A DNA stretch of 64,000 nucleotides from NCBI GenBank assembly GCA_002803225.1, contig NXFV01001126.1:42588-106587 (forward strand). The letters run 5' to 3'. The translations under genes and the position numbers were made by a program. Under the pieces are notes generated by a model. That model saw only the letters and a program-made list of their open reading frames with translations. It had not been told where the DNA came from and did not search any database. Each line of letters begins with the position of its first letter. The stretch's first letter is position 1. Source of the stretch: Gamarada debralockiae. Its lineage: Eukaryota > Ascomycota > Leotiomycetes > Helotiales > Hyphodiscaceae. Shown here one piece after another: positions 1-64,000 of this stretch.

Positions 1-1076
1 TCGTTAGCCCTGTTCACCCCTCCAAATAGAAAGCTCCCTCAGATCCAGGGTGTGAAGCCAGAGGACGGTCTGTCCACTCATTGCGACAAGTGGCGTCCTT
101 TAGTTTTTACCACGGTAGCACAAGTCAACCAATCTGGGCAAAGATCTGGCGCTAGCCCACGCCTCTTCAGACCCACTTGATCCGGATGTCTTCTTAGTGG
201 CCATCTAGCTTCGAGTCTACTGCGTATCCGGCATGGCCATATCTACATCCTGGTAAGTGACAGGCATCAGGTGGCTCCTGTTTGCCCAATTTCTTCAACC
301 CAAAACGCACAGGCGAATTCACGAAGACATCAATCAAACTAGCTTATCGATTTTCAACCCGCGTCATTGTGTTGCTGTGTATGATAAATCCGGGCAATCC
401 GTCCATCGACTGAGTTCAATTCATCCTATTTTCTTCAACTATCATTGAAACATTTCTTGGGGAGGAGTGATGTTTGACTGGGCCGACCATCCTCGTTTTC
501 ATGCTTAGTGTTTCCCCTCTGTTCCAGAAAATCCAGACCCCGCCATAGACACCATGAGGTTCGATGCCCCACTATTAAAAACCTTTTCCTTAAGCCAATG
601 GCATTGCGTGGGATGTGGCTTCTCAGCACTAATCCCCGCATTATTAGCCTCGCGTTCTATTTCAAGTATGACGCGAATTGTTTCGCCTCGTCGATCTTTT
701 GGTATCACAGCACATGAAGGGTCATCTCATCGTGATCATTATTCAATCTCTGGGATACTCTGAATCATGGGTTAAGTGGATGTCACCAGAGTGGGAGGCA
801 TGTATCTGGAATATTCGTTGAAGTTGGCGAACTGATGGAAGAAACCTTGAAAGGAAGACTCCATGGCAATAGTCAGAAGGTGCTATGGAGAACGGTAGAT
901 CGGTGTCCGGTCATCGGAAGTCAATAGCGATCATAGGCTCATTGCAGACAAAGAGTGGGATGCTCTCGCCAGAATAAAAGCCCTGGGCGAGTAAGTATTC
1001 ATTTCTATCAATGAGTGTGATGGCTGTTATTCATCCAAATATGTCCGTTTTTTTCCCTCTCGTCCTCCCATCCAGC
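1..1076. other. Intergenic, no gene seen
   Basis: No reading frame here has a recognisable domain or a believable exon chain. The short open frames overlap one another on both strands and carry no family motif. The last part should hold the 3' UTR of the minus-strand THI5 gene, which ends at 1077. Confidence 0.6.
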
Positions 1077-2361
1077 TTAAGTAGCAATCTTAACATCCAA
1101 TCTCTGGAAGCCTCCCTTGTTCGCAACCTCCTGCTGTAGCGCAACCATCCTCTTCTGATCACTAGTAGGATCAGCAGAGTCACCCTCCAACTTCCATTCC
1201 AAGAACTGGTTGGTGTAGTTGGGCTTGAAGTCCTCATTCAAAATACCAAGGCGCTTTCCATACTTGGTGACTTTCTCCCAGTCACGTTGAACGTTCTTGA
1301 GGTCCTTGGAGAAGTAAGCGTATGAGCGCTCGAAGATCTTGCTGTTGACAGCAGAAGCCATCTGAGGCTTGATGTCGATGTACGTCTTGTAGGCTTCGGC
1401 GGGGGAAGCAAGGACGTAGTCCATGGCTTTCTTGACGGCGATCATGAATTTGCGAACTTTCTCGGAGTTGGAGATCATGAACGCGTCGTTGGCTGGTATT
1501 GGGTCAGCAAAGCGCGGGAGTAGGAGCGACAAACGTACCGATATACAGGATGGAACAGAAGCAGCAGCATCCAAGTTCAGCAAGCACATCGATACGGAGC
1601 ATCTGAACATCAGAGCGAGGACGACCCTGCCCAGCGAGCCACTCCTCTAATTCCACCATCTGGACGTTCTCAAGACCGATACCTGCATCGATACTGCCGT
1701 CAATGATGGCCTTTGAGACGTTCATTCCGCATCGGACAGCCTCGTAATCGGTGGGCTTCATGCCGTAATACTTGGTCAATTCGTCGATTTGGATCTGCGG
1801 CACCAATCAGTCAGCACTTCCACCCAATCCACTATGAATCAAGGTATACCTTTCCGAATTCCCCAACATATCCAATCTTCTTCCCTTTTAAACTACGGAA
1901 ATCGGTTGTGATGCCACTGTCTTTCAAGTACACGACACCAGTGAAGGGCTCATCGAGGAGGGATCCAATAGATGTGACGGCAAAGCCACGAGCTTTAGCT
2001 GCGAGGGTATGAATCATAGCTTTGAAGCCCATGTCGACCTTGCCGGAACCGATGATTTCGGTAACATCTGTCGAACACGGATCAGTACTGCTCGGAGTTG
2101 AGACTGCAAGAAGGTGAGAAGAGACGGACCAGAGGGATCGTTAGGCTCGAGAAGAGCGACTTTGATGCCTTCATCCTGGAAATATCCCAATTTCTGGGCA
2201 AGGTAAACGGGGGCGTGGTAGGGCGTTGCGTGCCTGTTTTCATTGCCATCAATTTCTGTTCCTTAAACCTCCTTCCCTCAACCATAATCGTCTGTGGATA
2301 TGTTCAGAGGTGTGATGATGCCTTACCAGTTCATCAAGAAAGTAATCTTATCAGTAGACAT
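1077..2361 (-). CDS. thi5: 4-amino-5-hydroxymethyl-2-methylpyrimidine phosphate synthase (THI5/NMT1)
   Basis: This enzyme makes the pyrimidine half of thiamine (HMP-P). In the yeast family it uses its own active-site histidine and PLP as substrates, so each molecule works once. I rebuilt five exons: 2361-2327, 2233-2130, 2067-1850, 1794-1539 and 1492-1077. They total 343 codons, 342 residues, the usual THI5 length. The protein begins [20 protein letters not shown], with W12 split across intron 1. It shows GYVGEFGK near the middle and the diagnostic iron-binding cysteine motif CCCFC within [14 protein letters not shown]. Intron 2 has a weak donor (GTCCGT), but the junction is fixed by [13 protein letters not shown]. 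The start is the only ATG that gives the conserved N-terminus. Expression is almost certainly thiamine-repressed through the riboswitch just upstream (2442-2603). The product name is firm. The single-turnover chemistry is family knowledge and not visible here. Confidence 0.97.
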
Positions 2362-2421
2362 CTTGCTCTCATTCTTCAAAGTTCAAACTTCCGTTCAAAA
2401 GCTAAGCAGAGGTTAGGATTT

Positions 2422-2617
2422 CTGGACGGGAAGGGAAGGGGAAGCATGTCCTTTCGCTAGAATTATCTAGATCAAGTTCATTTGTACGGTATATTCTCAG
2501 ATCCTAACTCTCTCATTTGATATTTCATTCTCGATCCCTCAGTTAAGTTCGAGGAGCCGAGGCGAAACATCGAATGAGAGAGTAAGGAACACCCGTCATG
2601 CTTATTCTGCACGTTAC
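2422..2617 (-). other. Predicted 5' UTR intron enclosing the TPP aptamer
   Basis: A strong donor (AAG|GTAACG, intron base 1 at 2617) lies 14 nt upstream of the aptamer. A pyrimidine-rich acceptor (CCCTTCCCGTCCAG, ending at 2422) lies just downstream of it. Splicing would remove the whole 196-nt segment and join the leader to the last 60 nt before the THI5 ATG. This is the arrangement expected for a splicing-control riboswitch. Other donors further upstream may also be used. I could not decide between isoforms from sequence alone. Confidence 0.65.
2442..2603 (-). promoter_or_regulatory. TPP riboswitch aptamer in the THI5 5' UTR
   Basis: On the minus strand this stretch has the thiamine pyrophosphate aptamer signature. 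The pyrimidine-binding CTGAGA lies at 2500-2495, followed by TACCGT. Then comes GAACTTGATCTAGATAATTC at about 2479-2460, then TAGCGAAAGGACATG. Helices are visible. P1 is 7 bp (AAGCATG 2603-2597 with CATGCTT 2448-2442). P2 is about 4 bp (ACGG 2596-2593 with CCGT 2489-2486). P3 is long, 15 positions with one mismatch (2587-2573 with 2517-2503), and has a large loop. P5 is CTAG/CTAG around ATAATT, a compensated version of the bacterial CTGG/CCAG stem. An extended P3 is typical of fungal THI4/NMT1 riboswitches. It sits about 80 nt before the THI5 start codon, inside a predicted 5' UTR intron. By analogy with Neurospora NMT1 it should control alternative splicing, not bacterial-style termination. 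Confidence 0.95.
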
Positions 2618-3205
2618 CTTGAACTGAAGATGATTCATGGTGGAAGACGGTATGCTTTTGTTCTGTGCAAACATACTGCTTGTTCGTTTCTTCGTAGTTT
2701 CCCAAATTAAATTATCAAAATCAGACAAAGGATCAATCAATCGTGTTGATTGAGGTGAAGAGGCAAGCTCTGAAGGATAGGTCAATCCTTAAATCTCAAT
2801 ACGGAGGCTCTCGGCCCAACCCCACCAGCTAGTAGATGGCTTGATGAGCTGTTTTCTCACCAATGATGGGTTTCATATGCAGCATGTCGTTACGATGCAG
2901 ATGCATTTGTTCTTCCTCGCTCCATACCGCACAGCTACCGAGGCTAGCTCCGCGGTAGGTTTGAAGCGGCTAAACGCTAATGCTGGGTCACCCCTCCATG
3001 ATGCCTCCGGTTGTGGTCTCCGATATGTGAAATTTCCACGGAGGGGTTATCATGTGAATATAGCATGATTTGGTGGGAGCAGTGCTGATTGCTGTGCGCC
3101 TGGATTATTGGCGAAAGAACTCTATTTCATGAGGTAGTAGAAACTGGTATCAGAATTACGCAAACGCCTGTCTCTGCTATGGAATCTCGCGCCGTCCCAG
3201 GCTGT
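2604..3205. other. THI5 leader and promoter; tail of the MFS gene
   Basis: The minus strand from about 2785 to 2604 looks like the transcribed THI5 leader. It contains upstream ATGs at 2785 and 2674 in one frame and another at 2705. The rest, up to the stop codon of the minus-strand transporter at 3206, shows no gene and should contain the THI5 promoter and the transporter 3' UTR. I see no unambiguous TATA element. Confidence 0.5.
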
Positions 3206-4892
3206 TCAAGGCTTCCAAGCAATGCCCATTTTCCTCCTCAACCTCGTCACTCTTCCTTCCTCTAAGTCTCCTCGACCTTCCTCAACCCTACTTTCACTCC
3301 CTTCCTCCCTCTCCCTCCTTGAATTCTCCAGTCCCTGTTTCTTGAACCCTCCTGGTAAGATACACCACAACGCCAAAATCAGTACCAGCAGTACCAATAC
3401 GATGGGTTGAAGGACTTGTACACCCTTCGCTTGCGCGATTGCTCCAACCGCGAAAGGTAGCACTGCCGCTCCACCACCCCCAAAAGCTGCCGCAAAGCCA
3501 ATCGCACTGACATGCAACCTACTCGGCAACAATTTCGTCGCAACAACAATGGCCGCAGGAAAAAGCGGACCTAGGAAGAAGCCCAACCAGCCCGCAAATA
3601 CCGCGCTCGCAACAAAATTCGGGATAAGCCAAAAGCACAACTCGAGCCCCATGCAAATAAGCAAGTACCCCGCTATCGCAATCTTCTCCCCCAGCTTCCC
3701 TGTCACGAACCCAAGAATGACACGGCCGAAAGTGAGGCCAAGCCAGAAACCAGTAACGACGAGACCGGAGGCGAATTCTTCCCCACGACGCACACGTAGC
3801 ATGAATGTTACGAGCCAGCCTCCCAGCGAGACCTCGACGCCGACGTAGCAGAGGAGGAAGAAGGCGCAGATCCAGGTTATGGGGTTCTTGAGCGTCTCTT
3901 TTGTGCGGGAGTGGCCGGAGTTGGTTTGGGTGATTGGGGTTTTCGCGCGGTGGAAGGCGCCGGTTGATTTGTAGAATGTTGCGATACAGAGGGCGAGTTC
4001 GACGACTGCGAGGCCGACCTGATAGTAAGTTAGGTTATGTTGGTGTTTACAAAGTGGGGATGGGAAGCGAAAGGGGTCAGGGGTGTCGACAAGACAAGAT
4101 AGGAGCTTACCATGAGGTAGTAGAAATTGTACCAAGGTAAGTTGCCTCTAGTTACCATGCTTGTTGCGACCAAAGGACTGATCGTAGCACCTAGTCCGTA
4201 TGCTCCGTGTAAAAAGCCCAGTAGCTCATTAGCATTTTGCATGTTCCCAATCCAAGCATTCCATCCTCCGTCCTCCAATCCGTTTCCAAATCCAGCCAGC
4301 AGAAAGATGACGGGAAGAACGGGGTATGGAGGATGAACGCATGTCACCACATATGCAACGATCTTGCATGAAGGGGCAATGACAGCTACCCCCCGCTGGC
4401 CCCATCGCATGTGTATTTTGTTGTTCAATACAGCAGCTGCGCTGTAGCCTACGAAGGGGGCTAGGAACACCAGCGAGATGACTGTGTAGTTGAGATTGTA
4501 GTAAGGTTCGAGCTAGATTTGTGATCAGCAAGTCGTGAATTGCCTAGGTAGAAGGGAGTGCTCACATATGGAATTAATGCCTACATATAAGTTAGCAAGA
4601 GATCATGTAGAATTCGAAAGCTGATTCGAAGATGAATGACACTTACTCCGTACGCAGCATCATTCATGCCCATGATAATGAAAGTGTAAAGTGTCGTCAA
4701 ATAACGATACATATTTATCCTTGGCTTGTTCCATATCTCCAACTCAGGAGTCTCCGTCACGGGACTCTGGGTGTCCTTCTCGCCTCCCCCACTTATGGCT
4801 TCGTTTGGCCCATCTTCAAGCGAAGACGAGGTGATGTCGTGTTTTAGGGGTTCTTTATCGCGAACATAATTCGGCTGCTGTTCAGGTTCCAT
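3206..4892 (-). CDS. Major facilitator superfamily transporter (BSC6/fucose-permease-like)
   Basis: A plasma-membrane-type secondary transporter with unknown substrate. Four exons (4892-4647, 4580-4566, 4512-4111, 4018-3206) give 492 codons, 491 residues. The second exon is only 15 nt and encodes ALIPY. It restores the conserved run NDAAYG-ALIPY-LEPYYNLNY at the end of TM1, so it is real. The protein has a charged disordered N-terminus (about 55 residues), about 12 hydrophobic segments, a central cytoplasmic loop rich in T/S/K, and a basic Arg/Glu-rich tail. The pattern matches the fungal MFS group annotated as bypass-of-stop-codon protein 6 and distant from sugar porters. The start ATG at 4892 is the first in frame. 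No neighbour suggests a substrate; closeness to THI5 may be chance, although thiamine-precursor transport cannot be excluded. Confidence 0.9.
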
Positions 4893-5499
4893 GACTGCTG
4901 TCGAGATATAAGACAGAGATATTGTCGAGAAGATGAATACATTGTTAAAGAGGTCGAAAGTTCATCAGGTGTCCCAAATCATTCAGCAGACAATCTAACT
5001 GCTAGTCTTTAAATGATTACCCCGAGTTTTCGAGCGGGACCAATTTTCCATCGGGGACATCCGGACTAATAGGCAAGCTCCAAACCCGGGGGGTTCTTGG
5101 ACGATTGCGGGGCGGCTCTGGTGGTTTGTTTTGAATTGCTTACTTTTTTCATCCGACGTTTTCCCGAGGATCACGGCCCGCTCTCCCTGAGAATCGCAAC
5201 AGATATCAATGGCTTGTCCACTCTTGGTGTGCTATCGCTCAGTTTTGCGGGGATGGAGGAAGTTAATGGTGATCTAATTTCTGAATAGATGACTGTGAGA
5301 AACGGGTGAACTTCGGGTTATCCTAACCATGCATGTGACCTTCTCAAATGCCCCTGATTCGAGCACCAAACTCAAGTATATCAAAAATTTCCTCACATAT
5401 ACCTTTTTCTTTGAAATGAGATACGCATTGACATCGCGCCGTCCTTCCGTCAGACGTGCAACAAAACTTTTTGAAATTCGAAAATTGCTGCTCGATTGC
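4893..5499. other. Intergenic between transporter and TYW4
   Basis: This holds the promoter side of the minus-strand transporter and the 3' flank of the minus-strand TYW4 gene. No convincing gene is seen; the open frames are short and lack motifs. Confidence 0.6.
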
Positions 5500-8400
5500 T
5501 CAGCAGGCTTTCTCCTCAAACTCTTTGACCAATCTCTGTAGATAGAATCTTCGAACGTCAGCCGGCAAGTTGTCAAAGGACCTGACAATTTTGGCGACAT
5601 CCTGTCTCCCTTTCTCATATGCTCGCAAATCTCTATTTCCATACACATCCTTTCCTGCTGCGTAACCCGATTGTAAGTTGCGGAAGAATACATTCACCGC
5701 AACACTCATGCCGGAGGTAGGTAATGCAGTGTGAAGCCACAGAGACGGCAAGAAGAGCACATCACCAGGGTTGAGTAATGCTTCATGCGGATGAGTATTG
5801 CCGGGGATTGGTGTTTGACCGTCAAACACATTGATGCTCGAGCTTGAGGCGCCAGCTTCGAATTCAAGATGCTTGACATCGGAGGGAGGGAAAAGGACAA
5901 GCCGTTTCTGACCCTTGACTTGGCATAGTACGTTTGCCATGACCTGATAAATGTCAGCGGAGATAATGGACACAGGATGCGAACTTACATCGTAATGAAG
6001 CCACATAATCACGGGTCCAGAAATGCGGAGAGGGCAGCTGTGAGCATTTTCTGTGATCAGTGCTAGCTCAGGTGGTAGTCGAAAGTCATTGGCAATAGAA
6101 GGGAAATCTCTTGAGATATCAGCTGGGAGCTCTGTAGGCTTTTCGGCAGACAAAGACCTCAAGTACAGCTTCTCGCCTGCGTCGACTTGGTCAATGAATT
6201 CCCTAAACGTCTTTGTTGAGTAGGCAAAGTTCTTCGACTGAAAATTCATGTGTTGTGCTGTTGCTTCGTGAACAATCACCTCTTACTGTCAGCATAGTGT
6301 ATCATTAAAACAAGCTATGTGAAGCTCACCTCTCGGTCAGCTCCGACATGCTCTCTGAGGTAGTTCGATGTCCAAAGATCAGTGCATGGGCCGAGGTCAA
6401 GCCCCTCCAGAATAATAGGCTTCGCTGACTGAAGAATTCGATCAAAGTCAATAGAGGAGCCGATCCGCGTTCTTGGTACGCTAGCCATGGAGTCCACTGA
6501 CACCGGGTGTGGCATTTCTACAGGGAGCTCTGCTGGTCTTGCAGCAGCCACCGTATGCATGAATCTCCAACAGCACTTCGGAGATTCAACTGGACTGATG
6601 ACTCCACCCTCCCCCGCGCCGTCCACTATCCGGAGTGTGTAGCAGCCACTGTTCCAGGATGTCCCGAACGAAAAACAAACTGCTGATCCGCCCATCAGAA
6701 CCAAACAACTGCCCGTGGATACGACTGATGATCCGATGAGCAGCGGTCGTGGAACGGAACTAGACCTTCTGGATAGGACGGCCCGAGAGACCTTGACTTG
6801 ACTGTCAATCAAGCAGATTTCATTCGACTCTTTGAGAATCTCATTTCTGCAAATGCCACCCACAACGAATGTGTTCCCTTGATGGTTGACAACATTTGCA
6901 CCGAAACGAGCAATAGTCATTGACAGGGTTTGCGAGCTGCTGGATGCTTTTGCGTAACGCTTGAATGTAATAATTGGTTTCTGAACGTTGAGGTCAACGC
7001 AATTTCTCAGAGCTTCCATGGGGTCCTGGAGCTGGTGGTTGCGCGAACCTAAAGTGCTTACCTGACCCGAAAGATTATGCAACTTCCATTCCCAGATATC
7101 CTCTAGCAACAGCGCATCATCTGACATTCCACCTGCCAGGAGACCGCTCCTTGATCCCGACGTATCTAGTGACCTTTCAGATGCTGTGAACGTTGCGCCG
7201 TGAGAAGGCGGCGGCTTTTCTCCTGGACCTTGGACACATTGCGTCCAACCCTGAGCTCTACTCCATATGTAGAAATCATTGCTTATGTCTCGTGAGTTGC
7301 TCTTCCCGGGAGCAATCAAAACATGGCCTTGGCCCAGATTCACGGCTCCATGGCGATATCGAGGATGGGGGAGATCATCTACCCGTTCCCAAATATCAAG
7401 CCATTTGTGATAGAGCCAACAATCTGCCAAAGCATTATCAGGCGATGTTCTGCCACCAACAAGCAGAGCTCCTGATTCTCCAATATCTGTTATTGTATGA
7501 CACATCCGACTCGATGGTGCAATAGAGGTTGATGGGGAGTTTGACGGCAAGACTCCCGGCAGGTCCGTGGCATAGACATCATAAGTACTCATCCTGGTAT
7601 TCAATCCCATTCCTGCGAAGATGCCTACTCTGCCTTGAGTTCGGTTCGAGCCCTTGAGTGGCAAGACTGCCCCAAATCTTCGACATCCTTGTGTTTTTGG
7701 ATTTTCGGAGTATGCCATCTCGAGCTCCACAGAATGGACAACATTTCCATTTCCAGAACCATTGTCTGGGCATGGAGGGCCTTCATTACCGAACTCACAA
7801 CCTTGCGTGGTTGCCGTGGTGTCTGCCACAAGCAGAAAATAATGGCAACCAAACAACGCAAATTCTTCCCATTCATCGAATGGCTCAAGAATGTCCAACA
7901 AAGTACGCTCTTGTGAGGTAATGAAATTCGAATCATTCCATAGCCGCCACAGATTGCGAGCCGAAGCCTTGCTCCAACCCAAACTTGTGAAGCGTTCCTC
8001 CTGGGCCAGCGTTGTTGGATATTTTTGAACGGCTCTTAAGGGAGTCTGTAACTTGCTGAAGTGTGCCATCATTGTTCGAGCAAAGGGATGTTCTATTCCA
8101 TCAGGGAGAAGCTGTTCCAAGAGACAAAAGCGAGCTGTATCGTCAGCGCTGAAGCCGCGTTTCGTGAGGGATTCTTACCATCAGAAAGTTTGCCTGCCCA
8201 CTCGATCAGAGCATCCGCCGCCTCAACATTCATGTAAGTGATTGAAACTTCGGCTGTGAGAAGGACCAAACAGTTTTCAATATCAATAGCACTTGCCAGT
8301 GTTTGGTTAAGGAGTTCGAGATCCCTCAAGTCGCATCCTAGTTGTAGGTACTGATCACTACGAAGTAGTATGCTTCCTTCCAAAACTTCCAGATTTGTCA

Positions 8401-8934
8401 GGAATGAACTGAGTTCCTTCGTCGAGTTGACCATGTCTCTCTTCTTGATCATCAAGTCCTTGTAGTCGATGTCAATGAACTTTACACCATTACAGTGAGC
8501 TGGATATCTAGCGAGGCACTGCCAAGGGAGTGGATCACTGAATATTTGTCAGTCTATGTCCCCAAAAACTCGAACAACCCATCTTCTACTTACTACCCAC
8601 AGCCCAGATTAACCACAATTTTCTGTTTCGGAGATTCTTGCTCCAGAAATCGACGAACAACCTGATCTACTACCTTCATTCTAAGCCAATATCCTCGATT
8701 TATCAAAGGAGACCTTCTCTGTGGCTTTTTGACAAAATAGCGGAAGAAATGAGGCTCGTTGGGGTAGTATAAACGTTCAACACTGCGTTTCGACACAATG
8801 CTGCTGTTATTGGTCTGTTGGAGTCAGTGAATTTGAACGATGTAAAATCCTCAGGTGATTTCTTGGCATTTCAATGAGAAACGTACACCCATGACTGAAT
8901 CATCTTGTAATTGAGACTTGCTCTTGCACGGCAT
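5500..8934 (-). CDS. ppm2: tRNA wybutosine-synthesizing protein 4 (leucine carboxyl methyltransferase-like + Kelch + JmjC)
   Basis: TYW4 performs the last steps of wybutosine formation at position 37 of tRNA-Phe: SAM-dependent carboxyl methylation and methoxycarbonylation. Six exons (8934-8887, 8814-8594, 8537-8179, 8134-6330, 6279-5989, 5943-5500) give 1056 codons, 1055 residues, normal for the family. The N-terminal methyltransferase part includes [32 protein letters not shown] and the SAM loop VVNLGCGYDPLPWQ. The middle (about 340-740) has Kelch-type motifs ([39 protein letters not shown]). The C-terminus is a JmjC-like fold with H906-Y907-D908 (WLHYD) and H979 (LWLH), the expected metal triad. 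The start is chosen by the conserved [16 protein letters not shown] exon joined to TNNSSIVSK. It diverges from atg18 across 457 bp. All three modules look intact. Confidence 0.95.
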
Positions 8935-9391
8935 ATGTGAACGGCAAGAACCCCCATTTCGAGGTCCCATTGCAAGCCAAGAAAGGAGAAAGGAAGTGGT
9001 GATGTTCAAGTCACGAGAATTTAGTTACGGAAAATCTATGCTTTTTCATATATGACGCTAGTAAATTAAAGTGTGGTCAAAGCTTGGACAACCCGAATGC
9101 TGCCTTACAAGCGTCAGGCAGCGAACTGCGTTAGAGCTTAAGGCCTTTTTGCCCACCCCGCTATCAATTAACAACCTACATCGATCCACTACGATCAGGT
9201 CAATGTCCAAATGTCCGCACCAAAAGAGACACTGGCCTATGCTACAGCTTCCGATCGCTACTTATTCGCAAACTTGCCCCAAGAAAGTTGATACCGCCAT
9301 CCGCGCCGTCCGAATGGTTACCTGGGTGTAACTTTGTTCAACGACAGCTTAACCCGCGATTTGCTACTGGCTGTTGTCCAGCTACTACACA
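8935..9391. promoter_or_regulatory. Divergent promoter region between TYW4 and atg18
   Basis: These 457 bp separate the start codons of the minus-strand ppm2 gene and the plus-strand atg18 gene, so both promoters and 5' UTRs must lie here. I see no clear TATA box or repeated operator. Assignment is by position only. Confidence 0.6.
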
Positions 9392-10867
9392 ATGGCTATG
9401 AACTTCGTCACATTCAACCAGGACTACAGCTGCCTGGCAGTTGGTAACTATACATACACTCGAATGGCGGACCTCTGCTGACCTCCATGTAAAGGGACAT
9501 CCAGAGGCTTCCGAATCTATCATACCGACCCCTTTGCGAAGATATTTAGTAGTAATGATGGAAATGTTGCGATTATTGAGATGCTGTTCTCAACATCACT
9601 GGTTGCCCTCATTCTCTCTCCACGGCATCTGGTTATTCAGAATACCAAGGTAGGAATTGACCGTGGCATTGCTTCCATAAGCTGTAATCTAGAGCCTTCT
9701 CTTAAGACGTATGCTAATTATTTGCTCTAGCGGTCCTCGATTATCTGCGAACTCACATTTCCTTCCGCAGTCCTTGCCGTAAGACTCAATCGAAAGCGAC
9801 TTGCTGTTGTGCTGGAAGAAGAGATTTATCTGTATGATATTTCCAACATGACCCTCCTCTACACTATTGCGACATCACCAAATCCCAATGCTATTTGCGC
9901 TCTGGCCCCATCTTCCGAGAAGTGTTACCTAGCATACCCATTACCGAAACCAAGAGAGGATACGGGGGACAAACGGCCATCACACGCACCTCCACTGTCA
10001 ACATATGTTGCGCCTACATCAGGGGAGGTTATGATATTTGATGCCTTCAAGCTGGAGGCTATGAATGTGGTGGAGGCGCATCGGGCACCGTTATCTTGCA
10101 TTGCGTTAAACAACGATGGAACTTTACTCGCGACTGCTTCAGAAACCGGAACGATCATAAGAGTCTTCTCTCTCCCGAGTGGGAATAAGCTATACCAATT
10201 CCGAAGAGGAACCTATCCATCGACTATCTACAGCATGTCCTTCAATTTGAGCTCAACGCTCCTCTGCGTCTCGTCCACGACCGACACGGTACACATTTTT
10301 CGACTAGCAGGACCCGCATCGGCTCGACCTGATAGCCCAAAGTCCCCGACCAATAGATGGAGCCGTTCTATTAGCTATGACAGTGGTGCCGAGTCTCCCA
10401 CTGCTGGAACTTCTCCTGGCAGTGAGGTAGCAGATGTTCCAGCCGTAGCACGCAAGCCAAGTGCGAGTTTCGGAAGTATGATTCGGAGGTCATCCCAATT
10501 TATGGGAAAGAGTGTTGCCGGAGTCGTTGGAGGTTATTTACCGCAATCGGTAACGGAAATGTGGGAGCCAATGAGGGATTTTGCCTTCATTAAGCTACCC
10601 AAAGGTGGTATGGGTCTCAATTCGACGGGAGGTCCACTGAGAAGTGTTGTTGCTATGAGTAGTAGCAGTCCACAAGTCATGGTGGTGACGAGTGATGGTG
10701 GATTCTATGTTTTCAGCGTCGACATGGAGAATGGTGGTGAAGGGGTCTTGGTGAAGCAATATTCGTAAGTGATCCGGCCCACCCATTCTTATCAACGGCT
10801 AACTTTTTGCAGAGTTCTCGACGGTGATGACAAACTCGATCAATCAGCTATCGACTACAATAATTGA
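9392..10867 (+). CDS. atg18: Autophagy-related protein 18 (PROPPIN, WD40 beta-propeller)
   Basis: Atg18 binds PI3P and PI(3,5)P2 on autophagic and vacuolar membranes and is needed for autophagosome formation and vacuole shape. Four exons (9392-9443, 9495-9649, 9731-10764, 10813-10867) give 432 codons, 431 residues. The start [20 protein letters not shown] is typical. The phosphoinositide-binding FRRG motif is intact at residues 226-229 ([19 protein letters not shown]). The preceding blade has the usual [13 protein letters not shown] Ser/Pro-rich insertion follows (about 250-320), then a final blade ending [17 protein letters not shown]. The extended hydrophilic loop between blades 6 and 7 is common in fungi. 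The gene diverges from ppm2. I would exclude the paralogs Atg21 and Hsv2 by the fungal Atg18 N-terminus and length. Confidence 0.96.
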
Positions 10868-13800
10868 GGGATTGCGGGGTTTCTCTGTGCGTTAGGCGTC
10901 TGGTTGCGTTCCCTCACCCGCAGTCTTCTCGATCATAATTTCTGCAGTACTCCCAGCATTAGCAGCAGGCGTTTATATATTACGCTCCTCTACAGTTGAG
11001 CATTGCAATGAATAACAATATTTCCTCAAAGTTCGGACTGGCAATGTTTCTCTGTGTCGAGAAGTTTGTCTGTCAGAACTCATTCGTCGGAGCGTCGAAT
11101 CTGTGATTGGAAAGGGGAAGCAACCCCGCCGGAGTCGGTGCCGAAGGGGGGACCAAAGAATGGTCCAAGAGTTTGGAGCAAGCTAGGACACCCCCGGTGA
11201 GGATCAGACCCAATGGGTCAGCCAAGCGTCCAGGTCACCGAATACAACATTTTCAGCTCCAAATTTCCCATTGCGCATGAACCACGAGGAATCAGAATAA
11301 GATCCCAAACACCCCAATAAGCCCACGTTTTGTTGTTGCGCAAGAAAATTGCAGCGATGGAATCACAAAAATGACCAATATGCGCACGGTTAATTAGAAC
11401 CAACATTAATTCAAGCTTGTCTAGGGACCTAAGCCTTCCACATAAATGCCGGTGATGGCGTGGTCAATATTTTACGACGAAGGCTCTAGTCCTGAATCCT
11501 TCGTTTTCATAGCCTCACAGTAAAGTGTCGCTCCATTCTTGCAGGACATGGCCAGGCTTTCTGATTTCAACCATGCTCGTTGCTTGGAGATCTACATTGT
11601 TTCAAATCCTTACATCTTTGAATCTTGATTAAAATCCTACAGATCTATCTCGGGATACTTGGATTTATGCAGCGAGGATCCTACCAACGCTGGCTGGAAA
11701 CTGGAGACTCAAGAAGCCTCGCCCAGCCTCGCTAGGAATATCGACCCCACGTTTTCGGTAGCTTGAGACTCATCCGGGATTTGAGGACCTGTGTTTTAGA
11801 AATCCGATTCGGGATTTGAACGATTACGGGTGCAAAGTGACATGTATAAATACCTCCATAAAGCCAGATCTGCCTCAATGGAGGCGAATTCAAATGAGTA
11901 GTCAGGGATTGAATCACATCAGGTACATCTAATTTATGAAGACCTGAGGGGTTTCTTCAATGGTAGTAAAGATAGATTGAATTATTTCATGATGCCTGGA
12001 GACGGGGGAATGTTTTACGTGAAAAAACATCAAACATGAAAGCAAAAGTCCTGAACACAGCCAGGCCTTAAATGAGACCAGGAGGCTTGGGAGCGATTAC
12101 GTCTGATCTCTTGAGGTGCCAGGGATTTAAGCGCTGTCGCAGGCATGTAGAGGCCGTACTCCCGGTGACCTCGAGGAGGGGGAGGGACAGGGGCTTAGGG
12201 GCTTAGGGGCTTGTGTGAGCTGCAGAGTGATGAGAATCGTGCGTGCAGCTGGGATGCCAAAGCAATCTCCAAGTATTCAGGTACGTTGCCCCGGTACATC
12301 ATTTAGAATTTCGTTTGCCGCAGAACAAAGTATCGAGAAATGATAGTAGGGAAGGTCATCAGCGTAAATTACTGATATTGCAACACAAATGTCATTATTT
12401 TTCGCTTCCAATGATCACAATTGTACAAGTATTTGCACTAATATTTCATCGCACATTTACTAGTGACCCAACATCGTGGGCTCAATGTTGTTGTCAAAAG
12501 TCCGTCATCAGAAAGTTCGGGAAAAGCTATCAAAGATCACCGGTTTTAAGGACTAGAAGATGGCGCTTTCCAGATGGAAAGATACGATTGGGCTTGTCAA
12601 CGGATCAGCCCCATCTATCGCATCGCCCTATGGAGCTTGTATGGGTTCAGCATCGGTTCCAAGACCCAAAGAAATGCTGCGGCAAAATCTACCCCATTCG
12701 ACAATTTTCAACGTCGATCCGTACTTTCAAAATCTCTGCACAAAATCTCGGAATCGTTCATGGTCATTGTCCTGGTCATTTGTCATGGTCACGCCATGTG
12801 GGTTAAATTGTCCCTGATGCAGTAGTGAACAATTTCAGCATCAACCCCACCATGATCATCTCGGTATGGATGAGGAGATATGAAATTGCGAATATGATAT
12901 CAAATTTCAAATTTCAAGGCATTTGTTCAGCTTGGTGCGGAGTTAGGGGGTGGGTAATAAGGTACCTTGCGGAGGAGATACTCTACGGATGTACCCGAGT
13001 ATTGAAGCAGCGATTTAATAATATGGTCAAAGTCTAGCAAAATCAGGCACCCGGGTACCTGAGCACAGCAGTGGACCCTCATCCTCGGCCCCGAGTATAT
13101 TGCGAGCATGATGTAAGGCTGGCCGACCAAGACCCAACTCGGATCGAATTATGGAAAACCATTTCAAAGGTTCGCGGATGGTAGATACAATACAATCAGA
13201 TGGCTAGCCAGTGCTTTACAAGTATTGGCAGCCGCTGGATAGGAGGCCAGACCCGGCGATCTTAATGTTGGATTCGAGTTCCAAGACCGCATTTTTAACT
13301 GTTTGTTCAAGTACCGACGATCAATTTGGCATAAAGACCAAAATGGGTTTGGACTGTTGGAATAACAAATAATTTTGGAAATCTTAGCTTCTGAGTCATG
13401 GTCATCATCAGAGGTGACGCGAAAGTATACGGATCAACACACGTTTCTTCGAATAACCTGCGCTAGTGAGGCTGTGCGTTGTGTTCGGACTTCTACGCGA
13501 TCCAACCTATCCCTTCAGCGGTTATTTCAAACTTTGAGATCTTCCGGGGGCGGAGGCATCGCGTGTAAATTTTTTACGACAACGTGCCAATACCCTAACT
13601 AACGGCCTAGCTCGCGCTTTTTGGATTTCGCAGGTTTTGGACTCTTCACGGAAGCCACGCAAAAAAACAAAAACACCACACCCGCACCATGTACTCACTA
13701 CCGAATAGTAGTTCGATCCCATGTATCCTTACATCTGAACAAATGCCAGGCTACTCATGTACTATACTTTCACTGGAAGAGGTAAGCCAAAAGCGGTATT

Positions 13801-14854
13801 ATTACTCTCGTTGCGGAGGTAAACCACCCCGTTCCTCGCCCATCTCCCTGACTCTCTGACCCGCACTCACACACCGCAAGCCCCATATTTATTCCCAAGT
13901 TAGTTCTCCTAAGCACCTTAAAGCCCGTTCAAATTAAGCAACTACCAGAGCTACCTTACCTTCCAGGTCTAGTTACTTCTGGCCTTGTCGATAACTGAGG
14001 AAAATGTACTCGATACTTTGCAACATGTCCAACAAGACCTCCTCCCCGGTCCCTTTCCCCTGTTCATATCACCCCCAGCCAGTCAGCAGCCTCTCTTCCA
14101 CTCAAAGCTCTTGGCTGCTTTGGTCCCCGTCCACCTGGAACAGTCATCCGAGCAACCATATGCCAGCCTGCTCATCAGCAGTGGTGCCAGTAGCCAGTGG
14201 TCCATGCTCCCAACCCGTTCCACGCCACCATTAACGAACCGGTCCTCCTCATGGCATGAACCCTGCCAGAGAACACTTCTGGTACCTTTGCATCGGGTTT
14301 TCCCACTAAGGCTCTTGACCTGCAGTCCTGCAGCCTGAACGGTCATTTGGACCTGTGCAAGGGTGGCTTGCCTTTTACCTACAGGTCCCACCTTCCCTTG
14401 ATCTTCCTGAAAAGTCAAGCCCCCTTCGTCCTCTAGCACTGCCGGGACGAACTGAATTTACATTAGGCCCAATCTGTTTACATCTCGTTGCTCCATACTT
14501 TAGAGACCCTCATCGCCTCTTCCTGCAAACAGGACTGCCTCTCAAATCCACATCGACCCTGTGAACTATTATTACTCTGTTGGAACTCAGATCCATCACG
14601 GCGTAGGACGCTCGTTGGAATCTCCCGGACTTCTGGCTCTTTAAAAGTGCCTCAACCCTCCTCCTCCCGCTTAATGTATCTTCTCATATGAGGTCACCAA
14701 TCAGGCTGCTACTCCGAGAAGATTCACCACGTACCTCGTACTTGTCGATAAAGCCGTTGGATTTCGCAGCCTAGCCCCCAACCTTACGACTAGTCATCTC
14801 TGGTCCCTTCTTCCCTCGTACCTTATTTTATTTTTCTTCTCTATTCTTATCAAG
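10868..14854. other. Gene-poor interval and long leader of the C2H2 regulator
   Basis: About 4 kb without a recognisable protein. 10868 to about 13700 carries only short overlapping frames on both strands. From about 13800 the plus strand becomes pyrimidine-rich, with CT tracts ending in a T-rich run just before the ATG at 14855. That looks like a long transcribed leader with several upstream ATGs (for example 13985, 14004, 14355). A short GGGCTTAG repeat lies at 12191-12213. I see no transposon end or tRNA. Confidence 0.5.
12191..12213 (+). repeat. Short tandem repeat, GGGCTTAG x about 2.9
   Basis: The octamer GGGCTTAG occurs twice in full and once nearly complete, head to tail. It is a simple microsatellite-like repeat in non-coding DNA with no evident function. 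Confidence 0.8.
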
Positions 14855-16263
14855 ATGGAGTTGACCCCACAATCCCGCTCACCTACATCACCATACCGAT
14901 ATACTTCAAACCCTCAGCCGCTCTATGAATATCCGTCACCAGCCCAGAGTGACTCACGATATCGTTCAACAGATTCTTTACAGGGCCTTGGACTCTATTC
15001 ATGTCCAATGTCAGGATCCACTGTGGAAGAAGGTGGCTCGGTGACCCAGTCATCCTCAGCCACCAACAATTGGCCAACTACCGGCACTCTACTACAACGC
15101 ACTGCATCAAGATCTACTCAATCTACCCCCAACATCCTCTCAGCAGAGTATGATCCTTTTGCTCCATTCCATCCGGCAGTATCAGCTCCTTATAGCCATG
15201 ATATATACACCACGCAGGCCGCAGAAGTTGCCGTGCTTCCTGCTTCTCCAGTACCTTCGGGCAATACATCACAACGTTCATCATTCTCTTCTGCTCCCGC
15301 CTCAGAGATATTCACCCAAGCGGGATCCATTCAATCTTACACTCCACGCATCAAGATGGAAGACCACGCGGACTATGTCACTGACCCCGACGGCATGATG
15401 TTGAGCTCACCCGAACTGAGCCATAGTCTTCTCGTCACCTCAGCCAGTTCGTACCCCGGAAGTCTTGAAGCAACCTTCTATCAGGATCAGAGCCCTTTGG
15501 CATGGCCAAAGGTAGACTACGGCGCTGCTCACGACCTTCCTTCCATCTCAAGCTTGCCAATCCCATCGTATGGCAGGCATTCTGAAAGCCAGGATCGAGT
15601 CGCACCTCATGAGCAACGAAAGACTCCTAGCACGATAGCACGGACGAGGCAACCTCGAAAGCTCACCACTAAGGAAGATGCAAACTTCCAATGCAACGTT
15701 AAAGGATGTGGCAAGCTCTTTGGCCGAAGCTACAACTTCAAAGCTCACATGGAGACTCATGATACGAGCCGAGAGTACCCATTCCCATGTCAAATGCAGG
15801 ACTGTACCAAGAAGTTTGTGAGGAAAACGGACTTGCAGAGGCACCACCAGAGCGTTCACATGAAGCAACGGAATCACCGATGCGACTACTGCGGTAGGTA
15901 CTTTGCCCGAAAGGATACACTCCGAAGGTAAGTCAAGTTCTCTATATACAGAGTCATTACATGCTAATAATAAACAGGCACATGGAGGACGGCTGCTCGA
16001 AGCGCTTCGACATCGAAACGGTCGATTTCAGGCCTCAGAACTACAGCAATGGAGATGCAATGAAAGCTGCTGCGTCTCGCTCCACCGACAATCAGTCAAG
16101 ACAGCCGTCGTACAGTTCATCAGTTCATTATTCTCCACCTCCAGGAAGTTCAACAAGTCAAGGCGCGCATGACAGTCCTCTCACGTCAGCCCATGGTGCC
16201 TTTTTAGAGAGGCAAGACTACCTCACAGGAGACAACACGCAAGATCCAGTCTGGTCCAGTTGA
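14855..16263 (+). CDS. C2H2 zinc-finger transcription factor
   Basis: A probable nuclear DNA-binding regulator. Two exons (14855-15927, 15978-16263) give 453 codons, 452 residues. Residues 1-270 are low-complexity and rich in Ser, Pro, Thr, Tyr and Gln, like an activation region. Three zinc fingers follow from about residue 278: FQCNVKGCGKLFGRSYNFKAH..H, FPCQMQDCTKKFVRKTDLQRH..H, and HRCDYCGRYFARKDTLRRH split by the intron (CGA AG|G CAC). The third finger ends HMEDGC, so its last ligand is Cys, not His: either a variant or degenerate finger. A disordered Ser-rich tail follows. The fingers resemble those of fungal developmental and stress regulators, but I cannot assign an ortholog. The very long pyrimidine-rich leader with upstream ATGs suggests translational control, which is an inference. 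Confidence 0.9.
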
Positions 16264-19200
16264 TTGGAAAAGAATGCGACATGCGCGTAACTGGGAGATT
16301 TCATGTACAAAATTCCCAAGAAAGCTTTGACGTACAGCAGCCTTCATGCAGTCAGCTCCTGCCGGGATATTTTTGTGCAGCATATTTGGAGAAATTGGGG
16401 GCGGATTATGGTTGCACAGATAGATCAGCTGTGAGGTATCGGAGATACCAGGCACAGTGATCCGATTCGGTATCATTCTGGAGCATTCTTTTGATATAAA
16501 AATGTGGTCAAAGAGACAATTGTACAGGGGGCGGGCAGCATTCAGGGTGTTCTTGGCGTCGGGTTTCCTTGTCAGAATACCATCTATCGCAGACAGACAG
16601 TGTACGAATATTTGATGGCCGGTAGGGGCTTTGCAGGCAGCATCCAACAGGAAATAATTCATCGCGAAATGGTTGGCTGACTTGCAAGGGTGCATACTGA
16701 TAAGAAAAATATCGGGAAACACTTCTTGTGCGTTAGGCAACAAATAAAATCTAGACGCTTGTGCAAATTTGCAAGAATGGAAAGCATATCACGAACAGGC
16801 CAATGAAATGTTGAGTTATGCGGCAATAGCGTAATGCTTGTATGCATTCTCCGGCGCTGAAGAACCACTGAAAATACAGCGAAAGCGAGACAAGGCATAG
16901 CCAGCGTCTATTTCGCGCTACTCATGCGGTAAGAAGTAAGAAGGAGGAATGATTCCTCCGGTCAGGAGGCCTTGTGAAAGCTTGTGATTTCAATCAGACC
17001 GAGTGCGAAGTGGAGACTTGAGGGAGAAAGCGAGAGATCCAAAGCAGCAGACATTTCGTATGACGAGTTAGTGTGGATGTATATGTACGTAAAATACTAA
17101 TACATCTTTCTGCTGGGAATGGCGGATGGGGATTGGAGGCTAGGGCGCCCAGGCACACAGCCAAGCCACCCAAAGACCCAATCCCAGGAGCTCAAGGCTT
17201 GAATGGGCTGCACCCGTTGTCAAAATGTCCCGCACAGACATCCAGGCTGGCACTGGCGAGACGTAGGTCGACGTTAGGATGGTATTGGAGGAAGAGTCCC
17301 CAGTGGCTCAATTACGCAGGGAGGATTCAAATCCCTGCACAACGATGGGCCGTCAGTGCTTGCTGGCCTTCGTTTAACCAAACAGGTTAGTGTTACGAGC
17401 GGTAAATAGGAGGTACAAGGATTTAACCGCGCGCGTTTCAGAGATGCGAAGTGGATGAGGCTAAGCAGGGAGATTGCGGATAAGGGGGAAGAGAAGAGAT
17501 GGAAAAGAAGGCTGGCATGGGGTGCCTGTCCATCCTTTGTTAGTTTTCTACTGTATTTAGAAGGACGAGAAGTTGATATCTCTAACTCCGTCTTTGTCCG
17601 TTCTGCTGTAGAATCCCTAGTTTACCGGGAGATGACCTCAACTGCTCTTCGACTTCGAAAGTTCCTCAGGTGTCAACTTTCAGTCGTACATCTGGGGCAC
17701 ACAACAGCGACAGGGGGCGGGTGTCTCAAAACTGAGTGCGGATTGCAGGAGAGATTCCCAGATTCACGATGTTGCTATGCACAGAAGGTGAAGAAGAATG
17801 TAAAGAAGGCCGCCCCCTGTTCCGTACATGCGCCAATCTCCCAACCCCGGATCCTTATCGAAGCCATATTTGACGAAATAGTGAATTCCAAATCACGATT
17901 CCAAATAATTTCATGGCTTTTATGGTATAGTACAGTCACTTAGGGTTTAGAAGGGATTTTTACCCTGTGAGAATCAAAAATGGACCTGACTTTCCTCGAT
18001 TAAGCTGTTTCCGGGCCTCTCAGCCCACTGGAGGCTTGTTTCCGCACATTAATGGTAAGTGGCTGTAGCTCGGTACTGCAATATTGATGTCAGAAACGGG
18101 AGGGCTTCCGTGCGCAGTGGGGAATCAGACGATGCTTAAAATGATTTGACATGTGACCAATCAGCAGCGGCTATTCGTAAAGCTGTCCAACAGCTCCAAC
18201 GCTCCAACAGCTCTAGCTCCACTCTTAAGGTCCCAGGCCTGTGAGTTTGCTAAGACCTCATTGCCGGATTATTTATGCGCACAATCCAAATGGGGGAACT
18301 ATGATGAGATGACATTCATATTCAGATTTAGCTTTACTCGCTATCGCTCCGCTCTCGTTTCTTCCTAGCCCTGGCAATAATAACAATCCCATTGTGGTGG
18401 TCCAACATTTTGCTTATCGTATACTGTGGCCTCTCACCATTGAGGGCCGCCCCTCGGCCGAGAAGATAAAGGGGCGTTATCGTTATTTTAAAGCTGCAAA
18501 GTGTTGCTACTTTAACGACATGCAGCTCGGTCCCGACAAAATACGAGAAGCGCGATGACCAGCCGTGGCCTCTGACCCTATGCGATGTATGCAATGCCAC
18601 CGCGGGACAAAACTCAAACGACGCGTCTCCCGAAAATCTAAAAAATGACGATAAATACCCGAGCAAGCAAATCAGCTTCAAAGATATTTTGAAATTCGAA
18701 TAATCCAGTACGTCAAAACCCAACTTTCGAGTGCCTTCAAAGATTCAGCCCCTTTTCATTTCGGGCTTAGCCTCCTCCGCGATTGGCTTGATGCTGGCGT
18801 TCAGCCATCCGTCCCAGATCGATTGAAAGGATTCAGGTTGCGGCAGTGAGGGCCCCAACAATCGTGTTTCATCATTGACTCAGCCATTGTTCCTCTTTAT
18901 CTACCGTACAGTAGCGTCAGAGTATCACATACAACCCAAACACCCTATGGCTTCACATCTTGGTGGCAATGGACAAATCCGGCGTCCCCTATCGTCATCA
19001 CAGCAAACCAGTTCAATCGATTGCAGAGAAGTTTACTTGCAGACCTGTATTCTTACCATTATCTTTACCTGTTTGCTGCTGGTGCAACGCCATATCTTTA
19101 TCTATTACCAAGTCCCGAACGATCTCTCAGGCAGCCCTATGACTTTTGTTCGACGTCCCGTTCCGCGGGCACAGCAAGGTTGTGCACAGTGCATTTATGG

Positions 19201-22200
19201 AGACTAGTGTCTAGCCTTTACGAGGAAACCAACATGAGTGGCCAAAACCTTCGGCGGCTGGAAGATTGCTGTGAATGGATGTTGCGGTAAGTTTTCCCAC
19301 TTTCTCACTGCAGCAACACATTTACGCGGCTCCCTCGCGTAGGTGCATACTCGCAGGCGCTTAAAGTCGCCTTCGTGATATGCTCATCGTAAGTCTCTCT
19401 ACACCCCCCAACAATTGAGGGACCATTCAGGAATCGACAGTATCGATCTCACGAAGCACAGATGATAGATGGCGAAGCTTGGGTCGTTACTGGTGCATTT
19501 AAAATCGTGTGAAGGAGCCCAAGGCGTCTTTGCACGCCATTCCGAAAGCCGTGTCCAGTCAATCCCGCCAAAATTCTGTGCCTCTTCTGTACTTCAGGGA
19601 TGTCTGCCTTGGGAGGGGTTGAAGAACCTTCTCCTGGCATGGTGACAAGCCAGTGGTGAACAAGGAGTCGCACACTCTTCGCAGCCATCCCAGACCATCA
19701 GACGTATGCCAGTGGCTCGCTCTACTTTCTCTCTGAGTTCTCGCCATCCAACATTAAAAGCAGGTTTCCGGGGAGCAAGCAATCCCAAGTGGAAAATACG
19801 TTAGTTGGGAACTCAGCAGCCATCCCACCGTGACCGGTTCATGGCTTGAGATCTGCCTCGCCGCAGCATGGCACTCGTCATCAACATCTGGCCTTCTCCG
19901 CACCTGAATCTGTGCAGTTGGCTTGGTCTGCATCCCCCACCAATACCAACCCGGCAAATATCGGTCCGCTATTCCCCAGAATTGCTCGAGGGGGGTCGGT
20001 AGAGTGAGGTCTCCCAGATTGAGCGAATATTTTGCGTCCCTGTGGGTCGTCTTCGCTCATCTGACTGTCTAGGGTGCCGCCACCAACATGCACAGCGACC
20101 TGTCCAACACTCGCAGTGGTCTCATATCTGCAGCCTAAAACTGGAGATTGACACTCGGCCACTCAGTGACTCTACGCTTTCGGTCTTCTCTGTTCTGCGG
20201 GCTGGTTTTCTTGCATTTGGCTGGCCCATAGATCAATCTAAGTTTTCCCTTCTCGTCCAGATGCCCGATGCCCAAGCCCCAAAAACTCTCGAATACCGGT
20301 TGAAAGCCGTTGGGCGGATCGAGATAGGTTCTTGGTCGAGGCACTGCAGACTGATTGCGTTGTTGGAACTATCCAACAACTAGGCCACAGCTGCTATATG
20401 CCGTTCTTGATAGAACCAGGTGCATTTTAAATGACGTTCTCGCGGATTTTGTCCGGGCGGGGTCTTTTGGAAGTACGGAAAGCACGGATCTGTGACATCC
20501 TCTAGGCTTTCAAGCACCTCATCCCTCAGGGGCTTTTCCCATTGTACTGCTGGTTTGGTAACGGAAGCAATTAGTTCTTCCGAGGCGGAATCTTCTGTAA
20601 CTGCATCGTATTCCTACAACCACTCAAACTTCAAGCCCCTTTAGCCATGCATAGCCATTAAGATATTTTCAGCACAGTCCAAGCAAAGCAATGCCTCCCG
20701 TAGGCTTTGAGAAGACCCGGAAAATGCCACACAAATGGTCGAGGAGAACAGCCTCTCCCAAGACAGGAAGTGTGGTGACAGGGCAGATGGTGATCAATTA
20801 ACAAGACCCAAGTAGAGAGGTACCACAGAGCAATCTGATGGCACTCATTGTGTACGAAGAATCCCAATACCTAGCGGACAGGTCTAGGATTTACGCCGCT
20901 TTCTGATCCAGACGCAGGTCCATGGCACCTTCATTCTGTATTTGAAGCGTTCGCTTCCACAGCTACAGTAACGACAAGTTTGACAGGATGTAGCTGTTCT
21001 CCTCTGTCAGCAACATTCAGCCAGCTTCCCGCTCTCAAACCTACAGATAATTGCTGTTCTGCACTGCTTTCCTTTCCATCGTTCAACAAAATCTCCATCA
21101 ACGCCCAAAAGTTTGCACTGATCTGTCGTCGTGAGAATGCGCCACAGTCGCAGACGATGATTGACGACCCCTAGCGATTTCCTCTTCGCATCCTCCAACA
21201 AAAACAAACCTCAAATTCCGAAACACAATAAAAGGGCCGATTCCCACCAGTCCCTGGGACTATAAAGCTTGGCTTAGCCTCCAGCATTCGCTTTGCAACG
21301 CGTCCGTTCTGCGGATAAAGATTATGGCGTGGGCATTAGCTCGGACAAACGGGGCGAATCCTTCTTCAACTCAGGCTGATCGGATAAGCATAAATGGCTT
21401 GACAACTTTGCTGAGGGCTACAATGAGAAGTTCCTTTGGCTTTGAACATTCATTATTATTGCGGCGCACCGATGGGGGTTTCGCATGGAATTTCCTGTTG
21501 CTGCGGCGGGATGTGTGGAAGGTCGATGGTGACTCGAAACGGAGACCTTTGCCCTGGCATCCTCAACACGAGTGATGGGCTCTATAAAACAGCATTATGC
21601 GTCGAATTACGACAGTTCGTGTGGAAGATTGTTCGGGCCGATGGCCAAAGGCGCAACAACCATATCTCGAGTCTGATGCACCGAACGTCACCAGTCCCAG
21701 CCCAGAGTTGTGGCTTTACGAAGTCTCTTGACGGCTTGTGAGAATCGGAAATTCTGTTTCCCAAGGCGGCAGGACTGCATAGGAGCAAATAGGATCGCAG
21801 GCTCGACTCTGCGCCTCTCCCGTATGCGCAAACCCAAGCTGCGGCATGGAGAGCTCGTATATCCCATTTGGGGTCTGAATTTCCATTTCAAGAACGTCAA
21901 TCGGTGACATGGGACCCAGCTAGATGTCAAGTTGGCATCCAAGCCCTGCCAAGTGCGGCAGGGAGGGCATCGTTGATTGCCAAGGACGACTGAGCCCATC
22001 GATTGTCAAATGCCGACCTCATGTACAGGTACAACAACAACAAGTACCCCGGATCAAGGGATTTGATGAAATCAATGGTATAATGAATCACCTCCTGGAA
22101 GTTAGTCACTGCCGAGGTGGCAGGTGATTATGGCGATACTCAGCTTTAATTTGGTAAAGGGGATACGTAGAAAGGTACACCCAGCCACTGCCCTCAGGAG

Positions 22201-22338
22201 GCATATCCGCTGCGTTCGCTCCCAGCTCGCTCAATCGCTGGAATATCCCTTCAACAGATATCATATTAACCGATTCGTCTCCATGTCTCCGTGTGAAGCA
22301 ATAGACGATATTGTACAGCCCACAATCACCAAACCGTC
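16264..22338. other. 6-kb gene-poor region
   Basis: No frame of notable length or recognisable domain on either strand. Base composition is not extremely AT-rich, so it does not look like a heavily RIP-mutated transposon. Short frames around 19450-20380 and 21300-22300 overlap on both strands and do not chain into a gene through plausible splice sites. It may contain non-coding transcripts, decayed genes or lineage-specific small genes that I cannot recognise. Confidence 0.45.
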
Positions 22339-23433
22339 CTACAGAAGCGCCTTCCAACCTCCAGTCGTCGGCTTCTCCAAGCCAAGATGTGCAGTAACCT
22401 GGCCCAGATGATCCACACCCCAGAACGTCTCTGTCTCGCCCTTCGAGTTTGTAGCCACGAACCATGGCAGTCCAAAGGCACCATCCGCTAGCGCCAGGTC
22501 TGTGTTCTTGCCCAAAACCTCCTTTCCTTCCTTGCCAGTCATCTCCATCACTGCCACAATAATCAGCGCTTTTCTTCCCTCTCATCATGAACCATCACTC
22601 GCCTTTCCCAGCTTCCTCCTTGCCCAAAACATCACTCAGTACCTCGGCCAGCACCTCCTTCTCGTTTGTCTTCTTGTGCTCAACCCAGAAGGCATTGTAC
22701 AAGGCATCCAAGCACTTAATCAGCGGTTTCTGTCCCTCCTCTCCAGGATGCAGAACTGTGAGGGCACAAAGGGCTCGCATGATCGTTAATGTCATGGGTG
22801 GGAAGCCCTCTGGATGTCAAAAGCTTGGAGTCAGTATTACCCAGTAAGGTAGAATTTGGAGTCGTGACAATGTCTCATGAGTCATCCGCTTTCAAGACAT
22901 TGTCTACAGAGTTTAAAACTCTCGAGACATCCGAAATAGGACATCGAGCTCGAGAAATTGCACGCACCTGGCATTTTCTCCTTCATGGGGACGTTGAATG
23001 CCTTGGCCCAGCGTATACGTTCGACTTCGACCCATTTGTCTTTGTCTGTTGATGTTCAGTTAGCATGTGATTATGAGTATCGTTGGCGGAGAAAGTTCGA
23101 GGGACGGAAAGGGGGTGAGAAGTGAATCGAAGCAGCTTACTCTTGATATTAATCGGCGCTATATTTCCACAAGCTTTCATGACACCCCCAAGAAAGATAG
23201 GGACATAGGTGATCTCGCATTTCGAAAACACAGGATCATTCTGTTCGTCGCAAATCAGCACCTAATCCAGCCTTTCCCTTTGCTCCTCCCAATCCCCATT
23301 TCCGTTCCTATCCCCACTTTCCCGCATCCAATCGTCAAGGTCAATAGGGAGGATGTACCCGCAAGATGTAGTAAGCCTCGTACGCAAACGGACTGACCGT
23401 ATCCACATACAGCTTGAGTTTCGTAGGAGCCAT
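22339..23433 (-). CDS. Kappa-class glutathione S-transferase / DsbA-family thioredoxin-fold protein
   Basis: A DsbA-like oxidoreductase of the GST-kappa/HCCA-isomerase family, usually mitochondrial or peroxisomal, conjugating or isomerising via glutathione. Five exons (23433-23359, 23240-23141, 23045-22968, 22809-22603, 22550-22339) give 224 codons, 223 residues, normal for the family. The N-terminus MAPTKLKLYVDTVSPFAYEA has the conserved D-x-x-SPF-x-Y active-site region, with Ser replacing the DsbA cysteine. KWVEVERIRWAKAFNVPM and GAFGLPWFV are the expected interior motifs, with a cis-Pro in GLPWFV. Intron 4 appears to start with GC (AAAG|GCGAGT). Only this donor keeps the frame GK-VMEMTGKEG. 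About 500 bp without a gene separate the start from the DDHD gene's stop at 23938. The substrate is unknown. Confidence 0.9.
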
Positions 23434-23937
23434 TCTCGCAATCGCCGATTTTATAATCATTAAGCGCCTGCAGGTGTTTGTACGTCGTGATCCGTCAGTA
23501 ATCAATAAGCAGGGACAAGGTTGAGGGGCTAGCGGTTGAGAAACGTGGGGTTCGCGCGGGCCGAGGTTGGCGGTCGCATCAAAGTGGACCTTTCCATCAT
23601 GCGGGGAATAGGAGCTACAGAGACTAGCCAATGGTTGGGCTCCGATTTTCTTGCACCACAAGGCACAAGCATTCAAGAGAGAGTGGAAAGCAGAGGAGGC
23701 AATTTGTGAGATGTAATCATGCTTCTTCGTTATTCTACTTCTAAGGGGTATCATAGGTCTGTCTACAATTCTTGCGCCAACTCGAGGAGAATCACGTTCT
23801 GTCAGTCTCATTCATCGAACAATCTACCATTATCTCAACCTGCATGGATCGCATCCAAACTCCTTCAGGAGTCTCTCATTCTGCCATATTCCCAGCCAAA
23901 TGTCTCCCTTGAGCGCCCATGAAACAGAACCCACGCT

Positions 23938-26900
23938 CTAAGATCTATGTCGAATCTTGACGGCCTTCATATTTGGAAGACAATTGGCTTTCCCTGGCTT
24001 CCTGCCCACCTCCGTGCACAGCATTCTGATGAAATCAGCGTTGGTCCAATAGCTGCTATGAGCACTCAACATGTTGAGATACTGGATCTCTAGCGGTCCA
24101 CCACCAGAGCTCAAGAAGTAATCGATTTGACCATTATCGTTCAACAAGTAGAACCTTTTCTCCGCCTTCTCTTCAGCAGTGAAATTATGCACCTCCATCT
24201 CCAACTGTGACGGGAGGCGAGCTACAATGGTGGGCTTTGCCATTTGGCCGACGCCAAGCTGAGGAGGCGCAGCGACACCAGGTGTCATGATTTTCATAGC
24301 ATTGCCAAGGTTCTCGAAGAAGCCAGTCGTGGCACTGGGCACCTGTGCATTCTTCAAGCTTGCAGCGTATTGTGGATCAACGCAGGCATTGAGACGGTAC
24401 GCGATGGGATCGTTTGTGTGCATGACGTTGTAGATGTTTTCCACCGCAAGACAGCCGAACATTCCTGGTTCGCCAACAATGGATTTGTCTTTATCGTCGC
24501 CCATTTCAGCTCCAGGCTTGGTCTGGCCTTTTCTGGGCATCAGCTTTCCTTTCTCAAGAAGCAAAAAGAATCCAGCTGGGCTCCCAACGCAGAACAGATT
24601 CGTAGTGTTGAAGTCGAGGTACTTCGTGTTGATCTTCCTCTCATTGAAGTCAAACTTTGGAACGAGCGTGGGCTGTTTGCTCAAGATTTCAATCGCCATT
24701 GCACTTCCAAGGGAGTGTGCAATGATATGCACCCGGCCTTTCTTATGGAAGTCAGGATTGTTCTTGCACCAGAGACGATACACTCGATTGGCTTCGCTGA
24801 TGACTGCTTGGATCATCCTGGCCTTGTTATTCGACATGTAGTAAGGGATGTCAAGCATCACGTCTGAGATCATGTTTCGGATTGCCGGGATGGAGGGTTG
24901 CGTAATATCTTTCAACGAGAAGGTAGAACCGCTGTGGTCATTTTCGCCCTCTTTCATGGGGTCTCCGTCTTCGAACGAAAGGTTGGAGCGCCAGTTAACT
25001 GGCAAGACCATGACTCCACCGAGGTCGTCTCGAAGTAATTTTTGTACACTTTCATTGGAAAGCTCGATATTTACGGATCGACGGAACGCATTGATGGCAT
25101 GGGTGAAGTGAAAGCTCTCCATGCGCTCTGAAAGCTTTTGGCCTATGCCGTGTATAACGAGGCAAAGGTCCGTACATTCCTTTCGCTCCTCTTGTGATCG
25201 ACACGCTATACAAGCATTTCTCTTGCCAAGATTTGAATCGCCGGAAACAGCGGCATATTCTTCCGCTTTCGTAGATACATTCGTCTTCTTTGAGGGGTGC
25301 AGCTTCTCCCAGGCTTTCCAATCGAACCCGCGGCAAACATGAATGCCAACCGTAAGCCCCTTTATGATTTTCTGGAGAGGCTTTCGTTTGTGATATGCAG
25401 ACGGCTGAAGGTTTGGCTTTAGAATAAAAGCGTTGTAAGAGTCTTTGTAGATCACTTGGCAATTAGGATACTTCTTGACAATCATTTTCGCATCTGGCGA
25501 CTTCTTTTCCGAATTATCCAACTCAGCTGCACCTTCGGCGGCAGCCTCGCCTTGGAAACATCTCGCGGCGCAGTATGGGTTAGTCGAGAGGATATCATTC
25601 GAAGTATTGTGGTTATCTTCGTCCTTGGGCCAGAGGCGATGTGCAATCTTCTCTTCACCAGCAGCCCCAACTTCCATCGCGCTACGAATTTCATCTTTCC
25701 ATGTCTGAGACCATGGTCGCAGTTCTCTGTATCCCATTTCGAGCTGGTTGGCCACTGAAGGCTCAACAGGATACATTGTTTCCTTGTAGAACCAAGTACC
25801 GCGAATCACAGGGGCGATATCATGGACTGGTGACCAGTATATGGGTTCCATTTGTAGCGCTGGCATGCTAACCTTGTGTAGTCTGGAGTGCCCCACAGGA
25901 ACATCCACATGTCCTTTGGTGTTCTTGTGCGCTTTGCATTTGTGGTCGAGCAAAGCCTCAGTCTCGATGGAATCGCGTTCCTCACGTCTGCGACTCCCTT
26001 TGCTGAGAGGGTCGGAACAAGGATCATCCGACAGATCTGGATTTCCACCGTCATGGGAAGTCTTGTCTGACCGCGCTGGCTGAGGGCTCGTGGGGCGCGA
26101 GGGGAGCTTCAGAAATGGACGACCTGTTGTGCCAGCATCATTCCCTTGGTCGGGAAGATTGGTTGAGTCTGATGGGGGAGACGGAATTGCACTCTTGTCA
26201 GGCGACTTCTGCTTTCTAACCGTCGGCTCCGAATGTTCGGCACCAGGGTGTTTGACTTGAATATGCCTCTCAAACGCTTGGTGGGCCTTCGAGTTTTCGT
26301 GTTGCTCAAGTTCCGCGTGGTCTTTGCTACTCAGCTCGCAATTGGATCCTTTTGCCGGTGACTCAGAAGAGCCTCGTTCTTTAGGGGAGTGAGATACTTT
26401 GGTAAGGAATTTCTCATCGGTGGCATCTCCTTGGCACTCACCCAACTCACACTTGACAGCAGTAGATTCCGCAACCTTTCCTCTATCGGATTTCGCGTCA
26501 GCATGAGAAGAGTATGATTTCGTATTGCTAGTTCCTTCGAAATTAGAACAATAGCCCGGGACGTTTAAATCCAAAATTGCATGATGCGGATCGTCACAGT
26601 TCGGATTGTAAGGGATACCCAGGGAGTCGGTCTTCTGGCGAGCTTTGCGATCTGTTGCCAGCTCTTTCGTCATCTCGCCATTTAAAGCCTTCGTTTCATT
26701 ATCACTTGTGTCAGGCTCATTGGGGTTCTCTTTGGCCTTCCCAGATTTCTTTGCAGAGGGTGCCACTTTGCCATAGTGAAGTGACTTCGCGACGATTGAC
26801 GCCTTTGGGCAGGAACCGCATTCACACTGACCAGGCTTGCTTTTGCAAGAGTCGTGGCTTCCAGAGCAAGAGCAAGGGATGTTCGAAGGAGGTTGTTCGG

Positions 26901-27396
26901 AAGACGCACCTGCAGAGAAACGTGATACCTTAACAGCTTTAGCGCTTGACTGGTTTGGAGCAGCAGGAGCTTTAGACTCTGGTCGCGATATCGCACCTTC
27001 CTCGAGAGATTGCTCCTTCTGTTGTGCCTCCTCCGGCTTTGCAGTAAGAGTTCCAACGGTAGAGCCAAGTCTGTCATTATTCGACAGGCGGCTAGCCTTC
27101 CGCAATTTGCCCTTGTTGTGATTATTTCGGTCCTTCTCAGATCCAAGTCCTAGCCAAGCTTCCTCGAGGGCATTGTTATCAAATCCCGAAAAGGGACGAG
27201 GTGGGTGCTTCGCAGACTTGGTATCCGAACCCGTGGGGGTGGGTGCGGCGGCGAGGGGATCGTCGATATGAAACTGAGAGGAGTAGAAGAACTGTGCCTT
27301 GATATTTGGCATATCCTCATCGCTTTTGGAGCCCGAAAACGTAACGGATTTGGCGAGATGGCACGTAGGGCCATAGGTATGGGTTGTTTGAGACAT
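23938..27396 (-). CDS. DDHD-domain phospholipase (PA-PLA1/DDL1-like) with long disordered N-terminus
   Basis: A probable intracellular phospholipase A1 acting on phosphatidic acid or other glycerophospholipids. It is one uninterrupted frame of 1152 residues. Residues 1-520 are disordered and rich in Ser, Lys and Glu. They include a cysteine cluster (C175, C177, C184, C191, C193, C196). Residues about 525-625 match the WWE-like region of the family (YWSPVHDIAPVIRGTWFY). LCLVIHGIGQKLSERM opens the hydrolase core. The nucleophile is S895 in IIAHSLGSAM, a lipase elbow in which the first Gly is Ala, as is common in this family. NDPIAYRLN and SAHSSYWTNADF form the DDHD region with its metal-binding and catalytic residues. 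Yeast Ddl1 is mitochondrial; no clear presequence is seen here. The start is the first ATG and yields the only long frame. Absence of introns over 3.4 kb is unusual for this window. Confidence 0.92.
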   Translation of the reverse strand: MSQTTHTYGPTCHLAKSVTFSGSKSDEDMPNIKAQFFYSSQFHIDDPLAAAPTPTGSDTKSAKHPPRPFSGFDNNALEEAWLGLGSEKDRNNHNKGKLRKASRLSNNDRLGSTVGTLTAKPEEAQQKEQSLEEGAISRPESKAPAAPNQSSAKAVKVSRFSAGASSEQPPSNIPCSCSGSHDSCKSKPGQCECGSCPKASIVAKSLHYGKVAPSAKKSGKAKENPNEPDTSDNETKALNGEMTKELATDRKARQKTDSLGIPYNPNCDDPHHAILDLNVPGYCSNFEGTSNTKSYSSHADAKSDRGKVAESTAVKCELGECQGDATDEKFLTKVSHSPKERGSSESPAKGSNCELSSKDHAELEQHENSKAHQAFERHIQVKHPGAEHSEPTVRKQKSPDKSAIPSPPSDSTNLPDQGNDAGTTGRPFLKLPSRPTSPQPARSDKTSHDGGNPDLSDDPCSDPLSKGSRRREERDSIETEALLDHKCKAHKNTKGHVDVPVGHSRLHKVSMPALQMEPIYWSPVHDIAPVIRGTWFYKETMYPVEPSVANQLEMGYRELRPWSQTWKDEIRSAMEVGAAGEEKIAHRLWPKDEDNHNTSNDILSTNPYCAARCFQGEAAAEGAAELDNSEKKSPDAKMIVKKYPNCQVIYKDSYNAFILKPNLQPSAYHKRKPLQKIIKGLTVGIHVCRGFDWKAWEKLHPSKKTNVSTKAEEYAAVSGDSNLGKRNACIACRSQEERKECTDLCLVIHGIGQKLSERMESFHFTHAINAFRRSVNIELSNESVQKLLRDDLGGVMVLPVNWRSNLSFEDGDPMKEGENDHSGSTFSLKDITQPSIPAIRNMISDVMLDIPYYMSNNKARMIQAVISEANRVYRLWCKNNPDFHKKGRVHIIAHSLGSAMAIEILSKQPTLVPKFDFNERKINTKYLDFNTTNLFCVGSPAGFFLLLEKGKLMPRKGQTKPGAEMGDDKDKSIVGEPGMFGCLAVENIYNVMHTNDPIAYRLNACVDPQYAASLKNAQVPSATTGFFENLGNAMKIMTPGVAAPPQLGVGQMAKPTIVARLPSQLEMEVHNFTAEEKAEKRFYLLNDNGQIDYFLSSGGGPLEIQYLNMLSAHSSYWTNADFIRMLCTEVGRKPGKANCLPNMKAVKIRHRS

Positions 27397-28567
27397 TGCG
27401 TCCTGCTATTGTTAGCTGTCTTGCTGTGCTCGAGAGTGACCGGTAGGAGAAGGTCGCGGACTTACTGTGAATGAAGAAAAGCTTCAAGAAGGAATTAACT
27501 CTGCACAGCGAAGCTCTGCCCAGCAGAGTTGGGTGCTTTCAAAGCGACAGAAAGGAAGTAACGATGACTTGGTGACGGTGAAAGGATTCTTCGGAATCGC
27601 AAAGAAAGCAGAGACTGAAAGGATCGGAATGATGAATGTTGGGAGGTGGGGGTCAAGAAGGAAAGGAATGAAGCCATCTGGCAGAGCTTGTTATGATTCA
27701 TTCGAGGCAACTATGATTCTGTCCTTTCGGCGGCGGTTACCTTCGCAACAGCACATGTATTTTTGTGGCATGATGACGTCGGCTGTCAGTAACAACGCAC
27801 CTGCCTGAACAACGCCACAACTGATCACATGCATTCGTGTGGCTTGTGATGAAAGAAACCCCTTTTTCTGTCATACTCGGGACAAACGTTCACGAATGAC
27901 GGCAATTGTATTTTTGTGACTTTATTTTGACTCGTGGGTCGTCTATCATACATTCATTCGTTGATGGCATTATACACAAACAAAGGAGAATCGTTCTCCC
28001 GCTTTCGTCCCCTAAACTTCATCCAATCCCAACTTCCTAAATAGAATACGAGTTGGAGAACAAAGTGAGGGTGATTACAAGAGAAAGAAATGCAGAGCAA
28101 ATACTCCAAATATGAAAGAATCACATGTCATGAAGAACCGATTGCAGGCATATCGAAATATTCGGGCCCGATCACTGGTAAATCGAGGCAGTGACTGAAA
28201 AGATCAGCCTTTACTTGGCTCCTGGAGAGGTGATGTCTGATATTTCGAAGTTAGTAATTGTTCGATTGAGGAGGAAGATTGCAGATAAGCGGATTTCATA
28301 GATTCCAAGGGCCAAAGATACTTTCCATGGAGTGGAAATAAGCAGCTACAATCAGAGGCAAAAAACTGGTCTGATAAATACATACCATCTTGAAGTCGTG
28401 AAAGAAACCAAAAGACTGCGTGAATCCGTAATCGTACAATGTAATCGTGAGTCGTGAAAGAAAAGAAATCTTGAAATTCGTAATCGTACAACGTAATCAT
28501 GAGCCGTATGGAGAGAGATATCAAGTGCAGCTATCCAAGGAAAGCCGAAGTGGTGGCGTCTTCGAAC
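27397..28567. other. Intergenic, with a 56-bp tandem repeat
   Basis: This contains the promoter of the DDHD gene (minus, start at 27396) and the 3' flank of the next minus-strand gene (stop at 28568). A purine-rich stretch at about 27480-27670 is open on the plus strand for 113 codons but has no family features and I do not accept it as a gene. The repeat at 28394-28510 is listed separately. Confidence 0.5.
28394..28510 (+). repeat. Diverged 56-bp tandem duplication
   Basis: Two adjacent units begin at 28394 and 28450. Both open with AGTCGTGAAAGAAA and both contain TCGTAATCGTACAA followed by GTAATC and TGAG. The second copy is about 4 nt shorter, and the start of a third copy (AGCCGT) follows. 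It lies just 3' of the stop of the minus-strand gene ending at 28568, so it is probably in its 3' UTR. Confidence 0.8.
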
Positions 28568-30694
28568 CTATTCCGTATAGTTGTCAGGAACAAGTTTCAA
28601 ACCGCCATATAGATCATCCATGCTATAGAGAGTTCTGCTAGCCGACGATTCGGAAGTACGCGGAGGCTCTCTACCTCTGAATGAATGTTGAGAATTGGCC
28701 TTCGAGTCTTTAGTCTGACGGGTAACACGCATGATTTCAGTGGCAGTTGCTCGGATCTGTTGGAGTCTGATCATCATTGGTTCCACGGCACCTAGGAGTC
28801 CCAGGATCTGCTCAATATCGAAAAGAAGCTTCAGAATGACTGTATCGGCGTTGCAGAAGGTGCGAATAAGCATGAGTTGTGCGACCTGCTTCCAATTGTA
28901 GAGCATTGAATTGATCCGAATATCACTCCCTGCATTATCGCCGTGGAAACGGAAACTCTGCTGATTTGCCACGACGAGGTCGCGCTGAGTTGTCTGGTCA
29001 TACATGAACTCGATGACTACCGGTCGGCCTTTGTTCTTCCACGACTCAACGGTCTTCTTGATAGAGTCGATATCCATACGGCCTTGGCTGAACTGGTTCA
29101 TGAGGAAGCTATTGGCTGTATGAACTAACATGAGCTCGATCTCCATGTATATTCTAGCCTGCTCTGGTGGACCAATGGAGATGGAGAGGACCGCTTGTTT
29201 TTGTTTGTCGCCGTTGGATCTGGAACGTCCAATCGGACTCAAATCGGCTTTCTCGGTCTGCCCTCAATGTCAGTATGAGCCAAAGAAGTGTAGATCATCC
29301 ACTCACAATTTCCTCGAACTTATTCTTTAGCTTTTCCATCATACCAATCTTCTTCGATCGGTGAGCGAAGTCCATATGAGTAACGAAGGACTTCTTTGAT
29401 CTCAATTTTGTTTCAAACGTCTCATCTGGGGACTGTCCTAGCCAGCCATGTTCACCAAACATCTTCTTCATAGGAGAGCGCGATCTCTTTTGGGGAGGAC
29501 TAGGAGGGGTAGTCATGGAAGACCTGTTTGGAAGATCATCATATTCATCACGTTCAGAGACATCATCTAGAGCCTTTGTCGGAGAGCGAGTCAGGTTGCT
29601 ATTGATTGCATGGCTCTTCGATAATGGCACCTGGAGCGATTGACGTGTAGGAGAGTGCGATGGGAGCTCTTGAGCATAACCTTGACGACGGCGACGAGGA
29701 GATTGAGAAGCGTATTTCACTCCAGTATCCTGACCTCCGCGAGGGGTAGATTTTTGGGAGCCTTGACGACCGCGAGGAGCTGGAGGACCGGTCTCTCCGG
29801 CCTCTGTGTAGTATTCAAGCATATCCGGACTCGGCGTAGCGTTGCGTCGCGGAAGAAATGGGAGCTGGGAAACATTGGGGGATGATTCGCTTCTGTGAAG
29901 GGGGCATCCATTAGGGTTGGTGGGTGTGGCTGTAAGATGAGTGGGGGATTGGGTCATATACAATGCGTTTCCTTCCGATCGAGAGTTCTTGACATGCGCA
30001 GCGCGTGGAGTAAGGTTCGATGGCACCTCTTGGCCTTTCTTGACGAAATCGGCGAAGGTCGTCTGGCGTGTAGGATCGTCATACGGGGATGGGGGCTCAA
30101 ATTCGTAGGGATTGACCTTTGCAGCTCTGAAGGGTCTAAAGGTGCTAGTAATTGTCAGTAGTATTCCTCGGCGTATCAATGAAAAGCTTACCCTTGTAAA
30201 GAGCCTTGGATAGGTTCCATATCTGGCAGCAGGCCCGCCATGTTCGGAGAATCAATAGGTACGAAGTCACCCATGATTGCAGATGAGGTATCAGAGAGAT
30301 AACGCGATTTATTGCTTGAGATAGTTGAACTACCAGAATTGGCCGCTATGGAACGGACGTCAGTCGACGTGCAGGAGGGATAATGAGCTTGGCTGCCGGT
30401 GGCGATCGAGGACTCTTCACTATTTAGAGGAATGTGCGGGGGTTTGGCACGCGTCGGGTGAGGTTGGGAAGTCGTAGGGTCGCAATTTGGACGACTGCGA
30501 ATCGAAGATGTTCGAGGTGGGTAGACAGGCTTTTCGAGAATATTTGGGTTGGAGTCGTGATTGTTCAATGATGGTTGACTTCGCGCAAGGTGAATATGAG
30601 ACGACGACGATGCTTCGCGTACATGCAAAGGCTTGACCCTGGCTGAAGAGAAAGAAGCAGCTGGAAGCCAAGCGTGTCCGTGGTCTCCGTCCAT
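28568..30694 (-). CDS. Conserved fungal protein of unknown function with disordered N-terminus
   Basis: Three exons (30694-30192, 30144-29307, 29257-28568) give 677 codons if translation starts at M(DGDHGH) 30694. The open frame continues upstream to at least 30832 without an ATG, so an additional 5' exon is possible. Residues 1-440 are low-complexity with many SP/TP and basic patches (for example PQKRSRSPMKKMFGEHGW), typical of cell-cycle-kinase or septum-associated substrates. The C-terminal 230 residues look folded: IYMEIELMLVHTANSFLMNQ, then GRPVVIEFMYDQTTQRDLVVANQ, DIRINSMLYNWKQVAQLML and hydrophobic helices. I do not recognise this domain. Introns carry good GTAAGC and GTGAGT donors. 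The protein type (long disordered half plus small helical module) is common in fungi, and I infer only a regulatory or scaffold role. Confidence 0.75.
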
Positions 30695-31283
30695 TGAAGG
30701 ATTGAATCGTGGAGAGGCAGAGCTTCTTTCACCGAAAATTGTATTGTTGCATAATTGTTTTTCGGTTAGGAAAAGGTCAAACTCATGTGCAGCCCCGCCA
30801 AATGTCGTCAATTTGGCTCCTTGGGCTCCCAATCTTGCGTGCCCCCTAGCTTGCGAGTGGTCACAGGAATGTTGTCAGCTACAGAAATCTCTGTTGTATC
30901 CTTTCTCTTATCGAATGTATTTCTCTCAGGTGTTGAAGATAATGTCTAGTTCCGTCCAACAATGACACGACAATGAAGCTGGAAGTTTCCTAAAGTGAGA
31001 GTAAGCAAGCGACAGTCTATGGTTGCATCCAGAAATGTACAACGCTTATGCGCATGCTTCCAACGCTGTAGACGGCTTCCGGAAATGGAGGAAGAGATTC
31101 AACTTCGACGACTGCAGAGGATCGGTGAGTTGGTATATTACGCTCCCCGAATACCTACGTTCGTGGAAAACTCCAAGGGCGAGGTCCAGATTCTCATTCC
31201 CGAACCGATCTTGAAGCTTGGGATAGATAATCTTCAACCCGTCTCGTAATTGTAATTACGGGGAGTGTGGCCAAGTAATCTGA

Positions 31284-31574
31284 CTAGGAAGTCGCGGCAT
31301 CCTTTGAAAGACTAGGTTCTGGACTCAAGAGAAGTGGAGAAAGGGCCACACCATCTTCATCCCAACCCTCTCTTGTGAGACTGTTTGGTCTAGAAAGCTT
31401 TGGAACATCCTCAATTTCGACTGGCAGATCAAAGTTTCCCAAGATAGGATGCTGTGCATCTAACCAAGCATCAATAGGACTGACGCGATCATGATTCTGA
31501 GGCAACGTCACTTTGGCATGTCGCGTTCTGCCAAAGAGTGACTTAAAGCGATGCGTTCGAAGTTTGAACTTCAT
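31284..31574 (-). CDS. Small hypothetical protein
   Basis: A 96-residue intronless frame starting MKFKLRTHRFKSLFGRTRHA. It is basic at the N-terminus and acidic and Pro/Ser-rich afterwards (SPIDAWLDAQHPILGNFDLP, SLTREGWDEDG). The composition looks protein-like and unlike the shadow frames around it, and the stop is followed by intergenic DNA. No domain is recognised. It could also be a terminal exon of a longer minus-strand gene whose earlier exons I could not find. Existence as a gene is uncertain. Confidence 0.4.
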   Translation of the reverse strand: MKFKLRTHRFKSLFGRTRHAKVTLPQNHDRVSPIDAWLDAQHPILGNFDLPVEIEDVPKLSRPNSLTREGWDEDGVALSPLLLSPEPSLSKDAATS

Positions 31575-33245
31575 CAGTCAAGTAATGGAAGATGGCAAAG
31601 AAGCAGATTGGAAGAAGTTATGCAGGTAACGTCTGGCAGAGTTCAAGGGTATCTTGATTCTGAAAGCTGGAGCAGGTTGAAGAGAAAACCTCTCTGGAAA
31701 CTCTTAACGAAACTAAACCTTGACTCCCTCTCTATCTGAATTTTTTCTTTCAAGAAGAAAAAGAAGTATCAACGAAGCATTGAAAGGAGGCACAAGATTT
31801 CAGCTGTTATCAATTCAGAGGCAAGTTCGAAATTAAGTTTCCATTTCTCGTCTCGACTGGGCCCATTTCTCATGCGATAACTGGTTTTGGGTCATGAGGG
31901 TTCCTCCAGTCAGCAACCTGGAGGTGACTTCTCTGAGACCAAACTAAGGTAACAGGGCTGTTTGGTGGCTTCTTAGGCTACTCAAATAAAAACAGTCCAC
32001 ATTCAGCTCGATTTGGATAGAAAAGAATGTTTTCGGCAGACGAGACAATGATCCTACTGACGGTCTTAATAGCGGACCAGAGCCAGCGCACTCATTATCC
32101 GGCTCCAAAAATTTCCGGATGGTACACAGAGGACTGCCTCAATGCAAGATTACTCTACAGCTACAGAATATCTCCATTTTTGGCGATAAAGAGAGGGGCT
32201 AGGAAGTACTTGCCCGTTGAGATGTTTTTTGAATACCAGATAACATGCTGAACAGTCACTCGATTTTTAGATGTTGGAATGCCGACATTCTGGCTCTCAG
32301 CTCAAAATAAAAATTGAGGGGGTTAATGATTGAGGCAATTATCTTTTTGCAGTTTCCTAATCCCGATCTGCCGCGCACCGTGGTGGAATGTCAAGACATC
32401 GAAAGTGCACAGAGATCTGAAGACGTCGCAGAGCATGAGCAGGAGTAAAAGCGGCTGGCGTACCTCTCAACCACTACCAGTAGCTAGCCATAGAACACTA
32501 GATGTATGTGGATCCAGATCGCTTTGCAGAGTTACTACAAGTTCGAATACGTCCATACACACCTCTACGTTCATTGGCTGCAGTCTCAAGAGTGAGAACT
32601 GCTTCAGAGGATGTGCATTGTGTTCCAAGGCTGCTGCCAAGTCCAGCATTTGCTTGCAGATTCAATACAGACCCTATGAAGCCGCCTGGTGACCCGCTGA
32701 ATCGGAAGCTGCCTGCGGGATGTGGATGCAAATGTGATGAAATGCCGACATATTCTGAGGAGTGAGGTTTGGAAAGTACGGCAGGCGACGCACCAAACGA
32801 GCTACGACTGCATTAGTCATCGTCGTTCTACCGAAACTTCGAGCCGAAATTATTTAGCCCGATGCGGGGATCCCAAGACTGACCTCTCATCCACTCGTTT
32901 TCCTTTAGGGGTTGTCATCATGGAGATGGGCCACTGCCGCACTCAGAGTCCGGTTTTTAGGTGGTCCCTCAGCAGCCGCTCTCGACCCCGTTAAGCTTTT
33001 GCAGCGAGCAAGCTATGTCGAAGCGCGATCTGGAGAGTTATGCTGGCTCCGAGACAAGTGCCGTCGATGATTCCGAGCTTCCTCCACAATTGTATTACTG
33101 TGTAGGTGAAGAATACAAAAGCTTCTTCTTCCAGCCTTTCTTTCTACTGTTCTTCGAATTTCCTCTTCATAAATTGCCCTCTAGAATCGCTGACCACCCA
33201 CCATCAACGATCTCTACAGGTCTCGACTAGTCCGCAATACACGTC
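31575..33245. other. Intergenic and leader of the monooxygenase gene
   Basis: No gene is recognised between 31575 and about 33000. An upstream frame begins at 33015 (MSKRDLESYAGSETSAV...) and stops at 33230, 15 nt before the monooxygenase ATG. It may be a regulatory upstream ORF. A possible intron (donor G|GTGAAG near 33106, acceptor TCTCTACAG at 33219) lies inside it. Confidence 0.45.
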
Positions 33246-35318
<2,073 letters not shown>

Positions 35319-35820
35319 TGAATGTATGACTTAGTTTTAGCTTAATTCAGGACCAACATCGTAGATATTGAATGGAAGGCTTCTTCCGCTTGCAGACCGA
35401 AATCGGAGGTTCAGGGATCCCAGAGCCAACGATCAACAGTACCATCATCATTTGTCCGTAAAATTAAACGTCTTGAAAGTGAATTGTTTGGACCACAAAC
35501 GTAGGTACTCGCTTTAGTCATACATAATTGCCATATCGAAAAGCTTTCTTATGCGCAAGTGACCCGACTAAAGTATAGAGGAGAGAGTTGACCAACCCTT
35601 GGAGACCCCTGCTTTTCGCCTCGTCTATTTAGTGACGCAAACCTTAATTTTAAGAGCCGCCACCATCCTGGTGATCCGCCGCTTTTCTTTGCCTTTCAGC
35701 TCTCGCAATCAACAACACAGAATCAACGATCGAATCGTTCAACTAATTTCAACGACTCCATCTATCCGTCTCGATGCCCACTTCACATATAAAATTCGAT
35801 CGCCTGGCTCATTCCTCGAA
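35319..35820. promoter_or_regulatory. Intergenic region upstream of the Ulp1-type protease gene
   Basis: About 500 bp hold the monooxygenase 3' UTR and the promoter and 5' UTR of the plus-strand protease gene. The last 200 bp are pyrimidine-rich. No gene or clear element is seen. Confidence 0.5.
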
Positions 35821-37546
35821 ATGACCAGCCACAAGCGAAAAGCTTCGCAAGAGCTGAGCAGATCCTCGATAAACTTGGAGGTATGGCCGCGCTCTAATCC
35901 ATGGTACCAGCAACTGCAGCTAATATATAACTAGCTCGACGCAACACCTTCTTACATGAAGAACCTACTTTACGGAACGTTGTCCTGGTGCACAGACCTC
36001 TACAAGAGCTGGTTCGCCGAGAGCACTTCAACGAATATGCCCTTAACATCTAGTGAGGGTGGGTATCTAATTGAAAGCTCAAAGAAGCTCATCTGCTAAC
36101 ACAGAATCTGTTATCGCAGATACTCACATACAATTTCACAAACAAAGAGAAGATGGCGCGACATCACTCAAGCGACAGAAGATGCGGCGCACCAAGTCTG
36201 CGAGATCGAAATCCACCGTTGACGAATACCGCAGAGCTGGCCGAGGGAAGCTGGATTATACAGGATGTGTCACGGAGAACGATTATCAGAAGCGAATCGA
36301 TGACTTCTGGGCGCCTCCAGAACTCGGCATACTGAACAAAATGCCGACATTCAAATCGCTGAGAACACTAGACTCATCCGAGGTCTCTTCAGATGAGGAA
36401 GAGAACAAGCAAGACTATCTTCGCCGCAGACATTCCCACGAGATAATGCCACCAAGAACGCCAGAGTCGATGTCCCCATCCCAATCTCCAGATCCTTCAC
36501 CAAGCTTCGCACGTCAGAATTCCATCGCTAGATTGCCTCGAACTCCCGAATCTTTCTCAGAAGCAAATTCTCAATCCCCAAAAGCAGTCGACGATAGCGA
36601 CATTACAAAGCGACTGGAAGGCCTTCTTGTAACTCCCGAAGATGACAAGGATCAAGGTCCCGTGCTAGGCCTTTCAACCTACATGAAAGGCATACTTGCA
36701 AAACAGGCAAAGGAACGCGAAGCGAGAGAAAGAGCGGCGGCCATACGTGCTGTAAAAGAGCGCAGATTGACCCGGCGAAATCCATTGAGGCCTCTGGTAC
36801 AGCCCCTCAGCAATAGATGGGAAGAAAGGGTCCATGCAGCCCAGTATGAACCTAGCCACACAAGAGTCCTTATTAGGGCGATCAAGGGAACCGAGCTCCG
36901 CCGCAAAGATTTCCAAACACTCCTTGGCAATCGCTCATGGCTCAATGATGAGATTATCAACGCATATCTCGAATGGATTGAGGATGCGGCCAACAACGCT
37001 GCTATGGCAGAAGCTAGGGCTTCTGGCGAACCTCCCAGCGACGTGCCGAAGTTCATTGCCCATAACAGCTTCTTCTACGAGACACTCGTCAACAAAGGCC
37101 CAAACCAAACCGAGCGTCTTATGAAGAGGAAGAAGGCACCGGGGAAATCCTTTATGCAGGTAGACACCATGTTTGTCCCTATCTGCAAAAACAGTCATTG
37201 GACGGTTGGTGTTGTCCGACCGATAGCTAAGACAATCGAATACTTTGACAGCATGGGAGGGAGCCCGCAAACGTTCGTTCAGCTAATGCGACGATGGCTC
37301 AAGGTACAGCTTGGAGATGCATATGTCGAAGACGAGTGGAAAGTCCCTAGGACCAGTTGTGCCGTCCAGAACAACGGTTATGATTGTGGTGTCTTCGTCT
37401 GCACGAACTCCTTTTGCGTGGCATTTGGACTTGACACTTCGTGTTACACAGAACCAGATATGACCCAGCAAAGGAGGAATATCGCTGCAGTCTTACTTAA
37501 TAGGGGATTCGTTGGGGACTTTGCATGGGGAACGAGTGGATTGTAA
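35821..37546 (+). CDS. Ulp1-type SUMO-specific cysteine protease
   Basis: A C48 peptidase that matures or removes SUMO (or NEDD8-like) from proteins in the nucleus. Three exons (35821-35880, 35935-36058, 36105-37546) give 542 codons, 541 residues. Residues 1-300 are disordered and rich in Ser, Pro, Arg and charged residues, with a basic KRQKMRRTKSARSKS patch that could be a nuclear localisation signal. The catalytic domain starts near RNPLRPLVQPL and shows LLGNRSWLNDEIINAYLEW, H426 (NSHWTVGVV), D443 (EYFDSMG), Q483 and C489 (CAVQNNGYDCGVFVC), all intact. The start is chosen because MTSHKRKASQELSRSSINLE joins LDATPSYMKNLLYGTLSW in frame through a 54-nt intron. It lies head to tail with the WDR48 gene, 640 bp downstream. 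Confidence 0.92.
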
Positions 37547-38185
37547 GAGTTATTGATTTAGGCGTTTGGGGCAGAGCGGAAAGGAAAGCGAATGATACCC
37601 CTGGGATGATTTGTTTAGAGATAGAAACCCTCTACGGTTTGCGGAGTACCAAGGAATGGATCACTGACAAATCTTCGGCGATAGAAGATGGGAATCATTG
37701 AACTGCTGTGGATGGAGACCCTTGGGGATGTAGATGCTTCGAATGAAATGACCAAATGAGTAATATCACGCCCGGGCTGCATTCTAAATGTCGGAATGAA
37801 AGGTCCTCTGCGGTGTATGCGAGCTATGGATGAAGTAGCACCTAGGATCGAAAGCACCCCATCTCATTCTGCGTTCAGGTTCTTAAATCCCGACACGTTC
37901 AAAGTCTCTGAGACTGAGACCCCTTTTCACTGCAGTTTTGAAATGACTTGGAAGCACAATTATCCGGGCGTCTCTTTTACCCGGGGGGCTGGTTCCCCCC
38001 ACATTGTCCTACTGTGCCCAAATGCGGGCCAGACCTCGTCAAGGATTGCCTGTGAAGCTGCTGTAATCAACTTTCACTCCATCTCCAGACACCTGAAGTA
38101 TTGTTACATGCATGATCGTGCGACAGATCCTTATGCTTGCAACATACTTATGCGTATGATTATTATATTGCCATGATAAGTGGCC
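37547..38185. other. Intergenic between Ulp1-type protease and WDR48 genes
   Basis: It holds the 3' UTR of the protease gene and the promoter of the WD40 gene. No gene is seen; the short frames on both strands carry no motif. Confidence 0.55.
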
Positions 38186-41538
<3,353 letters not shown>

Positions 41539-41757
41539 TTATTTGTTGGAGATACGATATATGGGTATTTCTATGTCATATAGCCACTCTGGCGTTAACT
41601 GATACTTGTCTGGATCACTATGCATCTTACTTATTTTCTGGTTTTGTGGGTGCTGTGCGAGTCATATCGAGGCTTCATTGAGTCGGGTTGGACCAAAAGT
41701 CTATGTACCACCAATTGCGCCGCTCTATGCAATGATACCCATTCGCTCCCTCAAATG

Positions 41758-42624
41758 CTATAACCGTTCTTCTCCAGACAGGTAATTGTACGCCAATTGG
41801 TACGATCCCAAGAAGATAGCACCGCCAGCACTAATCCAAAGGACTCGGGGTCCAATGCCAGCAAAGAAAGCTCTGGGACCACTGGTTGCCATTATATCCT
41901 TCAGCAGCGGAACCATAGCGGTCTTCTCCTTTGCCAACATCATTCTCGTCTTCAGAACATCCAACGGCGTCGTCACACCCGCAGCAATTGCTCCAGAGAC
42001 ACTCCCAAATAATGCGCTCTCAAACGCACTTATGCCATCCTTCCCCGATGTCCTCCTCCTGTATTCCTTCATTGACTCCCACAAGGGAAATTGTATGACT
42101 GTAAACGGCACCTCCCTCATAATCGTGACTGACCATCCTCGATATAGCTCCATCCAGACCCCAGATACCCCAATTGTGCGATATTGCCCCAGTATTGCCT
42201 TCAGAGTCAATATCGAAGAAGGATGCTGCCCCGCTTGTGCCCTTTGCTTCACCACCTCCGTCGGTACTCTTACCGCACACGCCGCGACTTCTCCTAAGCT
42301 GGCAGCAAACATATGTTCAATCGGCGCTGTCCATTCCGAGACCTGTCCCTCTGTAACCTCCCTCGCTTTCCGTCTCGCGGACAAGAAATCCTTCGTATAT
42401 TCGTATGTGCAGAAGAATAGTGCTGCGCCGGGAGCAGAACCAATTATTGCGCTTCCCACGCCGCGGTAGATTCCTGTGAAGCCTCCAGAGGCGATAAAGC
42501 CGGAGGAGGATTGAAGACGCGTTTTTAGGGTGTCGAGGGGGTAGAGGGAGAGGTCGACTGTTGTGCCTGCTAGAGCTCCGGAGAGCAGAGCTGTGGAGAA
42601 GGCAGTGGGAGCTTGGGAGGACAT
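41758..42624 (-). CDS. Mitochondrial S-adenosylmethionine carrier (SAMC/PET8 family)
   Basis: An inner-membrane carrier that imports S-adenosylmethionine into mitochondria in exchange for S-adenosylhomocysteine. It is a single exon of 289 codons, 288 residues. Three SLC25 repeats are visible with signature motifs: YPLDTLKTRLQSSSGF (repeat 1), VPTEVVKQRAQAGQH (repeat 2) and TPLDVLKTRMMLAKEK (repeat 3). The VRVPTEVVKQRAQ motif of repeat 2 is typical of SAM carriers. The frame is open 58 codons further upstream, but the start at MSSQAPTAFSTALLSGALAG is where carrier similarity begins. It diverges from the lysidine synthetase gene, with 252 bp between start codons. It ends 219 bp from the convergent WDR48 stop. 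Confidence 0.9.
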   Translation of the reverse strand: MSSQAPTAFSTALLSGALAGTTVDLSLYPLDTLKTRLQSSSGFIASGGFTGIYRGVGSAIIGSAPGAALFFCTYEYTKDFLSARRKAREVTEGQVSEWTAPIEHMFAASLGEVAACAVRVPTEVVKQRAQAGQHPSSILTLKAILGQYRTIGVSGVWMELYRGWSVTIMREVPFTVIQFPLWESMKEYRRRTSGKDGISAFESALFGSVSGAIAAGVTTPLDVLKTRMMLAKEKTAMVPLLKDIMATSGPRAFFAGIGPRVLWISAGGAIFLGSYQLAYNYLSGEERL

Positions 42625-42876
42625 TTTCGAAGTTTGTAGGTTTAGCAGAGGTATTGGGAAGTTAGAGATTCCTCTACAATCTTGGTCGAGACCGAAGCCG
42701 GTATAAAGGCTGGGATTCCATGACCGTGTGAGAGGTGACGGAGTTGAAGATGGAGCTCGTCCATATTTTTCTGCGGAGCACGCGCCGAAAACCCTCAACC
42801 GCGCCGAAGATCTACAACTCGTCCTTCTTTCTTCATCAACATCTCTCGCACAGGAAAAGTTGTCAGCAGCAATGGA
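42625..42876. promoter_or_regulatory. Bidirectional promoter region of SAM carrier and lysidine synthetase
   Basis: Only 252 bp separate the two divergent start codons (42624 minus, 42877 plus), so both promoters and leaders must share or abut here. If the carrier started at an upstream ATG (42798), the gap would shrink to 78 bp. I see no clear TATA box. Confidence 0.6.
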
Positions 42877-44702
42877 ATGGGTGCTAGTTCAAAGTTCCTG
42901 ACGAATACTAAGCTCCCCAAACCAATCTCGGTGATTGAGTTTGCGAATGCTCTCCTCTCGACATGGCAAACGCCCGGGTTCAACCACAAGCATGCAACGA
43001 CTTTCGGTACGTGATGTATCGGCTATAAGCCATTGAAATAGACAAAGTGGAAGCTGACGCTTGATTTAAAGGTCTTGCAGTGAGTGGTGGGGTTGACTCC
43101 ATGGCCCTTGCAGCTCTTTGTTCTCAAATTCAGGAAACCTCATACCTGGCGCTACTCACCCTGCTCCAATCCGATTACGGTCAGAATGCTAGTGGTACTC
43201 CCCTATCACGAAATATTAGATTCCAGGCTTTTGTGGTGGATCATGGGGTTAGGAAGGGCAGCAATTTGGAAGCGCAAGCTGTGTCAAAGGTGCTCGAAGC
43301 ACGAGATATTCCCACGCAGCTATTGAAGATAGATTGGGGTGGTTATGAAAGGCCTGCGGAGCTGCCAAATTTCGAATCGCTGGCTAGGAGATACAGGTTC
43401 CAGGCGCTGGGCAAGGCTTGCAGGGACTTAGGGCTCAATTCCCTCTTTCTCGCTCACCACGAAGATGATCAGGTCGAGACCTTGATGATGAGGCTTATTG
43501 CTGGTCATCGTATGGCAGGGCTGACGGGAATGCGGGCTGTTTCTGAGATTCCTGAGTGTTCTGGTTTGCATGGTGTTCATGAAAGTGGAGGGATCGACAA
43601 CGCGGCCTCGAACGGAAATCGGAAGGCATCATTGACCTCGAGCCTACCAGCTTCTGCTACAAAGACACCCTCTTTGGGGCCCCTCGAAACCGAATTTGGA
43701 GGGGTCAGAGTGTACAGGCCTTTGCTACAATTTAGCAAGGAACGCCTAATAGCTACATGCCGAGAAGAGAGAATAAAATGGTTTGAAGATCATACCAACA
43801 AGGATCCTACAGTCACTACGAGGAATGCCATCCGACAGATGTACAAAAATCACACTCTGCCTACTGCTTTATCAAAACCAGCTCTTCTGGAGTTATCCAG
43901 AAAGTCCCGGGCGAAGAGGGACGCAACGCTCGAGGTTGCCAATTCATGGTTATGTAGATGTTCTGTCAAGTTAGCTACTCGCACTGGAATTTTGAGAGTC
44001 CGCTTCGCCAACTTGAATCAGTTCAATCTTGATCAATCGGAGATAGATTGCAAATATGCTGCAGCTCTGCTACTGCGCCGCATACTTATGTTCGTTACCC
44101 CTCAAGAGCATGTCAATCTTTCATCGCTTGCGGGAACTGTCGAAAGAGTCTTTCCAGAATGGTTCTGGACTGAAGATTCACCACCACCGACGACCGCTTT
44201 CACTGTAGCTGGTCTTCAGTTCAAAGTTCATACCCCTGCAAGATTACGACAAGACTCGAAATCGTTGGAAAAGTGCGAGTGGCTTATCTCCCGGCAGCTA
44301 TACATGACAGCAGCTGCCCCGCCTAGGATTGAGATTCCTGCGAACCCAGAGCATTCAGCGGAATCCCCATGGTCCGCATGGAACCTGTACGATGGCAGAT
44401 TCTGGATTCGTGTTCAAAATCTGGCAACTGCACCGATGGTCATCCGCCCCTTCCGCGAACATGACCTGACTAGTATGAGATACTCGTTGTCGAAGGAGGA
44501 GAAGGGCATACTTCGAGACTTATTGAGTGATCTTGCACCGGAGGGTATTAGGTGGACTTTACCAGCAATAGCAATCAAAGATCTCGATGGAAAGGACAAG
44601 GTATTGGCTTTGCCGACATTGGATGTGGGTCTACCGGACATCGAGAAGCTAGTGAAGTGGGAAGTTAGGTATAAGAAAGTCGATATGAACAATTCACCAT
44701 GA
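42877..44702 (+). CDS. tRNA(Ile)-lysidine synthetase (TilS-like PP-loop ATPase)
   Basis: This enzyme attaches lysine to C34 of a CAU-anticodon isoleucine tRNA so that it reads AUA. In fungi it is expected to act on the mitochondrial tRNA. Two exons (42877-43006, 43072-44702) give 587 codons, 586 residues. The PP-loop ATP-binding motif SGGVDS is at residues 48-53, followed by FVVDHGVRKGSNLEAQAV. Then come SLARRYRFQALGKAC, LFLAHHEDDQVETLMMRL and GHRMAGLTGM, the classic TilS series. RPLLQFSKERLIATCREE and TVTTRNAIRQMY close the catalytic half. The start is set by MGASSKFLTNTKLPKPISV joined by a 65-nt intron to the PP-loop exon. A presequence-like N-terminus (basic, hydroxylated) fits mitochondrial import. 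It is longer than bacterial enzymes (about 430), with a fungal C-terminal extension. Confidence 0.92.
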
Positions 44703-45261
44703 CCGGAATTATGAGTGCTAAGTAACATAAACCTTGAATATACCAAATGTCAAGCTCGCAGTCGCTTGTGCGTTCTCGTTATATATGTCATCTTGCTGTA
44801 ACTCATTGAGACTCCGATCGAATCTCGCTGTCCTCAAGTATCTCATTGTGACACGCTCTCCGAGGAAGATTCATAATGAAATTTATGCTATTCATTGATG
44901 CCGTTGATCATCCGCCTTTTGGCGTGAGGTATCTACCATGTCCTTTGACCCTAAATCAGACCAAATTGGCCGGTATCCTGGGAAGCCAGTATGACTATAA
45001 ACCCTAAACGCCCTTTCAATGCAGCCTCTTCCTATAATACCATGTCGCTCTGTAGCAGCAAGCACTATACAATTAATTGCTGAAGCAATCATCCTCGCAT
45101 TGCCATCTCCGCGATATACCATCTCGTCCTGGCAAAGCAACCCTATTCTATGCACAATCAACCTTCTTTCTCATCTTCCATTCGTTTCTCGTCAAAGTTG
45201 TGGCCGAAACCCTGCGCTCGAAAACTCGTGTAAAGGTCTAAAGAATCTCCCTGCCGTTCTC
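44703..45261. other. Convergent intergenic region
   Basis: The region lies between the stop of the plus-strand lysidine synthetase gene and the stop of the minus-strand carrier gene, so it carries two 3' UTRs. No gene is seen. The 85-90-codon frames here lack motifs. Confidence 0.55.
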
Positions 45262-47614
45262 TCATCGGAGATTTAAAAACTTCTTGCCGCTCTCGTAGAC
45301 GACGTATGTGATGCTGATAGATGGTGCGACCTTGATAAGATTCGGTGTAATGCCTTTGAATAGACCTTTGACGCCTTCATTCTTGACGGTCTTCCGGAAA
45401 ACGTCCATGAAACCAGTGTAGGTGGGAGGATGTAAGATGGTTCCTTGCGCTTGGAGTCTCGTCCGAAGGAGGTTGAGCGGGTAGACAACACTAGCTCCGA
45501 GTGCTCCGGAAAAGGCTCCAATAAAAGCCGTGGCGAACGGTCCCGGTTGCGCGTCCTCCTCATGGCAGGCTAACTTCTTGGCGTTAGATTTTGCGATTGC
45601 GGCTTTGAGAAATTCGAAGGTTCCGAGATCGATGGCGGAATAAGGAAACATGCCAATCAGGCCCAAGTTCAAGCCGCGGTAGAAAGTTCGGTATCCTTGT
45701 TTCTGCATCTTCTTGAATACTTCTGCGATAAGAGCATTGCCATGGGGGCCGCCGGAAACTGTCTCACATTGCATTCTAGGGACTGTTAGGTTGCTAGTAT
45801 TGAAATGAAGGGGAAGCGGTTGACGTTACCGGAACTTTATGGTATCGAGGGGATATACAACGAGTCTAGGTTTGCAAATTAGTAGAGTACCGGCGAGAGC
45901 TAGCTTCGGGACTTACTGTGCCATCACACCTCCAAACCCGCCTGCCAAGAACTTAGAGTAGGGGTTGATTTTCTTAGGGTCTTCATGGCCTTCGAGGTGT
46001 GCGAGAACTCTCTTTGCAGCCTCAAAAGAGCCAAATCTGATAGCCGATTCTGGCGCCACTTTCAAAACGTTCAAGCCGTTACCTAGATAGGTCGGATCAG
46101 TGACCGATTGAACGTGTTGGAGAAGTTAGACCTACCAGCGAACAAATTGCGCCAGCCACCTGCCTGGAGGAGATCTTTGTATGCGAGGATAATGGGTTGA
46201 CCAAACTTTCGGGTAGCTTGGCCAATATTGCCCTTCTTCGCAGCATCGAGAGAGTTGCTAACGGGGCTAGTATGAGCGATGAGATAGACCTTCAAGCGGT
46301 CGAGGGGGGCTGTGCAAGTCCTTGAAATGACTCCAGCGCAAGCGCCAATGGCGAAGTATCCTGAATCAGGCAAGAGACTAATCAGCAGTGACTTCTGAGG
46401 TGATGCGATATCTGAAGAAAGGTCCTCGTCGTCTGCCTCAGGTGCTGACGGACTGGGAAATGGGAAACCAGGGCCGGCTTTCGTTCCAAATGTTCCCTCG
46501 ATGAAATGGGCTTGATTAGCTTCGAACATGTTGCCATCTGCGGTTTCATCTGGCGAAAGTGGTCCGAAAATTGCTGTTGGTGGGAAGGAGGGGCTGCGAG
46601 GGGGGGGTTTCGCGATTTGGACAATAGCCCCAAAGAAAATATTAAACAACATTGAAGAAGTAGTACCTAGTCCCTCTAGCGTCTCTTCTCTGATCGATGT
46701 ATCTCCTTCAGCATTAAGGGCGAAAGTTGAACTATAATATGATAGTACAGCCTTGAGAGGAGGGGTTTGGGTGTTCGTTGGGAGGAATAGCAGGAAATTT
46801 CTGAGCGTCCAAAAATCAGCGAATCACGAACGATCATTACGGTACCAAAAACAGCCTTGCTACCACGATTCTCACCGCACGTCCTAGGCCTACTTGACCG
46901 AGTCTTACAATCCAATGGGGAATCACCAGAAAGCCATTGGATATCTAAAACCGTCTCGAGTATTCAAGGAGCTGAGAAGCCACAGCCACTTCCCCGTCAT
47001 CTTGGTCATATTCTGGGACAATATATTGAATCGATTGCTTACCTCCATTCATCGAATGTTATGTAGCCCTAGAGTGAATTAGTCACAGCAAAACGATCCA
47101 CAAGGAGGGAGTTCAAACATCGTGGTTCTCGTCAACCTCCGCAAAGAATTGATCAAGCTTCCAGTTTGGTACAGCAAGGCCAGCTCGCTTAAAAGCTGCC
47201 TTCAGCTCGCCTTTATCCAACTTCCCATTGTGATCTCGATCTATGGATTTGAAGAGGGAGAAGAGCTCGTTTTCCGTGTGCATCACGAACGAATGAAATT
47301 CTGCAAATCAATCCGTTAGCAGACGTCTTTACATATACTGCCTCCTACAACAAAAGAATTGATCCACATAGCTTCATGTATTACGAGATATTGCAGTACA
47401 TACCCTCGTACGAAATAACATGGTCTCCATTTTTGTCCATAGCATTGACAACATCTTTAAGCAGATCGCTGGCATTTTTGAGCGGGTGGTCGATCTTTCT
47501 CAGCCCCTTCTGCAAGCCATTGATATCAAACTCGCCCTTGCCCTGCGGATCCAAACTCTTCCAGAGCGCCTCTATCCTCGCATCCCGTGAGTTTTGGGAC
47601 TCTGGGAGCTCCAT
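45262..47614 (-). CDS. Ca2+-dependent mitochondrial carrier, ATP-Mg/Pi type (SAL1/SCaMC)
   Basis: A calcium-regulated adenine-nucleotide carrier of the inner mitochondrial membrane. Seven exons (47614-47404, 47300-47119, 47068-47043, 46800-46136, 46082-45917, 45865-45830, 45775-45262) give 600 codons, 599 residues. Four EF-hands lie at the N-terminus: D22 (DPQGKGEFDING, degenerate), D60 (DKNGDHVISYEE), D91 (DRDHNGKLDKGE) and D127 (DENHDGYITFDE). The last is completed by a 26-nt exon. A linker of about 170 residues follows, then three carrier repeats (APLDRLKVYLIAHTS, YPLDTIKFRMQCE built partly from a 36-nt exon, YPLNLLRTRLQAQ). The start at MELPESQNSRDARIEALW was preferred over an ATG 22 codons earlier because family similarity begins there. 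The third repeat has Asn instead of Asp in the PX[D/E]XX[K/R] motif, as in many SCaMC proteins. Confidence 0.93.
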
Positions 47615-48128
47615 ATCTATCTTCGAGACCGATTTCGTGTTATGGACTGACCATGGCGAAGGAACCGACCAAGAGACCAATTATCGAAGTCCAGCAAGTG
47701 GTTATCATCGATGCGACCCTCTTATGTTGTTGTAGTACCGCAGGAAAGCGCTCGATCGGAATCTTGGTTTTGAAAAGATATGAGATTCCTCACAATTCAC
47801 TTCGTCGGTGCTCCACAACGTCACTTCCCGAGCTTAGCGAGCCCGGTGTCGCCGTATCAAACCGGTGAAGCCGAAGGCTCAGCCGAGCCTTGTAGCCTCA
47901 TTCAACAAAGATCCTCCAGACCATCTCAATCACCAGCCTTGCTGGGTGATTCTGTGTCCTCTGTTCAACGATACTCAAAACTGTCTACCAAGCTGGAAGA
48001 TTCATTTTCCTATTCTCTAAAGAACCTATCTGGAGCTGTACCGACTTCCCCACCACACCTCGACCGGGCTCGATAGTAGTTCCCTCCAGCCTGCAGAACA
48101 CCCCTGGCGAGTTTTGTATGCCCCTACG
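47615..48128. promoter_or_regulatory. Divergent promoter region, SAL1-type carrier and cyclin C
   Basis: 514 bp between divergent start codons (47614 minus and 48129 plus). It must hold both promoters. An open plus-strand frame overlaps it but has no known motif, so I treat it as leader sequence. Confidence 0.55.
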
Positions 48129-49168
48129 ATGGCTGCGAACTATTGGGAATCGACCCAGCGCAGGCACTGGCAATTCACGAGAGGACAATTGGAAGATCTT
48201 CGCAAGAAATTAGAGGACGAAGACCAGAACCTAGTTCAAATGTATCCTCTGCCATCGCTACGGCATCTAAGTATCTATTTCAATCAGCGTAAGCTCCCTC
48301 CTGATCTTGAATATCTTTGGGTTGCAAGACTGACTCTCTTGTACAGAAATTGCTCGACTTGGGAAGCGCCTGGGAGTAAGACAGCAAGCAATGGCTACGG
48401 CTCAACTATACATTCGACGGTTCTATTGCAAAGTGGAGATTAGACGGACAAACCCATACCTGGTGATTGCAACGGCAGTATACCTGGCTTGTAAGATGGA
48501 AGAATGCCCACATCATATACGACTTGTTGTGAGCGAAGGGCGGGCATTATGGCCTGGTACTTCTTCCTTCCTCTGTCCCTTCAGCCTGTTCCCATATTGA
48601 TCTTTTCTGCGCAGATTTCTTCAGCAGCGACACTTCCAAGCTCGGAGAGTGCGAATTCTTCATGATATCCGAAATGAGCTCTCAGTTGATCGTTCACCAT
48701 CCTTATAGGAGCTTGACTACTCTCCAAGTTACCTTCTCTCTTACTCAAGAGGAATCCGCCCTTGCGTGGTCGATCATAAACGATCATTACATGACCGACT
48801 TGCCGCTTCTATTTGCGCCTCACGTTATTGCTATCATGTCCATTCTGCTGGCATTGGTACTTCGTCCAAACACTACCGGTATACAATCCGCTAGCGGTTC
48901 TGCTAGTACCATAGCAATTGCTGCACATGCTGCCCTTGGCTCCGCTGGCCAAGCAAAACCCGGGAATGGAGAAAATACAGGTGGAGGAGCTCGAACAAAA
49001 GTCCAGAGGCTCGCGAACTGGCTCGCGGAGAGTAACATTGACATTGAAGCCATTGTCGATTGTACACAAGAAATCATTTCCTTCTATGAAGTACAAGAAG
49101 CGTACAATGAGAAGTTGTCAAAAGAGCAGATCAACCGATTTGTGAAAGCCCGTGGCTTAGACAAATAA
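48129..49168 (+). CDS. ssn8: Cyclin C, Mediator kinase-module subunit (Ssn8)
   Basis: Cyclin C pairs with Cdk8 in the Mediator kinase module and modulates RNA polymerase II transcription. Three exons (48129-48288, 48347-48556, 48615-49168) give 308 codons, 307 residues. The N-terminus [20 protein letters not shown] is the cyclin C signature. The cyclin box follows: [40 protein letters not shown], then [20 protein letters not shown]. The second cyclin fold contains [20 protein letters not shown] and [19 protein letters not shown] short Gly/Ala-rich insertion lies at about 225-255 before the last helix [20 protein letters not shown]. Junctions Q-Q|IARLG and [11 protein letters not shown] agree with the family. 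It diverges from the SAL1-type carrier gene. Confidence 0.95.
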
Positions 49169-50232
49169 AGTAATGCAATCATGAGGGTGGATTAATGATA
49201 CAAGGCCCTCTGGATAAAGAGGCCCGCTAAAACTGTGTGATGCAACTTTTCTGGGTTACCCATCATCGGCACGAGCACAACACAGGACGTGCTACGGCTA
49301 TCGCTTGGAACGCTTTGATGCGCTTGCATCTCGATCTATACACAGCATCACTCAGCACAGACGGTTTTGAGTGTATGGAAGTTGAGGAAGTTGGAAATTA
49401 AGGAACAACCGACTGAACTTGCGTGAGGAGGTTGCATGCTCAGCGCTTTTCGACTTGAGGCAACACATCCTCCTTCATCTGTCACGCAGCCAAGAGCTTA
49501 GCGTGGACGCTGTCCTATGTTTAGTTCCTAGGTGAGGTTGAAACAAATGGTACACATCTAGAATGGGCTTTAGTAAGTGGACCATGAATTGGTCATGGTG
49601 TTGAGAGGCTTTTTGGCTTCTATGATGTCGTTGAAGGTGTGTGATCTGTCTTCGATCTAGGGCAGCTTCGAAAGGATCATGGTGCAACACTCCTGCATTG
49701 TCACAGATCGCTCATACAAGAGGGGTAAATATTCGATTGCGAGAGTCGTATGGATTGGCATCTCAGCGGCCTCGACAGCCTGAGGACGACGGCAATGTCA
49801 TGATGCACCTCACTTAATCAAGCTTCAATGCAACAAAGTATCACACAACCATCCTTACTACGGCATATTACTGTGATCACCTGAACAGGTCATTTTCTAC
49901 ATCACAGTCCTCGCACATCGCCGCGGAAGCTTTCCTCTTACAGCTTGTAGACCCAGGAGAACTAACTGCCTCTCGAAACTATCGAAATCCAATACCTATC
50001 AAAGCATGATCACTCCGAAATCTTCTTTTAATCATCTCAACAGACTCCTAGTTACACTTCAAGCATTCGGGAACGGGAAAGGCTTGCGGACAAGCTGGCG
50101 GATAGACATAGTCGTCGGCTCGAGGTATCAGTAGTCAAGGGGGAAACGAACATGGGCCGAAGGAACCGCAAAGCTTCAAATTCTAGTTTCCAAAAGACAG
50201 GCCTTCGATCCCAAAGCACTACCGGTATTCTA

Positions 50233-50483
50233 GGCCCTGTTTAGCAACAGAAAACCCTTCAGATTATCGCTCAGATTATTTAATCAGATTGTTGCAGCCA
50301 AACGAGGTCATTTTCGTCAATAATCTGGATTACTTTTTGTATGGCAAATTATTCGAAAAAAGGAAACTCCTTCGAAGGAGTTTCTCCAATTTCAATAACC
50401 CAGATTGTCGCAACAATCGCTACCGTTTTGACCGATAATCAGAGGCACAGATTATTGATCAGATGCCGCAGCCAAACAGGGCC
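50233..50483. mobile_element. Miniature inverted-repeat transposable element, PIF/Harbinger-like
   Basis: The segment begins GGCCCTGTTTAGCAACAG and ends GCCGCAGCCAAACAGGGCC. The first 11 bases are inverted at the other end, and similarity (GTTTxGC, GCAGCCAAA) extends further in. The flanks are CTA (50230-50232) and TTA (50484-50486), a near match to the 3-bp TWA target duplication of Harbinger elements. The interior is AT-rich with several CAGATTAT/ATAATCTG repeats in opposite orientation and a central perfect palindrome. There is no coding capacity. It is therefore non-autonomous and would need a transposase elsewhere. Superfamily assignment rests on the terminal sequence and the flanking triplets. 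Confidence 0.75.
50363..50384. repeat. 22-bp perfect palindrome at the centre of the MITE
   Basis: Two 11-base arms (GAAACTCCTTC and its exact complement) meet at TTCGAA. The palindrome lies close to the middle of the inverted-repeat element, so a single strand of the whole element could fold into one long interrupted hairpin. Confidence 0.85.
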
Positions 50484-51880
50484 TTAGTTTGCAACGATGA
50501 CCCGTGACTGCAATTTTGGCGTGCTGTCGGTTGCCGATGTCCGGAAGAGGGATGGAAGATCTTCGGCATCACTGCCACCTCCAGTCACCGAAAAATGGGG
50601 CTTGTTCAAGTCCCAGTGGTTAATGTTCAGGGAAAAGCAGCAGGTACCGGTACTGTACAGCCAATTCATCGAGCCTTACAGTATGCACAGCCATGTGTGC
50701 AGTGTGGAACTATTCCAGGCGGATGAATAAGATAGCCTCCATGAAGAGATTTTCTCCCATACCTGCAGACCGCAGACAGCAGACCATCAAGAAGAGTGTT
50801 AAAATGGCGGTGTGCCCGTGTCACGTCAAGCATAGTAAAGAATGGCGAGTGTTGATAGGTGCATCGCTTGCTCTGGAACAAAGAGGCTTGCAGGCGGGCT
50901 GTGTTTGGTGCACGGGAGAAGCATGCGGATTGCCCGACTTGGCCCAAAGATCAGTCAAATGGGTGCACTGATTTCAGCGATTGTGCAGGTATTATGCAGT
51001 GTCAATTTATAGATATTAAAAGTTGGACATGCCGGGTACGCACAGGACAATGGATTCATTGGGTGTCTGCGTAAGTGGTGGCTGATTGATGAAGCATTGA
51101 AAGGAGGAGATTGGAGAATTGGAGGGCGAGGCTCGAGGGGTGTTTGAGGTTTCGTGGGATGGGGAAGGTCAAAGCCTGCGTGAGCAGGGCAAAGTAGGGG
51201 GGAGCTTTCATGCGGTTGTTTGTCGAGTCGCTCAAGGCGGTAGATCTCACCAACCACCGTCGAGACTGTTCCTTTTCAGTGATGTTCCAGACGCTTTTCA
51301 TGGGGCGTGGAGGGCAGGTTCGGGTGCTGCTTCTTCAGGGCGGATTTTGAGACCGGATGGATTGGGGATATCCATTGCTCAAAGGATGAGAATTTGTTAG
51401 CTGTGAGAATTGCTCTATGATGATGAAGCAACTCTTCTAAGCTCTCAATCACTCACAATACATGTATGAGAGATTCGGTTGCTCAAAACCTTCTCCCTAG
51501 GAGGGGGTTGGGGATTGGTGAGAGTGACAAAGGTGTTAATTAGGGCGGCGTCAAGGCTTGCTAAATTGAGAATAGCGGAATTCATGGGGGCACTGTGGCA
51601 AAGATCTCTCCAGCGCTTGCTTTCCAGTCGTCCCCCTCCTCTCCAGCCATTCATCTCACCAAAATCCATCTGACCTCTCTTCCTTATTCCTCCGAAATCC
51701 AATCTTCAATAATACTCGAGCCTCCCCAAGAACATACAACAACTCTTACAACCACTCTCGACTTCCTATCGACAAGGAAACCCTTTTCTCGCCACTTGTT
51801 TATCCCTCCCGGTCGCATTCCCAACATTCCCAAACATCAACCACATCATCATAATACCGACTTCCATCAATGAGCCGATA

Positions 51881-52429
51881 ATGTCTTCATACTACCAATA
51901 CAATGCTCACCAACACCCTACATCTGCCCATGCGCAGTCGGCATCTTCACATCACTCTCGAGGACGAAGAGCGCCCCGGCTCACTCATAAGCCTGCAAAA
52001 CAACCTTCGCGCCCTCAAGAAGCTGCCGCGGTGATAAATTTTCGACAAAGATTCGAGGCTGGGCGGTCCTTTGACCTAGATGACGACTTAGAGTTCTGTC
52101 CGAATCTTCTGACCGAAGTCGACATGGTTTCGATTCATTCTTCAAGCTCAGACCGCTCTTCGCTCTCATCTGGATCTCCCGAGAGCTCACCACAAAGTCA
52201 ACAAGTTGCGCTGGACTCTGGCTTCTCTCTAAACTCCAACTCCAATCCTTATATTCCTTCGTATCAAAGTCAACCAACTACACTCAAGCTGCATCAACCT
52301 TCGGCAACTCGGGTCCGAAATGCTATTCCTATCGTCAATCCCACAACCGGGATAAGCATGTCGAACATGAGCCCACCTCAATCGGTGTCGCCCGCCAGAG
52401 CGATGCAATCAATTGGTCGTCGATGGTAG
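51881..52429 (+). CDS. Conserved hypothetical disordered protein
   Basis: An intronless 182-residue protein beginning MSSYYQYNAHQHPTSAHAQS. The first 45 residues are rich in His, Ser, Gln and Arg. A compact acidic motif follows: VINFRQRFEAGRSFDLDDDLEFCPNLLTEVDMVSIHS. The rest is Ser/Pro/Asn-rich and ends SPARAMQSIGRRW. No known domain is present. The FRQRFEAGRSFDLDDD block is the most structured-looking part and the likely conserved binding motif. The leader is pyrimidine-rich, as in other genes in this window. I infer only that it is a small, probably regulatory protein. Confidence 0.65.
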   Translation: MSSYYQYNAHQHPTSAHAQSASSHHSRGRRAPRLTHKPAKQPSRPQEAAAVINFRQRFEAGRSFDLDDDLEFCPNLLTEVDMVSIHSSSSDRSSLSSGSPESSPQSQQVALDSGFSLNSNSNPYIPSYQSQPTTLKLHQPSATRVRNAIPIVNPTTGISMSNMSPPQSVSPARAMQSIGRRW

Positions 52430-53809
52430 ACCATCTCTGCATCATTTCCCACCGATGCAGAGTCGAGCTGCCATTTTCGCAATGATTGTTTTTCGCATCT
52501 CGTCGCCTATCGTCGCTGGCGGGCACCCCCTCTTTGACATCGATTATCCTCTCCGATATATTTCACCTCAACGAATCCTTTGTATAAATTTCCCGACAAA
52601 TACCTTCACCAATATTCCTTGAGATACGGCGCGGACGAAGTAATCGATACCATTGTTCAAATATAGAGACGGTGTTTCGCCCTACTTCGATAGGATGATT
52701 TATGAGCGCGCATTGCATATTTTTGCGACGGTGTTTTGGCTTGGCTTGCATTACGGTGGGACATGAAGCGGCGACTTCACATGGTCTACGAAAAAATAAG
52801 ATATATCATCAGTTACATAGAACGATTTCCTTTTCTCAAACGGAGACCGGGCTACTGCGGGGTGTTTTTCTTCGGGCTACATCGGATGGGACAAGATTTC
52901 TCTCAATCTTCTTTTGTGTTTATCGGTCAAATAGTTGGGTTGGTGGGCAAGGGTGTCGGTGCTGAACAAACGGTTGCTCTTCGTTGTATGATGAGCGCTT
53001 TCTGGTGTTGTCGTTGGTGTTGGTCGTTCAATGCGCTTTGGTTACGGGTCTGAGCGGGTGATATAGCGGGGTGCATTTACGTTTGATCGGATCTGGTCGA
53101 TCTATGTCATATCATATTGGGCTATTTGATGATATATATGTCTGCAGAGATGGGTGGGCTTTGGTCATTTGGGATCGGGGTTACATCCGTTGATATATTG
53201 CATCGTTTTCGTACCGATATACCTTTTCATTAGTAAAGAGTTCAGGCAAAGGCATACTAAATATTAGGATGAATGGAACTCTTGTTTATTATCTATCTTC
53301 TGGTACCAACTTACTCTCTGGTGATGTGAAAGATTCGGAAGGGCACGATTCAACCCTATTCTCTGGTGGAGACCGACGTTTTGTGAAGGTGCCAGTGAGA
53401 AAACGCGGATCTGCCACTTTAGAGGCCATCACTTCGTAAAGCGCACTCTGGAGAATCTTCACCAATCCTCATCCTCCGAAAGCAGATGACTCGCAAATCC
53501 CTCAAATCATACTCCAAGATGTTGTTAGTCATCAGATGGAGGGATAGGGGAGCCCATACTCGGTGACGTAGCCAGACATATTGAGAACCGAGGGTAAGGT
53601 ATAACGTTCCTGGGGAACATGGACAAAGCAAAGAGGTAAAGTAGTAAGTTTTCTGTTGACAGAGTGATCATCAACTCCTGGTGGATTCATCTTTTTCATA
53701 TCCCTTTAAAATATCAATTCCTAATTACAACTGGGAGTAAGTGATACGGAAGCTTGAGGATTTGAGATACAGAGAGGACTAACATGAGATTGAACAGAAA
53801 ACAAACAAA
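52430..53809. other. Intergenic, no gene seen
   Basis: It contains the 3' flank of the hypothetical gene ending at 52429 and the promoter of the small gene starting at 53810. Short T/G-rich frames at 52700-53050 are not supported by any motif. Confidence 0.5.
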
Positions 53810-54358
53810 ATGTCTTTTCTGCTCCGAACTTCTCGATTCGCCGCCGCTCGACCGGCAATTGCTTCAAGAGCTTTTGGTACTTCCAGCGCGAGAGTGCTGA
53901 AGGAGACTGATCGAAGTATGTTCATCCTTCATCACGGACTCAAGTCAAAGGCGTGGGATGTGGGCTGATCGGATAATAGACAATCCAGAGTTGGCGGAGC
54001 AAAACGAGAAGCATAAGCAGGATCAATTGAAGAAGCAAAAGGAAGGGAAGGGTCACTGGAAGCCTGAATTGGCGAGCAGTAGTGAGGAGGCTGTAGGCCT
54101 TCCCTTGTTATCCTCCTCTAGCTCTAGAGTCAAGATGGAAAAGAAATTGTGCTGATGATTATTGAAACAGGTGGCAGCAGATCGTTCATCCAAGGACGAA
54201 AGTATCGAGGATTTACAGAAGAAGACAATTGAGCATGCAGAGAAGAAGCACAAGTAGGTAATACCCCCTTTATTGGGTGCGTCTTTCGAGTGTGTTGGGC
54301 CTGTACTGATCGAGTCTTTGTATATAGACATGGCACGAGTCAAGATACTGGGTTGTGA
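53810..54358 (+). CDS. Small probable mitochondrial protein
   Basis: Three to four exons: 53810-53915, 53980-54092 and then 54171-54257 with a TAG stop (101 residues), or 54171-54253 spliced (GTAGGT donor) to 54328-54358, ending HGTSQDTGL (110 residues). Both keep the frame. The N-terminus MSFLLRTSRFAAARPAIASR is a typical mitochondrial presequence: Arg-rich, with no acidic residues for the first 38 residues. The remainder is highly charged and helical (ELAEQNEKHKQDQLKKQKEG, DESIEDLQKKTIEHAEKKHK). No known catalytic domain is seen. Many fungi have such short imported proteins of unknown role. Start choice is secure because of the presequence. The 3' end is undecided. Confidence 0.75.
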
Positions 54359-54587
54359 TCGATTGGGTTGTATTATATGAGATTTGTAGAAAAGTATGCG
54401 CATGAAGCCGGGTAACAGGTTGTCTACGCGGGAATGTAGTGCTGAGGATATTCATGGTCCAGACCATCTCATTAAAGCCAATATCTACACAAGTCCCTAT
54501 TGGTCGTTCAATCATTCGCCCCAACTCCAATGCAATCAAATGCAATCATGTTACAGTTCCGCCTTTGCGGTCCCTCGTCTCCAACCC

Positions 54588-55481
54588 TCACTTCAATATG
54601 ATGATCAGCAAAACCAGAATAATGATCAAGACCAAGATGATAGTCAGTTGAACATTATCCTTAGCCTTCCTCGCCACATGGCCGAGATTCTTTCTCGCCT
54701 TGTCCAACCTCGTTTGATGTCTATCCACATGTCTATCAACCTCATCCAGCATCTGCACATGCTCATCCAACTCGTCCCCAATCTGAATACTCAATTCCCG
54801 TTGCCTACTGATCGAATCGCCTAGTCGATCCAAAGCCTCGTCTTGTTCGGCCATCACTTGTGAATGGTAGGCATGGATCTGCTGGTTGTCGAGATGCGAT
54901 TGATCTGGTGGGCCAGAGGTAGGGTCGTCCCGATAGGGGAAGAGAGCGTTCCGTGCATCATCTTCTTCTTGCACGGAGGGAGAGTCGGAGAATCGAACGG
55001 ACTTGGGGGACGCTGCCGCGGGGTTGCTGGCTCGGAGGGACTTCTTTAGGAGTGAGGAAGATGTAACCCGCGGCCGTTCCGAAGCTCGTGCGAAGTCGTC
55101 CTCGAGGGATGGGTTGTTCGGGTGAGAGATGGTAGAGGATGTGGTATCTGTTGGATGCCCGTGGAATTGCGCAGCGAGGTCGTTGTATTGCATTTGAAGA
55201 CTGTGCTCTGTTTCTGATAGGGTGAGGGAGGCTCTGCGATCTTGTCAGCTCACTCTTACGAACGTTGGAAGACATGCTGCCTACGATGTTTCTCCTGCTT
55301 CTTGTAACCGCACTCTCTCTTTCGCGACGTTCTCAAGCCCCTCCCTCAGCGATTCCAGAGACCGAGAGATATGCCCATCTTGAGAGGTAGGCTCCAGATT
55401 CAAGGCTATTGCTCGCTGTCGTTCTAGCAAGGACAACTTTATGTGATCCGCGAGGAGGAAGTATTGGTTAGGATTAGCCAT
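54588..55481 (-). CDS. Qc-SNARE, syntaxin 8-like
   Basis: A tail-anchored SNARE of the late endosome/vacuole fusion pathway. Two exons (55481-55285, 55233-54588) give 281 codons, 280 residues. The N-terminus MANPNQYFLLADHIKLSLLE is a helical region. A Ser-rich linker follows, then the SNARE motif (about 190-250): MAEQDEALDRLGDSISRQRE, then DELDEHVQMLDEVDRHVDRH. The zero-layer is Gln, within IQIGDELDEHVQML. The last 21 residues (VQLTIILVLIIILVLLIIIL) form the C-terminal membrane anchor. The junction GET|S|ASLTLSETE is supported by frame; its donor is GTAGGC, which is weak. It resembles fungal SYN8 and plant SYP5-type proteins. Assignment as a SNARE is firm; the exact ortholog is less so. Confidence 0.88.
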
Positions 55482-56024
55482 GGTTGGCTTTGGATGCAGA
55501 TGCTAGAAGAACAAATAGTGTAATTATTTCCTCATCCACATAGAGTAGAGTGTTTCAAAATAAGAGAATGAATAGGTGTAATGCGGGAAACTTTGATACC
55601 TTGACGTTTGTCAGATACAGTTTTCGGGTTCCAGATCCTCAGCCTTAAAGAAGACAGGCGTGTCCTTATCGATTTCTCGCTTAAGCGTGGAGGCCGATTC
55701 TCCGACCCTCACGATAACAGCCGAATGTCAAAGACATACCTGAAAACCGCGAAGTTGAATACCTTCCAAAACTTTCCCCTTCCAAAATCATCTCCGCTGA
55801 CAACGCTGATGTGGTCAGTCTTGATCTCAAGACGCGCCAGTCTTCAATCGTATCAATCACTCATCCTAGCTCAGTTGTTGAGACTCCTTATTTCACATCC
55901 TCATTGAACAGCGCTTCCACTTCGCCGAGAGTCTCACGTGAAGTTGCCACAAGGCTCAGTATCAACCTCGAATCAACACATCCAATCAAGACCAACCATC
56001 CCCGTGGAGGAGTTAATAGACACC
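55482..56024. promoter_or_regulatory. Divergent promoter, SNARE and RING/TRAF genes
   Basis: 543 bp between divergent start codons. An in-frame upstream ATG of the RING gene (55938) lies inside. No clear element is recognised. Confidence 0.55.
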
Positions 56025-57440
56025 ATGCCTCCTCCTAATACTCCAAGCAACCCCAGCGCGGATCTCACCCACTACTCCCTCGATGATCTGGATCACGATG
56101 AGGTCCCTCCGAACTCCCCCGCTACCGCGTACAGCTTGTCGCCCAACATGCCCCGTCAGCGTTATATCCACCTAGGTCTTGATCGCCGACCGCCAGGTGG
56201 TCGCCAGCCACTTCCAGAACCAAACTTGCCTCACACGGTTGACCTTCGAAGTCTCACCTATGTTGACCCAGTCGATGAGAACCTTGTTTGCCCGATTTGC
56301 CGCGTCGCGCTGGTCGATGCTGTTGATACGCCTTGTGATCATACTTTCTGCAGAGAGTGCATCAACGAAGCCTTGGATCACAGCAACCTTTGCCCAATTG
56401 ACCGATTTCCCTTGTCTGGTCGCATTTCACTACAGAAGGCTCACAAGATTGTTCTCAACCAGCTGGATGCTCTCCTTGTCAAGTGCCCCTGCTGCGCAGC
56501 TCCTGTTCCCCGAGCGATGCTTCAGAATCACTTGGAAAGATATTGCACAGAGGCGCTTGTCAGATGTGCTGGCAAGACATGCACCGAGGTTGTCAGGAGA
56601 AAGCTTTATGGACGAGGCTGTCTGCACTACGACACCACCTGTCCTGACTGCAGCATGATCATGCAGGAATACGACTTGGCTGAGCACAGAGAGTATAAGT
56701 GCAAGGAACGCCACAAACCCTGTCACCACTGCGGAGGCGATATTTTGCGCTGCAAGGAAGACGAGCATCTTGAAAAGTGCCAGCATGTCCCTGCTCATTG
56801 CAAATGGGCTGAGTATGGCTGTGAGTATGAGTCAAAGAGGAAGGATCTCCGTTGGCATGCGGACTCATGTACCTTCAAATTGGTTGGACCGATGGCCGAG
56901 ATGCTCAAGAAGGAGATCAACGATCTTCGATCCGAAGTTCGTGCTTTGGCGGAGAAGGACCAAATCCAGGAGCGACGCATCAAATTCTTGGAGGGTGGCC
57001 TGGGTGGACACAGAGATACCGATCGACCTCTCGACTACGCAGATCTTCCCAGTCAAGCTCTCTCTAACCTCCCGGACTCGTCACATGCAGAGCCACTCGA
57101 CTCAGTTCACGAGTACCTTCTTTCTTTGGTGGAAGCTCAGGAGACCAAGGTTGACCGACTTTCTGCTGGTATAACCGAACTCGAGGCGAAGCAAACCATG
57201 ATGCTCTTCAACGAAACTATACAAATCAAGAACGAGCTCGCCGAGATGAGGAGTTCACAGCAGGTTCTTAGCATGCACGTTCGCTGGCTACTAAACTTCC
57301 GCCGACAGGAGACTCAGAGACGCTTTGGCGCTGGCCCTTCGTCAGGCGGTGGATCAGATGGTGGCGGTTCGAGCAGTGATATGCCTTTGCCTCGAAGACT
57401 GAGCGATTCGATGACCAGGGACATCGTCACTAAACTCTGA
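56025..57440 (+). CDS. RING and TRAF-type zinc-finger protein (putative E3 ubiquitin ligase)
   Basis: A probable ubiquitin ligase. It is one exon of 472 codons, 471 residues, from the ATG in good context (CACCATGC). An in-frame ATG at 55938 would add 29 residues. A C3HC4 RING lies at residues 89-128 (CPIC..PCDHTFCRECI..NLCPID) with all eight ligands present. Two or more TRAF-type zinc fingers follow (KCPCCAAPVPRAMLQNHLER, CPDCSMIMQEYDLAEHREYK, CHHCGGDILRCKEDEHLEKC, WAEYGCEYESKRKDLRWHAD). A coiled coil (EMLKKEINDLRSEVRALAEK) comes next, and then a second helical segment near the C-terminus (VDRLSAGITELEAKQTMML). There is no MATH domain, so it is a TRAF-like fungal form. Its substrate is unknown. 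Confidence 0.9.
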   Translation: MPPPNTPSNPSADLTHYSLDDLDHDEVPPNSPATAYSLSPNMPRQRYIHLGLDRRPPGGRQPLPEPNLPHTVDLRSLTYVDPVDENLVCPICRVALVDAVDTPCDHTFCRECINEALDHSNLCPIDRFPLSGRISLQKAHKIVLNQLDALLVKCPCCAAPVPRAMLQNHLERYCTEALVRCAGKTCTEVVRRKLYGRGCLHYDTTCPDCSMIMQEYDLAEHREYKCKERHKPCHHCGGDILRCKEDEHLEKCQHVPAHCKWAEYGCEYESKRKDLRWHADSCTFKLVGPMAEMLKKEINDLRSEVRALAEKDQIQERRIKFLEGGLGGHRDTDRPLDYADLPSQALSNLPDSSHAEPLDSVHEYLLSLVEAQETKVDRLSAGITELEAKQTMMLFNETIQIKNELAEMRSSQQVLSMHVRWLLNFRRQETQRRFGAGPSSGGGSDGGGSSSDMPLPRRLSDSMTRDIVTKL

Positions 57441-58070
57441 GCAACATGATAATGATCGATAGACGGACCTCTGGCTCTCTTGAGGACTGAGCGATTCCCC
57501 ATTTGGGATTTTCACTGGGCTCCGGGTTTTGGCTCATATGATAACGAATAATGAACAAACATTGAGATTATTAGCGTTTGTAGCAAGAAAGGGAAGGAGT
57601 AGCATTTGCATTTGCATTGTATGGTATATCCAGAGAGGGCTGGGTAATGGCGTTGATTATGACGTAGGAGGCTATGAAATGGAACGACATTAGCATGAAC
57701 CTGTCAATAAGGGACGGGAGTCATTGCACAAATAGCAAATCTAGAAATAAGGGAGAATAACTCAATTCCGCAGCATGGTCAAGTGATCTCTTGTTGATTG
57801 TGAAGTCCTTCAATTGACCTGCTGTGTGTGTAAACTCCGTATCCATCCTTTCATGCTGGTATCCGTAGCCATCGACCATCGTACGATGGTGTGTTTCCCA
57901 TGGTTTTATGCTTCGCCGAAGTATGCTGCTGTATCACACAATCCGTTCTCCTTCCATGCTAGTATTCGTATCCATCATTCCATTCTTCCCTCAAGTATTC
58001 TAAATCGCGCAATGTTCCCATGCTCCAACTCCAACACCGTCGCTCAGAACTCCAATGCTCCCCGCTTCCT
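57441..58070. other. Convergent intergenic region
   Basis: It holds the 3' flanks of the RING gene (plus) and the SH3 gene (minus). A few CCATCCT and TATCCAT-like repeats occur near 57840-57990, but no gene is seen. Confidence 0.5.
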
Positions 58071-58972
58071 CTACTCTCCAACGTCTTCATTGACATAATC
58101 AAGAAGTACTTCTCCATCCTTACTATCATAGGGGGGGTAGATGGGCAGCTCCGGTGATGGCTTTAGGTCCCAGGTCAACAGGTCTGGTGCTGGCTTTAAG
58201 TCCCATGTCAATTTCACGAAGGACTTGGGAAACATTCCTTTCTTCAAGGTTCGCGAGTTGACTCCCCACCACCAATCTTCCCTGACCGAGCGGAATATGG
58301 CCACCACTATTCAGAATCTCGGAGTCAGCACAACTGCTCGGGAAAGGATTAAGAGTATCGAGTTTGTTTCGGGAGAGGCGAGGATGGGAGGTGGCCCTCG
58401 TCGCTACTCCCCAAACATTCTGTGATAGGAAGAAAGGAAGCTGAGAACACGAACCGTCTCCCGCTGCAATGCAACAATCTTCCTTATGATTCGAGTAGTA
58501 GGAGTACTCTGCGACGCCACGAAAGATTTCTGACTTCACAAATTGAGGTTGTTTGACGGCATATTTGTCGTTGTCAGCATAGTTGTCGGCTTGCTCGATC
58601 TGTTGATCCTCCGTGTTTTCAACAAATTGCTTGCTAGCGAAGTTAATGGCGATATTTTGGGGGATGCCGTTCTCTCTCTGCTCCTTCGTGTTGCCTACAC
58701 TATATTGGTATTCTTGTTTGAATTAGCAATTTTTGTTAAGTGTGTCCAGGAGCCTTGAACTCACCCTCATTCGTACAGTATGACCAGCCTGAATCAGCAC
58801 GGTTTTCAACCATCTTTGTGGTGCATCCTCTGCACTGCTGTGGAAGTCGTAGTCGTTTAATGATCTCCCATGCACAATCAATGCCTGGCTCTGCCTGTTT
58901 CTCTTTGCATGGGTGGCGCTCGCCCTGTTTGGTATGCTTACAGCGATACAAGATGATGTCTTGAGTGCACAT
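58071..58972 (-). CDS. Small SH3-domain protein with cysteine-rich N-terminus
   Basis: Three exons (58972-58765, 58529-58455, 58306-58071) sum to 519 nt, 173 codons, 172 residues. No single frame shows the whole domain. Exon 1 encodes a cysteine-rich head (MCTQDIILYRCKHTKQ, C33, C47, C50, C66). Exons 2 and 3 together make an SH3 fold: IFRGVAEYSYYSNHKED, then CCIAAGDVVAIFRS, then VREDWWWGVNSRTLKKGMFP, then KSFVKL. This matches the canonical D-x-L..GD..W-W-x-G..G-x-FP-x-x-[YF]-V pattern. The tail has two copies of TWDLKP[AS]P[DE]L, proline motifs that could bind SH3 domains, including its own. The exon 2 donor is GTTCGT, the same unusual donor used by the GH72 gene in this window. Its function is unknown; an adaptor role is inferred. 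Confidence 0.8.
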
Positions 58973-60936
58973 TTAGATGTGTTGTGTATGTTGCTTGTTG
59001 TGTTGGTATTTGGATTGCTAGAGGAAGTTGAAGAGTTGTGAAATGTTTAGACGCAAGAAGTTGAGACGTGAAGGAGGTCTGACGACCCAGAGCGGCCAGG
59101 TAGAGTAAGTGAACGCTTTCGTCGCGTATTGATCGTTCAACGAATTTCAAGGATCGAGATGGAAAGTTCTGTTGGCTTACGAGAAATCAGAAAGAGTCGA
59201 AACGAATGATTTGAGATGACAAGTACCGCGGGCTCACGGTGAATCTGTTAAGAATCCAAAAGAATGTCCGTTTCAAAGCGAGTGAATTGTTGCTCGCCAT
59301 TGAACTGTTCAATTTTGAATTCAATTCAACATAGTCCATGCACTTATCTGGAAGGTAGGCTCATTTATTTACCCCTTTTTACGCGAGAACATCTCCAAAA
59401 CACTGAGTCGCAGACCCCGAACTACAACCACAAACACTAATTGGCCACAAATTTCTGCCTATCAGCTGAACAAACAGTCTAGACCTACCCTCAGGCCCTT
59501 TAAAAGATGCTGCAATTTCAAATAGGCCTTGCAGAAGATCGGAACATTTCAATCCGTCCTCGAGGAGACATTCCAATTACGGAGATTTGCACAGTGCGTA
59601 CAGACCAGAGACCCAGCTTGCTTTGACCCCAGCATTCCTGAAGGAGAGTTATATTGCTTAACTTTGGTTATTCGAACTTTGACTATGCATTATTGGCCTC
59701 ACAGAGGATCAATTCATAATCATCTAGCAAGTGTTTAAATGCAATAGTTTTTGCTATGAAATTCCAACTTACAGTGATTGTCCTCTTTTGTCTCCCATCA
59801 TTCTTTTGCAACACAACATGACTGCACAGATAAAGCAACTGAGTAGGTAGTAGTTTTATTGTGAAGCCCGATTTTCTCTATTCAGAAATCCGAGAAACTG
59901 AAAGTGCAAATGGCCACTCCACGCGTGCGTGCTCCAAATCGAATCCATCCTCCTTCACTCAGCAGCAAAGGCAAAGAAGTATCCCAAGGTGTCGGCGGCG
60001 ATGCTTTCCGGATACATGTGAGTGTTACAGAGAAGGAATGTGCTGGCGTCATCAATTTATGGCGAGTCGTAAGTTGCGTTCTGGTGACTGCCCAAAACGG
60101 ATGAGAGGGGGTCGTGCTAAGACTACCAAACCCCCCTCGGGTTCAAGTCTTCTTCCGCGAGATCTTTTCCAATAGTTTCAACCACGAAACTTGGGTCTTC
60201 ATGTGCCTACCCCCGTCGTCGTCGAGGGCTAAGGTTTGAAGACTGAAATATTCTCGAGTCGATGCTTACTTTTACCTCGATGAAATCATGGAATCAGGCA
60301 AACTCGCAATACCGTCTTCAGTAATGTCGAGCATCCACATAGTTCTCGATTCTCCAGGCATCATGTCCGTTCCTAAGCACTTTCCTACCTCAGCTTCCAT
60401 CATAAGTATGCTCATCAGTAAGATCAGCGAAAGGTATAGCCATACGTCTCCTTCTACCAACGATGGAGTGCTCCCCTTCTAACGTCTCTTCTATCTTACT
60501 GATATTTCGTATCCTTTACTTGCCTTTTGCTGAAGTCACCGTCTGCCTAACTTATTGAGTAAGTCTTCCCAAAGTAAAATTGTCAGAACTCATGCTACAC
60601 TTCAAGCTTCCACTCCTGTCTCTCGTTAACAGGAGCAACTCCATCTCTAAGAATAGCTGTGACATCTTGGAGGTGCTATTCATTCCCCCAGACAAACACT
60701 GACTCAGAATTCAAGTCAATTCATACATCTTGTCGCAATCATGCCTTTCAAAAAGCAGCATCTTCAACCAGAATCTGCTGGTAAATCATTCCAATCCAGG
60801 AGCAAAAGCCTTCCCCAAGTACAGTACCCAGAGCTTAAGAATCCTTTCAAAGAGATACTTGTACCAAACATATACCAAACCATCACGACCCACCTCACAT
60901 CCACAATCCAACCTAGCCCAGCACTCCTTCCCCAAG
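58973..60936. other. Mostly intergenic; one doubtful small gene
   Basis: No recognisable family. The best candidate is a plus-strand frame from the ATG at 59910 (MATPRVRAPNRIHPPSLSSK) to a good donor (CGAGTC|GTAAGT near 60069), possibly joined to 60174 and ending at about 60230. I do not call it because nothing else supports it. 60735-60936 is probably the leader of the cysteine-rich mini-gene and holds an overlapping 70-codon frame starting at 60741. Confidence 0.4.
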
Positions 60937-61102
60937 ATGTGCATAGTCTGTGACCGCCACTTCGCCAAATGCGGCTGCATCCAAAAAAACCAACGAATAC
61001 ACCCGCTGCTTCGACTACCGCTACAAAGGTGCGTGTAAGGGTGACGATGTGAAGGTCATAGAAACGAAGGGGGAATGTCCCGAGTGTCGAGACAGCTTCT
61101 GA
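60937..61102 (+). pseudogene. Cysteine-rich mini-protein gene with a 1-nt frameshift
   Basis: The frame opens MCIVCDRHFAKCGC and then hits a run of seven A residues (60983-60989). Downstream, the reading frame that looks like protein is shifted by one base. It carries RCFDYRYKGACKGDDVKVIE and CPECRDSF before a TGA at 61100-61102. Both halves have the regular cysteine pairs of a fungal small Cys-rich/zinc-binding family. Only the first half is open from the ATG, which otherwise ends at 61038. A one-base homopolymer expansion (mutation or sequencing error) explains it best. An intron is unlikely because no donor or acceptor lies near. It would be about 54 residues if intact. Confidence 0.55.
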
Positions 61103-61488
61103 GAAGGCAACAATGGGAAGGCTGGTGAGGCAAATTTAGGGGGATGATCGGATTCGGTAGGGGATGTTGTGGTGTATTATGTAGGTGGGAGATAGGTTGA
61201 GGACGGAGAAAGGACGCGTGGAGATGGGGGTTTGGGCATTGTTTTATGTATGCAATGCAAGACAGTTGAGTAGAGAAGGGGAAAGACAAGGACGTGGGAG
61301 ATATTATAGCATTAGAAGGATCTATGGCTCTCCTCTGCGCCCAATATCACCATAACCCCATCATAGAAATCAGTTCGCGACGCTCAGAAATGCCATTTCA
61401 ATAATTCGTCACTCAATGCTTAGGATCAAAACATATAACGGAATAAGTATGTGCAAGAAGTAGCAAATGCTCAACCCACCTGAACAAC
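61103..61488. other. Convergent intergenic region
   Basis: 386 bp between the Cys-rich mini-gene and the stop of the minus-strand GH72 gene. It is G-rich up to about 61300. No feature is recognised. Confidence 0.5.
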
Positions 61489-63110
61489 TTAAAGCAAAGA
61501 GATGCAACCAACTGCCAACAGTACCATCGCAGCCACTGCATTTGGATCGCCTCGTACGCTGACGGCTGCACTCTTCTTCGTCTTCGTGGGCGAAGCTGCT
61601 GAGCTCGTCGCCGTAGAGGTTTGTTTGCCCGGATTGTTGCTCTCGTCGTCCGCTAATGGAGTGATTGCTAGACCTGAAATGACAGTACCGCTGGCGTTCT
61701 CCACCTGTTGAGTCACTTTCGTAGCGGTGACGGACACCAAACTCCCACTTGGTTTAGGTGAAATACCATTGTTGATCAGATCTTGAGCTCCTGGAGGAAC
61801 GGCTGGGGTGGTGAAGTTGCTGTCGAAGCTAGAACTTGTGATGAGAGATGCAGCACAAGTTGGCGGTACGACGGAGATATTCTGAGCCTGGAGGCCTTGA
61901 AGGGCGGTGACGTTCAGGGTATCGAATTGGGATTGAAGAGCGTTGAAGTCTGGAAGCAGTTGAGCGGACCCGTTGCTGTTGATGTTGACAAGTCCGTAGT
62001 CAGATGTCTCTTCAGAATATTCGTAGACAAGACCTCCCGAAAGAACGGGGGTCATGAGAGGACCGTATAGGACCGGTACTTCGGTGAAGATTCGTGGTGC
62101 TGGAACGTTGCAGCCGTACTCAGAGAAGAAGATTGGAACACTCGTGTTGCTGAAGTCCGAGACGAGGACATCATAGCCCGAGGTCTGGAAGCTCGAATTG
62201 CCGCACCAGGAGTAGGAGTTTAGAGCAAAGAGATCGACTCGAGATGGATCTGATGCATCGCCAGTAGTAGTGCATTGGAGGTAGTTCCAAGTGTCTAGGA
62301 GGATATCTCGAACATCAGCAGCACTGTAGCCGACTGGGATGGTGCGGTTGGAGTGCTTCGCGATGTAGTTCTTGAGATCACGAGTAACGGCCTAGAAGAG
62401 TCAGAACTGGCCACATGACCTGCAATGAGTCCGGGGACTTACACGCATATATGGAGGAACAACCCCCCCGCTTGGGACATCATTGATAACCTCATTTCCA
62501 GAAAAGAACAGTAGAGTGTTGGGGAAGCTTTTGAATGCCTCAACCACAGCAAATGTCCGGTTCAAATATGAAGCATCGTAGGTGGTCCAAGGTGTGCCAC
62601 GGTCAATGCTCTGGCCCGCTAGTGGAGAATTGACATCGATCAACATGTATATTCCCACCGCATTGAAGATGCTGGCGCACATATCGTGATTGAGATCCGG
62701 GTCGACGTTGTAGACTCGAATTGCGTTGACACCCAGCTGCTGCATCAGCGCAGCATCTCGCAGACAGACATCTCCATCGCTCAGCGGATCAGCGCCACTA
62801 GCTGGATTGTAGCCGGAAGATCCACCTGGTTGATATGCCACACCAAGAATCTGGAAGCGGTCGCCGGTGACTGAATTGATGAAGTCGGAGCCTTTAACCG
62901 TGATGGGCTGCACAGCGAGTGCGAGGTTGGCGCAAAGCGCGAGGAGCGAGAGGAAGGTCTGCAGATAGATTCATGTTAGTATGAGAGCATAGATCTGTAG
63001 ACACGCAAAGAGATTGTCGTATTCTGGGGCCCGTATCGCGAAATAAATATACAAAAAGACGTTGCGTTAAATGACGAGTGCGGGGGATCAACACGAACCG
63101 TTTGAAACAT
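61489..63110 (-). CDS. GPI-anchored 1,3-beta-glucanosyltransferase (GH72, Gel/Gas family)
   Basis: A cell-wall enzyme that cuts and re-joins beta-1,3-glucan chains, acting outside the plasma membrane. Three exons (63110-63099, 62958-62443, 62391-61489) give 477 codons, 476 residues. Exon 1 is only 12 nt (MFQT) and completes the signal peptide (MFQTTFLSLLALCANLALAV). The catalytic domain starts PITVKGSDFINSVTGDRFQI, with YQPGGSSGYNP. Both glutamates are present: E160 in FFSGNEVIND and E267 in FFSEYGCN. There is no CBM43/X8 cysteine module. The protein instead continues through a Ser/Thr-rich stretch (QTSTATSSAASPTKTKK) to a hydrophobic tail (AVAAMVLLAVGCISLL), a GPI signal. This is the Gel1-type architecture without X8. 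Intron 1 uses donor GTTCGT. Confidence 0.94.
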
Positions 63111-63737
63111 TGTCTCTGCGATTCAATCTAATCCCCCAAATGTTTCAGCTCCTTCAATGCTTTCTATTCTGCGAATTCTCAAACGATTGACGATTTTCAG
63201 CGAGAGACAGAGTGCAAATAACGACAGAAGGTTTGTAAAACAAGAAGCATCACGCAAGAAACATGCCGGATAGGAAGGAACGAAGCTCTTGGGAATTCCT
63301 TGGTGGCGGCGACACGAGCGAGGGCCGGCCGTTCGTTGCTAATCTTGATATCGGCGCCCGAATTGGGTCAAGTCCCTCGCGGCAGATCAGCAAATGCATT
63401 ATTATGGCTAGCTCACCTTATCCCTGCGGTGGCTGCTCGTAGAGCCTCGGAATTGAGCTTCAGATTTATCAAGTATTACAGAACTTAAGTAAACGACAGA
63501 TTCTTTAAGATTTGAAAAGTCATTAATTATCATTGCAGGCAGATATTCATATTACAAGCCATTCCGATCTGAAGTAAAGGATCCCAGTGCTATAGGCTTC
63601 ACCGACGAGGAAGGGCTTCTTCAAGAGCTTGCTGGTCGTCTCACACAGCTCAATCGTCCCCAAAGTCTTTCCTACCTTTCTCTACCTCCACACTATTATA
63701 CTTGTAAAACGCCCCTATCGCAACCCTGTTAGCTGAA
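63111..63737. other. Intergenic between GH72 and TPR genes
   Basis: It contains the GH72 promoter (minus gene, start 63110) and the 3' flank of the TPR gene. No gene is seen. GGCCGGCC at about 63325 is an isolated GC palindrome. Confidence 0.5.
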
Positions 63738-64000
63738 CTAGATATGTAGAGATTCAAGCCCTAACTCCTCCTCCTGCCACTTATTGAAAGCCCTAAGCGA
63801 AGACTGCGTGTGAGGATGATCTATGCCTAGGCATCTCTTCCGAAGTCTAACACACTCCTCCATCAATGCCAGCGCTTCTTTAGCGCAACCTTGGTCTTTC
63901 CATATAAACGCAAGATTATTCATGCTGGTCAGCGTGTCTGGATGCTCCTGCCCTAACACCCTCGAACTCGTCTCCATCACTTGCACGTCTAAGTCTTCGG
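63738..64000 (-). CDS. C-terminal end of a TPR (kinesin-light-chain-like) protein, cut by the window edge
   Basis: The frame is open to the window end and lacks a start, so this is the 3' part of a longer gene. It encodes TPR_12-type repeats: EDLDVQVMETSSRVLGQEHP, then DTLTSMNNLAFIWKDQGCAK, EALALMEECVRLRKRCLGID and HPHTQSSLRAFNKWQEEELG. The repeated LG-x-[ED]HP-x-T pattern is characteristic of the repeats found behind NB-ARC or other NTPase domains in fungal NLR-like proteins (HET-related). The family identity is clear from the repeats. What lies upstream (NACHT, NB-ARC, patatin or PNP-UDP domain) is outside the window and cannot be judged. The protein stops 19 residues after the last conserved HPHTQ. 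Confidence 0.8.
   Translation of the reverse strand, partial: EDLDVQVMETSSRVLGQEHPDTLTSMNNLAFIWKDQGCAKEALALMEECVRLRKRCLGIDHPHTQSSLRAFNKWQEEELGLESLHI

Follow-up and report, generated by a model that had tools for sequence, protein, structure and literature searches.

Does the aptamer-like element in front of the THI5/NMT1 gene, on the minus strand of a 64-kb window (the whole stretch of DNA analysed, from a genome of 54.3 Mb in 1112 contigs), belong to a TPP riboswitch, and by which route would such a switch control the gene? The initial annotation had placed there an intact eukaryotic TPP aptamer enclosed in an intron of the THI5 leader and had named NMT1 of Neurospora as the model. For the THI5 leader the aptamer, two donor sequences, a uORF, a complementarity to the P4-P5 strand and the identity of the gene have been computed; TPP binding, a change of isoform and repression of THI5 are what we infer. 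The reading that we favor, with a probability of roughly 0.88, is that the leader is a fungal TPP riboswitch of Type I, with TPP governing the choice of the donor and a uORF bringing about repression. The coordinates of the features are collected in Table 1.

Table 1. Features of the THI5/NMT1 leader and gene, in positions of the window.
Feature	Position	Strand	Basis or remark
TPP aptamer, P1 to P5	2442..2603	minus	RF00059 match, MFE fold of the isolated segment, helix coordinates
Extended P3 hairpin	2503..2587	minus	RF00059 match, folding, helix coordinates
Ligand-binding core (P4, P5, UAAU, GCG)	2450..2480	minus	core scans of window and genome, helix coordinates
Putative distal donor S1, GTATGT	2671..2676	minus	sequence; use would remove the uORF start codon
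uORF start codon	2672..2674	minus	inside S1; kept only with use of S2 or intron retention
Putative proximal donor S2, GTAACG	2612..2617	minus	sequence
Candidate partner of the P4-P5 strand in the exon	2618..2637	minus	duplex energy, window scan of the leader
Acceptor AG of the initial annotation	2422..2423	minus	YTRAY absent over 40 nt
Likely branch site CTAAC (A at 2413) and acceptor CTTAG ending at 2402	2402..2416	minus	sequence
THI5/NMT1 coding region	1077..2361	minus	342 aa, five exons, start codon 2361; in silico splicing
THI5/NMT1 exons	2361-2327, 2233-2130, 2067-1850, 1794-1539, 1492-1077	minus	in silico splicing

The identity of the gene follows from Pfam NMT1, which matched the THI5 protein with 2.3e-74 (a hand-joined copy with one residue wrong was used). 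A protein search with a 66-aa exon piece found 122 proteins, nearly all of the 120 listed being short pieces of the NMT1 family. Upstream of THI5 and on the same strand lies a gene for an MFS-type transporter (window 3206-4470), and next along, also on the minus strand, one for a Cupin_8/JmjC-domain protein (window 5500-6279).

Judged by its sequence and predicted fold, the minus strand from 2603 to 2442 is a complete TPP aptamer of the eukaryotic type in the 5' leader of THI5/NMT1. The core TGAACTTGATCTAGATAATTCTAGCGAAAGG is found at 2480-2450 and CTGAGA at 2500-2495; P1 comprises 7 bp (2603-2597 with 2448-2442), and P3 has 14 standard pairs in its first 15 positions, after which it continues as a longer stem. 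The unconstrained MFE structure of the isolated segment 2604-2438 contains P1 with its 7 bp, P2 (ACGG/CCGU), the long P3, a P4 of 3 bp and P5 with the UAAU loop, which is the five-helix fold of a TPP aptamer with CUGAGA, the UAAU loop and GCG. P5 differs on both sides from that of two sister copies, reading CUAG/CUAG in THI5 vs. CUGG/CCAG in the sisters, which are identical there. Thus the motif, the core, the 7-bp P1, the 15-position P3 and the compensated P5, all of them named in the initial annotation, were recovered by position, by folding and by comparison with the sister copies. When the 32-nt core taken from the sister copies was searched for at up to 3 mismatches, the window gave one match and 100 shuffles gave none; in the whole genome the core pattern occurs in at least three places, the reversed control in none (only the best candidates were scored), and one of these places is in front of THI4, the other biosynthetic gene. 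Scans of viral and prokaryote collections for the exact core gave no matches. The folding z-score of 2600-2440 is −6.12, with none of 200 shuffles as good, a low energy which is due largely to P3. Matches of microRNA families on the P3 hairpin were far under their own cut-offs and are read as chance likeness to a long hairpin.

A search with the Rfam TPP family RF00059, which had been proposed as a check, gave a match on the minus strand at 2525-2432 with 35.4 bits and an E value of 5.9e-5 (permissive search, 1201 bases), but this score stays under the gathering score of 54.3 bits, which is a search cut-off and not a biological property. At the gathering level the Rfam search of the 64-kb window returned no family, the THI5 aptamer included; for this reason that search is no evidence on an aptamer at the MFS-type gene. 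The genome-wide RF00059 search, in which 49 of 1973 first-look candidates were scored, listed no second TPP match on the THI5 contig. The long P3 is probably the reason for the low score. The match begins within P3, so that the true 5' strands of P1 and P2 are not part of it. The score could also be taken to mean that the aptamer is degenerate and has lost its switching, which we regard as highly improbable, since the core and P1, P2, P3, P4 and P5 are all intact, P5 is compensated relative to the sister copies, and the copy in the THI4 leader is likewise under the cut-off. In Neurospora, according to PMC5997356, only two of three switches passed the threshold.

The initial annotation had framed the aptamer with strong splice sites, a donor at 2617 and an acceptor at 2422. 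A GT at 2617 and an AG at 2422 do exist, but the sequence does not bear out that they are strong and the right pair, as the donor reads GTAACG and 2422 lacks a nearby YTRAY. Further upstream, and not noticed before, lies a candidate distal donor at 2676 which encloses the ATG of a uORF (2674), so that use of S1 would delete this start codon and use of S2 would keep it. The donor consensus of Candida parapsilosis is GTATGT (PMC5997356), and we infer that GTATGT is a good donor in the THI5 leader as well. The leader has two candidate donors of which only the proximal one keeps the uORF, and the thiamine gene carries its aptamer within a putative intron of the 5' UTR.

As acceptor, 2402 is more likely than 2422, because CTAAC stands upstream of the AG at 2402 with its A 11 nt away, and YTRAY is absent within 40 nt of 2422. 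In all four coding introns of THI5 a branch-like A (YTRAY) precedes the final base of the intron by 11-16 nt, and the THI4 leader has CTAACCCAAGTTAG at the place matching the branch site and acceptor of THI5. The kept uORF (MFAQNKSIPSSTMNHLQFK...) would be 21 codons long with acceptor 2422; with acceptor 2402 it would have 29 codons, and 7 nt would separate its end from the start codon of THI5. A second uORF of 12 codons, which starts at the uATG at 2372 and overlaps the THI5 start codon, is common to all isoforms, a point that weighs against the favored reading.

From these parts the following course can be proposed. Without TPP the P4-P5 strand would pair with the exon segment just before donor 2617 and thus mask S2; splicing would run from donor 2676 to an acceptor near 2402, so that the aptamer would be lost together with the start codon of the uORF and THI5 would be translated. 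With TPP the aptamer would close and donor 2617 be freed, whereby the uORF would be retained and translation of THI5 repressed. The intron from 2617 to 2422 of the initial annotation would then belong to the isoform in which THI5 is repressed, and not to the one from which it is translated.

The initial annotation had left the pairing partner of the P4-P5 strand to be found; a candidate is the exon segment 2637-2618. The 20 nt before S2 of THI5 form with the 24-nt P4-P5 strand a duplex of −11.7 kcal/mol, an energy that 9 of 2000 pseudo-donors match (a sample of the 3024 that the window holds), and the corresponding segment at the proximal donor of THI4 one of −13.7 kcal/mol (15 of 2000 as good); these fractions are not blind, because the duplex tests were made after the complementarity had been seen by eye. 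When 227 overlapping 20-nt windows of the THI5 leader were scanned, the best (−11.8) was the pre-S2 window shifted by one base, the exact pre-S2 window came third, and the next distinct place reached −8.5. The THI4 leader has its two strongest separate places (−15.3 and −11.5) in a stretch that runs from 28 nt upstream to 3 nt downstream of the proximal donor, the window ending at the donor being ninth of 253. For a further aptamer copy, which belongs to a thi9-like permease gene, complementarity to the P4-P5 strand before the donor was looked for by duplex energy and none was found: the duplex has −6.7, which 775 of 2000 pseudo-donors equal, and its window is only 147th of 283. The strongest duplex of that gene, −14.4, lies 148 nt upstream of its donor, where the stop codon is, which indicates that such energies also occur elsewhere. 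The longest helix touching the donor has 5 bp in THI5 (reached by 350 of 2000 pseudo-donors) and 8 bp at the proximal donor of THI4 (28 of 2000). With the donor window set against the whole 3' strand of the aptamer, the share of 1000 shuffles that were as good was 7.7% for NMT1, 9.9% for THI4 and 82.1% for the thi9-like copy. This broad test is weak; the narrower test with the P4-P5 strand is convincing for NMT1 and THI4, and by it the P4-P5 strand is complementary to the proximal donor region.

The complementarity also bears on another mode of action, intron retention, in which the aptamer closed by TPP would block all splicing, S2 would not be used and the leader, rich in uAUGs, would stay untranslated. 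Nine uATGs do precede the THI5 start codon in the unspliced leader, and in Candida DUR31 thiamin is described to increase the unspliced RNA (PMC5997356). Intron retention, however, gives no reason for a complement beside S2, which NMT1 and THI4 both have, and we hold it to be unlikely.

Folding of the leader was compared with the two states of the preferred donor-choice mechanism. Forced into the aptamer state the leader reached −102.0 kcal/mol and in two S2-paired states −100.9 and −100.8 kcal/mol, a spread within 1.2 kcal/mol, which speaks for the mechanism. Against it, the MFE structure of the free leader (−106.7 kcal/mol) is none of these folds, S1 is predicted to be largely paired whether the leader is in the aptamer or the S2-paired state (unpaired probability 0.18 in each), and forcing the aptamer lifts the unpaired probability of S2 from 0.39 to no more than 0.50.

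In the genome-wide search with RF00059 at E ≤ 10, for which 49 of the 1973 first-look candidates were scored, TPP matches were found in at least four places, with 59.7 bits for the thi9-like permease gene, 35.4 for THI5, 33.0 for THI4 and 31.7 for a fourth place, so that only the thi9-like copy passes the cut-off. The fourth match (L004:1501-1606) is divergent and seems to lie inside an intron of a gene for a multi-pass membrane protein, two exons of which gave no family above the cut-off in Pfam and NCBIfam; our reading of the protein as a DUR31/urea-type transporter is unconfirmed. The thi9-like gene (L005:5926-7686) encodes an AA_permease_2 protein, several relatives of which are named 'Thiamine transporter thi9'; relatives named include those of Pseudogymnoascus, Claussenomyces and Eurotiales, which, as far as one gene can tell, indicates that the DNA comes from a filamentous ascomycete and probably from a leotiomycete. 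Its C-terminus aligns to the end with the closest relative and ends near those of nine others (10 aligned of 301 found). Between the stop codon and the start of the aptamer match (L001:1501-1609) there are about 150 nt, and a GTAAGT donor precedes P1 by 15 nt.

In plant THIC the TPP aptamer is laid out in the 3' UTR. Since the thi9-like copy has the same layout, TPP might act in the fungus on 3'-end processing or on splicing of the 3' UTR. A tentative and rather doubtful generalization is that one aptamer class is used here in three layouts, namely for splicing of the 5' leader (THI5, THI4), in a presumed intron (the unconfirmed transporter) and in a 3' UTR (thi9-like).

Riboswitches in thi9 orthologs have already been published (PMC5997356), and 3' UTR aptamers have been predicted in diatoms (PMC9544697). 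For fungi, the available text of PMC5882874 mentions a TPP copy in a 3' UTR only for a gene of Postia placenta annotated as eIF5B, and, this case aside, we found in the portions of literature covered by our search no mention of a 3' position for fungal thi9 aptamers. Among the relatives of the permease is one that bears the annotation 'translation initiation factor 5B, partial'. TPP riboswitches have been reported on eIF5B genes of Basidiomycota (PMC5882874), and these riboswitch-bearing genes may be models of neighbouring or fused permease genes. The biology of this kind of switch in THI4 or NMT1 leaders is already established; the thi9-like copy in the 3' UTR is the part most worth testing.

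The TPP riboswitch of NMT1/THI5 in Neurospora crassa was reportedly described by Cheah et al. in 2007. In Neurospora THI5 the second donor is masked without TPP and the uORFs are kept with TPP (PMC5997356); PMC7404189 agrees on this mechanism and adds a repression of a branch site upon TPP binding. Type I has been described with the same parts (Mukherjee et al., 2018, PMC5882874) and is given as the predominant mode (PMC11683625); riboswitch control of THI4 or NMT1 is stated to be ubiquitous in all classes of Ascomycota but three (PMC5882874), and in Botrytis under a compound, alternative 5' splice-site events were reported for thi4 and nmt1 (PMC11900860).

Within the genome studied here the THI4 leader (L003:1405-1618) resembles that of THI5 in the core, the extended P3, the complement before the proximal donor, the 3' end CTAAC...TTAG and a uORF. 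It differs from THI5 in that its complement is longer and unbroken (8 bp touching the donor) and that its distal donor is without confident identification.

The analogy with Neurospora NMT1 drawn in the initial annotation holds in the structural points examined: the gene is the same, the aptamer lies in a putative intron of its 5' UTR, and there are two candidate donors, a uORF and a P4-P5 partner beside the proximal donor. For Neurospora this likeness is drawn from published descriptions, for the THI5 leader from the sequence. The DNA letters thus suffice to recognize a fungal TPP switch with a long P3 and to show where its expression platform is likely to lie, even though such a switch misses the Rfam cut-off. 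With the fungal Type I riboswitches the THI5 leader shares the gene, the position and the logic, nothing essentially different having been found, and because its parts agree with those published, the THI5 switch would be a further case of an established kind.
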